Assembly (NCBI GenBank): GCA_003220335.1
Contig: QHSB01000061.1
Span: 1-46,628, forward strand
Direction: 5' to 3'
DNA length: 46,628 nucleotides
From: Candidatus Rokuibacteriota bacterium
Lineage (GTDB): Bacteria > Methylomirabilota > Methylomirabilia > Rokubacteriales > CSP1-6
Shown: positions 1 to 46,628 of the stretch, piece by piece
Numbering within the stretch: position 1 is the stretch's first letter
Layout: each line of letters starts with the position of its first letter
Notes under the pieces: model-generated
Told to the model about the DNA's origin: nothing
The model's input: the letters and a program-made list of their open reading frames with translations, nothing else
The model's database searches: none
Program-made: the position numbers and the translations under genes

Positions 1-420
1 GTCCTGAGCTAGAGAGTCGATGACACGGCTCAACTCCCTTTTTGGTCACGGCGGCGAACCGGCGTTCGACGAGATCCGTCCACGACGAGCCGGTCGGCGC
101 GAAGTGCAAGTGGACCCGTGAATGGCGTGCCAGCCAGCGATGGATCGCAGGTGTCTCGTGCGTACGGGAATCACGGCACGCGGGCGTGGATCGTGTCGAG
201 CAACTTACCGAACTGTCGCGCCCGCTCCGCCGGTGAAACTCGCTGGTCACCTTGCCGCTCTTCGAATTGAGGCCGGCAACGAGCGTGGTCGTGCCGTCCC
301 GCGGGTCGTCGTGCGAGCACCGCTCGACTTGGCCCGGCTGCATCGGCAACACGGGCTCGTTCCAATCGAACGTCTGGAGCGTCTCGACAATCTCGATGCG
401 GATGCGGAGCGGGTGTTTGT
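1..420 (-). pseudogene. Decayed IS630-family transposase remnant, cut by the window edge
   Basis: Read on the minus strand, about 420 to 230 gives LPMQPGQVERCSHDDPRDG followed by TTTLVAGLN, the core of IS630-type DDE transposases. About 175 to 1 gives THETPAIHRWLA, VHLHFAPTGSSW and DLVERRFAAVTKKG, the C-terminal part with the last catalytic Glu (DLVE). Between them the frame shifts (a FGKLLDTIHARVP segment lies in another frame) and the expected LDNYGTH stretch with the second catalytic Asp is missing. The first DEKT-type Asp is also absent. It is therefore a dead fragment. No terminal inverted repeat can be assigned. Bases 421-571, up to the next gene, hold no feature I recognise. Confidence 0.8.
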
Positions 421-571
421 TGCAACACTCGCAGAACCGGCGAAATGACCATCGTCGCACTCATGCATAGCGAGGCGTTGTATGCGATTGCGGCCCAGAC
501 TTTCATTGTCGATGCTGCGAGCGATCGAGTAGAGGAAGTTCCCGCGTGATCCCTGCGCCAGGTGACACTTT

Positions 572-1525
572 ATGAGACGGGTTGTGATCCTCGGCGCCAC
601 CGGAATGCTCGGGTCGACGCTCGTCGAGTATTTTTCGCGGACTAAAACATGCGAGTTGGTCGCGACCGGCCGAAACGCTGCAGAATTGAAATCGCTAGAG
701 CGTATCTATCCCAATATCCTCTGGAAATTCCTCGATGCGGAGATATCGACCGCCGCCGACGTGCGAGACGTTGCAGTGGGCGCCGCATGGGTCATCAATG
801 CGATCGGTTTGATCAAACAGCGAATCGTGGATACCGACGATGCCGGGGTTGAGAAGGCAATCCGCATCAACGGGTTATTCTCTCACGTCCTCGCGCACGC
901 AGCCGAATCGTCTGAATTTAAGATCATTCAGATCGCTACGGACTGCGTCTATTCGGGTGCCAGCGGCCGATACTCGGAGACGGCTGTGCATGATTGCCAT
1001 GATGTCTATGGCAAGTCGAAGAGCCTCGGCGAATTGCGCACCGAGCGAATGCGCATCCTGCGATGCTCGATCGTCGGACCGGAGCCGAAGTCGAATTTGT
1101 CCCTGCTAAATTGGTTCCTGAATCATGAGCAGAACAGCACCGTCAACGGCTACGTCAATCACGTTTGGAACGGGCTCACGGCATTGCACTTTGCGAGAAT
1201 CTGCGAAGCGGTCATCACGCATGACCTGGATACGCCGCATCTGCAGCACGTAGTTCCGGATGGGGAAATCACCAAGGAAGGATTGCTCCGGCTGTTCGCG
1301 CAAGCCTATGGTCGTTCCGACATTACGATTAACCGAATATCAGCTCAGGAAGCTATTAATCGAACATTGGCGACGGAGAATCCGGCGTCCAATCGCGCCC
1401 TTTGGGCGGCGGCAGGTTATCCGCGCGCGCCGACGATATCAGAGATGGTTATGGAGCTCGCCGAATATCAACGAAGTCGAGACGACCAGAAATCAAAACC
1501 CGCTGCTCTCCTAGTTAAGAGGTGA
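572..1525 (+). CDS. RmlD-like NAD(P)-dependent sugar-nucleotide reductase
   Basis: A 317-residue SDR-superfamily protein resembling dTDP-4-dehydrorhamnose reductase (RmlD substrate-binding family). The N-terminus carries the nucleotide-binding glycine motif GATGMLG (residues 8-14). ATDCVYSG and the YGKSK sequence supply the Ser/Thr and YxxxK catalytic elements. It probably reduces a 4-keto-6-deoxy-sugar nucleotide in the cytoplasm for surface glycan synthesis; the exact substrate cannot be told. The ATG start sits where the first beta strand begins. It is followed one base after its stop by a methyltransferase, so they are likely one transcript. Base composition is visibly less GC-rich than the genes beyond 3259, which suggests a transferred glycan island. 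Confidence 0.75.
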   Translation: MRRVVILGATGMLGSTLVEYFSRTKTCELVATGRNAAELKSLERIYPNILWKFLDAEISTAADVRDVAVGAAWVINAIGLIKQRIVDTDDAGVEKAIRINGLFSHVLAHAAESSEFKIIQIATDCVYSGASGRYSETAVHDCHDVYGKSKSLGELRTERMRILRCSIVGPEPKSNLSLLNWFLNHEQNSTVNGYVNHVWNGLTALHFARICEAVITHDLDTPHLQHVVPDGEITKEGLLRLFAQAYGRSDITINRISAQEAINRTLATENPASNRALWAAAGYPRAPTISEMVMELAEYQRSRDDQKSKPAALLVKR

Positions 1526-1526
1526 C

Positions 1527-2162
1527 ATGGGAAAGTTAGCCAATAAGATTTTCGCGCGTGCGGTATCGAAACTAAATCTGCCTTTCGTCGATCTTTCGAA
1601 CGGATATGCAAATAATTCCAAGTGGCACCAGGGCCTCATCATCCACCTCGCCAGCATCCTCCGGCCGCGCGTCTATCTGGAACTGGGAATTTTCAAATGT
1701 GGGTTGTTCAATCGCATGATCCCGTTCGCCGAGCAGCTGATCGGCGTGGACGCAAATCCAGAAGCGGGGAACCATATGGCCAGATCGTCCAAAGTACGTT
1801 TCGTCGCCACGACGACGTCGAACTTCGCGCAACGCTTGCGCAACGAGCCAATCAGCATCGATATGATGTTCATCGATGCCGATCATTCGCGCGAGGCGGT
1901 TGAGGAAGATTTTGCAAACTTCTTTCCCTTCGTGAAGCCGCATGGACTGATCCTGCTGCATGATACGCATCCGATGGATAACGCCGCGACATCGCAAGAG
2001 CGCTGTGGTGATGGGTATCAGGCGATCGAAAGCCTTTCGAGGAAATCCGAGCAATTCGAGATGATGACACTGCCCTGGCATCCCGGGCTAACTTTGTGTC
2101 GCAAGCGGACAGCTCAATTGGCGTGGCAAGAGAATTCAAGCGTGGTGCACACGTCAAAGTGA
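1527..2162 (+). CDS. Class I SAM-dependent methyltransferase (Methyltransf_24 type)
   Basis: A 211-residue protein. YLELGIFKCGLF is the SAM-binding motif I (E-x-G variant), IGVDAN the motif II acidic strand, and MMFIDADHSREAVEEDF the metal/SAM motif typical of Methyltransf_24 and TylF-like enzymes. LILLHDTHP follows as the post-motif strand. It probably methylates a sugar hydroxyl in a glycan. The start ATG at 1527 has the purine-rich AGAGGTG just upstream. The next gene starts at GTG 2159, sharing GTGA with this stop, so translation is probably coupled. Substrate unknown. Confidence 0.7.
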   Translation: MGKLANKIFARAVSKLNLPFVDLSNGYANNSKWHQGLIIHLASILRPRVYLELGIFKCGLFNRMIPFAEQLIGVDANPEAGNHMARSSKVRFVATTTSNFAQRLRNEPISIDMMFIDADHSREAVEEDFANFFPFVKPHGLILLHDTHPMDNAATSQERCGDGYQAIESLSRKSEQFEMMTLPWHPGLTLCRKRTAQLAWQENSSVVHTSK

Positions 2163-3079
2163 ACCTCAACGTCCACGTCACTGTCTCGCGCAATTCGCTG
2201 CGATATTTCGTCTATATGCGGGCGAACTATGATGCGCTTACAAGCACTGAGAATTCGGTTCGCTTTCATGTCTATTGCCTGGATCGGCAAAGCGCGCTCA
2301 TTCTCAGACGGGACAATTCCGCTTTTGCAATAACTGAATTGCCCTATGGCCGCGGGTCCTGGGGGCATGCGCAAGCCATCGAGCGGGCGATACAGAGCAT
2401 CGTGCCGGCTGAAATCAATATTATTGCGGATTCTGACGTCGTGCTGCTGATGAAGAATTGGGACAAGCCTCTTGTCGAAGCAATGATCGAGAAAAAATCG
2501 TATGGGATCGTGGGCACACGCCTTGAAGATATCGGCGGGTTCAGCTCGGGCGATGGCAAATATCAGCAGTACAAGAAAAAGCCGACCACGACCTGGATGG
2601 CGTTATCGCCGTTCCATGATTTTAGCGCTCTTCAAGTCAGCCCAGACAAAAAGAACTTCATCGAAGTCACGGACGAAGACTTGGCGAAACTCTATAACCT
2701 TCCGACCGGATTCTTCGTGGTAAAGGATACCGGCTGGCAGATTCCCTCGTATCTCGATGATCGCAAGATTCCGTATTTTGCACTCGATATCGTCAAGCCA
2801 ACATCGACGGAAGCAAAAGCGCTCAAAGGCACAAATCCCTATCACGATGAGATTCAATGGAACGGGGCCCCCTATCTTGCGCATCAGCGTGGATCCATGA
2901 CGCACCGTTTTCGCATCGATCCTCTTTCAGTCGATTTCTACGATGCGTGCGATTCATTTCTCGGGAACCCGGGGTGGTCGGTGCAAGCGACATCAAGCGA
3001 TCGGATTCATGCGCGCCTGCAAGACGTCGTTCGATTTTGCAGAAAGTCAGCGTCGATGGCGCTCAAACCCTTCCGGTAA
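2159..3079 (+). CDS. Glycosyltransferase-like protein (GT-A style), family without a known role
   Basis: I chose GTG 2159, which overlaps the previous stop as GTGA, over a start at 2096 that would overlap 67 bases; this gives 306 residues. INIIADSDVVLL resembles a GT-A beta strand ending in an acidic metal-binding triad. TTWMALSPFHDF and the tail RGSMTHRFRIDPLSVDFYD are distinctive. The same signatures recur in two broken paralogues at 17852-18312 and 19285-19598, so this is the intact reference copy in the window. Function is inferred from the fold-like motif and from glycan-gene neighbours; I do not recognise a characterised member. Confidence 0.6.
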   Translation: MNLNVHVTVSRNSLRYFVYMRANYDALTSTENSVRFHVYCLDRQSALILRRDNSAFAITELPYGRGSWGHAQAIERAIQSIVPAEINIIADSDVVLLMKNWDKPLVEAMIEKKSYGIVGTRLEDIGGFSSGDGKYQQYKKKPTTTWMALSPFHDFSALQVSPDKKNFIEVTDEDLAKLYNLPTGFFVVKDTGWQIPSYLDDRKIPYFALDIVKPTSTEAKALKGTNPYHDEIQWNGAPYLAHQRGSMTHRFRIDPLSVDFYDACDSFLGNPGWSVQATSSDRIHARLQDVVRFCRKSASMALKPFR

Positions 3080-3258
3080 GACGCGGTGCTGAATTCCGTC
3101 TCCGAGAAGCGGACCGAGCTGACGCCGCAGAGCCCGCCAGGTGGGGCCGAGGAGCAGGACGCCACCCTTGCCAAGACGTGGTGTTCTCGGGGGCCGTGCG
3201 ACGAGATGGTGCGTCGCAAGGAACCTTGGGCCCGCTGATTAAGAGCATCAGTCCGTGC
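3080..3258. other. Non-coding junction between low-GC glycan genes and GC-rich core genes
   Basis: No convincing gene on either strand. The stretch separates the convergent ends of the glycosyltransferase-like gene (plus) and the HAD phosphatase (minus). Codon use and composition change abruptly across it: AT-rich third positions before, almost only G/C after. No repeat or terminator hairpin was evident by eye. It may be an old recombination boundary. Confidence 0.4.
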
Positions 3259-3906
3259 TCACACGGGCCATCGCACCGCCTCGAAGTGTGGCACCGCGCG
3301 CTCCGCGCCTGCCCCCACCAGCTCGTCGGCGGTGTGGGCGGTGGTGACGCCGATGACGCGCATGCCGGCCGCGCGCGCCGCCTGCACGCCGACGATCGCA
3401 TCCTCGAAGACGAGACACGCGCGCGGCTCGACACCGAGGCCCTCGGCCGCCTTCAGGTAGACCTCGGGATGCGGCTTGCCCCGGCGCACGTCGTCGGCGG
3501 TGATGGCGAGCTCGATGAGGCGGCGCAGGCCGAGGGCGTCGAGCACGCGCTCGAGGTCGCGGCGCGTCGCGGAGGTGGCGACGGCGCGCGGCACCCCCGC
3601 GCGCGCGAGCGCCTCGACGAACGCGCCCGCGCCGGCCACGGCGACGGCGCCGCGGCGCGCGAGCCGCGTGTAGTGCTCGCGCTTGAGATCGGCGAGGCGG
3701 CGCGCCTCTCCGCGATCGATGCCGTCGACGAGCAGGGCCACCGCCTCCTCGGCGGGCCGGCCGATGGTGAGGCGCCAGAACTCCGGCGGCGGCGTCAGGC
3801 CGCAGTCACGGCACATGGCCACCCACGCCTCGCGGTGGTGCGCGCCGGAGTCGACGAGCACGCCGTCCATGTCGAACACGACGGCGTGTGGCGCCGCCGC
3901 GCTCAC
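3259..3906 (-). CDS. HAD-superfamily phosphatase, beta-phosphoglucomutase-like
   Basis: A 215-residue HAD hydrolase. Motif I is VVFDMDGVLVDS (nucleophile Asp and acid/base Asp), motif II is AVATSATRR, motif III is the Lys in RRGKPHPEVYLKAA, and motif IV is CLVFEDAIVGVQAARAAG. The cap insertion between motifs I and II puts it in the subfamily with beta-phosphoglucomutase and small phosphosugar phosphatases. The substrate cannot be set from sequence. It begins with GTG and overlaps the stop of the DUF1054 gene as GTGA, so the two are one operon. Confidence 0.85.
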   Translation of the reverse strand: MSAAAPHAVVFDMDGVLVDSGAHHREAWVAMCRDCGLTPPPEFWRLTIGRPAEEAVALLVDGIDRGEARRLADLKREHYTRLARRGAVAVAGAGAFVEALARAGVPRAVATSATRRDLERVLDALGLRRLIELAITADDVRRGKPHPEVYLKAAEGLGVEPRACLVFEDAIVGVQAARAAGMRVIGVTTAHTADELVGAGAERAVPHFEAVRWPV

Positions 3907-4532
3907 TTCAAGCGATAGAGGGGAGCGAGCGCGCGAAAGGTCTCGAGAGCCGTGTCACGGTACTGCGCCTCCGTCCAGCGGGCCGCCTGCTCCGCCGGCA
4001 CGACGCGCCCGAGCACGAGCTGGCCATCGCGTGTGCGCGTCAGCTCGTCGGCCAGCTCGGCGAGGCGCTCGGGACTGAGATCGGCGAGCGGCGCGGCCGC
4101 CTCCTCGTCGTGCTCGTTCTTGAACCAGGCCAGACCCTTCACGCGGCGGAGGACGGGGGCGAGTCTCGGCGCGTTCCGCTTCCAGGCGGCCGCCCAGCGC
4201 TTCTTGTCGGCGTGCTCCGGCCCCACCTCGAAGAGGAAGCGGACGGCGCGGCGCGAGACGGCCACCTTAAAGTGGCAGTGCTTCTTGTAGCCGCGCGCAT
4301 CGGGGCCGAAGGCCACCCAGGTGTCCTCGGGCGGGTTGACGGTGCGGCGCGCGTGCTTGGCGACGTGCGCGTACGCGTCGCCGCCGGTGGCGCGGCTCAC
4401 CGCCGGCGTCAGGCTGTGGCCGACCGCCTCGAGCTTGGGACGGATGCGCGCGCGGATGGCGCCCATGCGGGCGCGGAAGCCCTGCTCGTCGAAGACCTTG
4501 AAGTCGGTGGCGTAGAAGGCAGGAGACGGCAT
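3903..4532 (-). CDS. DUF1054 (YktB-like, UPF0637) protein
   Basis: A 209-residue protein. The start ATG at 4532 gives MPSPAFYATDFKVFDEQGF, and the core HVAKHARRTVNPPEDTWVAF then GPDARGYKKHCHF matches the highly conserved centre of the DUF1054 family. That family is known mainly from Firmicutes as a single-domain cytosolic protein without an assigned biochemical role. Length is as expected. It overlaps the downstream HAD phosphatase by four bases. Upstream, 4533-4652 is a divergent intergenic region shared with the cupin gene. Confidence 0.85.
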   Translation of the reverse strand: MPSPAFYATDFKVFDEQGFRARMGAIRARIRPKLEAVGHSLTPAVSRATGGDAYAHVAKHARRTVNPPEDTWVAFGPDARGYKKHCHFKVAVSRRAVRFLFEVGPEHADKKRWAAAWKRNAPRLAPVLRRVKGLAWFKNEHDEEAAAPLADLSPERLAELADELTRTRDGQLVLGRVVPAEQAARWTEAQYRDTALETFRALAPLYRLK

Positions 4533-4652
4533 GGCGACTCTCCTCGAAAGCGGCGACGCGGCCGTGACGAGCGATGGAACAGCGGGGCATAGTGTAATGG
4601 CTCGGATGGCGCGAGGCAACGCGAATCGCCTCGCCGAGAAAGGAGCGAGGGA

Positions 4653-5030
4653 ATGACGGACGTCTCGTGCTTCCATCATCTGAAGACGGGCGGCATCGAA
4701 CGGCAGCTCGCGCCCGGCGTGAGCGCACGCGTGTTCCCCGGTGTGCACGCGATGCTCTCCGTGGTCACGCTGGAGCCCGGCGCGGTCTCGCCGGTGCACG
4801 CGCACCCCAACGAGCAGTGGGGCGTGTGCCTCGAGGGCGAATGGATCCGCGTCCAGGACGGCGTCGAGCATCACGTGAAGGCCGGCGACTTCTGGCAGAC
4901 GCCGCCGAACGTGCCGCACGGCGGCCGCGCGCTCGGCGTGCGCTGCGTCGTGCTCGACATCTTCGCGCCGCCGCGCGAGGAGTACCGGCGGGCGGGCGCG
5001 GGGCTGGGCGCGGCGACCCTCGCACACTGA
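4653..5030 (+). CDS. Small single-domain cupin protein
   Basis: A 125-residue single cupin barrel. Cupin motif 1 is seen as SPVHAHPNEQWGVCLEGEW (His, His, Glu/Gln metal-ligand positions) and motif 2 as GDFWQTPPNVPHGG with the final His. Such stand-alone cupins bind a metal and act as small isomerases, dioxygenases or sensors; nothing here decides which. A good ribosome binding site, GGAGCGAGGG, lies just before ATG 4653. Divergent from the DUF1054 gene, and followed by a strong hairpin at 5052. Confidence 0.8.
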   Translation: MTDVSCFHHLKTGGIERQLAPGVSARVFPGVHAMLSVVTLEPGAVSPVHAHPNEQWGVCLEGEWIRVQDGVEHHVKAGDFWQTPPNVPHGGRALGVRCVVLDIFAPPREEYRRAGAGLGAATLAH

Positions 5031-5051
5031 CGCGGTCGCCCGCGCGGCGAC

Positions 5052-5109
5052 CGGTGGCGCCGGGGCGGGACCTGACCGGTTCCACCGGCCACCCGCCCCG
5101 GCGCCACCG
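5052..5109 (+). terminator. Long GC-rich hairpin, possible terminator of the cupin gene
   Basis: Arms 5052-5069 and 5092-5109 are perfectly complementary over 18 bp; the left arm contains GGTGGCGCCGGGGCGGG. The 22-nt loop itself holds a nested stem, CCGGT 5076-5080 with ACCGG 5084-5088. It lies 21 bases after the cupin stop. There is no U-run on either side, so a classical intrinsic terminator is not shown. It could equally be a repetitive extragenic palindrome. Confidence 0.4.
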
Positions 5110-5190
5110 TCGTCTGCGCGCCGTCCGCCCCTCAGCATCCGTGGTCGACGACTCGCTCCGCGCCTGGCCTGTCCCTTCGAGGGCAGGTGA

Positions 5191-5196
5191 TACAAT
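5191..5196 (+). promoter_or_regulatory. -10 box TACAAT placed for a leaderless transcript
   Basis: TACAAT is followed by six bases and then the GTG start at 5203. A -10 element at this distance would start transcription at or next to the start codon, giving a leaderless mRNA. No clear -35 hexamer is seen. The same geometry occurs before the gene at 10823. Confidence 0.45.
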
Positions 5197-5202
5197 CCGC
5201 GC

Positions 5203-6038
5203 GTGGCGGACATCTATGTGGTGACGGGGGGCGCGGGGTTCATCGGGAGCCATGTCGTGGAGCGGCTGCTCGCCGATCATCCGACGGCGCGCGTGCGCGT
5301 CTTCGACGACTTCTCGTCGGGCTCGATGACCAACCTGCCCTTCGCGGCCGCCGCCGGCGAGCGGCTCGAGGTGGTGCGCGGCGACGTGCGCGACCTCGCG
5401 GCGATGGAGCGCGTGGCGCGCAACGCGTCGGTGATCTTCCACCAGGCGGCCATGCGCTCGGTGCCGCGCTCCGTGAACGATCCGCTCGGCGCCAACGACC
5501 ACAACGTCAACGGCACCCTGCACGTGCTCGAGGCCGCGCGGCGGGCCGCCGTCAGGCGCGTGGTCTACGCGTCGTCGTCCTCGGTCTACGGCGACAACCC
5601 GGCGCTGCCCAAGCGCGAAGACCAGACGATGGCGCCGATCTCGCCGTACGCGGTGTCGAAGGCCGCCAACGAGATGTACGCGACGGTGTGGACGCGGCTC
5701 TACGGCGTCGAGACGGTCGGGTTGCGCTACTTCAACGTCTTCGGGCCGCGGCAGGACCCCGCCTCCGAGTACGCGGCGGTCATCCCGCGCTTCATCCTGT
5801 GGGGCCTGCGGGGCGAGCCGCTGGAGGTGCACGGCGACGGCCAGCAGTCGCGCGACTTCACCTACATCGACAACGTGGTGGAGGGCGCGCGCTGCCGCGC
5901 CGCCACACGCCGAGCCGCGCGGGCGACGTGCCGCACACGCTGGCCGACATCGGCAAGGCCAAGCGCTTGATGGACTACACGCCGCTCGTGGACTTCGACG
6001 AAGGGCTGCGCCGCACCGTGGACTTCTTCAAGCAATAG
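5203..6038 (+). pseudogene. NAD-dependent sugar-nucleotide epimerase (UDP-glucose 4-epimerase-like), internal deletion and frameshift
   Basis: The N-terminal 225 or so residues are intact: TGGAGFIGSH glycine loop, SSSSVYGDN, the catalytic YAVSK, and RDFTYIDNVVEGA, the standard end of the conserved part. Just after, near 5890-5930, the frame changes. The sequence resumes as SRAGDVPHTLADIGKAKRL and ends FDEGLRRTVDFFKQ in another frame, ending at 6038. The normal 40-45 residues between the DNVVEA and RPGD motifs are missing. The codons on both sides look healthy, so either the lesion is recent or the assembly lost about 130 bases here. If repaired, it would make UDP-galactose or a related sugar for the glycan genes. 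Confidence 0.75.
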
Positions 6039-6054
6039 CCGGAGGGTTCGCCTC

Positions 6055-7548
6055 ATGCGCCGAACCGTCGCCCCCGTCGTCCTCGTCGCGCTGCTCGCGC
6101 TCGCCGCCTCCTGGGGTCCCGTGGCTGCGCAGGCACCGCGCGCGCTCGTCGTGCAGGCCGCCACCGAGCCGCCCGGCCTCGACCTCACGGCCACCCCGGC
6201 CTCCGCGACGGCGGGCGTCGTCCTCTACAACGTCCAGGAGTGCCTGGTGAAGGTGGACTCGCACGGCAAGCTCGTGCCGTGGCTGGCCGAGCGCTGGCAC
6301 ACCGCCGACGACCGCAATTACACCTTCTTTCTGAAGAAGGGCGTGCGCTTCCACAACGGCCGCGAGCTGAAGGCCGCCGACGTGAAGTTCGTCATCGAGC
6401 GCGCGATGAACCCCGAGACGAAGCACCCGTATCCGCAGTACTACGCGGCCATCGGCGACATCATCGTGAAGGACGACTACACGATCACGTTCTCGCTCAA
6501 GACGCCGTCCGCGAACTTCCTGCTGAACCTGGCGCGGCAGGGCTCCGTCATCTACCCGCGCGAGGCGGTGGACACGCTGAAGTCGGCCCCGGTCGGCACC
6601 GGGCCGTTCACGCTGGCCGACTGGGTTCGCGGCGACAAGATCGTGCTCAAGCGCAACCCCGAGTACCACGTGAAGGGCCTGCCGAGACTCGACCAGGTGA
6701 CCTTCCGCTTCATCGCCGATCCCAACGCGGCGCTGGCCGCGCTGAAGGCCGGCGACATCGACGCCTCCCTGTTCGGCCTCGGCCCCGAGCACGTGGCCGA
6801 GCTGCGCAAGGATCCGCGCTTCGAGGTCACCGTCGGCGAGACGACCAACGACGTCATCATGGCCATGAACAACGGCAAGAAGCCGTTCAGCGACGTCCGC
6901 GTGCGCCGCGCCATCACGTACGGTATCAATCGGCCCGAGGTCGTGAAGCTCGCCATGTTCGGGCTGGGCCGCGTGATCGGCTCCAACGTGGATCCGCTCA
7001 ACCCGTACTTCGTGGACCTCGCCAGCGCGATGCCGTATGACCCCGCGCGGGCCAAGAAGCTCCTCGCCGAGGCCGGCTACGCGAACGGCTTCGAGGCCGT
7101 GCTCAAGGTCGCGCCGCAGTACTACTACACGGTGCGCTCGGGCGAGGTGATCGTCGAGCAGCTGGCGAAGATCGGCGTGCGCGTGAAGATCGAGCAGATC
7201 GAGTGGGGCCAGTGGCTGTCGCGCGTGTGGAAGGAAGCCGACTACGACCTGACCATCATCGGGCACGCCGAGGCGTGGGACATCGCCAACTACGCCAACC
7301 CGAAGTACTACTTCCGTTACGACAGCGCGAGCTTCCAGGATCTCTTCAAGAAGTCCGAGGTCACCCTCGACGACAAGGCGCGCCGCGACCTCTACGTCCA
7401 GATGCAGAAGATGCTCGTCGAGGACGCGCCGGCGGTCTTCCTCTTCATCCACCCGCGCCTGGTGGCGGCCAAGAAGGGCGTGACCGGGATCTGGAAGGAC
7501 CTGCCGATCCCGTCGGCGGACCTCTCGGAGGTCGGCTGGTCCAAGTAA
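6055..7548 (+). CDS. Periplasmic peptide-type ABC transporter substrate-binding protein (SBP_bac_5)
   Basis: 497 residues with an N-terminal signal peptide (MRRTVAPVVLVALLALAAS, cleavage probably near AQA). The family 5 solute-binding body follows: LAERWHTADDRNYTFFLKKG, the hallmark VRFHNGRELKAADVKFVIER region, VGTGPFTLADW and VRRAITYGINRPEV. It captures oligopeptides or similar solutes in the periplasm for the two permeases that follow directly. A ribosome binding site, CCGGAGGG, precedes ATG 6055. The ligand cannot be predicted; family members also carry dipeptides, nickel or opines. Confidence 0.9.
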   Translation: MRRTVAPVVLVALLALAASWGPVAAQAPRALVVQAATEPPGLDLTATPASATAGVVLYNVQECLVKVDSHGKLVPWLAERWHTADDRNYTFFLKKGVRFHNGRELKAADVKFVIERAMNPETKHPYPQYYAAIGDIIVKDDYTITFSLKTPSANFLLNLARQGSVIYPREAVDTLKSAPVGTGPFTLADWVRGDKIVLKRNPEYHVKGLPRLDQVTFRFIADPNAALAALKAGDIDASLFGLGPEHVAELRKDPRFEVTVGETTNDVIMAMNNGKKPFSDVRVRRAITYGINRPEVVKLAMFGLGRVIGSNVDPLNPYFVDLASAMPYDPARAKKLLAEAGYANGFEAVLKVAPQYYYTVRSGEVIVEQLAKIGVRVKIEQIEWGQWLSRVWKEADYDLTIIGHAEAWDIANYANPKYYFRYDSASFQDLFKKSEVTLDDKARRDLYVQMQKMLVEDAPAVFLFIHPRLVAAKKGVTGIWKDLPIPSADLSEVGWSK

Positions 7549-7552
7549 CCGC

Positions 7553-8497
7553 GTGAGGCGCTATGTGGCCCGGCGGGTCGCCGCCTTCGTGGCGACCCTC
7601 GTGTTCCTCTCCGCGCTGGTCTTCGTCGTCGTCCGCGTCCTGCCAGGCGATCCCGCCGCGCTCATCCTCGGCGTCGAGAGCAATCCCGAGACGGTCGCGC
7701 GCCTGCGCCAGGCGCTGGGGCTCGACCGGCCGCTGGCCGTGCAGTACGTCGACTGGCTCGCGCGCGCGGCGCGCGGCGACCTCGGCACCTCCATCCAGTA
7801 CGATGTCCCCGTCGGCCGCCTCATCCTCTCGCGGCTGCCGGTGACGCTGCCGCTGGCCCTCATGGCGGCCGCCATCATGATCGCCGTCGCGCTGCCGCTC
7901 GGCGTCTACGCGGCCACGCGGCACCGGCGGGCGGGCGACTACGCGGCGATGCTCGTCTCGCAGCTCGGCATCGCGGTGCCCGCCTTCTGGTCGGGGCTGC
8001 TCCTCATCCTCCTGTTCTCCGTGCGGCTGGGCTGGTTCCGCTCCGGCGGCTTCGACGGCTGGAGCGCGGGCGTGGTGGCGGGCGTCAAGGCGCTGCTGCT
8101 CCCCGCGATCGCGCTGGGCGCCTTCCAGGCGGCCGTGCTCGTGCGCGCCACGCGCTCGGCCGTCCTCGACGTGCTGCGCGAGGACTACGTGCGCACCGCG
8201 CGCGCCAAGGGGGTGGCCGAGGGCCGCGTCGTCGCGCGCCACGCGCTCCGCAACGCGATGATCCCGATCGTCACCGTGATGGGCATCCAGCTCGGCCAGC
8301 TCATCGCCGGCGCCATCGTGCTGGAGTCGGTGTTCGCGCTGCCCGGGCTGGGGCGGCTCGCCCTCGTCGCCATCGGCGCGCGCGACCTGCCGGTGGTGCA
8401 GGGGGTGACGCTCTTCGTGGCGGCCTCGATCGTCTTCATCAACTTCGCGGTGGACCTGGCCTACGCCGCGCTCGACCCGCGCATCCGGTATGAGTAG
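7553..8497 (+). CDS. ABC transporter permease, DppB type
   Basis: 314 residues, about six membrane helices. It begins with the typical RRYVARRVAAFVATLVFLSA helix and the conserved VVRVLPGDPAALILG loop of DppB/OppB proteins. The EAA coupling loop is present as EDYVRTARAKGVAEGRV, with HALRNAMIPIV after it. It forms the inner-membrane channel with the next gene. The GTG start lies four bases after the binding-protein stop. No ATPase genes follow in the window, so the ATPases must be encoded elsewhere. Confidence 0.88.
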   Translation: MRRYVARRVAAFVATLVFLSALVFVVVRVLPGDPAALILGVESNPETVARLRQALGLDRPLAVQYVDWLARAARGDLGTSIQYDVPVGRLILSRLPVTLPLALMAAAIMIAVALPLGVYAATRHRRAGDYAAMLVSQLGIAVPAFWSGLLLILLFSVRLGWFRSGGFDGWSAGVVAGVKALLLPAIALGAFQAAVLVRATRSAVLDVLREDYVRTARAKGVAEGRVVARHALRNAMIPIVTVMGIQLGQLIAGAIVLESVFALPGLGRLALVAIGARDLPVVQGVTLFVAASIVFINFAVDLAYAALDPRIRYE

Positions 8498-9302
8498 GCG
8501 TCGCCACCTGACGTTCGTGCTCGGCGCCGTCATCAGCCTCGCGCTCGCCGCCACCGCCGCCCTCAGCCTCGTCTACACGCCGCGCGATCCGCTGGCCATG
8601 GCGGGCGCCGCGCGCCTGCAGGGGCCGTCGCGCGCGTACCCGTTCGGCACCGATCAGTACGGCCGCGACGTGCTCTCGCGGGTGATGGCGGGCGCGCCGA
8701 CCTCGATCGCCGTCGGCGTCATCGCCGTCGGCATCGGCGCCCTCGTGGGCATCGTGCTCGGGCTGGCCAGCGGCTGGGTCGGCGGCTGGCTCGACGAGGG
8801 GGCGATGCGGCTCGTGGACGCGGTGCAGGGCTTCCCGGCCATTCTTTCCGCGCTGCTCTTCACCGCGGTGTTCGCGCCCGGCATCGGCATCAGCATGGTC
8901 GCCATCGGCATCGCCTTCGTGCCCGTCTTCGCGCGGCTCACGCGCGGCGCCGTGCTGGAGCTCCGCGACCGCGAGTTCGTCGTCGCCGCCCGCGCGCTGG
9001 GCGCGCGCGACCTCCGGCTGGTGCTGCGCCACATCCTGCCGAACACGATGGCGCCCCTGATCGTCCAGGCGACCACGAGCTTCCCCGTCGCCATCCTGGC
9101 CGAGGCGGCGCTGGCCTACCTGGGGCTCGGCACCCAGCCGCCGCACCCGTCGTGGGGTCTCATGCTCAAGGAGGCGCAGAACTTTCTCGGCATGAACCCA
9201 TGGTTCGCGGTGTTCCCGGGGGGCGCCATCGCGGTGGCTGTCCTCGGGCTCAACCTGTTAGGCGACGGCCTCCGGGACCTCCTGGATCCCAAAGCGGCGT
9301 AG
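8490..9302 (+). CDS. ABC transporter permease, DppC type
   Basis: 270 residues. YPFGTDQYGRDVLSRVMAGA is the diagnostic DppC/OppC periplasmic motif. EAA-loop sequence DREFVVAARALGARDLRLV and HILPNTMAPLIV follow, then the family's C-terminal LGLNLLGDGLRDLLDPK. It is the second half of the channel with DppB; the ATG overlaps dppB by eight bases. The usual N-terminal extension of DppC is short here. Transcription probably ends before 9304, where a new promoter is visible. Confidence 0.88.
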   Translation: MSRRRHLTFVLGAVISLALAATAALSLVYTPRDPLAMAGAARLQGPSRAYPFGTDQYGRDVLSRVMAGAPTSIAVGVIAVGIGALVGIVLGLASGWVGGWLDEGAMRLVDAVQGFPAILSALLFTAVFAPGIGISMVAIGIAFVPVFARLTRGAVLELRDREFVVAARALGARDLRLVLRHILPNTMAPLIVQATTSFPVAILAEAALAYLGLGTQPPHPSWGLMLKEAQNFLGMNPWFAVFPGGAIAVAVLGLNLLGDGLRDLLDPKAA

Positions 9303-9303
9303 G

Positions 9304-9333
9304 TTGACATACCCGTGACCCTGCCCGTATCGT
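9304..9333 (+). promoter_or_regulatory. Sigma70-type promoter for the YjbQ-family gene
   Basis: TTGACA at 9304-9309 is a perfect -35 hexamer. With an 18-base spacer, TATCGT at 9328-9333 is an acceptable -10. The YjbQ gene starts at 9410, leaving a leader of about 70 bases with the ribosome binding site GGGAGAGAGAG. It marks the break from the transporter operon. Confidence 0.55.
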
Positions 9334-9409
9334 AGCGGGTGGTCTTGGCGCGGCCCCGCTGGCGCTTCCGCTAGCGAAAACAAGCTGATCCCCCGGGGAG
9401 AGAGAGCGG

Positions 9410-9838
9410 ATGAAGGTCTTCAACACCTCGTTTACGTTGAGCAGCGAGGAAGGCACCGAGGTCACCGACATCACGAAGCTCGTCCGGGAGGCCATCCAGC
9501 AGTTCCCCGTGTCCGCCGGGATCGCCCTCATCAACACGCTCCACACGACCTGCGCGGTCTTCATCAACGAGTTCCAGAGCGCGCTCATCGACGACCTGAA
9601 GGGGCTGGTCGAGAGGCTGGTCCCGGAGCGCCACGGCTATCGCCACGACGACGCCCGATTCTCGGACTGCGAGCGGGGCAACGCCCACTCGCACCTGCGC
9701 TCCGCGCTGCTCGGCCGCTCCGTCGCCATCGGCCTCAACAACGGCGAGCTGACGCTGGGCCGCTTCCAGTCGATCATCTTCGCGGAGTTCGACGGTCCGC
9801 GGAAGCGCGAGATCAGCGTCCAGGTGATCGGGGCGTAG
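9410..9838 (+). CDS. YjbQ/UPF0047 family protein
   Basis: 142 residues covering the whole family length. Conserved features are LINTLHTTCAVFINE, YRHDDARFSDCERGNAHSH and LRSALLGRSVAIGLNNGEL, with the paired histidines that line the pocket. The family has been linked to weak thiamine-phosphate-synthase activity, and its physiological role is unsettled. It has its own promoter upstream. Its 3' end overlaps the 3' end of the opposing methyltransferase gene by 26 bases, so the two transcripts are antisense at their ends. Confidence 0.88.
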   Translation: MKVFNTSFTLSSEEGTEVTDITKLVREAIQQFPVSAGIALINTLHTTCAVFINEFQSALIDDLKGLVERLVPERHGYRHDDARFSDCERGNAHSHLRSALLGRSVAIGLNNGELTLGRFQSIIFAEFDGPRKREISVQVIGA

Positions 9839-10823
9839 CGCGATCATCCTCGAGCGTTGCCTGGCACGTGCGGCCGGCCACGGCAGGGCGCTTCTGCAGC
9901 ACGAGATTGAAGTAGGGCAGCGCCAGTGACGGCGAGCGTCCGGCCGCCCGGAGGGCGCCGCAGATCACGGCGAACATCGGAAGGGCCGCCCGGCGCAGTC
10001 GTGAGCGCGCCGTGGTGCTGAAGAAGGTCCACCCGTAGCCGGCCTCCTCCGTCACGTCGATGAGTTCGTCCGCGCCGCGCGACGGCAGGCACTCAGCGAG
10101 GGAGGCATTACGCCACGCCCCGTGCCGATCGAAGTCGACGAAGGTCGCGCCGCGGAATCGCGGACGGAACAGGCGCGCGTATCCGAACGCCAGCCCGGCC
10201 GGCAGCCACTGGATAGCGGGCAAGCCGACGGAGTGAGTCTCGAGCGGGAAGGCGCGGTTCGGCGTGTCGAGGATGGCGATGTGACCACCGGGCGCGAGCA
10301 CGCGGTAGTACTCGTCGACGTGGCGGTGGCGTCCGCGCGGCGGCAGATGCTCGATCACGCCCACGGCGAGGACGACGTCGAACGCACCGCCGCCGAACGG
10401 CAGACGCGTCGTCGCCTCGTCCGTGAGCGCCAGCGCTTGGCGCACCTTGCGGAGACCGAGCTCGTCCACCTTCGCGCGGGTCATCGCGACGAAGTCGGGG
10501 TCGACGTCGAAGGCGTGGATCTCGGCCACGAGCGGTTGCTCTTCCAAGTACTCGGTGTTGTGACCGAAGGAGCAGCCGACCTCGAGAACGCGAAGGCTGC
10601 GCGCGCCTCGGCCCGATAGGTATCGGAAGAGCGGGCCGAGGAAGTGATGGCCGCGCGTTGTCTTGAAGGGCAGGTAGAGCGGCGCGCGATCGAGACCCTT
10701 TCGCTCGATCAGCATCTCCAGGAGTCGCGCACTGTAGTACGTCCGGTACTCGCGGTCGTCGACCCTCAGCACGCGCTCCGCGCCGTGGTCCTCGATGGAG
10801 TAATCGCGCTCGGCCCTTGCCAC
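9813..10823 (-). CDS. Class I SAM-dependent methyltransferase in the glycan cluster
   Basis: 336 residues from GTG 10823. VLEVGCSFGHNTEYL is SAM motif I, IHAFDVDPDF is motif II, and FDVVLAVGVIEHLPP is the conserved acidic strand, followed by YYRVLAPGGHIAILDTPN. This Methyltransf_11/23 pattern is common in O-antigen clusters. The C-terminal half, with FRGATFVDFDRHG, probably shapes the acceptor site. I chose this start because a TATAAT box lies exactly six bases upstream; longer in-frame starts would run through that promoter. Acceptor unknown. Confidence 0.75.
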   Translation of the reverse strand: MARAERDYSIEDHGAERVLRVDDREYRTYYSARLLEMLIERKGLDRAPLYLPFKTTRGHHFLGPLFRYLSGRGARSLRVLEVGCSFGHNTEYLEEQPLVAEIHAFDVDPDFVAMTRAKVDELGLRKVRQALALTDEATTRLPFGGGAFDVVLAVGVIEHLPPRGRHRHVDEYYRVLAPGGHIAILDTPNRAFPLETHSVGLPAIQWLPAGLAFGYARLFRPRFRGATFVDFDRHGAWRNASLAECLPSRGADELIDVTEEAGYGWTFFSTTARSRLRRAALPMFAVICGALRAAGRSPSLALPYFNLVLQKRPAVAGRTCQATLEDDRATPRSPGR

Positions 10824-10829
10824 AGCCGG

Positions 10830-10835
10830 ATTATA
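10830..10835 (-). promoter_or_regulatory. Consensus -10 box TATAAT for a leaderless transcript
   Basis: On the minus strand, TATAAT is followed by CCGGCT and then the GTG at 10823. The distance places the transcription start on or beside the start codon. No good -35 is visible at 17-18 bases upstream. Confidence 0.5.
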
Positions 10836-10880
10836 GTATCGTGATGGGTCGGGACTCAGATGCCTCCGTTTCCCTTGTGC

Positions 10881-10909
10881 TTGTGCCGGATGACTTGGTA
10901 GCCTACACT
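10881..10909 (+). promoter_or_regulatory. Weak candidate promoter for the pse operon
   Basis: TTGTGC (10881-10886), a 17-base spacer, then TACACT (10904-10909). The -10 matches four of six and the -35 three of six consensus positions. It lies in the divergent gap, 74 bases before the PseB start, the only gap wide enough for an operon promoter here. Confidence 0.3.
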
Positions 10910-10982
10910 TCGTGGGGCGCACCGACCGATCGCGCGCACGCGCGCGCCGTCGTCCTCGCATGACGCGGGCTCCGAGCCTGGC

Positions 10983-12053
10983 ATGAGCACCGTGCAGGCC
11001 CACCAAGTGTTGTTGCCACTGACCGATGAACGCATCCTGATCTTCGGGGGTACTGGCTCACTGGGCCGGGCCCTGGTTCGCCGTCTGTCCGCGCACAATT
11101 CGCTGATGCTGTACTCGCGCGATGAGGCCAAGCACTGGACCATCCGGAACCAGGTCGGCTCGACCAACATGACCTACGCGGTTGGCGACATCCGCGACGG
11201 TGCCCGCGTCGAGGAGGCGCTGCTTCGCTTCCAGCCCACGATCGTGGTCATCGCGGCCGCTCTCAAGCAGGTCGACGTCTGCGAGATGACGCCGTTCGAG
11301 AGCGTGCAGACCAACATCCTCGGCATCAAGAACGTCGTCGATGCGGTCAGCCGCCAGGTCGACCGGCTACCCGCATTGGAGACGGTCCTCATGGTCTCGA
11401 CCGACAAGGCGTGCGCGCCCACCAACGTCTATGGAATGTGCAAGGCGGTGGCCGAGCGGCTGGTGACGAGCCAGTGTCTGGCCTTCGAGCGGCCACGGTT
11501 CGTCGGAGTGCGATACGGCAACGTGCTCGATTCGCGCGGGTCGATCATTCCCCTGTTCCGCTGGCAGGCCGAGCACAAACGAAGTTTCACGGTCACCCAT
11601 CCGGACATGACGCGCTTCCTCATGACGCTCGACGAGAGCATCGACCTCATCACGGCCACCGCCAAGGGGGCGGCGTCCGGCGAGATTTGGGTGCCGCGCC
11701 TGCGCTCGATGAGGATCCTCGATCTCGCGCAGATCTTCGCGGCGCGCTTCGCTCGGCCGATCGACTTCATCGGCATGCGCCCGGGCGAGAAACTGCACGA
11801 GGCGTTGATCAGCGAGCCGGAATCAGTCCGGGTGTCGGCCGACGGCGACATTTTCCGGATGGCGCCCGCCCACGTGACGATCGCGTCCAATGCGACAATC
11901 TTCGGCTATGAGTCGATCGACGGTCTGCTCACCAAGGACGATCTGGCGATCTACCTCGAAGGCCTCGGGATATTCGCCCGCAGCCTCGACGACTTCGTCG
12001 GCCGCCAGATCGAGGAGATCGCAACACCCGCATCCGGGAGACCGAGCACATGA
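10983..12053 (+). CDS. pseB: UDP-GlcNAc 4,6-dehydratase, PseB/CapD-like
   Basis: 356-residue short-form polysaccharide SDR. The NAD loop is GGTGSLG (residues 22-28). VSTDKACAPTNVYGMCK holds the Asp141-Lys142 pair and Tyr150-x3-Lys154 that mark inverting UDP-GlcNAc 4,6-dehydratases. RYGNVLDSRGSIIPLF and MRPGEKLHE are also typical. It would convert UDP-GlcNAc to a UDP-4-keto-6-deoxy sugar in the cytoplasm, step one of pseudaminic acid synthesis. The next gene is the matching aminotransferase, overlapping as ATGA. CapE/FnlA-like relatives catalyse a related reaction, so the name depends on the operon context (PseC, PseG). Confidence 0.75.
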   Translation: MSTVQAHQVLLPLTDERILIFGGTGSLGRALVRRLSAHNSLMLYSRDEAKHWTIRNQVGSTNMTYAVGDIRDGARVEEALLRFQPTIVVIAAALKQVDVCEMTPFESVQTNILGIKNVVDAVSRQVDRLPALETVLMVSTDKACAPTNVYGMCKAVAERLVTSQCLAFERPRFVGVRYGNVLDSRGSIIPLFRWQAEHKRSFTVTHPDMTRFLMTLDESIDLITATAKGAASGEIWVPRLRSMRILDLAQIFAARFARPIDFIGMRPGEKLHEALISEPESVRVSADGDIFRMAPAHVTIASNATIFGYESIDGLLTKDDLAIYLEGLGIFARSLDDFVGRQIEEIATPASGRPST

Positions 12054-13198
12054 CTGAGTACCCCATGTTTAAGGTCCACATGGACGTCGAGGCCGCCCTG
12101 GCCGAACTGCGGACAGTGCTCGAGTCGGGCTTCGTCAACGAGGGCGTGCAGGTGTCGGCCCTCCAGAGGGCAGTGGCGGAATTCCTCGGCGTCAAGCAAC
12201 TCGTGCTGACGAATTCGTGTACGAGCGCCCTGACGCTGGCCCTCAAGCTCTGCGGAGTCGCTCCGGGCAGCGAGGTGGTCACCACGCCCATGACCTGCGT
12301 GGCGACGAACACACCGATCGACAACCTGGGCGGCACGGTGGTGTGGGCCGACATCGATCCCGAAACGGCGTCGATCGATGCCGGCGACGTCGAGCGCAGG
12401 CTCACCCCGGCCACACGAGCCATCATGTGTGTGGCCTGGGCGGGCACGCCGTGCGACCTCGATGCCCTCGATACGCTGGCCCGCCGCCGCGGCGTCCCCC
12501 TGATCCACGATGCCGCCCACGCGTTCGGCGCCACCTGGCGAGGCCGTCCGCTGTCGGACTTCGCGGACTTCACCTGCTACTCCTTTCAGGCCATCAAGCA
12601 TCTCTCCTGTGGCGACGGCGGAGCCCTGATCTGCCGGGACCCCGAGGCTTTCGTCCTCGCGCGCAAGCTGAAGTGGTTCGGCTACGATCGAGACGCGCAC
12701 AAGGACGAGCGGGGTGAGTGGAAGGGACAGCGCTGGAGCGCCGACATCGAGGCCGGCGAGATCGGCTTCAAATACAACATGAACAACATCACGGCGGCCA
12801 TCGGGCTGGCCCAGATGCCGCATCTTAAACGGATTCTCGATCAGCATCGGCGCAACGGCGCCGCGTACACCGAGGCCTTCCGGAGCTCAACGATCATCCG
12901 GCCGCTGCGGGTGCCCGAGCCAGCCGTGTCGAGCTACTGGGTCTACTCGGCGCTGGTTGTGGACGAGACCGTGGACCGCGATCGGCTGCTCGAGGCTCTC
13001 AACGCCGAGGGGATCGCCGCCGGGCTGGTGCACGTTCCCAACGACGTATACACCGCGTTCGGGAAGTACGGCGCCGACTTGCCGGGCGTCCGACGCTTCG
13101 CCGACCGTCAGATCTCCCTGCCGTGCGGGTGGTGGCTCTCGGAGGAGGATTGCGTCAAGATCGCCGCTCGTGTGCACACGCTCGCCCGGGTGGCGTGA
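12050..13198 (+). CDS. pseC: PLP-dependent sugar aminotransferase, DegT/PseC family
   Basis: 382 residues. The Schiff-base lysine is Lys183 in SFQAIKHLSCGDGG and Asp154 in IHDAAHAFGA should contact the PLP pyridine nitrogen. TNSCTSALTLAL near the N-terminus is the phosphate-binding loop. In the pseudaminic pathway it would transfer an amino group to C4 of the PseB product. It overlaps pseB by ATGA and the next gene by GTGA. FKYNMNNITAAIGLAQM agrees with sugar aminotransferases. The exact sugar is inferred from neighbours only. Confidence 0.75.
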   Translation: MTEYPMFKVHMDVEAALAELRTVLESGFVNEGVQVSALQRAVAEFLGVKQLVLTNSCTSALTLALKLCGVAPGSEVVTTPMTCVATNTPIDNLGGTVVWADIDPETASIDAGDVERRLTPATRAIMCVAWAGTPCDLDALDTLARRRGVPLIHDAAHAFGATWRGRPLSDFADFTCYSFQAIKHLSCGDGGALICRDPEAFVLARKLKWFGYDRDAHKDERGEWKGQRWSADIEAGEIGFKYNMNNITAAIGLAQMPHLKRILDQHRRNGAAYTEAFRSSTIIRPLRVPEPAVSSYWVYSALVVDETVDRDRLLEALNAEGIAAGLVHVPNDVYTAFGKYGADLPGVRRFADRQISLPCGWWLSEEDCVKIAARVHTLARVA

Positions 13199-13983
13199 TC
13201 GGTCCTGTGCCCTGGCCGCGCGTCTTCGTCGGCACCCTGGCCTGCGGCGAAGCGGAGCGCGTGGAGTGTTCGGCGGCGGTCGCCGCCCAGACGGGGGTCT
13301 CGGTCACGCACGCGGTGATCGAGGACCTGCCGGAGCTGGAGGCCCACAATGCTCTGTGGGACGCTTGGGAGGCCGCAAAGGCCGGCCACGACCTGTTCGT
13401 GAAGATTGATGCCGATACCGTCCTCGCACGACCGACGGCCCTCGAAGAGATTGCGGCGCTGTTTACCGACGAGGCGGTGACGGGCGCCCAGATCCTGCTC
13501 CATGACTTTTTCACCGACCAGCTGATTGCCGGCCTCAATGCCTTCTCCCGCGCGGTCACCTTCCGGCGTGCCACCGATCGGTTGTGGACGGATCGCGTCG
13601 ATGGCGGCCACCGGGTGGTGCTCAAGGGCGAGCCTGTGCGCCACCTGGCGCCCATCGGGTGGCATTGCCGCGCGCCCCACCCCTGTCAGGCCTTCCACTT
13701 TGGCCTCCACCGCGCGCTCAAGGAGCAGGAGGCGATGATCGCGCGCTGTGCTGCGGTGTGGCTCGTGGAGCGCGACGACGCGCGGGCGTGGGCACTGGCG
13801 GGCGCCATGTCAGCGGGGGCGCTGCGACACCATGTCGACTACGGCGACGCCGGATTCCAGGCGGCGTTCTCGGCGCTCGCCGACGAGGTCGAGCGGGGCG
13901 ACCGCGTGGAGCGCTTTGCCCGGCAAATGGTGGAAGGGATGGGGGCAGGGGAGACGCGTGGTGCTGCCAGACAGCGGCACTGA
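13195..13983 (+). CDS. GT-A type glycosyltransferase-like protein
   Basis: 262 residues from GTG 13195, which overlaps the pseC stop as GTGA. VFVGTLACGEAERVECSAAV at the start and HDLFVKIDADTVLAR around residue 65-80 look like a GT-A strand ending in a DxD metal motif. LIAGLNAFSRAV and GWHCRAPHPCQAFHFGLHRAL are histidine/cysteine-rich features I cannot match to a named family. Placement between PseC and the acetyltransferase suggests transfer of the nonulosonate or a linked sugar, which is an inference. Confidence 0.5.
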   Translation: MIGPVPWPRVFVGTLACGEAERVECSAAVAAQTGVSVTHAVIEDLPELEAHNALWDAWEAAKAGHDLFVKIDADTVLARPTALEEIAALFTDEAVTGAQILLHDFFTDQLIAGLNAFSRAVTFRRATDRLWTDRVDGGHRVVLKGEPVRHLAPIGWHCRAPHPCQAFHFGLHRALKEQEAMIARCAAVWLVERDDARAWALAGAMSAGALRHHVDYGDAGFQAAFSALADEVERGDRVERFARQMVEGMGAGETRGAARQRH

Positions 13984-14500
13984 ACGCCTCGTGATCCGCC
14001 TCCTCGAGCGGCGCGATCTCGAACAGGTCCGGCACCTGCACAATCACGACGAGACCTTGCTACGTCTTACCGACGTCTGGCCGGTGTCGGAGACACAACA
14101 GGAGGCGTGGTTCGAATCAGTTTCGAGCTCACGCACCGCGCGGCGCTACGTAGGCCGGCGCCGCGCCGACGACGCTCTCGTCGGGGTGTTTCGTCTGGAC
14201 CGGCTCGACCCCTGGAACCGAAACGCCTACGTCGGCGCCGACGTGGTGCCGGCCATGCGCCGCCAGGGCTATGCCGAAGAAATGTTCGCGTACTTCCTTG
14301 GCCACCTGTTCGACCACTGCGGCCTGCACCGGCTGGCGCTCGTCACGCTGACCTCGAACACGGCGGCGCTGGCCCTCTATCGGAAGCTGGGGTTCGTGGA
14401 GGAGGGGCGAGAGCGACAGGCAATCTTCCGGGACGGCGGATTCCAGGACCTCGTCCTGATGGGGCTGCTCGCCGAGGAGTGGCGTGGAAGGGCCGGGTAA
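13958..14500 (+). CDS. GNAT N-acetyltransferase, possible PseH-type
   Basis: 180 residues from tandem GTG codons (13958/13961) preceded by GGGGAG. RLVIRLLERRDLEQVRHLHN is the RimJ-like N-terminus, YVGADVVPAMRRQGYAEEM holds the acetyl-CoA pyrophosphate loop (R/Q-x-x-G-x-A), and LTSNTAALALYRKLGFVEEG is the conserved GNAT C-terminal motif. In a pseudaminic pathway PseH acetylates the C4 amino group made by PseC; the context supports this but sequence alone does not prove it. It overlaps the 3' end of the upstream gene by 26 bases. Confidence 0.65.
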   Translation: MVLPDSGTERLVIRLLERRDLEQVRHLHNHDETLLRLTDVWPVSETQQEAWFESVSSSRTARRYVGRRRADDALVGVFRLDRLDPWNRNAYVGADVVPAMRRQGYAEEMFAYFLGHLFDHCGLHRLALVTLTSNTAALALYRKLGFVEEGRERQAIFRDGGFQDLVLMGLLAEEWRGRAG

Positions 14501-15365
14501 CCGATGCGCGGCGGGGCCGCGGTCGACCCTGCTCCTGCTGGTGACGTGCTCCCGCGACGAGACCCGGAGAGATTTGGCGATCAGGGTCACCAGAAACCTC
14601 GCGGAGCTCGCGCCGTTCGCGGGCCTCGCGGACCGCTTCGTCGTCTTCGACAACGCGTCCACGCTTGACGATCATCTCGGCCTGGTGCCGCGCGGCACGG
14701 TGGTCTGCCGCTCGGAGCGAAATCTCGGCTACTGGTCCGCCATCCACTGGGTACTCGCCCAGCGCGGCCGCCTGTTCGGTCGGCCGTTCGACTACCTCTA
14801 CATCGTGGAGTCCGACCTCGTACACTGGGACCTCGTGCCGCTCGGCGTTTGCGAGCGCTTCCTCGAGTCGGAGCCGCGGGCCTCCTGCGTGCGGACGCAG
14901 GAGTTCTCCGTCCGCTGGCGCTGGCGGTTCGACAAGCGATGGCAGCGCCTGCCATTTCATGTGCTCCGCTCGCAGATCATGCTCAGAAACGCCGTCACCG
15001 ACGAGAAGGCGTGGTTCCGGCGCGCGGCCGGCGTGGAAGGGGTGTACGTGTCCAACCTGCACCCGAAGCTACCGGCCCTTAACCGCCTCGACACACTCGA
15101 TCGGGTGTTCGGCCAGCTCGGCGAGATGGCGTCGTTCACCGAGAAGGACTTCTTCCGCTTGATGATGACGCACCATCCCTATAGCGGCGTGTACGATGGC
15201 GGCCTGTTCTGTTCGGCCGTTTCGTGGGCCGACCGGAACCGATTCGTCATGGCCAGCTACACGGACGAAGGGCGGCTCGCGCGGCTCGGCTACCAACCGA
15301 CCCGGGCGGCGCATATCGAGCGCGCTCCGGCGGGGATCTCGGTGGCGCGCGCCGGGGTGGCATGA
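14484..15365 (+). CDS. Glycosyltransferase-like protein of unknown specificity
   Basis: 293 residues. The GTG start at 14484 has GAGGAG four bases upstream and lies inside the end of the acetyltransferase gene. LLLLVTCSRDETRRDL, RFVVFDNAST and RNLGYWSAIHW resemble the N-terminal nucleotide-binding half of family 2 transferases, and YLYIVESDLVHWD takes the place of the DxD motif. The C-terminal part, FFRLMMTHHPYSGVYDGGLF, is not recognised. The cluster context argues for a glycan function. The next gene overlaps it as ATGA. Confidence 0.5.
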   Translation: MEGPGNRCAAGPRSTLLLLVTCSRDETRRDLAIRVTRNLAELAPFAGLADRFVVFDNASTLDDHLGLVPRGTVVCRSERNLGYWSAIHWVLAQRGRLFGRPFDYLYIVESDLVHWDLVPLGVCERFLESEPRASCVRTQEFSVRWRWRFDKRWQRLPFHVLRSQIMLRNAVTDEKAWFRRAAGVEGVYVSNLHPKLPALNRLDTLDRVFGQLGEMASFTEKDFFRLMMTHHPYSGVYDGGLFCSAVSWADRNRFVMASYTDEGRLARLGYQPTRAAHIERAPAGISVARAGVA

Positions 15366-16276
15366 GACGCCTTCTGCTGCTGGTTGACGACCGCCGCTAC
15401 ATCCGCTCGAACTGCTACCAGCACCAACTCTTCACGACGCTGGCGCGGTGCTACCGGGTGCGCATGATGTCGGCCCGGGAGGTCCGGTTCGCGCCCCTCG
15501 TGCGCGTGGCCGCCTACGACCGGGTGCTGAGTGTGCTCCGCCTGCGAACCCTGGTGCGCCTGGCCGGATCGGTGGCACGCCTCCTCGGCGACCGGCCGCT
15601 CTACGTGTACGAGCAGGACGTCTGGCAGGCCTTCATGGACGACTCCCCCTACAAGGGAGCCTATGGACAGCTCGCGGCGCAACTCAACATCGCGGCATTC
15701 CTGGTCACCTCACGCTGGTGGCACGACTTCGTGGTGGCGCGTGGCCTCCGTGCGAAGTTCGTGCGGATGGGGATGCTGCCGGAGTACTGCGACGCCGGTC
15801 CGGCTTGGGAGGATCGTCCGATCCGCTTAGGTTTCCAGGGCACCCTGCACCCTCACCGGCGCGCCTTCTACGCGCAGCTCGCACAGATGGGGCTGGAGGT
15901 GGAGACGTTGCCGCCGGTGCCGTACGAGGCGTACCTCGAGAATCTGCACAGGATGCGGATCTACGTCCACACGGAAGATGCGCCGTGGTGCGTCGATGGC
16001 CGAATGCTCCGACGGAATGCCCTGTGGATCAAAGAGACAGAGGTCGCCGCCCGCGGGACGTTCGTCGTCCGCGATGCCGAGGAGGAGGGTGCGGCCTACG
16101 GCATCGCCGAGTTACCCACGGTGGTGCCATTCTCGTCGCGCGAGGCGGTGGGGGACATCGTGGCCTGGATCGAGGCCATGGATCCCCAGGAACGGCGGGA
16201 TCGGATGGTGGCGTCCGCCGAGACCATGCGGCGGCGCGACGACTGGATGACCGTCGTCCGGGCGATCGAAGCATGA
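15362..16276 (+). CDS. Glycosyltransferase-like protein (GT-B style)
   Basis: 304 residues from ATG 15362, chosen because it makes ATGA with the previous stop; an in-frame start at 15224 would overlap heavily. MRRLLLLVDDRRYIRSNCYQ begins the first Rossmann strand. PIRLGFQGTLHPHRRAFYAQL in the middle looks like the start of a GT-B C-terminal domain, and ETEVAARGTFVVRDAEEEG resembles the donor-binding E-x7-E region of GT4-type enzymes. Probably a cytoplasmic or membrane-attached sugar transferase; substrate unknown. Confidence 0.5.
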   Translation: MRRLLLLVDDRRYIRSNCYQHQLFTTLARCYRVRMMSAREVRFAPLVRVAAYDRVLSVLRLRTLVRLAGSVARLLGDRPLYVYEQDVWQAFMDDSPYKGAYGQLAAQLNIAAFLVTSRWWHDFVVARGLRAKFVRMGMLPEYCDAGPAWEDRPIRLGFQGTLHPHRRAFYAQLAQMGLEVETLPPVPYEAYLENLHRMRIYVHTEDAPWCVDGRMLRRNALWIKETEVAARGTFVVRDAEEEGAAYGIAELPTVVPFSSREAVGDIVAWIEAMDPQERRDRMVASAETMRRRDDWMTVVRAIEA

Positions 16277-17855
16277 CACGCCCGTCAGTCAGGTGGCTGA
16301 CGTCTCCGCGTCACCTGCGGCAGATGTTGGAGTTCGTTGGACGCCAGACGCTCGTGTGGGGTGCGGTGAGCGTGGTGCTGGGACTCGTGATCTTTGCGTT
16401 GGATCTGGCGTTTGCCTTCGCGCTCGAGCGATTCCTCGTGGCCATCGGGCTGACGGTGGCCCCGCTCAAGGTCGCTGTGGTAGGGAGCGTCGCCGTGGAA
16501 GCCACGATCTTCCTGGTGATCGGCGTGCTGCGCGTCGTCGCGCTGTGGGCCGGGACCCTGACCGCGGGCCTGTGCCAAGTCGGTTTCGAGGTCGACCGGC
16601 GGCGCGACATCGCTCGGTGGGCACTGCACTCGGATCGAGCGGGGCTCGGCGATGTCATGACGCTCTTCAGCGACGTGGTGGTCGGCGCCGCCGGCGCCGT
16701 GAGCGGAGTCTTCTTCCTCGCGGGTCGCGTGTTGCTGCTCGTGGCGACGCTCGCCGCGCTCGCGTACCAGTCGATCACGGTCACGACCACGCTGGTCCTC
16801 ATTCTGATGATGGTCGTGCCCCTACACCGGCGGATCGACCGGCGTCTGAACGGCGTGTCGTCGGTGATCCAGGGTTCCCTCGCGCAGGCGGTGGCGCGTC
16901 TGCTGTCAGGAGTAAAGAACGCAGCCTTCGTGCACATCCATGGCCTCGTGGGCCAGGAGATCAGGCAGGTCGACGGAGAGGTCGAGTCATATAGCCGGGG
17001 TTTCCAGCGCTACTACCGGATGGCCGCGACCCGCGCGGCCGTCCCGCAGCTGATCGGGCTGCTCGTCGTCGGCGGCATCGCCATCGGCGGCAGCGTGCTG
17101 TTCGGCGACGAGAAGAGTCGGCTGGTGGCCTTCCTGTTCCTCGCCCTGCGCCTGTTTCAGAACCTCTCCGAGGTCGCGGGCATCACCGCGAAGACGCGGG
17201 TCAATGGGGCACGCCTCATCGCCCTCTTCGCGTGGTGGCGCGACAGTTTCGTTGCCTCCAGGGCGGCGATCGATCGGGACCTCGCCGAGCGGTCGGCAAT
17301 AGAGCGCTTCACGGCGCCGGTGGGGTGGCGCCTCGAGAATCTATCGTTCGCGTGGACGCCCACGGTGCCGCTGGTGTGCGGGCTCGACCTCGAAATCCCG
17401 CCCGGCTCGGCCACCGTGATTCTGGGGCCGTCGGGGATTGGCAAGACGACGCTCCTGCTTCTTCTCACGGGGCTGGTCGCTCCCACGGGCGGGACGATCC
17501 GACTGCTCCTGCCCGAAGGTGGGGTGCCGCTCGAGGCGAGCCGCGAACGATTGCTCGCGAGCACGGCCTATGTCGGCCCCGACGCGTTCGTCGTGCCAGG
17601 AACGCTGCGTGACTTCCTCGCCGTCGGAGTCGACACCCCGCCATCGGAGCGGGACCTGGCCGAGGCGCTGCGTCGCTCGCGGTGTGACTTTATCAGCGCG
17701 CTGCCGCTGGGGCTCGATCATCAACTGACGGAGCAGGGCGGCGGGCTGTCGGCAGGCCAGAAGCAGCGACTGGCGCTCGCGCGGTTGCGGATCAATTGGT
17801 GGTGCTCGACGCGGCGGCCGTCGAGGCGGCAGCGCCGGCCTCAGCCACCCCATGA
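16273..17855 (+). pseudogene. ABC exporter half-transporter (fused TMD-NBD) with Walker B lost
   Basis: Membrane domain of about five or six helices in the first 330 residues, then an ATPase domain with Walker A GPSGIGKTT (385-393) and signature LSAGQKQR (from 492). After LALARLR, near 17790, the frame shifts and the text jumps to DQLVVLDAAAVEA, ending at 17855. DQLVVLD is normally the last strand of the ATPase, so about 50-60 residues holding Walker B, the catalytic Glu and the H-loop are missing. As written it cannot hydrolyse ATP. Start ATG overlaps the upstream stop, and the stop overlaps ATG 17852. Intact, it would be a lipid- or glycan-flippase-like exporter. Confidence 0.75.
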
Positions 17856-18312
17856 GCGCGCACGCCTTCCGGATTCACGCCGTCGTCTGCAGCAACGCTT
17901 TGCTGTATTTCCAGTATCTCGGCCAGAATGTCCGAGAACTCGCCTCGAGGGACGCCGAGATCATGGTGGTGGCGCACTGCACGGATGCAGAGGCGCCGAG
18001 GGGCTCGAGCCAGCATGCGGCGGGCCTGACCTTGGCATTCCGCATGTGCTCTCCGAGGTGGGCATCGTCGGTGCCGCCTATGAGGAGACCTCCTACCTCG
18101 CCGCGCGTGACATCCCAGCGTTGGCCATGGTACATGTGAAGCCGTCGTCGGCCGAGGCGAGGCTGCTGCGTGACACCAACGACTATCACGAGGAATTCCA
18201 TCTCCGTAGCATGCCGCTGTCGGCACCGTTCAACGCCGCCACCGAGTCGTATCTGGGGAGCCTCGGCGCACTGGCTTCCGAGGGATGCGAGCGGGATGAG
18301 GACAGCGCCTGA
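17852..18312 (+). pseudogene. Broken paralogue of the 2159-3079 glycosyltransferase-like protein (copy A)
   Basis: Begins at ATG 17852 with FRIHAVVCSNALLYFQYLGQ, aligning with the N-terminus of the intact protein at 2159. After HCTDAEA the central part including the acidic metal motif is gone. It resumes in another frame as EVGIVGAAYEET, then skips again to SYLAARDIPALAMVHVKPSS and ends MPLSAPFNAATESYLGSLG at 18312. Two deletions and a frameshift make it non-functional. With the pseG fragment after it, this forms the first, more degraded unit of a duplicated block whose second unit is 19285-20660. Confidence 0.7.
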
Positions 18313-18313
18313 G

Positions 18314-18535
18314 ATGGTGGACCTCTCCACGGGACACGCCGTCCGCGTGGCGTTCCGGTCCGACGCGCGCTCCGCAGTCGGGCGGGATCACTTCCGCCGC
18401 TGCCTCGCCTTGGCGCACGCCCTGCGGGCCTCTGGGACCGAGAGCCTTGTGCTCCTCGCCGGGCCGAGTGGGCCTCCAGGCGACGCGGGCCGCGGGCGTG
18501 CTCGCGTACGCCGACGTCCGAAAGCGGCCGGATGA
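18314..18535 (+). pseudogene. Truncated pseG copy
   Basis: ATG 18314 gives MVDLSTGHAVRVAFRSDARS and then DHFRRCLALAHALRASGTES, closely matching the start of the intact pseG at 19614, also at nucleotide level. After LVLL, near 18470, the frame shifts into LQATRAAGVLAYADV, which matches the intact protein's DAMRAAGALAYAGDV near residue 280. About 240 residues are missing. The catalytic His is kept but the glycine-rich loop around it is altered (GRDHF instead of GLGHL). Confidence 0.7.
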
Positions 18536-19281
18536 TGGCGCCTCTCCGCGGCGAGCTCAAAGCCCTGGCCAAGCGGTTCCTGCGACGGCGGGAGCCGCCT
18601 GACTATCGCGAGATGCTCTTCGAGGACCTCCGCCGGTATGTGGGCGACACTCGCATGGCGCGCATCCTCGAGATCGGCCCGAAAGATGGCCGGGACACGC
18701 GCCGGTTGCTCGAGCTCGAGCCCGACGAACTGGTTCTCGTGGACCTCCCGCGCATGAAGGAGACCAACGAGCGATGGCTTCGCGAGCTCGACTCGTCCCG
18801 TATCCGCTACCTCTCGGCGAACTTCATGTACAGTGACGCGGCGGACACGTGGGCGCCGTTCGATTGCATTTGGTGCACCGGCGTGCTCTACCACAACCCC
18901 GAGCAGTTGCGGATGATGAAGCGGCTCTTCGACCAGCTGCGCGGCGGCGGTGTGCTCGTGCTGGAGTCGGCGACGATCCGGCGGCGGTGGCTGCGGCACG
19001 CGAACTGCGTGGAGATCATCTACCCACCGTCGGACGAGACCGAGCGAAAGTATCACCTCAGCCCGAACATCACGCATCTGCCGTCCGCACGTGCCGTCGA
19101 ATCCTGGCTGGCGATGGTCGGCTTCGAGCGGATCAGTCGCTCGGACTGTCACCGTAAAAGCTCGGCGGCGCTGGCGCGTCACCGCGTCGCGTATCTCGCG
19201 ACGAAGCCCGTGGCGCCGCGCGCGGGAACGTACTACTCCTTCGACGGCGATGAAGGTTTCGTCATCGGCGCGGCGCGGTAG
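18532..19281 (+). CDS. SAM-dependent methyltransferase (Methyltransf_23-like)
   Basis: 249 residues; tandem ATG codons at 18532 and 18535. ARILEIGPKDGRDTRRLLE is a motif I variant (E-x-G-P-K-D-G) and ELVLVDLP motif II. FDCIWCTGVLYHNPEQLRMM is the acidic strand and LRGGGVLVLESATI the following strand. The reading frame is intact although it sits between two fragments of the duplicated block. It probably methylates a sugar or an amino-sugar substituent. Confidence 0.7.
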   Translation: MMAPLRGELKALAKRFLRRREPPDYREMLFEDLRRYVGDTRMARILEIGPKDGRDTRRLLELEPDELVLVDLPRMKETNERWLRELDSSRIRYLSANFMYSDAADTWAPFDCIWCTGVLYHNPEQLRMMKRLFDQLRGGGVLVLESATIRRRWLRHANCVEIIYPPSDETERKYHLSPNITHLPSARAVESWLAMVGFERISRSDCHRKSSAALARHRVAYLATKPVAPRAGTYYSFDGDEGFVIGAAR

Positions 19282-19284
19282 CGG

Positions 19285-19598
19285 GTGGTCGCGCGCGTCG
19301 CCATCGTGAGGCTCGCGCGGCACCTGGGTCGCTGGCGGCTGCGCCTGCCCAACGTCACCTGGGTGGCCCTCTCGCCTGCCCACGATTTCCGGACGCTCGA
19401 CGCGAGCCATGGGCTGGAGCGGACGATACGGATCCGGACGCTGGAGCAGGCGGCTCTGTACAATCCACGGTCCACCCGCGAGGCTCCCACAAGCATCCAT
19501 TCCGTACCATGCCGCTGTCGGCTCCGTTCTATGCCGCCGTCGAGTCGTATCTGCGGGGCCTGGGCGCACTGGCCTCCGCGGATGTCGGAGGCGGATGA
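19285..19598 (+). pseudogene. Broken paralogue of the 2159-3079 glycosyltransferase-like protein (copy B)
   Basis: From GTG 19285, LPNVTWVALSPAHDF matches KKPTTTWMALSPFHDF of the intact protein, and RTLEQAALYN matches its DLAKLYN. Near 19465 the frame shifts to GSHKHPFRTMPLSAPFYAA, matching the C-terminal RGSMTHRFRIDPLSVDFYD, and ends at 19598. The N-terminal third and a section of the C-terminal half are absent. It keeps the central part that copy A lacks, so A and B are pieces of two different ancestral copies, not one split gene. Confidence 0.7.
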
Positions 19599-19613
19599 GG
19601 ACAGGGCTCTGAG

Positions 19614-20660
19614 GTGGCGGACCTCTCCATGGGCGATGCGGTCGGTATAGCGTTCAGGACCGGCGCGGGATCCGCGCTCGGCCTGGGTCACCTCTCCCGC
19701 TGCCTCGCCCTCGCGCATGCGCTGCGCACCCTCGGCGCCGAGAGTCGTATGCTCATCGACGGTGACCACCGGACGCTCGAGCTCGCGATGGCCGCGGGCT
19801 TCGAAGCGTCGGCGGTGGCGCGTGCGGATGATCCCGAAGCCACTCTCGAGTGGTGCGGGCGGCTCGGTGCGTCCGCCCTCGTCGTGGATTCCTACGGCTT
19901 CACGACCGACGACCTGGCGGTCTTCGTCGCGGCCGGGCGGCCGGTGGCCGTCTTCGACGACACCGCGAACCGCGAGCTGCCCGTCGACCTCGTCATCAAC
20001 GGTGGCGCTGGAGCGCGCGCGCTGCCGTACCGCGGCGGTCCTCGGACGCGCTATCTGCTCGGTCCGAGCTACCTCGCGTTGCGGCCCGAGTTCGCCGAGG
20101 CCGCGCCGCGAACGATTCACGATAATGTCCAGCGAGCTCTCGTGACCATCGGCGGCGCCGATCCCGGCCGACTCGTCGCTCCCCTCATGCGCTGGGCGAT
20201 CGCGGGGCTTGGCGCCATCACCCTCGACGTGGTGGCGGGGCCGCTCGTCGACGACGTCGCCTCCGTCCGCGCCGCCGTGGGCGCCGTCGCGGGCCAAGTG
20301 GTGCTGCACGAAAGCCCCAAGCATCTCCGCGATTTGATGCTGGCGGTAGACCTGGCCATTACCGGAGGCGGGCAGACCGTGTACGAGTTGGCGGCCACCG
20401 GCACCCCTATGGTGGCCATCGGTCTGGCGGCGAACCAGACGCCGAACGTCGACGCGATGCGGGCGGCAGGCGCGCTCGCCTACGCCGGCGACGTCCACGA
20501 CGCCGCGCTGGGCCCGGGCCTCGTGGCTACGCTGGCGGCGCTCGCCGCCGATCCCTGGCGGCGCGCCGACATGAGCCGAAGAGGTCGGGCCCTCGTGGAC
20601 GGTCGGGGGGCACCGCGGGTGGCCCGGGCACTGCTGGACCTGATCGGGCGGCGCCGATGA
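19614..20660 (+). CDS. pseG: UDP-2,4-diacetamido-2,4,6-trideoxy-beta-L-altropyranose hydrolase, PseG
   Basis: 348 residues. GLGHLSRC near the N-terminus carries the catalytic histidine (His26) of PseG. VVDSYGF and FDDTANRELPVDLVING are typical of the first domain, and the GT28-like second domain has VTIGGADPGR and AITGGGQTVYELAATGTP. It removes UDP from the trideoxy altrose intermediate, step four of pseudaminic acid synthesis. GTG 19614 is used; ATG 19629 is possible. The synthase PseI and cytidylyltransferase PseF that should follow are not in the window. Confidence 0.85.
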   Translation: MADLSMGDAVGIAFRTGAGSALGLGHLSRCLALAHALRTLGAESRMLIDGDHRTLELAMAAGFEASAVARADDPEATLEWCGRLGASALVVDSYGFTTDDLAVFVAAGRPVAVFDDTANRELPVDLVINGGAGARALPYRGGPRTRYLLGPSYLALRPEFAEAAPRTIHDNVQRALVTIGGADPGRLVAPLMRWAIAGLGAITLDVVAGPLVDDVASVRAAVGAVAGQVVLHESPKHLRDLMLAVDLAITGGGQTVYELAATGTPMVAIGLAANQTPNVDAMRAAGALAYAGDVHDAALGPGLVATLAALAADPWRRADMSRRGRALVDGRGAPRVARALLDLIGRRR

Positions 20661-21718
20661 GGCTCGGGCCGGCGGGCTCGTGGCTTCGGCGTGTCCTCGG
20701 CGCCGGGTCGCTGGAGCACGGCGCTGCCGCGAGCCCTGACGCGCCGGTTGCGCGCGTGGCCTTCAACATGAGGCCGACGTCGTCGCCGTGGGGTGGTGGC
20801 AACCAATGGCTCGTGCAGATGGTCCGCTCCCTCTCCGCGCGCGGCTGGGCGGTGTCGGACAACCTCGACGGTGTGCTGGACGCCATCGTCATCGTGGATC
20901 CTCGCGTGGGCGGCCTCGTGACGTTCGGCCCGGAGGACATCCGAGACTACCGCCGGCGCAGTCCGCGGGTGGTCTGCCTCCATCGGATCAACGAGTGCGA
21001 CGCTCGCAAGGCCACGACGATGATGGACGGGCTCCTGGCCGAGGCGAACGTGGTGACCGACTTCACGGTTTTCGTCTCGGACTGGCTGCGCGACTATCAC
21101 GTGAGCCGGTGGTTCGACGGCTCTCGGCTCCACGCCGTCATCCGCAACGGTGCCGATCCCGCCATCTTCCACCCGCTCGGCGCCGATCTGTTCCGGGTCG
21201 GCACGCCCTTCCGGCTCGTCACGCACCACTGGTCCGACAACTGGAACAAGGGCTTCGACGTGTATCGTGAGGTCGACGGCTTGATCGCCGCGGGCCGATT
21301 GCCGGACACGGAATTGTGGGTGATCGGCCGTTGGCCGAGCGAGATTCGTTGGAAGGCGGCCCGCACGCACGCTCCGGCCACCGGCACCGCGCTGGCATCG
21401 CTCCTTCGGCGCTGCCACGCCTATCTCACTGCCTCGCGCTCGGAGCCGGGCCCGATGCATCCGGTGGAGGGCGCCCAGTGCGGACTTCCCATCGTCTACC
21501 ACGAGGACGGCGGCGGACTGGTCGAGGTGAGTCGGCGTTACGGCGTCGGATTCCGCGACGACGTCCGGACCGCCATTCTCGAGACGAGGGAGCGCTGGGC
21601 GGAGCTACGTGCGCAAGTGCTGGAGCATGCGCCATCGGGCGACGCGATGTGCGTGGCGTATGCGCGACAACTCCAGTGGCTCTGCGCGACCCGGGCCCTG
21701 GCGCAGCGACCGTCGTGA
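20657..21718 (+). CDS. Glycosyltransferase, GT-B fold
   Basis: 353 residues, ATG overlapping the pseG stop. VARVAFNMRPTSSPWGGGNQ is an N-terminal loop seen in sugar transferases that act on nucleotide sugars. VFVSDWLRDYH, IRNGADPAIFHP and LVTHHWSDNWNKGFDVY correspond to the domain linker and start of the C-terminal GT-B domain, and SRSEPGPMHPVEGAQCGLPIV holds the donor-site glutamate. Related proteins sit in O-antigen and LPS loci. Donor and acceptor cannot be predicted. Confidence 0.65.
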   Translation: MRLGPAGSWLRRVLGAGSLEHGAAASPDAPVARVAFNMRPTSSPWGGGNQWLVQMVRSLSARGWAVSDNLDGVLDAIVIVDPRVGGLVTFGPEDIRDYRRRSPRVVCLHRINECDARKATTMMDGLLAEANVVTDFTVFVSDWLRDYHVSRWFDGSRLHAVIRNGADPAIFHPLGADLFRVGTPFRLVTHHWSDNWNKGFDVYREVDGLIAAGRLPDTELWVIGRWPSEIRWKAARTHAPATGTALASLLRRCHAYLTASRSEPGPMHPVEGAQCGLPIVYHEDGGGLVEVSRRYGVGFRDDVRTAILETRERWAELRAQVLEHAPSGDAMCVAYARQLQWLCATRALAQRPS

Positions 21719-22860
21719 TGCGCATCTGCACGCCCCACTGCGGCCTCGATCCGGAAACACGCCTCGGTGGCGAGATGTACGAGGTCGAGGTGCTGCGCGA
21801 GATGACCAAGCGCGGCCTCGTGTTCGACATCCTGCTCGCTCGCCACAAGACGTATCCCGACGGCGTGCCCAACTGGACGGTGCACCGCCTGCCGATCGGA
21901 CGCGGGCTGCGCTGGCCGATCGCCGCGTTCGTGCTGCCGCCGGCCATCAGGCGCGTGTACAAGGCGACGCGCTTCGACCTGCTCCGCGCGCACTCGCTGC
22001 GCTACATCGGTCCCGCCGCGCTGGCGGCGCGCGCCTGGTACGGCGTCGACGTGCCGATCGTCGCGCACCACCATCACCTCGATCCCAGCTGGCTGAACCC
22101 CTTGATCGAAGGACGCGTGATGCGGGCGGTCGAGTGCGTGATCGTCGGGAGCGAGTTCGCCCGCCGGCAGGCCTCCGAGGAGCTAGGCGTCCCCACGGAA
22201 CAATTCGCCGTCGTTCCGTACGGTGTGGACCGCGCGCTCGCGCCGGGCCCGAGACCGGAAGCGCTCGCGCGCCGCCTCGGGGTGGCCGGCGCGCCGATCG
22301 TCCTGTTCCTGGGGTCACTCGAGCCGCGCAAGAACCTCGCCTTCCTGCTCGACGTATGGCACGAGGTCACGCGTATGCGCGGCGAGGCCAAGCTGATCGT
22401 GGCCGGCGGCGGACCGCGACTGGGCGAGCTGCGCAGGCGGGCGCGGGCGCTCGGCATCGAGGCCTCGGTCGTCTTCACCGGCCACGTTCCCGCCGCCGAG
22501 AAGCTCGACTACTATCGGCTGGCCGACATGCTCGTGTTCCCGTCCACGCTGGAAGGCTTCGGCCTCGTGGTGGCGGAGGCGATGTCGTGCGGGCTCCCGG
22601 TGCTCATCTCGGATCGCGGCTCGCTGCCGGAGCTGATCGTTCCCGCCGCCGGCGGCCTCGTCGCCGACCCGACAGACCGCGACGCCTTCGTGCGCGGGAT
22701 CCTCACCCTGCTCGGCGACGCCACGATCCGGCGCCGCTTCGGCACCGCCAACCGCGAGCGCGTGGAGCGGCTGTACCGCTGGGACGTCTGCGCGGCGGCG
22801 ACGGCGCGCGTTTACGAGGAGGTCCTGGAAGCATGGCGGGCGCGACGGAGGCCGCGGTGA
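21718..22860 (+). CDS. Glycosyltransferase family 4
   Basis: 380 residues from ATG 21718, sharing one base with the previous stop. LGGEMYEVEVLREMTKRG is the acceptor-side loop. IVGSEFARRQASEELGV, VPYGVDRALA and IVLFLGSLEPRKNLAFLL are the GT4 hinge. FPSTLEGFGLVVAEAMSCGL contains the E-x7-E donor-binding motif of retaining GT4 enzymes. It probably transfers a hexose from UDP or GDP in the cytoplasm to the lipid-linked glycan. Base composition matches the GC-rich core. Confidence 0.85.
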   Translation: MRICTPHCGLDPETRLGGEMYEVEVLREMTKRGLVFDILLARHKTYPDGVPNWTVHRLPIGRGLRWPIAAFVLPPAIRRVYKATRFDLLRAHSLRYIGPAALAARAWYGVDVPIVAHHHHLDPSWLNPLIEGRVMRAVECVIVGSEFARRQASEELGVPTEQFAVVPYGVDRALAPGPRPEALARRLGVAGAPIVLFLGSLEPRKNLAFLLDVWHEVTRMRGEAKLIVAGGGPRLGELRRRARALGIEASVVFTGHVPAAEKLDYYRLADMLVFPSTLEGFGLVVAEAMSCGLPVLISDRGSLPELIVPAAGGLVADPTDRDAFVRGILTLLGDATIRRRFGTANRERVERLYRWDVCAAATARVYEEVLEAWRARRRPR

Positions 22861-23660
22861 GCGCCTGGTGGCCGCGGCCGCTGGTGGCCGCCGTCGACTC
22901 GCTCAACCGCCGGGGCGGTGCGGTCGCCGTGCGGCTCGTGAGGTACACGGGCAAGAGCCGCGAGGCGATTCATCCCAAGCATCTCGTCGACGCACCGTGG
23001 CACCACTGGTACGTCGACTATCTCCAGGCCGGCGACGTCGTGCTCGACGTCGGGTGCGCGAACGGCGCGCACACGCTGGCGGCGGCCGGCCGCGCGCGGC
23101 GCGTGTTCGGAATGGATGCGGACGTCACGCAGCTCGGCATCGCGGTGGCGGCCGCGCGCCGGCGCGGGATGGACAACGTGCGGCTGCTGGCGTGGGACGT
23201 GACGCAGCCGTTTCCGTTCCCGCCGGGCACGTTCGACGCCGTCCTGTTCCTCGACGTCATCGAGCACCTCGAGCCGCGGGTGGCCGTGCTGCGCGAGATC
23301 CGTCGCGTGCTGAAGCCGCGCGGACGGCTGCTCCTCTCGGCGCCGCATCGCGATACCTCGTGGCGGCGTCGCCTGCGCGCCGCCGGCCTCTTCGCGTTCT
23401 CGGACGCCGACCACAAGGTCGAGTACTCCCGGGACAGCCTGCTGGCCGAGCTGGCCGGCGGCGGCTTCACGCCGACGGAGCCCGTGATGCCCGTCGTGTA
23501 CGACACGCCGCTCGCCGGCCTGATCGACGTCGTCGGTGGCCTCGCGCTCGCGCCGTACGCGCGCCTCGTCCGCTGGAAGCGCGCGGCCGCCCTTCGCCAT
23601 CCCGAGGAATCGATCGGGTTCCGCATCGTCGCGCGCTCGCGGCCTGGAGCGGGGTCGTGA
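22857..23660 (+). CDS. SAM-dependent methyltransferase
   Basis: 267 residues from GTG 22857 (GTGA overlap); ATG 22833 with AGGAGG upstream is an alternative, adding eight residues. VVLDVGCANGAHTLAAAG is motif I, VFGMDADVTQL motif II, FDAVLFLDVIEHLEP the acidic strand, and REIRRVLKPRGRLLLSAPH the next. This is the common Methyltransf_11 fold. It lies between two GT4 genes, so it probably caps or decorates the glycan chain. Confidence 0.75.
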   Translation: MSAWWPRPLVAAVDSLNRRGGAVAVRLVRYTGKSREAIHPKHLVDAPWHHWYVDYLQAGDVVLDVGCANGAHTLAAAGRARRVFGMDADVTQLGIAVAAARRRGMDNVRLLAWDVTQPFPFPPGTFDAVLFLDVIEHLEPRVAVLREIRRVLKPRGRLLLSAPHRDTSWRRRLRAAGLFAFSDADHKVEYSRDSLLAELAGGGFTPTEPVMPVVYDTPLAGLIDVVGGLALAPYARLVRWKRAAALRHPEESIGFRIVARSRPGAGS

Positions 23661-24775
23661 TTCTCGGCCTGCTCCCGGAGATTCGCGGGGGCCTCGGCGC
23701 CCTCGCCCAGACCGGGCAGCACACGCGCTTCATCGACGGCTACCTGCGGCCGTACGCGCGCGCGTTCGACGAGGTTCGCTACTTCAGCTACCGGCGGGAG
23801 ACGCTCGCCGACTTCACGACCGACGCGGAGCTGGCGGGGCGGGTTCGTGTCGTCGCGGGGGCCGCCTGGCATCCGTGGGTCTACGCCGGGCTCATGGGGC
23901 TCCGCCACGGACGCGCGCTGGCCGGATGCTCCGTCCTCCGCGTGTTCCACCTCACCGGGGTGATCCCGGCGCTCGTGGCGCGGCGCCGGTTCGGCGTGCC
24001 GTTCGCCACGACGTACGGCTTTCACTACGACCGGCTCGCGCGCACACCGGCGCGCGCGTGGATGCATCGACGGCTCGAGCGGCTGGCGCTGGCCGAGGCC
24101 GACGCGGTGATCGTGACCACGCCCGAGCTGGCGGCGTACGTCGCGGACCGCGCCCGCTCGCGGGAGGCGGTGCATCTGCTGCCGAACGCCGTCGACGCGG
24201 GCGCGTTCCGTCCGATGCCGCGGCCACCGGCCTCCATCCCGACCGTGCTGTACGTCGGCCGCCTCTCGCCCGAGAAGAACCTCGGCGCGCTGATCGCCGC
24301 CGCCGCGAAGCTGCGCGGTCGTCTCGACGTGACGCTGCGTTTCGTCGGCGACGGTGCGCTCCGCGACGCGCTCGCCGGCGAGGCGGCGCGCGCCGGGGTG
24401 CGCCTCGAGCTCTCGCCGGTGGTCGACCACGCCCGGCTGCCGTCCATCTATGCCGCCGCCGACGTCTTCGTTCTGCCCTCGTTCACCGAAGGCCACGCCA
24501 AGGTGCTGCTGGAGGCGATGAGCTGCGGCGTGCCGTGCGTGGCGTCGAACGTCGGCGGCAACCGGGCGGCCATCGTGGACGGTCGCACCGGGCTGCTGGT
24601 CGATCCCGCCGACGCCGGTGCGCTCGCCGACGCCGTCGAGCGTCTGATCACGGACCGCGAGCTCGCGCGGCGCCTGGGCGATGCCGCCCGGCGCGAGATC
24701 GTCGAGCGCTACGATCTGACGACGGCCCTCACACGCGAGATCGAGCTGCTGCGCATGCTCGGGCATCGCCGCTGA
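23657..24775 (+). CDS. Glycosyltransferase family 4
   Basis: 372 residues from GTG 23657, overlapping the methyltransferase stop as GTGA. ADAVIVTTPELAAYVADRA, LLPNAVDAGAF and PTVLYVGRLSPEKNLGALI mark the C-terminal GT-B domain. LPSFTEGHAKVLLEAMSCGV gives the E-x7-E motif, followed by SNVGGNRAAIVDGRTGLLV. The N-terminus is LGLLPEIRGGLGALAQTGQ, lacking the long leader of processive enzymes. A retaining sugar transferase, substrate unknown. Confidence 0.85.
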   Translation: MILGLLPEIRGGLGALAQTGQHTRFIDGYLRPYARAFDEVRYFSYRRETLADFTTDAELAGRVRVVAGAAWHPWVYAGLMGLRHGRALAGCSVLRVFHLTGVIPALVARRRFGVPFATTYGFHYDRLARTPARAWMHRRLERLALAEADAVIVTTPELAAYVADRARSREAVHLLPNAVDAGAFRPMPRPPASIPTVLYVGRLSPEKNLGALIAAAAKLRGRLDVTLRFVGDGALRDALAGEAARAGVRLELSPVVDHARLPSIYAAADVFVLPSFTEGHAKVLLEAMSCGVPCVASNVGGNRAAIVDGRTGLLVDPADAGALADAVERLITDRELARRLGDAARREIVERYDLTTALTREIELLRMLGHRR

Positions 24776-25464
24776 CCGACCTCATCCTCCGCCATCTGCC
24801 ACCGGCGCCCGCGCCGATCCTCGAGGCGGGATGCGGTCTCGGCCAGTACGTGGTGCTGCTGCGCGGGCGTGGTTACCACGCCGTCGGCGCCGACTGGGCG
24901 GTCGACCCGCTCCGCGTCTGCCGCGCGTGGGCCAAGGACACGCCGCTGGTGGCCATGGACCTGGGACAGCTGGCGTTCGGCGCCGGCGCGTTCGGAGCGT
25001 ACGTCTCGCTCGGAGTCGTCGAGCACGACGCCGGCGGCCCCGATCGCATCCTCGCCGAGGCGCATCGCGTGCTGGCGCCCGGCGGCACGCTGCTCGTCTC
25101 GGTGCCCTACGTGAACGTCGTCCGTCGTCTCGGCGCGCGGCGGATCAGGCGCGCGAACGAGCGCGTCCGCGCCGCCGGCGGAACGTTCTATCAGTTCGCG
25201 TTCTCGCGGCGCGAGGCGACGGCGGCGGTGGAGCGCGCCGGCTTCCGCGTCGTGCAGGCGACGCCGTACGATCCCGCGCGCGTGTTGCGCAGCGCGTGGC
25301 GCCGCTGGCGGCCGGCCCGCGGCGGGGGGCCGGGCGCCGCGGACGTCGGCGGGGCGACGCCGGCGCGCGGCGGGGTGCGGGGCCTGGCGCGACGGCTGCT
25401 GTACACGAGGCCGGCCCTGCACGCGCTCGGCCACATGATCCTGCTGGTGGCGCTGAAGCGATGA
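24772..25464 (+). CDS. SAM-dependent methyltransferase, probable CTG start
   Basis: 230 residues. PILEAGCGLGQYVVLLRGRG is motif I, GADWAVDPLR motif II, FGAYVSLGVVEHDAGG the acidic strand, and EAHRVLAPGGTLLVSVPY the next. Upstream of motif I there is no nearby ATG, GTG or TTG in frame. A CTG at 24772 overlaps the previous TGA as CTGA, just like the GTGA joints around it, so I take CTG as the start. A longer start inside the upstream gene is the alternative. Confidence 0.65.
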   Translation: MTDLILRHLPPAPAPILEAGCGLGQYVVLLRGRGYHAVGADWAVDPLRVCRAWAKDTPLVAMDLGQLAFGAGAFGAYVSLGVVEHDAGGPDRILAEAHRVLAPGGTLLVSVPYVNVVRRLGARRIRRANERVRAAGGTFYQFAFSRREATAAVERAGFRVVQATPYDPARVLRSAWRRWRPARGGGPGAADVGGATPARGGVRGLARRLLYTRPALHALGHMILLVALKR

Positions 25465-26273
25465 GCGCGCCGGCCGTCTCCGTCGTGATGGCCGTCTACA
25501 ACGGCGAGCCGTGGCTGGGCGAGGCGCTGGCCAGCATCTTGGGACAGTCGCTGATCGACCTCGAGTTCATCGTGGTGGACGACGGCTCGACCGACGGGAC
25601 GCCGAAGCGCCTCGCTGCGATCGGCGACACGAGGGTGTCCGTGCTTCGACAGTCGCGCGGCGGGCAGACGGCGGCGCTGAATCGCGGTCTCCGGGCCGCG
25701 CGCGCGCCGCTGATCGCGCGCATCGACGCCGACGACGTCGCGCTCCCCGAGCGCCTCGCCCGGCAGGCCGCGTTCCTGGCCGACCATCCCGACGTCGGAC
25801 TGCTCGGTACCGCCGCGCGCGAGATCGCGCCGTCAGGGGGGGTGGTCCAGACGCTCGTGCCGCCCGCCGACGACCGTGCGCTTCGGCGCGCGCTCATCCG
25901 CGCGAACCCGTTCATCCACTCCGCCGTGATGTTCCGGCGCGCCGTGATCGATCTGGTAGGCGGATACGACGAGTCGTTCGCCGTTGCCCAGGACTACGAC
26001 CTGTGGCTCCGGATGAGCCGCGTCACGCAGCTTGCCAACCTCACGGAGCCGATGGTCCTGCGCCGGCTCGCGCCGGGCCGGCTGTCGAGCGCCCGCGACT
26101 CGACCCGGCTCCGCGACGAGATCATCGCCAAGGTTCGCGCGCTGCGGAGTGGGGCATCTCCGGTGTGGTCGGCCGTGTTTGTGGCCAGGCCGCTCGGGGC
26201 GCTACTGCTTCCGACGCTGCTGCGGCGTGCCGCACGCGCGGTTATTGCGCGGACGCCGCGCGAAGTGCGGTAG
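25461..26273 (+). CDS. Glycosyltransferase family 2
   Basis: 270 residues, ATGA overlap with the previous gene. VSVVMAVYNGEPWLGEALAS, IVVDDGSTDGT and LIARIDADDVALPERLARQ are the GT2 (GT-A) signature with the DxD metal site. NPFIHSAVMFRRAVIDLVGG and YDLWLRM carry the acceptor-side D-Y-D motif. It is an inverting enzyme transferring from a nucleotide sugar. The C-terminal tail has a hydrophobic, basic stretch that may dock at the membrane. It is followed by a 35-base gap. Confidence 0.88.
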   Translation: MSAPAVSVVMAVYNGEPWLGEALASILGQSLIDLEFIVVDDGSTDGTPKRLAAIGDTRVSVLRQSRGGQTAALNRGLRAARAPLIARIDADDVALPERLARQAAFLADHPDVGLLGTAAREIAPSGGVVQTLVPPADDRALRRALIRANPFIHSAVMFRRAVIDLVGGYDESFAVAQDYDLWLRMSRVTQLANLTEPMVLRRLAPGRLSSARDSTRLRDEIIAKVRALRSGASPVWSAVFVARPLGALLLPTLLRRAARAVIARTPREVR

Positions 26274-26308
26274 GCGGCGGTGAGACGTCGGCGGTCCTCC
26301 TGAGCGCG

Positions 26309-27418
26309 ATGACCCCGTCGCCAGGACCGATCCTGCAGCTCCTCGTGTCGACCCGGCCGGGCGGTGGCCCCCAGCACGTCGCGCTGCTGGGGCGCGGGCT
26401 CCAGGCGCGAGGCTGGCAGCCGATCGTGGCCGGGCCCGCCGACGGCGTGCTCTTCGACGGCCTCGCGAAGGCGGGGATCGAGACCGTGAAGCTGGCCACG
26501 AATCGCCTGCGTCCGTCCACGCTCGCGCGCGTCGTCGGGCTCGTGCGCGAGCGCCGCATCAGCCTCGTGCACTCCCACGGCAAGGGCGCCGGCCTCTATG
26601 GTCGGCTGGCGGCCCGGATCACCGGCGTCCCCGCCATCCACACGTTCCACGGCATCCACTTCGAACGGTATGCGGCGCCCGCGCGCGCGGCCTACCTCGC
26701 GCTCGAGCGGCGGCTGTCGGCCTGGACGGCGATCGTTGTCAACGTCTCGCGCACGCAAGAGCGCGAGGGGCTGGCGCTGCGGCTGTTCACCGAGCGGCAG
26801 AGTCGGGTGGTCCAGAACGGCGTGGACGTGGCGCGGCTGACCGCGACGGCGCTCGATCGCCGGGAGGCGCGGCGCGAGCTCGGCCTGCCCGGGGACGCGA
26901 TGGTCGTGGGCACCGTCGCACGCTTCGATGCGGTCAAGCACCTCGATGTCCTGCTCCGCGCGGTGGCGCGCGTGCCGGACGTCATCCTCGTGCTGGTCGG
27001 GGACGGCGAGGAGTCGGCGCGCTTGCGCGGACTCGCCGGCTCGCTCAGCCTGGGCCCGCGCGCCGTCTTCGCGGGCGAGCGCGTGGACGCGGCGAGGCTG
27101 CTGCCGGCCTTCGACGTCTACGCGACGACGTCGCACAAGGAGGGCATGCCGCTCGCCGTGCTCGAGGCGATGGCGCTCGGCCTGCCGGTACTGGCGAGCG
27201 ACATCCCGGCGCACCGCGAGGTGCTGCCGCCCGCGTCGCCCGGGCTCTTTGCCGGGGACGTCGACGCGATGGCGGCGGCCCTCGCCCGGCTCGCGGGCGA
27301 TGCGGCCGCGCGCGCGGCGCTGGGCGCCGAGAATCGCATGCGCGCGCGCAGCGAGTTCGACGCGCGCGAGATGGTCGGCGCGCTGCACGCGCTCTACGGA
27401 GAGGTGCTGGGAGTGTAG
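26309..27418 (+). CDS. Glycosyltransferase family 4
   Basis: 369 residues from ATG 26309. STRPGGGPQHVALLGRGLQ is the N-terminal GT4 glycine loop, VHSHGKGAGLYGRLAARI and IHTFHGIHFERY the acceptor side, and MVVGTVARFDAVKHLDVLL the hinge. SHKEGMPLAVLEAMALGLPV is the E-x7-E motif. Similar proteins initiate or extend exopolysaccharide chains. It stops 13 bases before the intein-bearing dehydratase. A -10 box overlaps its last codon. Confidence 0.87.
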   Translation: MTPSPGPILQLLVSTRPGGGPQHVALLGRGLQARGWQPIVAGPADGVLFDGLAKAGIETVKLATNRLRPSTLARVVGLVRERRISLVHSHGKGAGLYGRLAARITGVPAIHTFHGIHFERYAAPARAAYLALERRLSAWTAIVVNVSRTQEREGLALRLFTERQSRVVQNGVDVARLTATALDRREARRELGLPGDAMVVGTVARFDAVKHLDVLLRAVARVPDVILVLVGDGEESARLRGLAGSLSLGPRAVFAGERVDAARLLPAFDVYATTSHKEGMPLAVLEAMALGLPVLASDIPAHREVLPPASPGLFAGDVDAMAAALARLAGDAAARAALGAENRMRARSEFDAREMVGALHALYGEVLGV

Positions 27419-27424
27419 TAATAT
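27419..27424 (+). promoter_or_regulatory. -10-like TAATAT seven bases before the Gmd start
   Basis: TAATAT ends seven bases before ATG 27432, the spacing expected for a leaderless message. It overlaps the stop of the upstream glycosyltransferase. A -35 is not clear. Confidence 0.35.
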
Positions 27425-27431
27425 CGGGCGG

Positions 27432-29444
27432 ATGCGGATCCTCGTCACCGGGGTCACCGGGTTCGTCGGCAGCCATCTCGCCGAGTGGGCCCTCGCCCAG
27501 GGCGCCGCCGTCGTGGGCTCGGTCCGCTGGCGCAGCACGACCGAGCACATCGACCATCTCCGCGACCGCCTCACGCTCATCGGCGCGGACCTGCGTGACC
27601 TGTCGTCCGTCCGCTTGCTGCTGGAGCAGGCCCGCCCGGACTACATCGTCCACCTCGCGGCGCAGAGCTTCGTGGGCGCCTCCTGGGAGGCGCCGAGCGA
27701 GACGCTGCTCACCAACGCGATCAGCCAGATGAACCTGTTCGAGGCGATCCGCCAGCTCGGCGCGACGGCGACGCGCTTTCTCGTGATCGGCTCGAGCGAG
27801 GAGTACGGCCTCGTCTACCCCGACGAGCTGCCCATCCGCGAGACGAACCCGCTCCGCCCGCTGTCGCCGTACGCCGTGAGCAAGGTCACGCAGGATCTGA
27901 TGGGCTATCAATACTTCAAGAGCTATGGCCTCGACATCGTGCGCGCGCGCGCGTTCAATCACAGTGTCGGCCGTCACACGCCGGTGCTGTTGCGCGACGA
28001 CCGCACTGGACTGATCGATATCCGATATATCGGGGAGCTTCGCCGATATAAGCCGGCGGGGTATTTGAGCGGTCAACGCTTGGACGACGGAACGACGGTC
28101 TGGGACATGCGGCGCCACCCGCTGTCGGTATGGGCCGACGGCACGTGGTCCAAGATTGCGCATCTGTCTTGCCATTCGCTCCACTCGGACGATCGTGTGA
28201 TTCGACTTGTGGCGAGCGGCGGAATCGTCGAAGTCACGGGCGAGCATTCCGTCATGGCACCGGCTCAGGCTGGTCGCGTCGCGATCTCGGCGAGTCGCCT
28301 TGCGCTCGGGGATCGCGTGGCCATGGTCGCGATGCCGAGTAGCTCGGGAATGTGGGTGCACGAGGATGTCGCCTGGTTACTCGGTTTTTTTGTCGCGGAA
28401 GGATGTATCACCAATGGCAAGGTCAGAATCGACAATAAGGACCGAAAGGCGTTGGAACGGTGTGCTGAGATTTTCCTTCAGCATTTCGGCCTCGACACGT
28501 ATTTCGTCGAAGGTGCGGCTGACGTATGGCGCCTCACCATAAGGAAGCCTGAAGTATTCGCAGAGTGGTTGCGCCCTCAGGTCTATGCGAGCGACCGTAA
28601 CAAGCGCGTTCCGCGAAGTATCCTCAACGCGCAGACGGATGCAAAGCTCGCCTTCCTCCGCGGCTACAACGAGGGCGACGGATTGAAAGCCGGCCATGGT
28701 ATCGACGAGTTCAAAAGCTTCAAGACGAAGTCGCCGATTCTCGTCCTTGGTCTTTGCTACCTCGTGGCCAACACGACGCGGCAGCGTATGTGTCTGAATA
28801 CGGAAGTTCGCAGCGCCGGCACGTACTACCAGATGAATCTGAACTCGCCGATTGCGGGACACGAGGCCTGGGGGCGTCACCTGCAAGTTCCCGACGACGT
28901 CATCAAGAAGATCGAAGCAGTTCCATATGAAGGCGAAGTATGGGACTTCGAAACCGAGGACCACGTATTTCACGCGGGCCTCGGGGGAAACCTCGTGCAC
29001 AACACGGGACCCCCTCGGGGCGACGCCTTCGCCACGTCGTCGTTCGCGAAGCAGATCGCGGAGGCGGAGGCGGGGATTCGTGAGCCGTTCGTGAGCGTGG
29101 GCGATCTCAAGCCCACGCGGGACTTCTCCGACGTGCGCGACATCGTGCAGGGCTACTGGACGCTGCTCGAGCGGGGGACGGCGGGCGAGGTCTACAACCT
29201 CTGCTCCGGCGTCGACTGGTCGATCGAGCGCATGCTGAACTTTTTGATGTCGCAGTCCACGCTCGACCGCATCGAGATCCGGCCCGACCCCGCACGCCTC
29301 CGGCCGTCGGACGTCCCGGTGCTGCGCGGCAGCGCCGAGAAGATCCACCAGGCGGTCGGCTGGCGCCCCCGCATTCCGCTCGAGCAGACCTTGAGCGACC
29401 TCCTCGAATATTGGCGAGCGCAGATACGACGCCGGCCGCGGTAG
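27432..29444 (+). CDS. gmd: GDP-mannose 4,6-dehydratase / GDP-6-deoxy-mannose reductase-like precursor with intein
   Basis: The 670-residue precursor is two exteins (177 and 146 residues) around a 347-residue intein. Joined, the exteins form a 323-residue SDR: glycine loop TGVTGFVG (6-13), IGSSEEYG and catalytic Tyr147-x3-Lys151 in YAVSK. The substrate motif RAFNH/TGPPRG is interrupted exactly between His and Thr. It would turn GDP-mannose into GDP-4-keto-6-deoxymannose, the precursor of rhamnose or fucose units. Activity depends on protein splicing because the insertion lies in the nucleotide-sugar-binding loop. Rmd-type reductases share these motifs, so dehydratase versus reductase is not settled. 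Confidence 0.85.
   Translation: MRILVTGVTGFVGSHLAEWALAQGAAVVGSVRWRSTTEHIDHLRDRLTLIGADLRDLSSVRLLLEQARPDYIVHLAAQSFVGASWEAPSETLLTNAISQMNLFEAIRQLGATATRFLVIGSSEEYGLVYPDELPIRETNPLRPLSPYAVSKVTQDLMGYQYFKSYGLDIVRARAFNHSVGRHTPVLLRDDRTGLIDIRYIGELRRYKPAGYLSGQRLDDGTTVWDMRRHPLSVWADGTWSKIAHLSCHSLHSDDRVIRLVASGGIVEVTGEHSVMAPAQAGRVAISASRLALGDRVAMVAMPSSSGMWVHEDVAWLLGFFVAEGCITNGKVRIDNKDRKALERCAEIFLQHFGLDTYFVEGAADVWRLTIRKPEVFAEWLRPQVYASDRNKRVPRSILNAQTDAKLAFLRGYNEGDGLKAGHGIDEFKSFKTKSPILVLGLCYLVANTTRQRMCLNTEVRSAGTYYQMNLNSPIAGHEAWGRHLQVPDDVIKKIEAVPYEGEVWDFETEDHVFHAGLGGNLVHNTGPPRGDAFATSSFAKQIAEAEAGIREPFVSVGDLKPTRDFSDVRDIVQGYWTLLERGTAGEVYNLCSGVDWSIERMLNFLMSQSTLDRIEIRPDPARLRPSDVPVLRGSAEKIHQAVGWRPRIPLEQTLSDLLEYWRAQIRRRPR
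27963..29003 (+). mobile_element. Full-length intein with LAGLIDADG homing endonuclease
   Basis: In-frame element of 347 residues. Block A begins at Ser1 with HTPVLL (residues 5-10). Block B is VTGEHSV with Thr92 and His95. Endonuclease motif 1 is LLGFFVAEG (139-147) and motif 2 is LRGYNEGDG (232-240), each with an acidic catalytic residue (Glu145, Glu236). Block F is VWDFETEDHVFHAG (about 326-339) and block G ends LVHN with His346 and Asn347, followed by Thr+1. All residues for splicing are present: Ser1, block B His, penultimate His, terminal Asn, Thr nucleophile. The DNA is visibly less GC-rich than both exteins, in line with recent acquisition. Confidence 0.92.
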
Positions 29445-30604
29445 GCGCGCGCGCGCGGCCGGGCGGCGCGTCGGCGCCCCGGGTGGCCCTCGTGCACGAC
29501 TGGCTCACCGGCATGCGCGGCGGCGAACGCTGTCTCGAGGTCTTCTGCGAGCTGTTCCCGGAGGCGCCGCTGTTCACGCTGCTGCACGTGCCCGGGAGCG
29601 TCTCGCCGGTGATCGAGCGCCGCCGCGTGATCACCTCGTTCATCCAGCGGCTGCCCGGCGCCGTCTCGCGCTACCGCCAGTACCTGCCGCTGTTCCCGGC
29701 CGCCGTCCGTGGATTCGACCTGTCGGGCTTCGACCTCGTCATCTCGCTGAGTCACAGCGTGGCCAAGGCCGTGCAGCGGCCGGCCGACGCGCTGCACATC
29801 TGCTACTGCTTCAGCCCGATGCGCTACGTGTGGGACCTCTACGACGACTACTTCGGCCCGCGCGCGCCGCGGCTGACGCGGTGGACGATGCCGCCGGTCG
29901 CCGCCGCGCTGCGCGCGTGGGACCGTCGCACCGGGGGCGTGGACGTCTTCCTCGCGATCTCGCATCACATCGCCGAGCGGATTCGCCGCGTGTACGGCCG
30001 CGGCGCCGACGTCATCCACCCGCCGGTGGACGTCGCGCGGTTCCGGCCGGCCGCGCGCGTGGACGACTTCTATCTCGTCGTCTCCGCGCTGGTGCCCTAC
30101 AAGCGCGTGGACCTCGCGGTCGCCGCCGCGGGCCGGCTCGGCCGGCGCCTCGTCGTCGTCGGGACGGGGCCGGAGGAGCGGCGGCTGCGTGCCTCGGCGG
30201 GCGCGGCGGTGCAGTTCCTCGGCTGGCGCTCCGACGCGGAAGTCGCCGATCTCTACGCGCGCTGCCGCGCGGTGCTCTTCCCCGCGGTGGAGGATTTCGG
30301 CATCGTGCCGCTGGAGGCGGCGGCGGCGGGGCGGCCGACCATCGCCCTCGGCCGCGGCGGCGCGCTCGAGACGATGGTGGACGTCCACGCCTCGGATGCG
30401 CCGCCGACCGCCGTGTTCTTCACCGAGCAGACGGAGGCCGCGCTCGCCGACGCCATCCTGACCTTCGAGCGCGCCGCGCACCGGTTCGAGCCCGCCGCGC
30501 TGCGCGCGCGCGCCGAAGAGTTCGACCTGCCGGTCTTCCGCCGGCGCATCGCGGACTACGTGGACCTGCGCTGGGGGGAATTCCTCGCGAGGCGCGCGTG
30601 CTGA
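29411..30604 (+). CDS. Glycosyltransferase family 4, mannosyltransferase-like
   Basis: 397 residues from TTG 29411, overlapping gmd by 34 bases; GTG 29483 lies right on the first strand and would cut off its beginning, so I prefer the longer form. VALVHDWLTGMRGGERCLEV is the WbaZ/MtfB-like N-terminus. HICYCFSPMRYVWDLYDDYF and FLAISHHIAERIRRVYGRGA are strongly typical of that group. FPAVEDFGIVPLEAAAAGRP holds the E-x7-E motif. Many relatives use GDP-mannose, which fits the neighbouring gmd. Followed by the initiating transferase, overlapping seven bases. Confidence 0.83.
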   Translation: MASADTTPAAVGARARPGGASAPRVALVHDWLTGMRGGERCLEVFCELFPEAPLFTLLHVPGSVSPVIERRRVITSFIQRLPGAVSRYRQYLPLFPAAVRGFDLSGFDLVISLSHSVAKAVQRPADALHICYCFSPMRYVWDLYDDYFGPRAPRLTRWTMPPVAAALRAWDRRTGGVDVFLAISHHIAERIRRVYGRGADVIHPPVDVARFRPAARVDDFYLVVSALVPYKRVDLAVAAAGRLGRRLVVVGTGPEERRLRASAGAAVQFLGWRSDAEVADLYARCRAVLFPAVEDFGIVPLEAAAAGRPTIALGRGGALETMVDVHASDAPPTAVFFTEQTEAALADAILTFERAAHRFEPAALRARAEEFDLPVFRRRIADYVDLRWGEFLARRAC

Positions 30605-31980
30605 AGGCTCACTCGCGGGTCTTCGAGCACCTGATGCTCGCCCTCGACCTCGTGATCGTCGCCGGCTGCTGGCTGTTCGCGTACGGCCTGCGGTTCCACG
30701 TCTTCGGCCACGGCAACATTCCCCCGTTCCGCGACTATCTGCTGCAGCTCGTGCCCATCCTGGCGGTGTGGGGGGTCGCGTTCAAGACGTTCAATCTCTA
30801 CCGCCCGTACCGCTTCGGCTCACGGCTGTCCGAGTGGAAGGACATCGGCAAGGCCTCCACGGTCGGCGCGCTGGTCCTCGTCGCCATCATGAGCTTCGTC
30901 TTCCGCGGTTACGACTATTCGCGCGCCGTCATCCTCATCTTCTGGATCGTGTCGATCGCGGCCGCCTATCTGGGGCGGCAGGCCTTCCGCGAGGCGCTGC
31001 GGGTCGCGCGCCGGCGCGGGTACAACCAGCGCTACGCGGTGGTCGTGGGCGGCGGCGAGCCGGCGGCGGAGATCATGCGGGTGCTGCAGAAACGGCGCGA
31101 CGTCGGCATCCGCGTGCTCGGGATCCTCGGCGACAAGCTCGACGGCACGGCCGGGGCGCCGTGGCTGGGTGCGCCGGAGGACATCCGCGCCGTCCTCGAC
31201 ACGCGTCCGGTGGACATCGTCATCATCGCGCTCCCGCACGCCGAGTATGCGCGGCTGGCCGGGATCCTGAACGAGATCGGCGACGACCCGGTGACGATCC
31301 ACCTCGTGCCCGACGTGTTCAGCGTCGCGCTGCGCGGCGGCGTCGAGGAATTCGAGACGGTGCCGATCATCCACCTGCGCGAGTCGCCCCTCGACGGGTG
31401 GAACCGCATCCTGAAGCGCGTGTGCGACGTGGCGCTGGGCACCGTCGCCCTCGGGCTGATGCTGCCCGTGATGCTGGTCATCGCGCTCGCCATCAGACTG
31501 GGCTCGCCCGGCGCGATCCTCTACCGCCAGGAGCGGATGGGAATCGACGGCCGCCGCTTCGGGATGCTGAAGTTCCGCACCATGGGCGTGGACGCGGAGG
31601 CGGACACCGGCCCGCGCTGGGCGATCCGCGACGATCCGCGTCGAACCCGAGTCGGCGTCTTCCTGCGTCGCACGAGCCTCGACGAGCTGCCCCAGCTCCT
31701 CAACGTCTTGCGTGGCGACATGAGCCTCGTCGGGCCCCGGCCCGAACGGCCGAGCTTCGTCGAGGAGTTCCGCCGGCGCGTGCCGCGCTACATGCTGCGC
31801 CACAAGGTGAAGGCGGGGATCACCGGCTGGGCTCAGATCAACGGCTGGCGCGGCAACACGTCGATCGAGGAGCGCATCAAGTGCGACCTCTATTACATCG
31901 AGAACTGGTCGATGTCGCTGGACCTCAAGATCCTGCTCCAGACACTCTGGCTCGGCTTCCGCAATCGGAACGCATATTGA
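30598..31980 (+). CDS. Undecaprenyl-phosphate glycosyl-1-phosphate transferase (WcaJ/PHPT family)
   Basis: 460 residues from GTG 30598. The first 150 residues hold about four or five membrane helices. A soluble CoA-binding-like middle domain follows with YAVVVGGGEPAAEIMRVL. The C-terminal catalytic domain has KRVCDVALGTVALGL, the KFRTM box, DELPQLLNVLRGDMSLVG and the RHKVKAGITGWAQINGWRG motif. It starts a glycan chain by moving a sugar phosphate (often glucose-1-P) from UDP-sugar to undecaprenyl phosphate at the inner membrane. It is thus the first step for the glycosyltransferases around it. Confidence 0.9.
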   Translation: MLKAHSRVFEHLMLALDLVIVAGCWLFAYGLRFHVFGHGNIPPFRDYLLQLVPILAVWGVAFKTFNLYRPYRFGSRLSEWKDIGKASTVGALVLVAIMSFVFRGYDYSRAVILIFWIVSIAAAYLGRQAFREALRVARRRGYNQRYAVVVGGGEPAAEIMRVLQKRRDVGIRVLGILGDKLDGTAGAPWLGAPEDIRAVLDTRPVDIVIIALPHAEYARLAGILNEIGDDPVTIHLVPDVFSVALRGGVEEFETVPIIHLRESPLDGWNRILKRVCDVALGTVALGLMLPVMLVIALAIRLGSPGAILYRQERMGIDGRRFGMLKFRTMGVDAEADTGPRWAIRDDPRRTRVGVFLRRTSLDELPQLLNVLRGDMSLVGPRPERPSFVEEFRRRVPRYMLRHKVKAGITGWAQINGWRGNTSIEERIKCDLYYIENWSMSLDLKILLQTLWLGFRNRNAY

Positions 31981-33197
31981 GCCGGCGCCGCGCCCTCGTG
32001 CTGCGCGACGCGCTCGTCGCCGCGCTCGTTGTCGGGCTGGCCGTGTCGATCACCCTGTCGGAGACATCGCTGGTTGTCCTCGCCGTCTGGCTGGTGTGGA
32101 CACGCCACGCGCGCACCATGTCCCGGACGTCGTGGCCGCTGCTGGCCCCGGTGCTTGCGTTCAGCGCGTGGTCGATCCTCACGGCCGCGCTGTCCTCGAC
32201 ACCCCTGGAGAGCCTGCGGGCGACGAAGACGCTGCTGCCGCTCGCGACGTTGTGGATCGTGTTCGGCGTGCTCGACGACGCGAGCGCGGCGCGGCGCTTC
32301 GCGTCCCGGCTGCTGTGGGCCCTGGCGGGCGTCGCCGTCGTCTCGATCCTGCAGGTCACGACGTGCGCGCCCTCGCGGCTCGACGCCTTCGATTCGTCGT
32401 GGCCGCCCGTCGTCCGGAGCGTGTTCGGCAAGTGTCGGCGCGCGCACGGCTTCTACAGCATCTACATGACGCTCGGCGGTGTGCTGGCGGTGGCGCTCGC
32501 CGCCACGTTGCCGACGCTCGCCGTCGCCGGCCGTCGCAGAGCCGCCAGCACCGTCGCCTGGCTCACGAGCGCGGTCGCCCTCGCATTGACGCTCGTGCGT
32601 GGCGCGTGGCTCGGCTTCGGCGCCGGTGTCCTTCTCGCGCTCACCGGCGTGCGCCGGTGGTCAATCGCGGTCGCGGTCGTGGCGGCGGCCGTCTTGCTGC
32701 TTCTCGCGGTGCCACGCGTGCGCCAGCGGGCCGAGACGATCGCCGACCCTGCCGATCCGACGGCGCGGGAGCGCTTCGCGATGTTCGACGGCGGGCTGAC
32801 GATGCTGCGCAGCCATCCCTTCATCGGTGTCGGCCTTGGCGGCGTCAAGCGCCTCTATCCGACCTATGCCCCGCCCGAAGCCGTCCGGCGGCACACGAGC
32901 CACCTGCACAATACCCCGCTGCAGATCGCCGTCGAGCGCGGCCTCGTCGGTCTCGCGCTCTGGCTCTGGATCTTCGCCGCCTTCTTCGCGCGCGCGTGGG
33001 GCTTGCTCCGCCGCGTGCCCGGGGACGCCGTGGCCGAGCGCGCGCTCGTCGTCGGCGCGCTGGCCGCGGTGACGGCCTTCCTGGTGGCCGGCCTCTTCGA
33101 ATACAACTTCGGCGACACGGAGGTGCTGCTGGTGACCCTGAGCGTGATGGCGCTGCCATTCGTCGTCGAGCGCGACCTCGCGGGGCGCCCGGCGTGA
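31977..33197 (+). CDS. O-antigen ligase / polymerase-like membrane protein (Wzy_C family)
   Basis: 406 residues from TTG 31977, sharing TTGA with the previous stop. About ten hydrophobic segments. TARERFAMFDGGLTMLRSHP then IGVGLGGVKRLYPTY and HLHNTPLQIAVERGLVGLAL form the periplasmic loop with the conserved histidine motif of WaaL/Wzy_C proteins. It would transfer the finished lipid-linked glycan onto an acceptor, or polymerise it, on the periplasmic face. The sequence does not separate ligase from polymerase. Confidence 0.8.
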   Translation: MSRRRALVLRDALVAALVVGLAVSITLSETSLVVLAVWLVWTRHARTMSRTSWPLLAPVLAFSAWSILTAALSSTPLESLRATKTLLPLATLWIVFGVLDDASAARRFASRLLWALAGVAVVSILQVTTCAPSRLDAFDSSWPPVVRSVFGKCRRAHGFYSIYMTLGGVLAVALAATLPTLAVAGRRRAASTVAWLTSAVALALTLVRGAWLGFGAGVLLALTGVRRWSIAVAVVAAAVLLLLAVPRVRQRAETIADPADPTARERFAMFDGGLTMLRSHPFIGVGLGGVKRLYPTYAPPEAVRRHTSHLHNTPLQIAVERGLVGLALWLWIFAAFFARAWGLLRRVPGDAVAERALVVGALAAVTAFLVAGLFEYNFGDTEVLLVTLSVMALPFVVERDLAGRPA

Positions 33198-33769
33198 AGC
33201 GTCCGCCCGCCGGGCCGCGACTGGCCGCCGTGCGTCTGGTGGCGATGGACGTGGACGGCGTGCTCACCGACGGCGGCATCTGGTACACCGACCGCGGCGA
33301 GGAGCTCAAGCGCTTCGACGTGCGGGACGGCCAGGGCCTCGTGCTGCTCCGCGAGGCCGGCGTGATCACGGCCGTGATCACGCGCCGCCACTCGGAGATC
33401 GTCGAGCGCCGCGCGCGCGAGCTGGGCGTCGTCGAGGTCCACCAGGACGCGACCGACAAGAGCGCCGTGGTGCAGGGGATCCTGGCGCGGCACGGCGTGC
33501 GCGCGGCCGACGCGTGCTACGTGGGCGACGACGTCGGCGACCTCCCGGCGATGGCCCTCGTCGGCTTCCCCGTCGCCGTCGCCGACGCCCTCCCGGCCGT
33601 ACGAAAGTCGGCCGTCTACGTCACCCACGCCCGCGCCGGCTCCGGCGCCATCCGCGAACTCTGCGACCTGATTCTCTCCGCCCGCCTGAAGAATCCCCGC
33701 CATGTGCGCTCCGCCCGATCCGACAATCGCCAAGTGAAGGGGTGGGTGGGGGGCGGTGTGCCCCTCTGA
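33194..33769 (+). CDS. kdsC: KdsC-type HAD phosphatase (3-deoxy-octulosonate 8-phosphate phosphatase)
   Basis: 191 residues from GTG 33194, overlapping the ligase stop. VRLVAMDVDGVLTDGGIWYTD is the KdsC motif I with nucleophile Asp. KRFDVRDGQGLVLLREAGV, VITRRHSE (motif II) and YVGDDVGDLPAMALVGF (motif IV) are all in place, without a cap domain. It would release phosphate from KDO-8-P, or from a nonulosonate-9-phosphate. The last 20 or so residues form a low-complexity tail beyond the usual KdsC length. It ends the plus-strand glycan operon. Confidence 0.83.
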   Translation: MKRPPAGPRLAAVRLVAMDVDGVLTDGGIWYTDRGEELKRFDVRDGQGLVLLREAGVITAVITRRHSEIVERRARELGVVEVHQDATDKSAVVQGILARHGVRAADACYVGDDVGDLPAMALVGFPVAVADALPAVRKSAVYVTHARAGSGAIRELCDLILSARLKNPRHVRSARSDNRQVKGWVGGGVPL

Positions 33770-33887
33770 GACCCGTGTCTTCTGGGTATCGCGTCGGACC
33801 CGGCTCGGAATCATGGCTCGATGACAGGCGTAACGTAACGTCGATTTGCGTGGTCGAAGAGGGGCACGCCGCTCCCCGCCCATCCCG

Positions 33888-34589
33888 TTAATAGGCGATC
33901 GTCGGCTCCGTCGCCACGCGCACGCGCACGAAGTAGTCTTTGAACCGCTCGAGGTCATCCTGCGAGACCATGTCCGAGACGAGGAAGCACGCGACGTCGC
34001 CCTGCTTCCAGATCCACGTCACGAACCCGCTGTCGCGCGCGAGCATCGGACGGAAGCGATCGATCGCCACGCGGTCGCGCTCGACCATCGTGAAGCTGCG
34101 CTCGGCGGGCAGCACGATGTAGCTGACGAGGTGACCATCGACGTCGCGGTAGTGCACGGCGAGGCCGCGCTGGCGCGTGAGGTACACGGGCTCGGCGCTC
34201 ACCAGGCTCAGGCGGTCGTCGCCGGCGAAGGCCTGCCGGAGATCGATGCCCGTCTCCTGCGTCAGCCACGGCAGGCCGGCCGGCAGGATCTGCGGCTGGC
34301 GCGCGCCCCACATGAGCGCCCGCGAGTGCTCGTTGACGACGGCGCGTACGACCTGCTGCACGGGATCGGCGGGCACGATGCGCGGCAGGACGGGCAGCAT
34401 GAAGAGCACGAGGGCGAGCGCGGTGGCGGCGGCGGCCACGAGCGGGCCGAGCCACATCGGCCGTCGCGGACGGTCCGTCGCCTCCACGAGGCTGACGCGC
34501 AAGCGCGCCGGCGCCGTGTAGCGCGGTAGCTCGGACGCCAGGCGGCGTCCGAGCGCATCGTCGTCGGGACCCCTCAGCTCGTCGCTCAT
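33888..34589 (-). CDS. Membrane anti-sigma factor-like protein
   Basis: 233 residues. A short N-terminal cytoplasmic segment (LASELPRYTAPARLRVSLVE) is followed by one membrane helix (PLVAAAATALALVLFMLPVL) and a periplasmic domain ending in VRVATEPTIAY. Its ATG overlaps the sigma stop, the usual sigma/anti-sigma pairing. It lacks a clear HxxxCxxC zinc motif, so it is called from topology and position. The 5' part, up to 34153, is repeated in the inverted copy at 39094-39530. Confidence 0.65.
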   Translation of the reverse strand: MSDELRGPDDDALGRRLASELPRYTAPARLRVSLVEATDRPRRPMWLGPLVAAAATALALVLFMLPVLPRIVPADPVQQVVRAVVNEHSRALMWGARQPQILPAGLPWLTQETGIDLRQAFAGDDRLSLVSAEPVYLTRQRGLAVHYRDVDGHLVSYIVLPAERSFTMVERDRVAIDRFRPMLARDSGFVTWIWKQGDVACFLVSDMVSQDDLERFKDYFVRVRVATEPTIAY

Positions 34590-35098
34590 TTCTTCTCGTA
34601 GTCCTTCAGCAAACCGCGCAGCCGCTCCTTGGCGCGGAAGATCCGCGACTTCACGGTGCCGACCGGGCAGGCCATCACCCGGGCGACTTCCTCGAGCGGC
34701 ATTCCCTGGACTTCCGCGAGCAGCAGCACGGTGCGGAATTCCTCGGGCAGGTGTCGCATGGCACGTTCGAGGTCGGTGTGCGCCTCGAGGGCGCCTCCCT
34801 CATCCGTCGATGTGTCGTGGAACATCGGTACGTCCCAATCCGGGACACCGTCCTCGGCGATCGCCGTCTCACGCTCGCGTAGCCGGTAAAACGTGAGAAA
34901 CGTGTTCCTCAAGATTTGAAACATCCACGCTCGGAGGTGGGTTCCCGGCTGGAAGCGGTGCGAGAAGCGGAAGGCCCTCAGGTACGTTTCTTGAACAAGG
35001 TCGTCCGCTTCCGGCGGGTTGCGGGTCAGATACACGGCGAAGTTGTAGAGCGCGTCGAGGTGTTGGAGCGCCTGCCGCTGGAAGTCGGCGTCGGCCAC
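34586..35098 (-). CDS. ECF-type RNA polymerase sigma factor
   Basis: 170 residues from GTG 35098. Region 2 is ALYNFAVYLTRNPPEADDLV then QETYLRAFRFSHRFQPGTH and RAWMFQILRNTFLTFYR. Region 4 is LPEEFRTVLLLAEVQGMPLE with the helix-turn-helix EEVARVMACPVGTVKSRIFR. Regions 1 and 3 are absent, as in ECF sigmas. It would direct transcription of a stress or envelope regulon, held by the anti-sigma encoded next. A second intact copy lies at 38585-39097, identical in protein sequence. Three bases after the folK stop. Confidence 0.9.
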   Translation of the reverse strand: MADADFQRQALQHLDALYNFAVYLTRNPPEADDLVQETYLRAFRFSHRFQPGTHLRAWMFQILRNTFLTFYRLRERETAIAEDGVPDWDVPMFHDTSTDEGGALEAHTDLERAMRHLPEEFRTVLLLAEVQGMPLEEVARVMACPVGTVKSRIFRAKERLRGLLKDYEKK

Positions 35099-35101
35099 GC
35101 C

Positions 35102-35650
35102 TCAGTCCTCGAACCAGCGCGCCGGATAACCGCCGGCACGGACGGTGTGCTCGTCGGCGAGATCGGCGAGCAGCTCGCGCACGGTCGCGTAGAGCGTCGG
35201 ATGCTCGAGGTCGGGCGCGACGTCGGCCAGCGGCCGCAGCACGAACGCGCGCTCGGACAGCATCAGGTGCGGCACGTGCAGGTCGTCGGGTCCGCTGATC
35301 ACCTCGTCGCCGTAGAAGAGGATGTCGATGTCCAGCGTGCGCGCGGCGAAGCGTCGCGCCTCCGGCGTGCCCGGCGGCCGCACGCGGCCGAGGGCGTCCT
35401 CGATCGCCTGCAGCCGCCCGAGCAGCGCGCGCGGCGGCAGCGCGGTCTCGATCGCCACCACGCAGTTGAGATACCAGCGCCGCTCGCGTTCCGTGCGACC
35501 GGGCTCCTCCTCCCACGGCTCCGACTCGTAGAGCGGCGAGGCCTCGACCACGGCGATCTCCCCGCTCTCGCGCAGGCGGCGCACGGCCGAGCGCAGCAGG
35601 TCGAGCCGGTCGCCCAGGTTGCTGCCGAGGCCGAGATAGACGCGCGCCAT
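35102..35650 (-). CDS. folK: 2-amino-4-hydroxy-6-hydroxymethyldihydropteridine pyrophosphokinase, FolK
   Basis: 182 residues from ATG 35650. VYLGLGSNLGDR is the FolK N-terminal signature and RTLDIDILFYGDEV the metal/ATP-binding aspartate motif. LHVPHLMLSERAFVLRPLAD and the preceding WYLNCVVAIETALPP complete the family. It transfers pyrophosphate from ATP to the pterin for dihydropteroate synthesis. ATG overlaps the folB stop by one base. In the inverted copy residue Ser in HLMLSER is Ala. Confidence 0.92.
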   Translation of the reverse strand: MARVYLGLGSNLGDRLDLLRSAVRRLRESGEIAVVEASPLYESEPWEEEPGRTERERRWYLNCVVAIETALPPRALLGRLQAIEDALGRVRPPGTPEARRFAARTLDIDILFYGDEVISGPDDLHVPHLMLSERAFVLRPLADVAPDLEHPTLYATVRELLADLADEHTVRAGGYPARWFED

Positions 35651-36012
35651 CAGCGTCGCCGCGTCAGCTCGACCGACGGCGTGCCGACGAGCCCCTGCAG
35701 CGGCGGCGTCAGCTTGCGCACGCGCACCCGGACTTCCTCGGCGGGGAACTCCCGCAGCAGCGCCTGCGCGATCTGGCCGGCCAGCCGCTCGATGAGGTTC
35801 ACGCGGCCCTGCGTGCCGATCTCCACGATGCGGCGCGCGACCTGGCCGTAGTCGACGGCGCACGCGAGATCGTCCGAGACGGCGGCGCTCGTGAGATCCA
35901 GCGTGAGCTCTGCGTCCACCGAGAACCACACGCCCACCGTCTGCTCCGCGGTGGACACGCCGTGGTGGCCGTAGAAGCGGACGTCCTCGAGGCGCAGGCG
36001 ATCGGCCGTCAC
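35650..36012 (-). CDS. folB: Dihydroneopterin aldolase, FolB
   Basis: 120 residues from GTG 36012. LEDVRFYGHHGVSTAEQTVG is the FolB start with the catalytic region; VDYGQVARRIVEIGTQGR and NLIERLAGQIAQALL follow, with the conserved Glu. It cleaves dihydroneopterin to hydroxymethyl-dihydropterin and glycolaldehyde, directly before FolK. It shares GTGA with the FAH-family stop and one base with folK, so all are translated as one unit. An identical copy lies at 37671-38033. Confidence 0.92.
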   Translation of the reverse strand: MTADRLRLEDVRFYGHHGVSTAEQTVGVWFSVDAELTLDLTSAAVSDDLACAVDYGQVARRIVEIGTQGRVNLIERLAGQIAQALLREFPAEEVRVRVRKLTPPLQGLVGTPSVELTRRR

Positions 36013-36767
36013 AGCTTCACGACCGGATTCTTGAGCGAGCCGACGCCTTCGACGCGGACCTCGACGCGGTCACCGGGCTGAAGCCGGCCCGCGCCGGCGG
36101 GCGTGCCGGTGGCGATCACGTCGCCGGGCACGAGCGTCATCACCTCGGACACGCGGGCCACGAGGTCCTCGACGGGGAAGATGAGGTCCTTGGTCGAGCC
36201 CGACTGCCGCACGACGCCGTTGACGAGGCCCTCGACGCTGAGCGCGCTCGGATCGAGGTCGGTGGCGATGCACGGCCCGAGCGGACAGAACGAGTCGAAG
36301 CCCTTGGCGCGCTCGGTCCGGCCCTCGCGCACGCGCACGTCCCGGGCCGTGACGTCGTTCAGCGCAGTGTAGCCCAGCACGTATTCGCGGGCGCGCGCCG
36401 CCGGCACGTTGTGGCAGCGCCGCTTGATCACGATGGCCAGCTCGGCCTCGTGCTCGACGAACGTGCTCTGCGGCGGCAGCACGATCGGGTCGTCGGGGCC
36501 GATGACGGCGCTCGGCGGCTTGAGGGCGAGCACGGGCAGCTCGGGCAGCGGCTCGGCCAGCTCGGCGGCGCGCGCGCGGTAGTTGAGCCCGACCGCGATG
36601 ATCTTGGAGGGCGACACCGGCGCCAGCAGCACGACCTGGTGCAGCGAGTGGCGCTTGCGTCCGCGCCGGAACGCGCTCCACGGCGTGCCGGAATACTCCA
36701 GCACCGCCGGGCCCTCGAGCACGCCGTAGCGCGTGGCGTCGCCGGCGCGGAAGCGCACGATCAGCAT
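36009..36767 (-). CDS. Fumarylacetoacetate hydrolase (FAH) family protein
   Basis: 252 residues. KIIAVGLNYRARAAELAEPL opens the FAH domain. STFVEHEAELAIVIK holds the acidic metal ligands (E-x-E). GYTALNDVTARDVR and GFDSFCPLGPCIATDLD follow, then VMTLVPGDVIATGTPAGAG, the conserved end. Such two-thirds-length proteins act as hydrolases, isomerases or decarboxylases on 2-keto acid chains. The specific substrate is not evident. The ATG overlaps the dapB stop by one base. The C-terminal half from 36381 is within the inverted repeat. Confidence 0.88.
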   Translation of the reverse strand: MLIVRFRAGDATRYGVLEGPAVLEYSGTPWSAFRRGRKRHSLHQVVLLAPVSPSKIIAVGLNYRARAAELAEPLPELPVLALKPPSAVIGPDDPIVLPPQSTFVEHEAELAIVIKRRCHNVPAARAREYVLGYTALNDVTARDVRVREGRTERAKGFDSFCPLGPCIATDLDPSALSVEGLVNGVVRQSGSTKDLIFPVEDLVARVSEVMTLVPGDVIATGTPAGAGRLQPGDRVEVRVEGVGSLKNPVVKL

Positions 36768-37301
36768 CAGGCGATCCCGAGCACGTCGTGCATGGAGTAG
36801 AGACCGGGCCCGCGGCCGGCAACCCAGCGTACCGCGCGCAGCGCCCCGCGCGCGAACATGTCGCGACTGTGGGCCTTGTGCGTCAGCTCCAGGCGCTCGC
36901 CGAGCGTGCCGAAGGACACCGTGTGCTCGCCGACCACGTCGCCCGAGCGGAGTGACATCACGCCGATCTCCTTGCCCGGGCGCTCGCCGGGCAGACCCTG
37001 CCGGCCGTACACGCCGACCTGCTTGAGATCGCGGCCGAGGGCCCGGGCGACGATCTCGGCCATGTGCAGGGCGGTGCCGCTCGGCGCGTCCTTCTTGTAG
37101 CGGTGGTGCGTCTCGGTGATCTCGACGTCGTAGTCGTCGCCGAGGACCTTCGCCATCGTCGCGAGGAGGGAAAAGGCCAGGGTGACGGCCACCGACATGC
37201 TGGGCGCCACGAGGATGGCGGCCTGGCGTGCGAGCGCGGCCATCTCCTCGCGCTGCGCGCCGGAGAAGCCGGTGGTGCCGATGACGGCGCGCCCGCCCGC
37301 G
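36767..37301 (-). pseudogene. dapB: dapB, 3' fragment (dihydrodipicolinate reductase)
   Basis: About 177 residues of DapB. AVIGTTGFSGAQREEMAAL, ILVAPSMSVAVTLAFSLL, ETHHRYKKDAPSGTALHMAE (catalytic HH motif and SGTA) and GEHTVSFGTLGERLELTHKA are all conserved. It ends at the one-base overlap with the FAH gene. At 37301 the sequence breaks into the inverted copy. The N-terminal 37 residues are found 2.2 kb away at 39531-39642, and about 70 residues between are missing from the window. DapB reduces dihydrodipicolinate in lysine and peptidoglycan synthesis, so a complete copy should exist somewhere in the genome. Confidence 0.85.
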
Positions 37302-37674
37302 CGTGCTGGGCTACACTGCGCTGAACGACGTCACGGCCCGGGACGTGCGCGTGCGCGAGGGCCGGACCGAGCGCGCCAAGGGCTTCGACTCGTTCTGTCC
37401 GCTCGGGCCGTGCATCGCCACCGACCTCGATCCGAGCGCGCTCAGCGTCGAGGGCCTCGTCAACGGCGTCGTGCGGCAGTCGGGCTCGACCAAGGACCTC
37501 ATCTTCCCCGTCGAGGACCTCGTGGCCCGCGTGTCCGAGGTGATGACGCTCGTGCCCGGCGACGTGATCGCCACCGGCACGCCCGCCGGCGCGGGCCGGC
37601 TTCAGCCCGGTGACCGCGTCGAGGTCCGCGTCGAAGGCGTCGGCTCGCTCAAGAATCCGGTCGTGAAGCTGTGA
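37302..37674 (+). pseudogene. FAH-family gene, 3' fragment in the inverted copy
   Basis: The last 123 or so residues of the FAH protein, starting at LGYTALNDVTARDVR with a chance GTG at 37303 in frame, and ending identically to the intact gene (NPVVKL). The N-terminal half with the E-x-E metal motif is lacking, so it cannot make an active enzyme. It overlaps the following folB copy by GTGA. Confidence 0.88.
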
Positions 37675-38033
37675 CGGCCGATCGCCTGCGCCTCGAGGAC
37701 GTCCGCTTCTACGGCCACCACGGCGTGTCCACCGCGGAGCAGACGGTGGGCGTGTGGTTCTCGGTGGACGCAGAGCTCACGCTGGATCTCACGAGCGCCG
37801 CCGTCTCGGACGATCTCGCGTGCGCCGTCGACTACGGCCAGGTCGCGCGCCGCATCGTGGAGATCGGCACGCAGGGCCGCGTGAACCTCATCGAGCGGCT
37901 GGCCGGCCAGATCGCGCAGGCGCTGCTGCGGGAGTTCCCCGCCGAGGAAGTCCGGGTGCGCGTGCGCAAGCTGACGCCGCCGCTGCAGGGGCTCGTCGGC
38001 ACGCCGTCGGTCGAGCTGACGCGGCGACGCTGA
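37671..38033 (+). CDS. folB: FolB, second copy in the inverted arm
   Basis: 120 residues identical to the product of 35650-36012, with all its motifs (FYGHHGVSTAEQ, NLIERLAGQIAQALL). It keeps the same overlaps: GTGA with the FAH fragment and one base with folK. It would be functional if transcribed, but no promoter is seen upstream except whatever reads across the dapB junction. Its reality depends on whether the inverted repeat is real. Confidence 0.85.
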   Translation: MTADRLRLEDVRFYGHHGVSTAEQTVGVWFSVDAELTLDLTSAAVSDDLACAVDYGQVARRIVEIGTQGRVNLIERLAGQIAQALLREFPAEEVRVRVRKLTPPLQGLVGTPSVELTRRR

Positions 38034-38581
38034 TGGCGCGCGTCTATCTCGGCCTCGGCAGCAACCTGGGCGACCGGCTCGACCTGCTGCGCTCGGCCGT
38101 GCGCCGCCTGCGCGAGAGCGGGGAGATCGCCGTGGTCGAGGCCTCGCCGCTCTACGAGTCGGAGCCGTGGGAGGAGGAGCCCGGTCGCACGGAACGCGAG
38201 CGGCGCTGGTATCTCAACTGCGTGGTGGCGATCGAGACCGCGCTGCCGCCGCGCGCGCTGCTCGGGCGGCTGCAGGCGATCGAGGACGCCCTCGGCCGCG
38301 TGCGGCCGCCGGGCACGCCGGAGGCGCGACGCTTCGCCGCGCGCACGCTGGACATCGACATCCTCTTCTACGGCGACGAGGTGATCAGCGGACCCGACGA
38401 CCTGCACGTGCCGCACCTGATGCTGGCCGAGCGCGCGTTCGTGCTGCGGCCGCTGGCCGACGTCGCGCCCGACCTCGAGCATCCGACGCTCTACGCGACC
38501 GTGCGCGAGCTGCTCGCCGATCTCGCCGACGAGCACACCGTCCGTGCCGGCGGTTATCCGGCGCGCTGGTTCGAGGACTGA
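38033..38581 (+). CDS. folK: FolK, second copy in the inverted arm
   Basis: 182 residues, complete, differing from 35102-35650 only by Ala for Ser in HLMLAERAFVLRP (base 38426 G, against T on the coding strand of arm 1). The ATP/metal motif RTLDIDILFYGDE is intact. One base overlap with folB and a three-base gap to sigma are retained. The single replacement shows the arms are not a literal copy of the same molecule. Confidence 0.85.
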   Translation: MARVYLGLGSNLGDRLDLLRSAVRRLRESGEIAVVEASPLYESEPWEEEPGRTERERRWYLNCVVAIETALPPRALLGRLQAIEDALGRVRPPGTPEARRFAARTLDIDILFYGDEVISGPDDLHVPHLMLAERAFVLRPLADVAPDLEHPTLYATVRELLADLADEHTVRAGGYPARWFED

Positions 38582-38584
38582 GGC

Positions 38585-39097
38585 GTGGCCGACGCCGACT
38601 TCCAGCGGCAGGCGCTCCAACACCTCGACGCGCTCTACAACTTCGCCGTGTATCTGACCCGCAACCCGCCGGAAGCGGATGACCTTGTTCAAGAAACGTA
38701 CCTGAGGGCCTTCCGCTTCTCGCACCGCTTCCAGCCGGGAACCCACCTCCGAGCGTGGATGTTTCAAATCTTGAGGAACACGTTTCTCACGTTTTACCGG
38801 CTACGCGAGCGTGAGACGGCGATCGCCGAGGACGGTGTCCCGGATTGGGACGTACCGATGTTCCACGACACATCGACGGATGAGGGAGGCGCCCTCGAGG
38901 CGCACACCGACCTCGAACGTGCCATGCGACACCTGCCCGAGGAATTCCGCACCGTGCTGCTGCTCGCGGAAGTCCAGGGAATGCCGCTCGAGGAAGTCGC
39001 CCGGGTGATGGCCTGCCCGGTCGGCACCGTGAAGTCGCGGATCTTCCGCGCCAAGGAGCGGCTGCGCGGTTTGCTGAAGGACTACGAGAAGAAATGA
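38585..39097 (+). CDS. ECF sigma factor, second copy in the inverted arm
   Basis: 170 residues identical to the product of 34586-35098. One synonymous base differs (38680 T, GAT instead of GAC in EADDLVQ). Both regions 2 and 4 are complete. If real, the genome would have two convergent copies of this sigma gene, the second paired only with a truncated anti-sigma gene, which would unbalance the regulator. Confidence 0.85.
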   Translation: MADADFQRQALQHLDALYNFAVYLTRNPPEADDLVQETYLRAFRFSHRFQPGTHLRAWMFQILRNTFLTFYRLRERETAIAEDGVPDWDVPMFHDTSTDEGGALEAHTDLERAMRHLPEEFRTVLLLAEVQGMPLEEVARVMACPVGTVKSRIFRAKERLRGLLKDYEKK

Positions 39098-39648
39098 GCG
39101 ACGAGCTGAGGGGTCCCGACGACGATGCGCTCGGACGCCGCCTGGCGTCCGAGCTACCGCGCTACACGGCGCCGGCGCGCTTGCGCGTCAGCCTCGTGGA
39201 GGCGACGGACCGTCCGCGACGGCCGATGTGGCTCGGCCCGCTCGTGGCCGCCGCCGCCACCGCGCTCGCCCTCGTGCTCTTCATGCTGCCCGTCCTGCCG
39301 CGCATCGTGCCCGCCGATCCCGTGCAGCAGGTCGTACGCGCCGTCGTCAACGAGCACTCGCGGGCGCTCATGTGGGGCGCGCGCCAGCCGCAGATCCTGC
39401 CGGCCGGCCTGCCGTGGCTGACGCAGGAGACGGGCATCGATCTCCGGCAGGCCTTCGCCGGCGACGACCGCCTGAGCCTGGTGAGCGCCGAGCCCGTGTA
39501 CCTCACGCGCCAGCGCGGCCTCGCCGTGCAGCGCGACGATGCGCGAGCCCATGCGCCCGGCCGCGCCGCCGATCACTATATTTACCGCCGGGGCGCCTTC
39601 GCGGGACTCCGGCGCCGCGGCGGTCGGGCGAATGTCGGTCATCGGTGA
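39094..39648 (+). pseudogene. Anti-sigma gene, 5' fragment fused to foreign frame
   Basis: The first 145 residues, from MSDELRGPDDDALGRRL through the membrane helix to YLTRQRGLAV, equal the intact anti-sigma protein. At 39530 homology stops. The frame then reads through the antisense of dapB (QRDDARAHAPGRAADHY) to a stop at 39648. The periplasmic domain is lost. If expressed it would still carry the cytoplasmic and membrane parts. Confidence 0.85.
39531..39642 (-). pseudogene. dapB: dapB, 5' fragment
   Basis: From ATG 39642: MTDIRPTAAAPESREGAPAV, then NIVIGGAAGRMGSRIVA, the nucleotide-binding loop G-x-x-G-R-M-G of DapB. At 39530 it changes into antisense of the anti-sigma gene. The DapB core normally starts at about MVNIVIGG, so roughly 19 extra residues precede it here; these belong to a short tandem duplication. 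The rest of dapB is at 36767-37301. Confidence 0.8.
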
Positions 39649-39718
39649 ATTATCGTTACCGCCGGGGCGCCTTCGCGGGGCTCCGGCGCCGCGGCGGTTG
39701 GGCGAAAATTGGTCATCG
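39582..39718 (-). repeat. Tandem direct repeat of the dapB 5' end
   Basis: Two units, 39582-39644 and 39656-39718, offset by 74 bases, 63 bases each with five mismatches. On the minus strand the downstream unit begins dapB. The upstream unit encodes a 25-codon ORF (39716 to 39639) starting MTNFRPTAAAPEPREGAPAV. Its TGA overlaps the dapB ATG as ATGA. The small ORF may be a by-product of the duplication or a translated leader. Confidence 0.8.
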
Positions 39719-39738
39719 TGGCGCGAGGAACGCCGCGG

Positions 39739-40475
39739 CTACTTCACGAGCCCGTACGGCTTGAGCACGCCGCGCAGCGTCTCGCGATTGGCGTCGCTCA
39801 TGCGGCACATCGGCAGCCGGAACTCCGGCTCGAGCATGCCCGCCATCGCCATCGCTTCCTTGATGGGGATGGGGTTGGTCTCGAGGAACGCCACCCGCGC
39901 CAGCGGGAAGAGCCGGTGATGCAGCTCGCGCGCGCGCTTCCAGTCGTTGTCGAGCGCGGCGTGCACCATGTCCGCGGTGTCCTTTTCACGCCGCGCACGT
40001 TGTGGCAGTCGCGGGCCAGCCGGGCCATGGTCACCGTCTCGACGTTGATCGCCGTGCGGCTCTGGATGTTGTAGACGACGATCGGGATGGCCACCGACTC
40101 CGCCACCGCGCGGAAGTGCCGGTAGAGGCCCTCCTGCGTCGGCTTGTTGTAGTACGGGTTCACGACGAGCGCGCCGTCGGCGCCCGCGCGCTCGGCGTGC
40201 CGGGTCAGGTCGAGCGCCTCCGCGGTGGCGTTCGAGCCGGTGCCCGCCAGGACCTTGATGCGCTTGCGCGCGGCCTGGACCACGACCTCGATGACGCGCT
40301 TGTGCTCGTCGTGCGAGAGCGTCGGCGACTCGCCGGTGGTGCCGCAGGGGACGAGCCCGTCGGTACCGTTGGCCACGTGCAGCTCGACCAGCTCGCGCAG
40401 CTTCGCCTCGTCCACCTTGCCGTTCCGGAACGGCGTTACCAGCGCGACGAACGAACCGGTGAAGATCGGGTTCAT
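39739..40475 (-). pseudogene. dapA: dapA (dihydrodipicolinate synthase) with internal deletion and frameshift
   Basis: The N-terminal 164 residues are intact: ALVTPFRNGK, GTTGESPTLSHDEH (Thr46/Thr47), VVNPYYNKPTQEGLY, catalytic Tyr135 in VVYN, and GVK with Schiff-base Lys164. Directly after this Lys (near 39983) the frame shifts. The sequence continues as ADMVHAALDNDWKRARELHH to the normal end KPYGLVK. About 50 residues following GVKEASG are absent. DapA condenses pyruvate and aspartate semialdehyde, so a living cell needs an intact copy. Overlaps the lysA stop by four bases. Confidence 0.85.
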
Positions 40476-41731
40476 ACGGTCGTCTCCCCGGCCACCAGGT
40501 CTTCGAAGGTCTCCCGGCGGCGCACGATGGTGTAGCGATCGCCGTCCACGAGCACCTCGACGGGCCGCGGCCGCGTGTTGTAGTTGGACGCCATCGCGAA
40601 GCCGTAGGCGCCGGCGCTCAGGATGGCGAGCAGGTCGCCCTCCTCCGGCCGCGGCAGCGCGCGGTCCTTGGCGAAGAAGTCACCGGACTCGCAGATCGGT
40701 CCCACCACGTCCGCCGTCTCCACGGGGGCTCCGGCGGGTGCCTCGGCCACGGGCACGATGGCGTGATAGGAGTCGTAGAACGCCGGGCGCACGAGGTCGT
40801 TCATGGCCGCGTCGACGACCACGAACGTCTTCGCGTCCGTCGGCTTGTGGTAGAGCACGCGCGTGAGCAGCGCGCCCGCGTTGCCCACGATCGAGCGGCC
40901 CGGCTCGAGCAGCACGGTCACGCCGAGCTCCTTGAGGGCGGGCAGCAGCACGGTCGCGTACTCGGCGTGGGTCGGCGGCGTCTCGTCGTGGTACCGGATG
41001 CCGAGGCCGCCGCCGACGTCGATGGTGGTGATCTCGATGCGCCGCTCGCGCAGCTGCTTGACCAGCGCCGCCACGCGCGCCACCGCGTCGCCGAGCGGCG
41101 ACGTCTTGGTGAGCTGCGAGCCGATGTGCATGTCGGCGCCGACCACGTGGATGCCCGGCAGGCGCCCGGCCTCCTCGAACGCGGCCAGCGCCTGAGTGTA
41201 CGGGATGCCGAACTTCGCGCTCCGCAGCCCGGTGGCGATGTACGTGTGCGTCTGCGGGTCCACGTCGGGGTTCACGCGCAGCGCCACCGGCGCCCGCGTG
41301 CCCATCTCGCGCGCCACCTCGTCGAGCGCGCGGAGCTCGCCGACCGACTCCACGTTGAACAGGAGGATCTCGGCCTTGAGGGCGTCGCGCATCTCGTCGC
41401 GCGTCTTGCCGACGCCCGAGAAGATGATCTTCTTCGGCGCCACGCCCGCGCGCAGCGCGCGGTGCAGCTCGCCGCCCGAGACGATATCGGCGCCGGCGCC
41501 GACCTTGGCCAGCGTGGAAATCACCCCGAGATTCGAGTTCGCCTTGATCGAATAGCAAATGAGATGCGGGACGTCCTTGAACGCGTGGTCGTAGGCGGCG
41601 TAGCTCGCGAGCAGGGCGGCCTTCGAGTAGACGTAGGCGGGCGTGCCGACGGCGTCGGCGAGCTTCGTCAGCGGCAGCATCTCGCAGCAGAGCTGGCCGT
41701 GGCGATACGGGAAGTAGGTGGTGGGGGTCAT
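40472..41731 (-). CDS. lysA: Diaminopimelate decarboxylase, LysA
   Basis: 419 residues from ATG 41731 (MTPTTYFPYRHGQLCCEML); a GTG seven codons upstream is possible. The PLP lysine is in HLICYSIKANSNLGV. GGGLGIRYHDE is the phosphate-binding loop and GPICESGDFFAKDR carries the substrate cysteine at the dimer interface. AYGFAMASNYNTRPRPVEV closes the fold. It decarboxylates meso-diaminopimelate to lysine, the last step of the pathway with dapA and dapB downstream. A lipoprotein gene lies just upstream in the same direction. Confidence 0.95.
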   Translation of the reverse strand: MTPTTYFPYRHGQLCCEMLPLTKLADAVGTPAYVYSKAALLASYAAYDHAFKDVPHLICYSIKANSNLGVISTLAKVGAGADIVSGGELHRALRAGVAPKKIIFSGVGKTRDEMRDALKAEILLFNVESVGELRALDEVAREMGTRAPVALRVNPDVDPQTHTYIATGLRSAKFGIPYTQALAAFEEAGRLPGIHVVGADMHIGSQLTKTSPLGDAVARVAALVKQLRERRIEITTIDVGGGLGIRYHDETPPTHAEYATVLLPALKELGVTVLLEPGRSIVGNAGALLTRVLYHKPTDAKTFVVVDAAMNDLVRPAFYDSYHAIVPVAEAPAGAPVETADVVGPICESGDFFAKDRALPRPEEGDLLAILSAGAYGFAMASNYNTRPRPVEVLVDGDRYTIVRRRETFEDLVAGETTV

Positions 41732-41765
41732 GTGCAGGAAATCGTTGCGCACCGAGGGCGGGAAG

Positions 41766-42851
41766 TCAAGGCACGGTGACGGTCACCTCGTTCGACGGAC
41801 GGCTCTCGTTGGCGCGCGCGCTGGCGTCCTGCGCGGTGACCAGGTAGCGGTAGGTGCCCGGCGGCACGCCGCGGTCCACGAACGTCGTCGTCGGCGGCCG
41901 CACGGAGCCGATGCGGGCCAGGGGCGCGCCCCGCGCGCCGCGGTAGACGACGTACGCGGCCACGTCGGGCTCCGGGCTCGGCCGCCATGACAGGCGCACC
42001 TCGCCGCGCGACGGCAGCGCGGCGAGATCGGTCACCGGCGCGGGCGGCGTCGTCTTCGTGGGCGTCACCGCGACACGCTCGCTGGCCTCGCCGGCGGCCG
42101 TGACCGTGCCCGCCGCGCGGATGGCGCGTACGGCGTAGTAATACGTCCGATCGTTCTCGACGCCGGGGTCCTCGAACGACGTGGTGCCGCGCGGCGTACG
42201 GCCGACCGGAGAGGGCTCGGCGCCGAGATCGCCGGCGCGCAGCACCTCGTACGCGAGCGGATCCGTCACGGGCGTGCCGTCGACGAGCCGCGTCGGCGGC
42301 TGCCAGGACAGGCGCGCGGTGTGGTCGCCGGGCTCTGCGCGCAGGGCCTGCGGCGCCTCCGGCGGCGCGACGTAGGTGATCGACACGCGGGCCGACGGCG
42401 GGCTCGTGCGGCCCTGCGCGTCGGTGGTGGTCGCCACGTAGGTATAGCGACGCCCGTAGGCGAGATCCCGGCGGTCGAGGTAGACGATGCGGTTGCCGCG
42501 AAGATAGGACGACGGCGGCTCTTGCAGGCGGAACGTCGCGATTTCCGTATAGCCGGCCACGCGATCGTGGCTCAGCAGCGCCGCCCGCGGATCGCCCTTG
42601 CCGGCGTCGTCCACGCGATAGAGCCGCGCGACGCCCGGCTCCAGGATCCGCTTGTGGCTGACGCGGCGGCCCGGCACCGTCCAGGCAACTTCGATGCCCG
42701 CCTCGCGCTCCGCGGCGGTCAGATCGCTGACGGCCTGCGGGACGGTGATCTCCGGCGGCAGGATCGCGCCGCGGCGCCCGCAGGCACCGAGCGCGAGCAC
42801 GACGAGCGCGGAGGAGGCGAGGGCGGCGGCGCGGCGGCGGCCGCCGGTCAC
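41766..42851 (-). CDS. LptM-like lipoprotein with fibronectin type III repeats
   Basis: 361 residues from GTG 42851, overlapping the argH stop as GTGA. A signal peptide ends in the lipobox LGAC (Cys24). The residues after it, GRRGAILPPE, resemble the short LptM/YifL lipopeptide that sits between argH and lysA in many Gram-negative bacteria. Here it is extended by a first beta-rich region and two fibronectin type III-like domains, around residues 165-262 (PPEAPQALRAEPGDHTARLSW) and 268-361 (PPAPVTDLAALPSRGEVRLSW). Membrane anchored and periplasm facing; its role in envelope assembly is an inference from position and N-terminus. Confidence 0.8.
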   Translation of the reverse strand: MTGGRRRAAALASSALVVLALGACGRRGAILPPEITVPQAVSDLTAAEREAGIEVAWTVPGRRVSHKRILEPGVARLYRVDDAGKGDPRAALLSHDRVAGYTEIATFRLQEPPSSYLRGNRIVYLDRRDLAYGRRYTYVATTTDAQGRTSPPSARVSITYVAPPEAPQALRAEPGDHTARLSWQPPTRLVDGTPVTDPLAYEVLRAGDLGAEPSPVGRTPRGTTSFEDPGVENDRTYYYAVRAIRAAGTVTAAGEASERVAVTPTKTTPPAPVTDLAALPSRGEVRLSWRPSPEPDVAAYVVYRGARGAPLARIGSVRPPTTTFVDRGVPPGTYRYLVTAQDASARANESRPSNEVTVTVP

Positions 42852-44236
42852 GAGCCCACGAGCGCGCGCGCCTCGGCGAGCGCCTTCTGCACGGCCGCCG
42901 GCGCGGTGCCGCCCGTGACCGCGCGCGCCCGCAGCGAGGCCTCGACCGTCAGCGCCTCACGGACGTCGGCCTCGATGAGCGGCGAGAACCCGCGCAGCGC
43001 CTCCAGCGGCAGCGCCTCCAGCCCGACGCCGCGCTCCAGCGCATGGCGCACGGCCTTGCCGACCACCTCGTGCGCCTGGCGGAAGGGCAGGCCCTTGCGG
43101 ACGAGATAGTCGGCGAGGTCGGTGGCGGTGGCGTAGTGCTCGCCGGCGGCGGCGCGCATGCGATCGGTACGGAAGGTCAGCGAGCCGAGCAGCGGCGGCA
43201 GCACGCCGAGCACGGCGTGCAGGGTGTCCACGGAGTCGAAGAACGGCTCCTTGTCCTCCTGCATGTCGGAGTTGTAGGCGAGCGGCAACCCCTTCATCGT
43301 CGTGAGCACGGCCACGAGGTTGCCGTAGAGGCGCCCGCTCTTGCCGCGGATCAGCTCGGCCACGTCGGGGTTTTTCTTCTGCGGCATGATCGACGAGCCG
43401 GTGGCGAAGGCGTCGGCGAACTCGACGAAGCCGAACTCCGCCGTCGCCCACAGCGTGAGGTCGGCGGCCAGGCGTGAGAGGTGCATGCCGGTGATGGCCG
43501 CGGCCGCCAGGTACTCCAGGATGTAGTCGCGATCGCTCACCGCATCGAGGCTGTTCGACGTCACGCCCGCAAATCCCAGGTCGCGCGCGAGCGCCTCGCG
43601 GTCGATCGGGAACGCGGTGCCGGCCAGCGCTCCCGCGCCGAGCGGCAGCCGGTCGGCGCGGGTGGCGCAACCCGCCAGCCGCTCCCGATCGCGCTCGAAC
43701 ATGAAGACGTAGGCCAGCAGGTGGTGCGCGAGCAGGATCGGCTGCGCACGCTGCAGGTGCGTATAGCCGGGCATCGGCGCGTCCGTAGTCTCACCCGCGC
43801 GCGCGACCAGGGCGGCCTGCACGGCGCGCAGCCCCTCGCGCGCGCGCACGATCGCGTCCTTGAGATACATCCGCTCGTCCAGCGCGATCTGGTCGTTGCG
43901 CGAGCGGCCCGTGTGCAGCTTGCCGCCGACCTCGCCGACCAGCTCGACGAGTCGCCGCTCGACGTTCGTGTGGATGTCCTCGAGCTCGGGCCGGAACGGG
44001 AACGTGCCGGCCTCCAGCTCGGCGCGCACGGCCTCGAGGCCCTTCACGATCGCGTCGCGCTCGGCGTCGCTGAGCAGCCGCGCCCGCGCCAGCGCGCGCG
44101 CCCAGGCGATGCTGCCCGCGATGTCCTGCGGCCAGAGCCGCTGGTCGAACGCGAGCGAGCCGGTGAAGCGCTCGGCCGCCGGATCGGCCCCCTGCGAGAA
44201 CCGGCCGCCCCACGTCTTCTTCACGGCCGCCGCCAC
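42848..44236 (-). CDS. argH: Argininosuccinate lyase, ArgH
   Basis: 462 residues from GTG 44236. KKTWGGRFSQGADPAAERFT is the ArgH start, EDIHTNVERRLVEL and HTGRSRNDQIALD are active-site segments, MPGYTHLQRAQPILLAHHLL carries the catalytic His, and GSSIMPQKKNPDVAEL is the fumarase/lyase signature loop with catalytic Ser. It splits argininosuccinate into arginine and fumarate. Full length, no lesions. Four bases separate it from plsC upstream. Confidence 0.96.
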   Translation of the reverse strand: MAAAVKKTWGGRFSQGADPAAERFTGSLAFDQRLWPQDIAGSIAWARALARARLLSDAERDAIVKGLEAVRAELEAGTFPFRPELEDIHTNVERRLVELVGEVGGKLHTGRSRNDQIALDERMYLKDAIVRAREGLRAVQAALVARAGETTDAPMPGYTHLQRAQPILLAHHLLAYVFMFERDRERLAGCATRADRLPLGAGALAGTAFPIDREALARDLGFAGVTSNSLDAVSDRDYILEYLAAAAITGMHLSRLAADLTLWATAEFGFVEFADAFATGSSIMPQKKNPDVAELIRGKSGRLYGNLVAVLTTMKGLPLAYNSDMQEDKEPFFDSVDTLHAVLGVLPPLLGSLTFRTDRMRAAAGEHYATATDLADYLVRKGLPFRQAHEVVGKAVRHALERGVGLEALPLEALRGFSPLIEADVREALTVEASLRARAVTGGTAPAAVQKALAEARALVGS

Positions 44237-44240
44237 GCCG

Positions 44241-44909
44241 TCACGGCAGCAGCGCCGCGATGTCGGCCATGATGCACTCGGTCACGTCGCGCCGTGTCTC
44301 GCGCGCGGAGCCGCCGTTCGGCGAGAAGCGCCTCGGCGGGCCGAAGCGCACGCGCAGCGGTGTCGCCCGCGGCACGTAGAAGCGCCGTCCGCGCAGGGCC
44401 TCCCACGTGCCGCGGATGCCGGCCGGCACCACCGGCACCCCCGAGTGCAGCGCCAGCAGGGCCACGCCCGGCAGCCCGCGCTCGAGCCGGCCGCGCACGC
44501 TGAACGGCCCCTCGGGGAAGATGCCGACGACGCGCCCGCGCTCGAGCGCGGTGAGCGCCCGGCGCAGCGCCCCGACGTCGGCGCGATCGAGGTGGAGCGG
44601 GATCGAGCCGATGTGCCGGTGGAACGCCGGGTGCAAGGGCGTCGCGCGCCACACGCGCGGCATGACGAGGAACGCGATGGGGACCGGCACGCTGACGCCG
44701 AGGACCACCCCGTCGAGATAGTTGTGGTGGTTGGCCGCCACGAGGTACGGGCCGCGGCCGGGCAGATGCTCGGCGCCCTCCACGCTGAGCTGGAACCAGC
44801 GCTCGAGCGCGCCGCGCACGGGCGCCCGCAGCGCGCGGTACAGGAGGGGGAACACGGGCCACGCGCGACCGACATCGGGACTCGCAGGCAGCGCGGTCGA
44901 GCGCGACAT
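44241..44909 (-). CDS. 1-acyl-glycerol-3-phosphate acyltransferase-like (PlsC family)
   Basis: 222 residues. AANHHNYLDGVVLG is the acyltransferase H-x4-D catalytic motif (in most members NHxSxxD). FPEGPFSVRGRLERG is the glycerol-phosphate-binding box (FPEGTRS in the type case) and VPVVPAGIRGTWEAL the third block. One hydrophobic N-terminal part suggests membrane association. It would add the second acyl chain to lysophosphatidate. The deviation in box 1 and PF for TR in box 3 suggest a divergent acceptor. ATG 44909. Confidence 0.85.
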   Translation of the reverse strand: MSRSTALPASPDVGRAWPVFPLLYRALRAPVRGALERWFQLSVEGAEHLPGRGPYLVAANHHNYLDGVVLGVSVPVPIAFLVMPRVWRATPLHPAFHRHIGSIPLHLDRADVGALRRALTALERGRVVGIFPEGPFSVRGRLERGLPGVALLALHSGVPVVPAGIRGTWEALRGRRFYVPRATPLRVRFGPPRRFSPNGGSARETRRDVTECIMADIAALLP

Positions 44910-44952
44910 TCCGGGATTTATAGCATGCTCCCCGGGGACGTTCTACCGCCGG

Positions 44953-45936
44953 CTAGCGGCGCGACAGGCGGTAGCGCGTGACGGCGGCGTTGTGCTCCGC
45001 CACGGTCATGGAGAAGTGGTGGCGGCGGTCGTCGCGCGCGACGAAATAGAGGTACTTCACGGGTGCCGGATCGAGGGCGGCCTGGATCGCCTCCAGCCCC
45101 GGACTGGCGATCGGCCCCGGCGGCAGCCCGGAGTGCGCGTAGGTGTTGAACGGGTGGTCGATGGCGAGGTCCGCGCGGCTCAGCGCGCGGCGCTCCTTGG
45201 CGACGGCGTACTGCACGGTGGGATCCGCCTGCAGCGGCATTCCGATCTTCAGCCGGTTCCAGAACACGGCCGAGATGAGGCGCTGTTCGTCCTTGACCAC
45301 CGCCTCGCGCTCGATGATCGAGGCGAGCGTCAGCAGCTGGTGCGTGCTCAGCCCGCGGTCGCGCGCGCGGCCGTGGATCTCCGGCGTGAGCTTCGCGCGC
45401 ATGCGCTGGACCATCTTGCCGAGCATCTCTTCCGGCGTCATGCCACGCACGAACTGATAGGTGTCGGGAAAGAGGTAGCCCTCGACGCTCGGGCCCTCGA
45501 TGCCGCTGGCGTCGAGGAACTTGCGGTCGGCCGCCGCGCGGGCCACCGCCTCCACGCCGGCCAGCCGCTCGGCCTCGAGCGCGCGCGCCAGCTCCGCCAC
45601 CGTCGCGCCCTCGGGATGCAGGATCGCGTGCTGGCGGACGCGGCCGCTCTCGAGCAGCCTGACGATGTCCCACGTGGTGGCATCGGGCACCACCTCGTAC
45701 TCGCCGGCCTTCAGGCTGCGGGGCACGCCGCGCACGACGACCGCCGCCACGAAGGCGAGGCGGCTGCGGATCACCTGCGCCTCGGCCAGGCGGCCGGCGA
45801 TGCCCAGCAGTCCCTCGTGCGGCGGGATGGTGACCACGAGTGGCCCCTGGCGCACCGCGGGCGCAGGGCTGAGGACGAGCCAGGTCAAGCCCGCCACAGA
45901 GAGCAGGAGCACCAGGACGAGCCAGCGCAAGCGCAT
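44953..45936 (-). CDS. mltG: Endolytic murein transglycosylase MltG (YceG-like)
   Basis: 327 residues from ATG 45936. An N-terminal membrane helix (LRWLVLVLLLSVAGLTWLVL), then a LysM-like module and the YceG core: EGYLFPDTYQFVRGMTPEEM, LLTLASIIEREAVVKDEQRL with the catalytic Glu, and VFWNRLKIGMPLQADPTVQY. NTYAHSGLPPGPIASPGLEA completes it. It cuts nascent peptidoglycan near the inner membrane to set glycan length. Divergent from the RNA polymerase alpha-like gene. Confidence 0.93.
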   Translation of the reverse strand: MRLRWLVLVLLLSVAGLTWLVLSPAPAVRQGPLVVTIPPHEGLLGIAGRLAEAQVIRSRLAFVAAVVVRGVPRSLKAGEYEVVPDATTWDIVRLLESGRVRQHAILHPEGATVAELARALEAERLAGVEAVARAAADRKFLDASGIEGPSVEGYLFPDTYQFVRGMTPEEMLGKMVQRMRAKLTPEIHGRARDRGLSTHQLLTLASIIEREAVVKDEQRLISAVFWNRLKIGMPLQADPTVQYAVAKERRALSRADLAIDHPFNTYAHSGLPPGPIASPGLEAIQAALDPAPVKYLYFVARDDRRHHFSMTVAEHNAAVTRYRLSRR

Positions 45937-45945
45937 GATTCTTCG

Positions 45946-45951
45946 AGTCTA
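45946..45951 (-). promoter_or_regulatory. -10-like TAGACT for mltG
   Basis: On the minus strand, TAGACT ends nine bases before the mltG ATG. The message would have a very short or no leader, like those at 5203 and 10823. No -35 is clear. Confidence 0.35.
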
Positions 45952-46000
45952 CCGCGAGCGGCGCGTCCGGGACGACATCGCTGGTCCGAGGCGCGTTTGG

Positions 46001-46006
46001 TATACT
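46001..46006 (+). promoter_or_regulatory. -10 box TATACT before the alpha-subunit-like gene
   Basis: TATACT lies about 45 bases before ATG 46052, leaving a normal leader with the ribosome binding site GGAGG at 46042-46046. The region at -35 (TCGCTG to CGCTGG) is not consensus. Confidence 0.45.
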
Positions 46007-46051
46007 GTCAGGCCTTGGGGTAACGCCCCGCATTCTTCCACGGAGGTTCGC

Positions 46052-46628
46052 ATGCAGGAGCTGCTACTGCCGACACGTCACGACTGGAGCGCGGCCGAGA
46101 ACGCCTACGGCAAGATCGCCATCGACTCGTTCGAGCCGGGGTTCGCGCTCACCGTCGGCATCGCCTATCGTCGCGCGCTGCTGTCGGCCATCCACGGCGC
46201 GGCGCCCACCTGGGTCAAGATCGAGAACGTGCTGCACGAGTTCTCGCACCTGCCCGGCGTGCAGGAAGACACGCTCGATATCATGATGAACCTGCGGAAG
46301 GTTGTCTTCGCGCTCCAGGTGAACCGTCCGAAGATCCTGCGCCTGAAGGCCCAGGGCACGCGCGTGGTCAAGGCGGGCGACTTCGAGCCCGACGCCGACG
46401 TGCAGATCCTGACCCCCGACGTCGTGCTGGCGACGCTCGACAAGGACGGTGTGCTCGAGATGGAGGTCTGCGTCGAGCGCGGGCGCGGGTATCAGTCCGC
46501 CGAGAAGCGCGAGCCCGAGGCGCTGCCGATCAACGCCATCCTGCTCGACGCGGACTTCTCGCCCATCAAGCGCGTCAACTTCCACGTCGATCCCGTGCCG
46601 GGCGCGCAGACGCCGGACGGCGAGCCCC
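46052..46628 (+). CDS. RNA polymerase alpha subunit-like N-terminal domain, cut by the window edge
   Basis: At least 192 residues with no stop. ERGFxTTLG is seen as EPGFALTVG, the core GNALRRxLLSS as GIAYRRALLSA. LHEFSHLPGVQEDTLDIMMN, ILTPDVVLATLDKDGVLEME and VERGRGYQSAEKREPEALPI are all conserved, as is DADFSPIKRVNFHVDPV. The conserved Arg-Arg pair for core assembly is kept. Usually rpoA lies between rpsD and rplQ; here it is on its own promoter next to mltG and argH. It may be the only alpha gene moved away, or a second, diverged alpha. Confidence 0.85.
   Translation, partial: MQELLLPTRHDWSAAENAYGKIAIDSFEPGFALTVGIAYRRALLSAIHGAAPTWVKIENVLHEFSHLPGVQEDTLDIMMNLRKVVFALQVNRPKILRLKAQGTRVVKAGDFEPDADVQILTPDVVLATLDKDGVLEMEVCVERGRGYQSAEKREPEALPINAILLDADFSPIKRVNFHVDPVPGAQTPDGEP

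Follow-up and report, generated by a model that had tools for sequence, protein, structure and literature searches.

In the 46,628-nucleotide stretch of DNA analysed here (the window), which is one entire contig, the dapB gene, which is required for making lysine and the cell wall, is split by an inverted copy of 2,229 bases of neighbouring sequence. We consider this duplication to be very probably artefactual, a product of the assembly or of the library from which this draft metagenome-assembled genome was obtained, and the true locus probably has the single-copy gene order of the relatives, lysA-dapA-dapB-FAH-folB-folK-sigma-antisigma. The earlier note on this DNA described the anatomy of the inverted duplication correctly but judged an artefact and a true rearrangement to be equally likely; the evidence now clearly favours the artefact, because dapA carries a second lesion, no other dapB was found among the contigs of at least 3 kb, and further duplications, one of them in ispH, occur in the same genome. 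A true rearrangement, all its forms taken together, appears unlikely.

Anatomy of the inverted duplication

The left arm (arm A, 34153..36381) occupies the native position on the plus strand and, with its genes on the minus strand, comprises the 5′ part of an anti-sigma-like gene, the gene of an ECF-type sigma factor, folK, folB and the 3′ part of a FAH-family gene. It is followed by a spacer (36382..37301), which was correctly given as 920 bases long and which holds the 5′ part of the FAH-family gene and the 3′ part of dapB, and then by arm B (37302..39530, minus strand), a copy of arm A lying inverted inside dapB. The two arms are reverse-complementary across 2,229 positions, as had been claimed, though the identity is not perfect (99.91%) and there are two mismatches, at 35003/38680 and 35257/38426. 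In each arm a single base departs from that of nearly all relatives, which fits diverged copies and strain variation alike. The duplication is far beyond chance, and no other repeats of at least 100 bp at 97% identity or higher were found in the window.

The gene coordinates confirmed that the arms end within genes: the outer end of arm A falls inside the complete copy of the anti-sigma-like gene (33888..34589, minus strand) and its inner end inside the complete copy of the FAH-family gene (36009..36767, minus strand). The additional complete copies of folB, folK and the sigma factor gene that the earlier note had described are present. No family match was obtained for the anti-sigma-like gene, which takes its name solely from its position beside the sigma factor.

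The 3′ part of dapB lies at 36767..37301 (minus strand; TIGR00036 positions 94-270) and its 5′ part at 39531..39642 (minus strand). Compared with dapB of the genus-mate G002, the gene lacks about 200-211 bp (67-70 codons), the range depending on how the bases shared at the right-hand junction are counted, and the splitting of the gene with a loss of about 70 codons was thereby confirmed. The gap is filled by arm B, and the contig contains no Ns there.

At the start of dapB, an imperfect 63-bp direct repeat (39582-39644 and 39656-39718) repeats the first ~60 bases of the gene ahead of its start. The same repeat was found in the genus-mate G001 (L061, 6040-6215) and is absent from G002. Because G001 also has it, it is older than the duplication and unrelated to it, and it was rejected as part of the event.

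Relatives and the probable native locus

The genome (5.5 Mb in 743 contigs, completeness 94.9%, contamination 7.11%) is evidently a metagenome assembly of Candidatus Rokubacteria affinity, and the closest named genomes are soil Candidatus Rokubacteria (Rokuibacteriota) metagenome-assembled genomes, including QHRU01000052.1. The low quality of the assembly is a further point in favour of an artefact. The DNA of two genus-mates is 90-92% (G002) and 84-86% (G001) identical to the right part of the window. Both have the gene order given above, with continuous dapA and dapB genes and one copy of each shared gene, so the expectation that a relative would provide a single-copy reference with an unbroken dapB was borne out twice. 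Because these genus-mates are single-copy with intact dapA and dapB, the duplicated arrangement is derived. None of the relatives has it. In 53 of 57 genomes of the same family, dapB scored above the family cut-off, nearly always at full length, and a clade-wide loss of dapB was therefore rejected.

The FAH-family gene downstream of dapB is a remnant in G002, and the contig of G001 stops within it. Remnants left by internal or terminal deletion were seen in several relatives (L060 around 7070-7217; also G010:C48, G015:C51 and G018:C130), as if the gene had been repeatedly lost. In another Rokubacteria genome, L143 (JACPCG010000069.1), the start of dapB at about 6800-6995 is swapped for unrelated sequence resembling a dispersed repeat.

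The two junctions

At the first junction, J1 (37301..37302), dapB passes into antisense FAH sequence; the surroundings are GC-rich, and the overlap is 2 nt (CG). At the second, J2 (39520..39531), dapB in sense direction is followed by the antisense of the anti-sigma-like gene, and about 11 nt are shared. This sequence, TGCACGGCGAG (11 nt), is common to the dapB of G002 and the anti-sigma strand, the overlap being judged from the relative's dapB, and the probability of such a match by chance is ~1e-6 at a fixed point and ~2e-5 with placement allowed. A 10-nt inverted GC-rich match, GCGCGCCCGC (37287-37296), sits 5 nt from J1. Neither a mobile element nor a long repeat was seen at the joins, and a transposase or mobile element was rejected as the cause, as the arms carry ordinary housekeeping genes only.

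Such junctions could have been left by a true and recent chromosomal rearrangement through template switching in the sampled population, which we regard as rather improbable. A replicating strand would have left dapB at J2 at the short inverted match for the opposite strand of the anti-sigma-like gene, copied 2.2 kb backwards and returned into dapB at J1, with the result that the inverted copy was inserted and ~200-211 bp were lost. The ~11 nt common to both sides of J2, the inverted match close to J1, the distance of less than 3.4 kb between both partners and the single derived base in each arm are all in its favour; however, the arrangement occurs in no relative. The junction matches themselves do not discriminate between the explanations, because natural template switching, amplification chimeras and false assembly overlaps all fit them.

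The structure resembles template-switch and tandem-inversion duplications (bacterial TID; replication-based inverted amplification, e.g. PMC4689423) in having an inverted copy beside its source and, possibly, short inverted matches at the joins. It differs from a TID in that a single inverted copy replaces sequence of an essential gene, whereas a TID is a triplication in which an intact copy is kept. Chimeras of multiple displacement amplification (MDA) offer a further comparison: according to Lasken and Stockwell (2007, PMC1855051), inversions make up 85% of them, and most of their junctions show complementarity of 2-21 nt. An inverted join, an intervening deletion, partners less than 10 kb apart and short complementarity at the joins are common to these chimeras and to our locus, although two linked junctions are required here, and an MDA step would have to be assumed for the sample.

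A second lesion in dapA and the diaminopimelate pathway

The dapA gene (39742..40475, minus strand), which adjoins dapB upstream, is also broken. Measured against G002, 151 bp are deleted internally, with a frameshift at the deletion site (39984/39985) and no Ns, and the family model matches at positions 2-159 and 209-284 in two different frames. The join is blunt, and it contains two A residues more than a simple slip at the shared GAAGG would have left. The lesion, of which the earlier note made no mention, is separate from that in dapB and falls within ~0.5 kb of it.

We searched the contigs of at least 3 kb for intact copies of the needed genes alongside the rearrangement, and found none: the broken dapB was the sole match to its family, and no alternative dapA scored above the cut-off. 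Other members of the dapA family scored far below it and were rejected as a replacement. Both dapF and murE are present elsewhere in the genome at full length, and the cell is therefore expected to synthesise diaminopimelate and to use it. Against a template switch in the sampled population it must thus be held that the sole dapB would have been destroyed, beside an independently broken dapA, while dapF and murE were kept. That a natural template switch in uncultured Rokubacteria inactivated dapB beside an inactive dapA, leaving a lineage reliant on its neighbours for diaminopimelate or its precursors, seems to us very improbable.

We can give almost no credence to a real rearrangement among several copies of the locus, in which an intact dapA-dapB was missed by the assembly and the duplication adds to the dosage of folB, folK and the sigma factor gene. 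A contig shorter than 3 kb could hide such an intact copy, and real tandem inversion duplications usually retain one. Nevertheless, the single-copy flanks on either side run straight into the rearranged segment, and dapA carries in addition its unrelated deletion.

Other duplications in the same assembly

We scanned 95 other contigs of this genome (816 kb, ~15% of the total) for near-identical local repeats of at least 250 bp and at least 97% identity, using as controls 1.23 Mb from other genomes, 237 kb of which came from other Rokubacteria. Four such duplications were found in this genome, compared with none in the controls. One is inverted (C210, 7238-7876), with 261-bp arms that are 100% identical and a 117-bp spacer, and lies across coding sequence. 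The other three are tandem: a 505-bp duplication on C207 repeats the 3′ end of a transporter-binding protein gene, one of 360 bp on C27 repeats the 3′ end of an aminotransferase gene, and on C19 (9531-10026) two copies of 256 bp, 98.4% identical, lie inside ispH. The probability that all four would land in this sample by chance, calculated from the base totals with the window left out, is ~0.025, and with so few events the control comparison is suggestive, not strong.

The content of the duplications is more telling than their number. The ispH gene, which is normally essential, has an internal in-frame repeat of ~80 residues, and in the relatives it is single and whole; the repeat on C19 is probably another assembly error. 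Comparable lesions on other contigs of the genome, including that in ispH, also speak against a true template switch at dapB. No internal lesion was seen in rpoB, which is in pieces on two contigs, and rpoC is split across contigs. For a single free-living organism, the combined lesions of dapA, dapB and ispH make little biological sense, but assembly error would readily account for them.

Other features of the window

At 33735-33890 lies a GC-rich repeat of ~150 nt that could fold into a long hairpin. G001 and G002 contain dozens of related matching copies; in this genome, 863 kb yielded four copies, and 789 kb sampled from non-Rokubacteria genomes yielded none. As a mediator of the duplication it was rejected, for it lies more than 260 bp beyond the left arm and at no junction. 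A GDP-mannose 4,6-dehydratase-like gene (27429-29444) holds an in-frame probable intein of 346 residues (27969-29006, plus strand), which starts with Ser and ends with His-Asn before Thr; LAGLIDADG_3 matched above the cut-off and Intein_splicing below it. G001, G002 and L143 lack this segment. Scans of the window for tRNA genes and Rfam families gave no matches.

Proposed origin of the duplication as a probable artefact

The GC-rich short segments absent from the contig (~200-211 bp of dapB and 151 bp of dapA) may not have been assembled, and the gaps may then have been wrongly closed. A contig with dapA and the start of dapB would have been falsely extended at J2 through the ~11 nt common to dapB and the opposite strand of the anti-sigma-like gene, whereby 2.2 kb of neighbouring sequence would have been copied backwards. 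The extended contig would then have been joined at J1, with almost no overlap, to the contig ending in dapB. A chimeric molecule from library amplification would be an alternative route to the same outcome. If the duplication is an artefact, variation among strains or errors of a polymerase would explain the two SNPs that distinguish the arms.

Some observations weigh against an artefact. A short-read assembler would have difficulty in placing two 2.2-kb arms of 99.9% identity in one contig, and the single derived base in each arm is as expected of diverged real copies. As neither join has a long exact overlap, and 11 nt is less than the usual k-mer sizes, real chimeric reads may be needed; the involvement of a chimeric amplified molecule may also be considered, because short reads rarely separate two near-identical arms of 2.2 kb.

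Chen et al. (2020, PMC7111523) described local assembly errors in metagenome assemblies, prominent with IDBA-UD, as well as identical sequence that had been artificially repeated. Our locus is similar to these local misassemblies and false gap closures in its broken conserved genes, its presumably artificial identical repeats and the occurrence of several cases in one draft genome. The published cases are unsupported joins, direct concatenations and unsupported local sequence (PMC7111523), whereas the inverted copy described here is 2.2 kb and longer than typical.

Should the rearrangement be real after all, it would show a template-switch rearrangement as it occurs in nature, and a free-living soil bacterium that is auxotrophic for diaminopimelate. 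As an artefact, it is of little biological interest and serves as a useful quality warning for the genome; a repeat scan combined with a check of conserved genes would be a simple flag for such errors. The species-representative genome would in that case contain genes that are falsely duplicated and others that are falsely missing, which would mislead inferences on pathways, copy number and gene essentiality.
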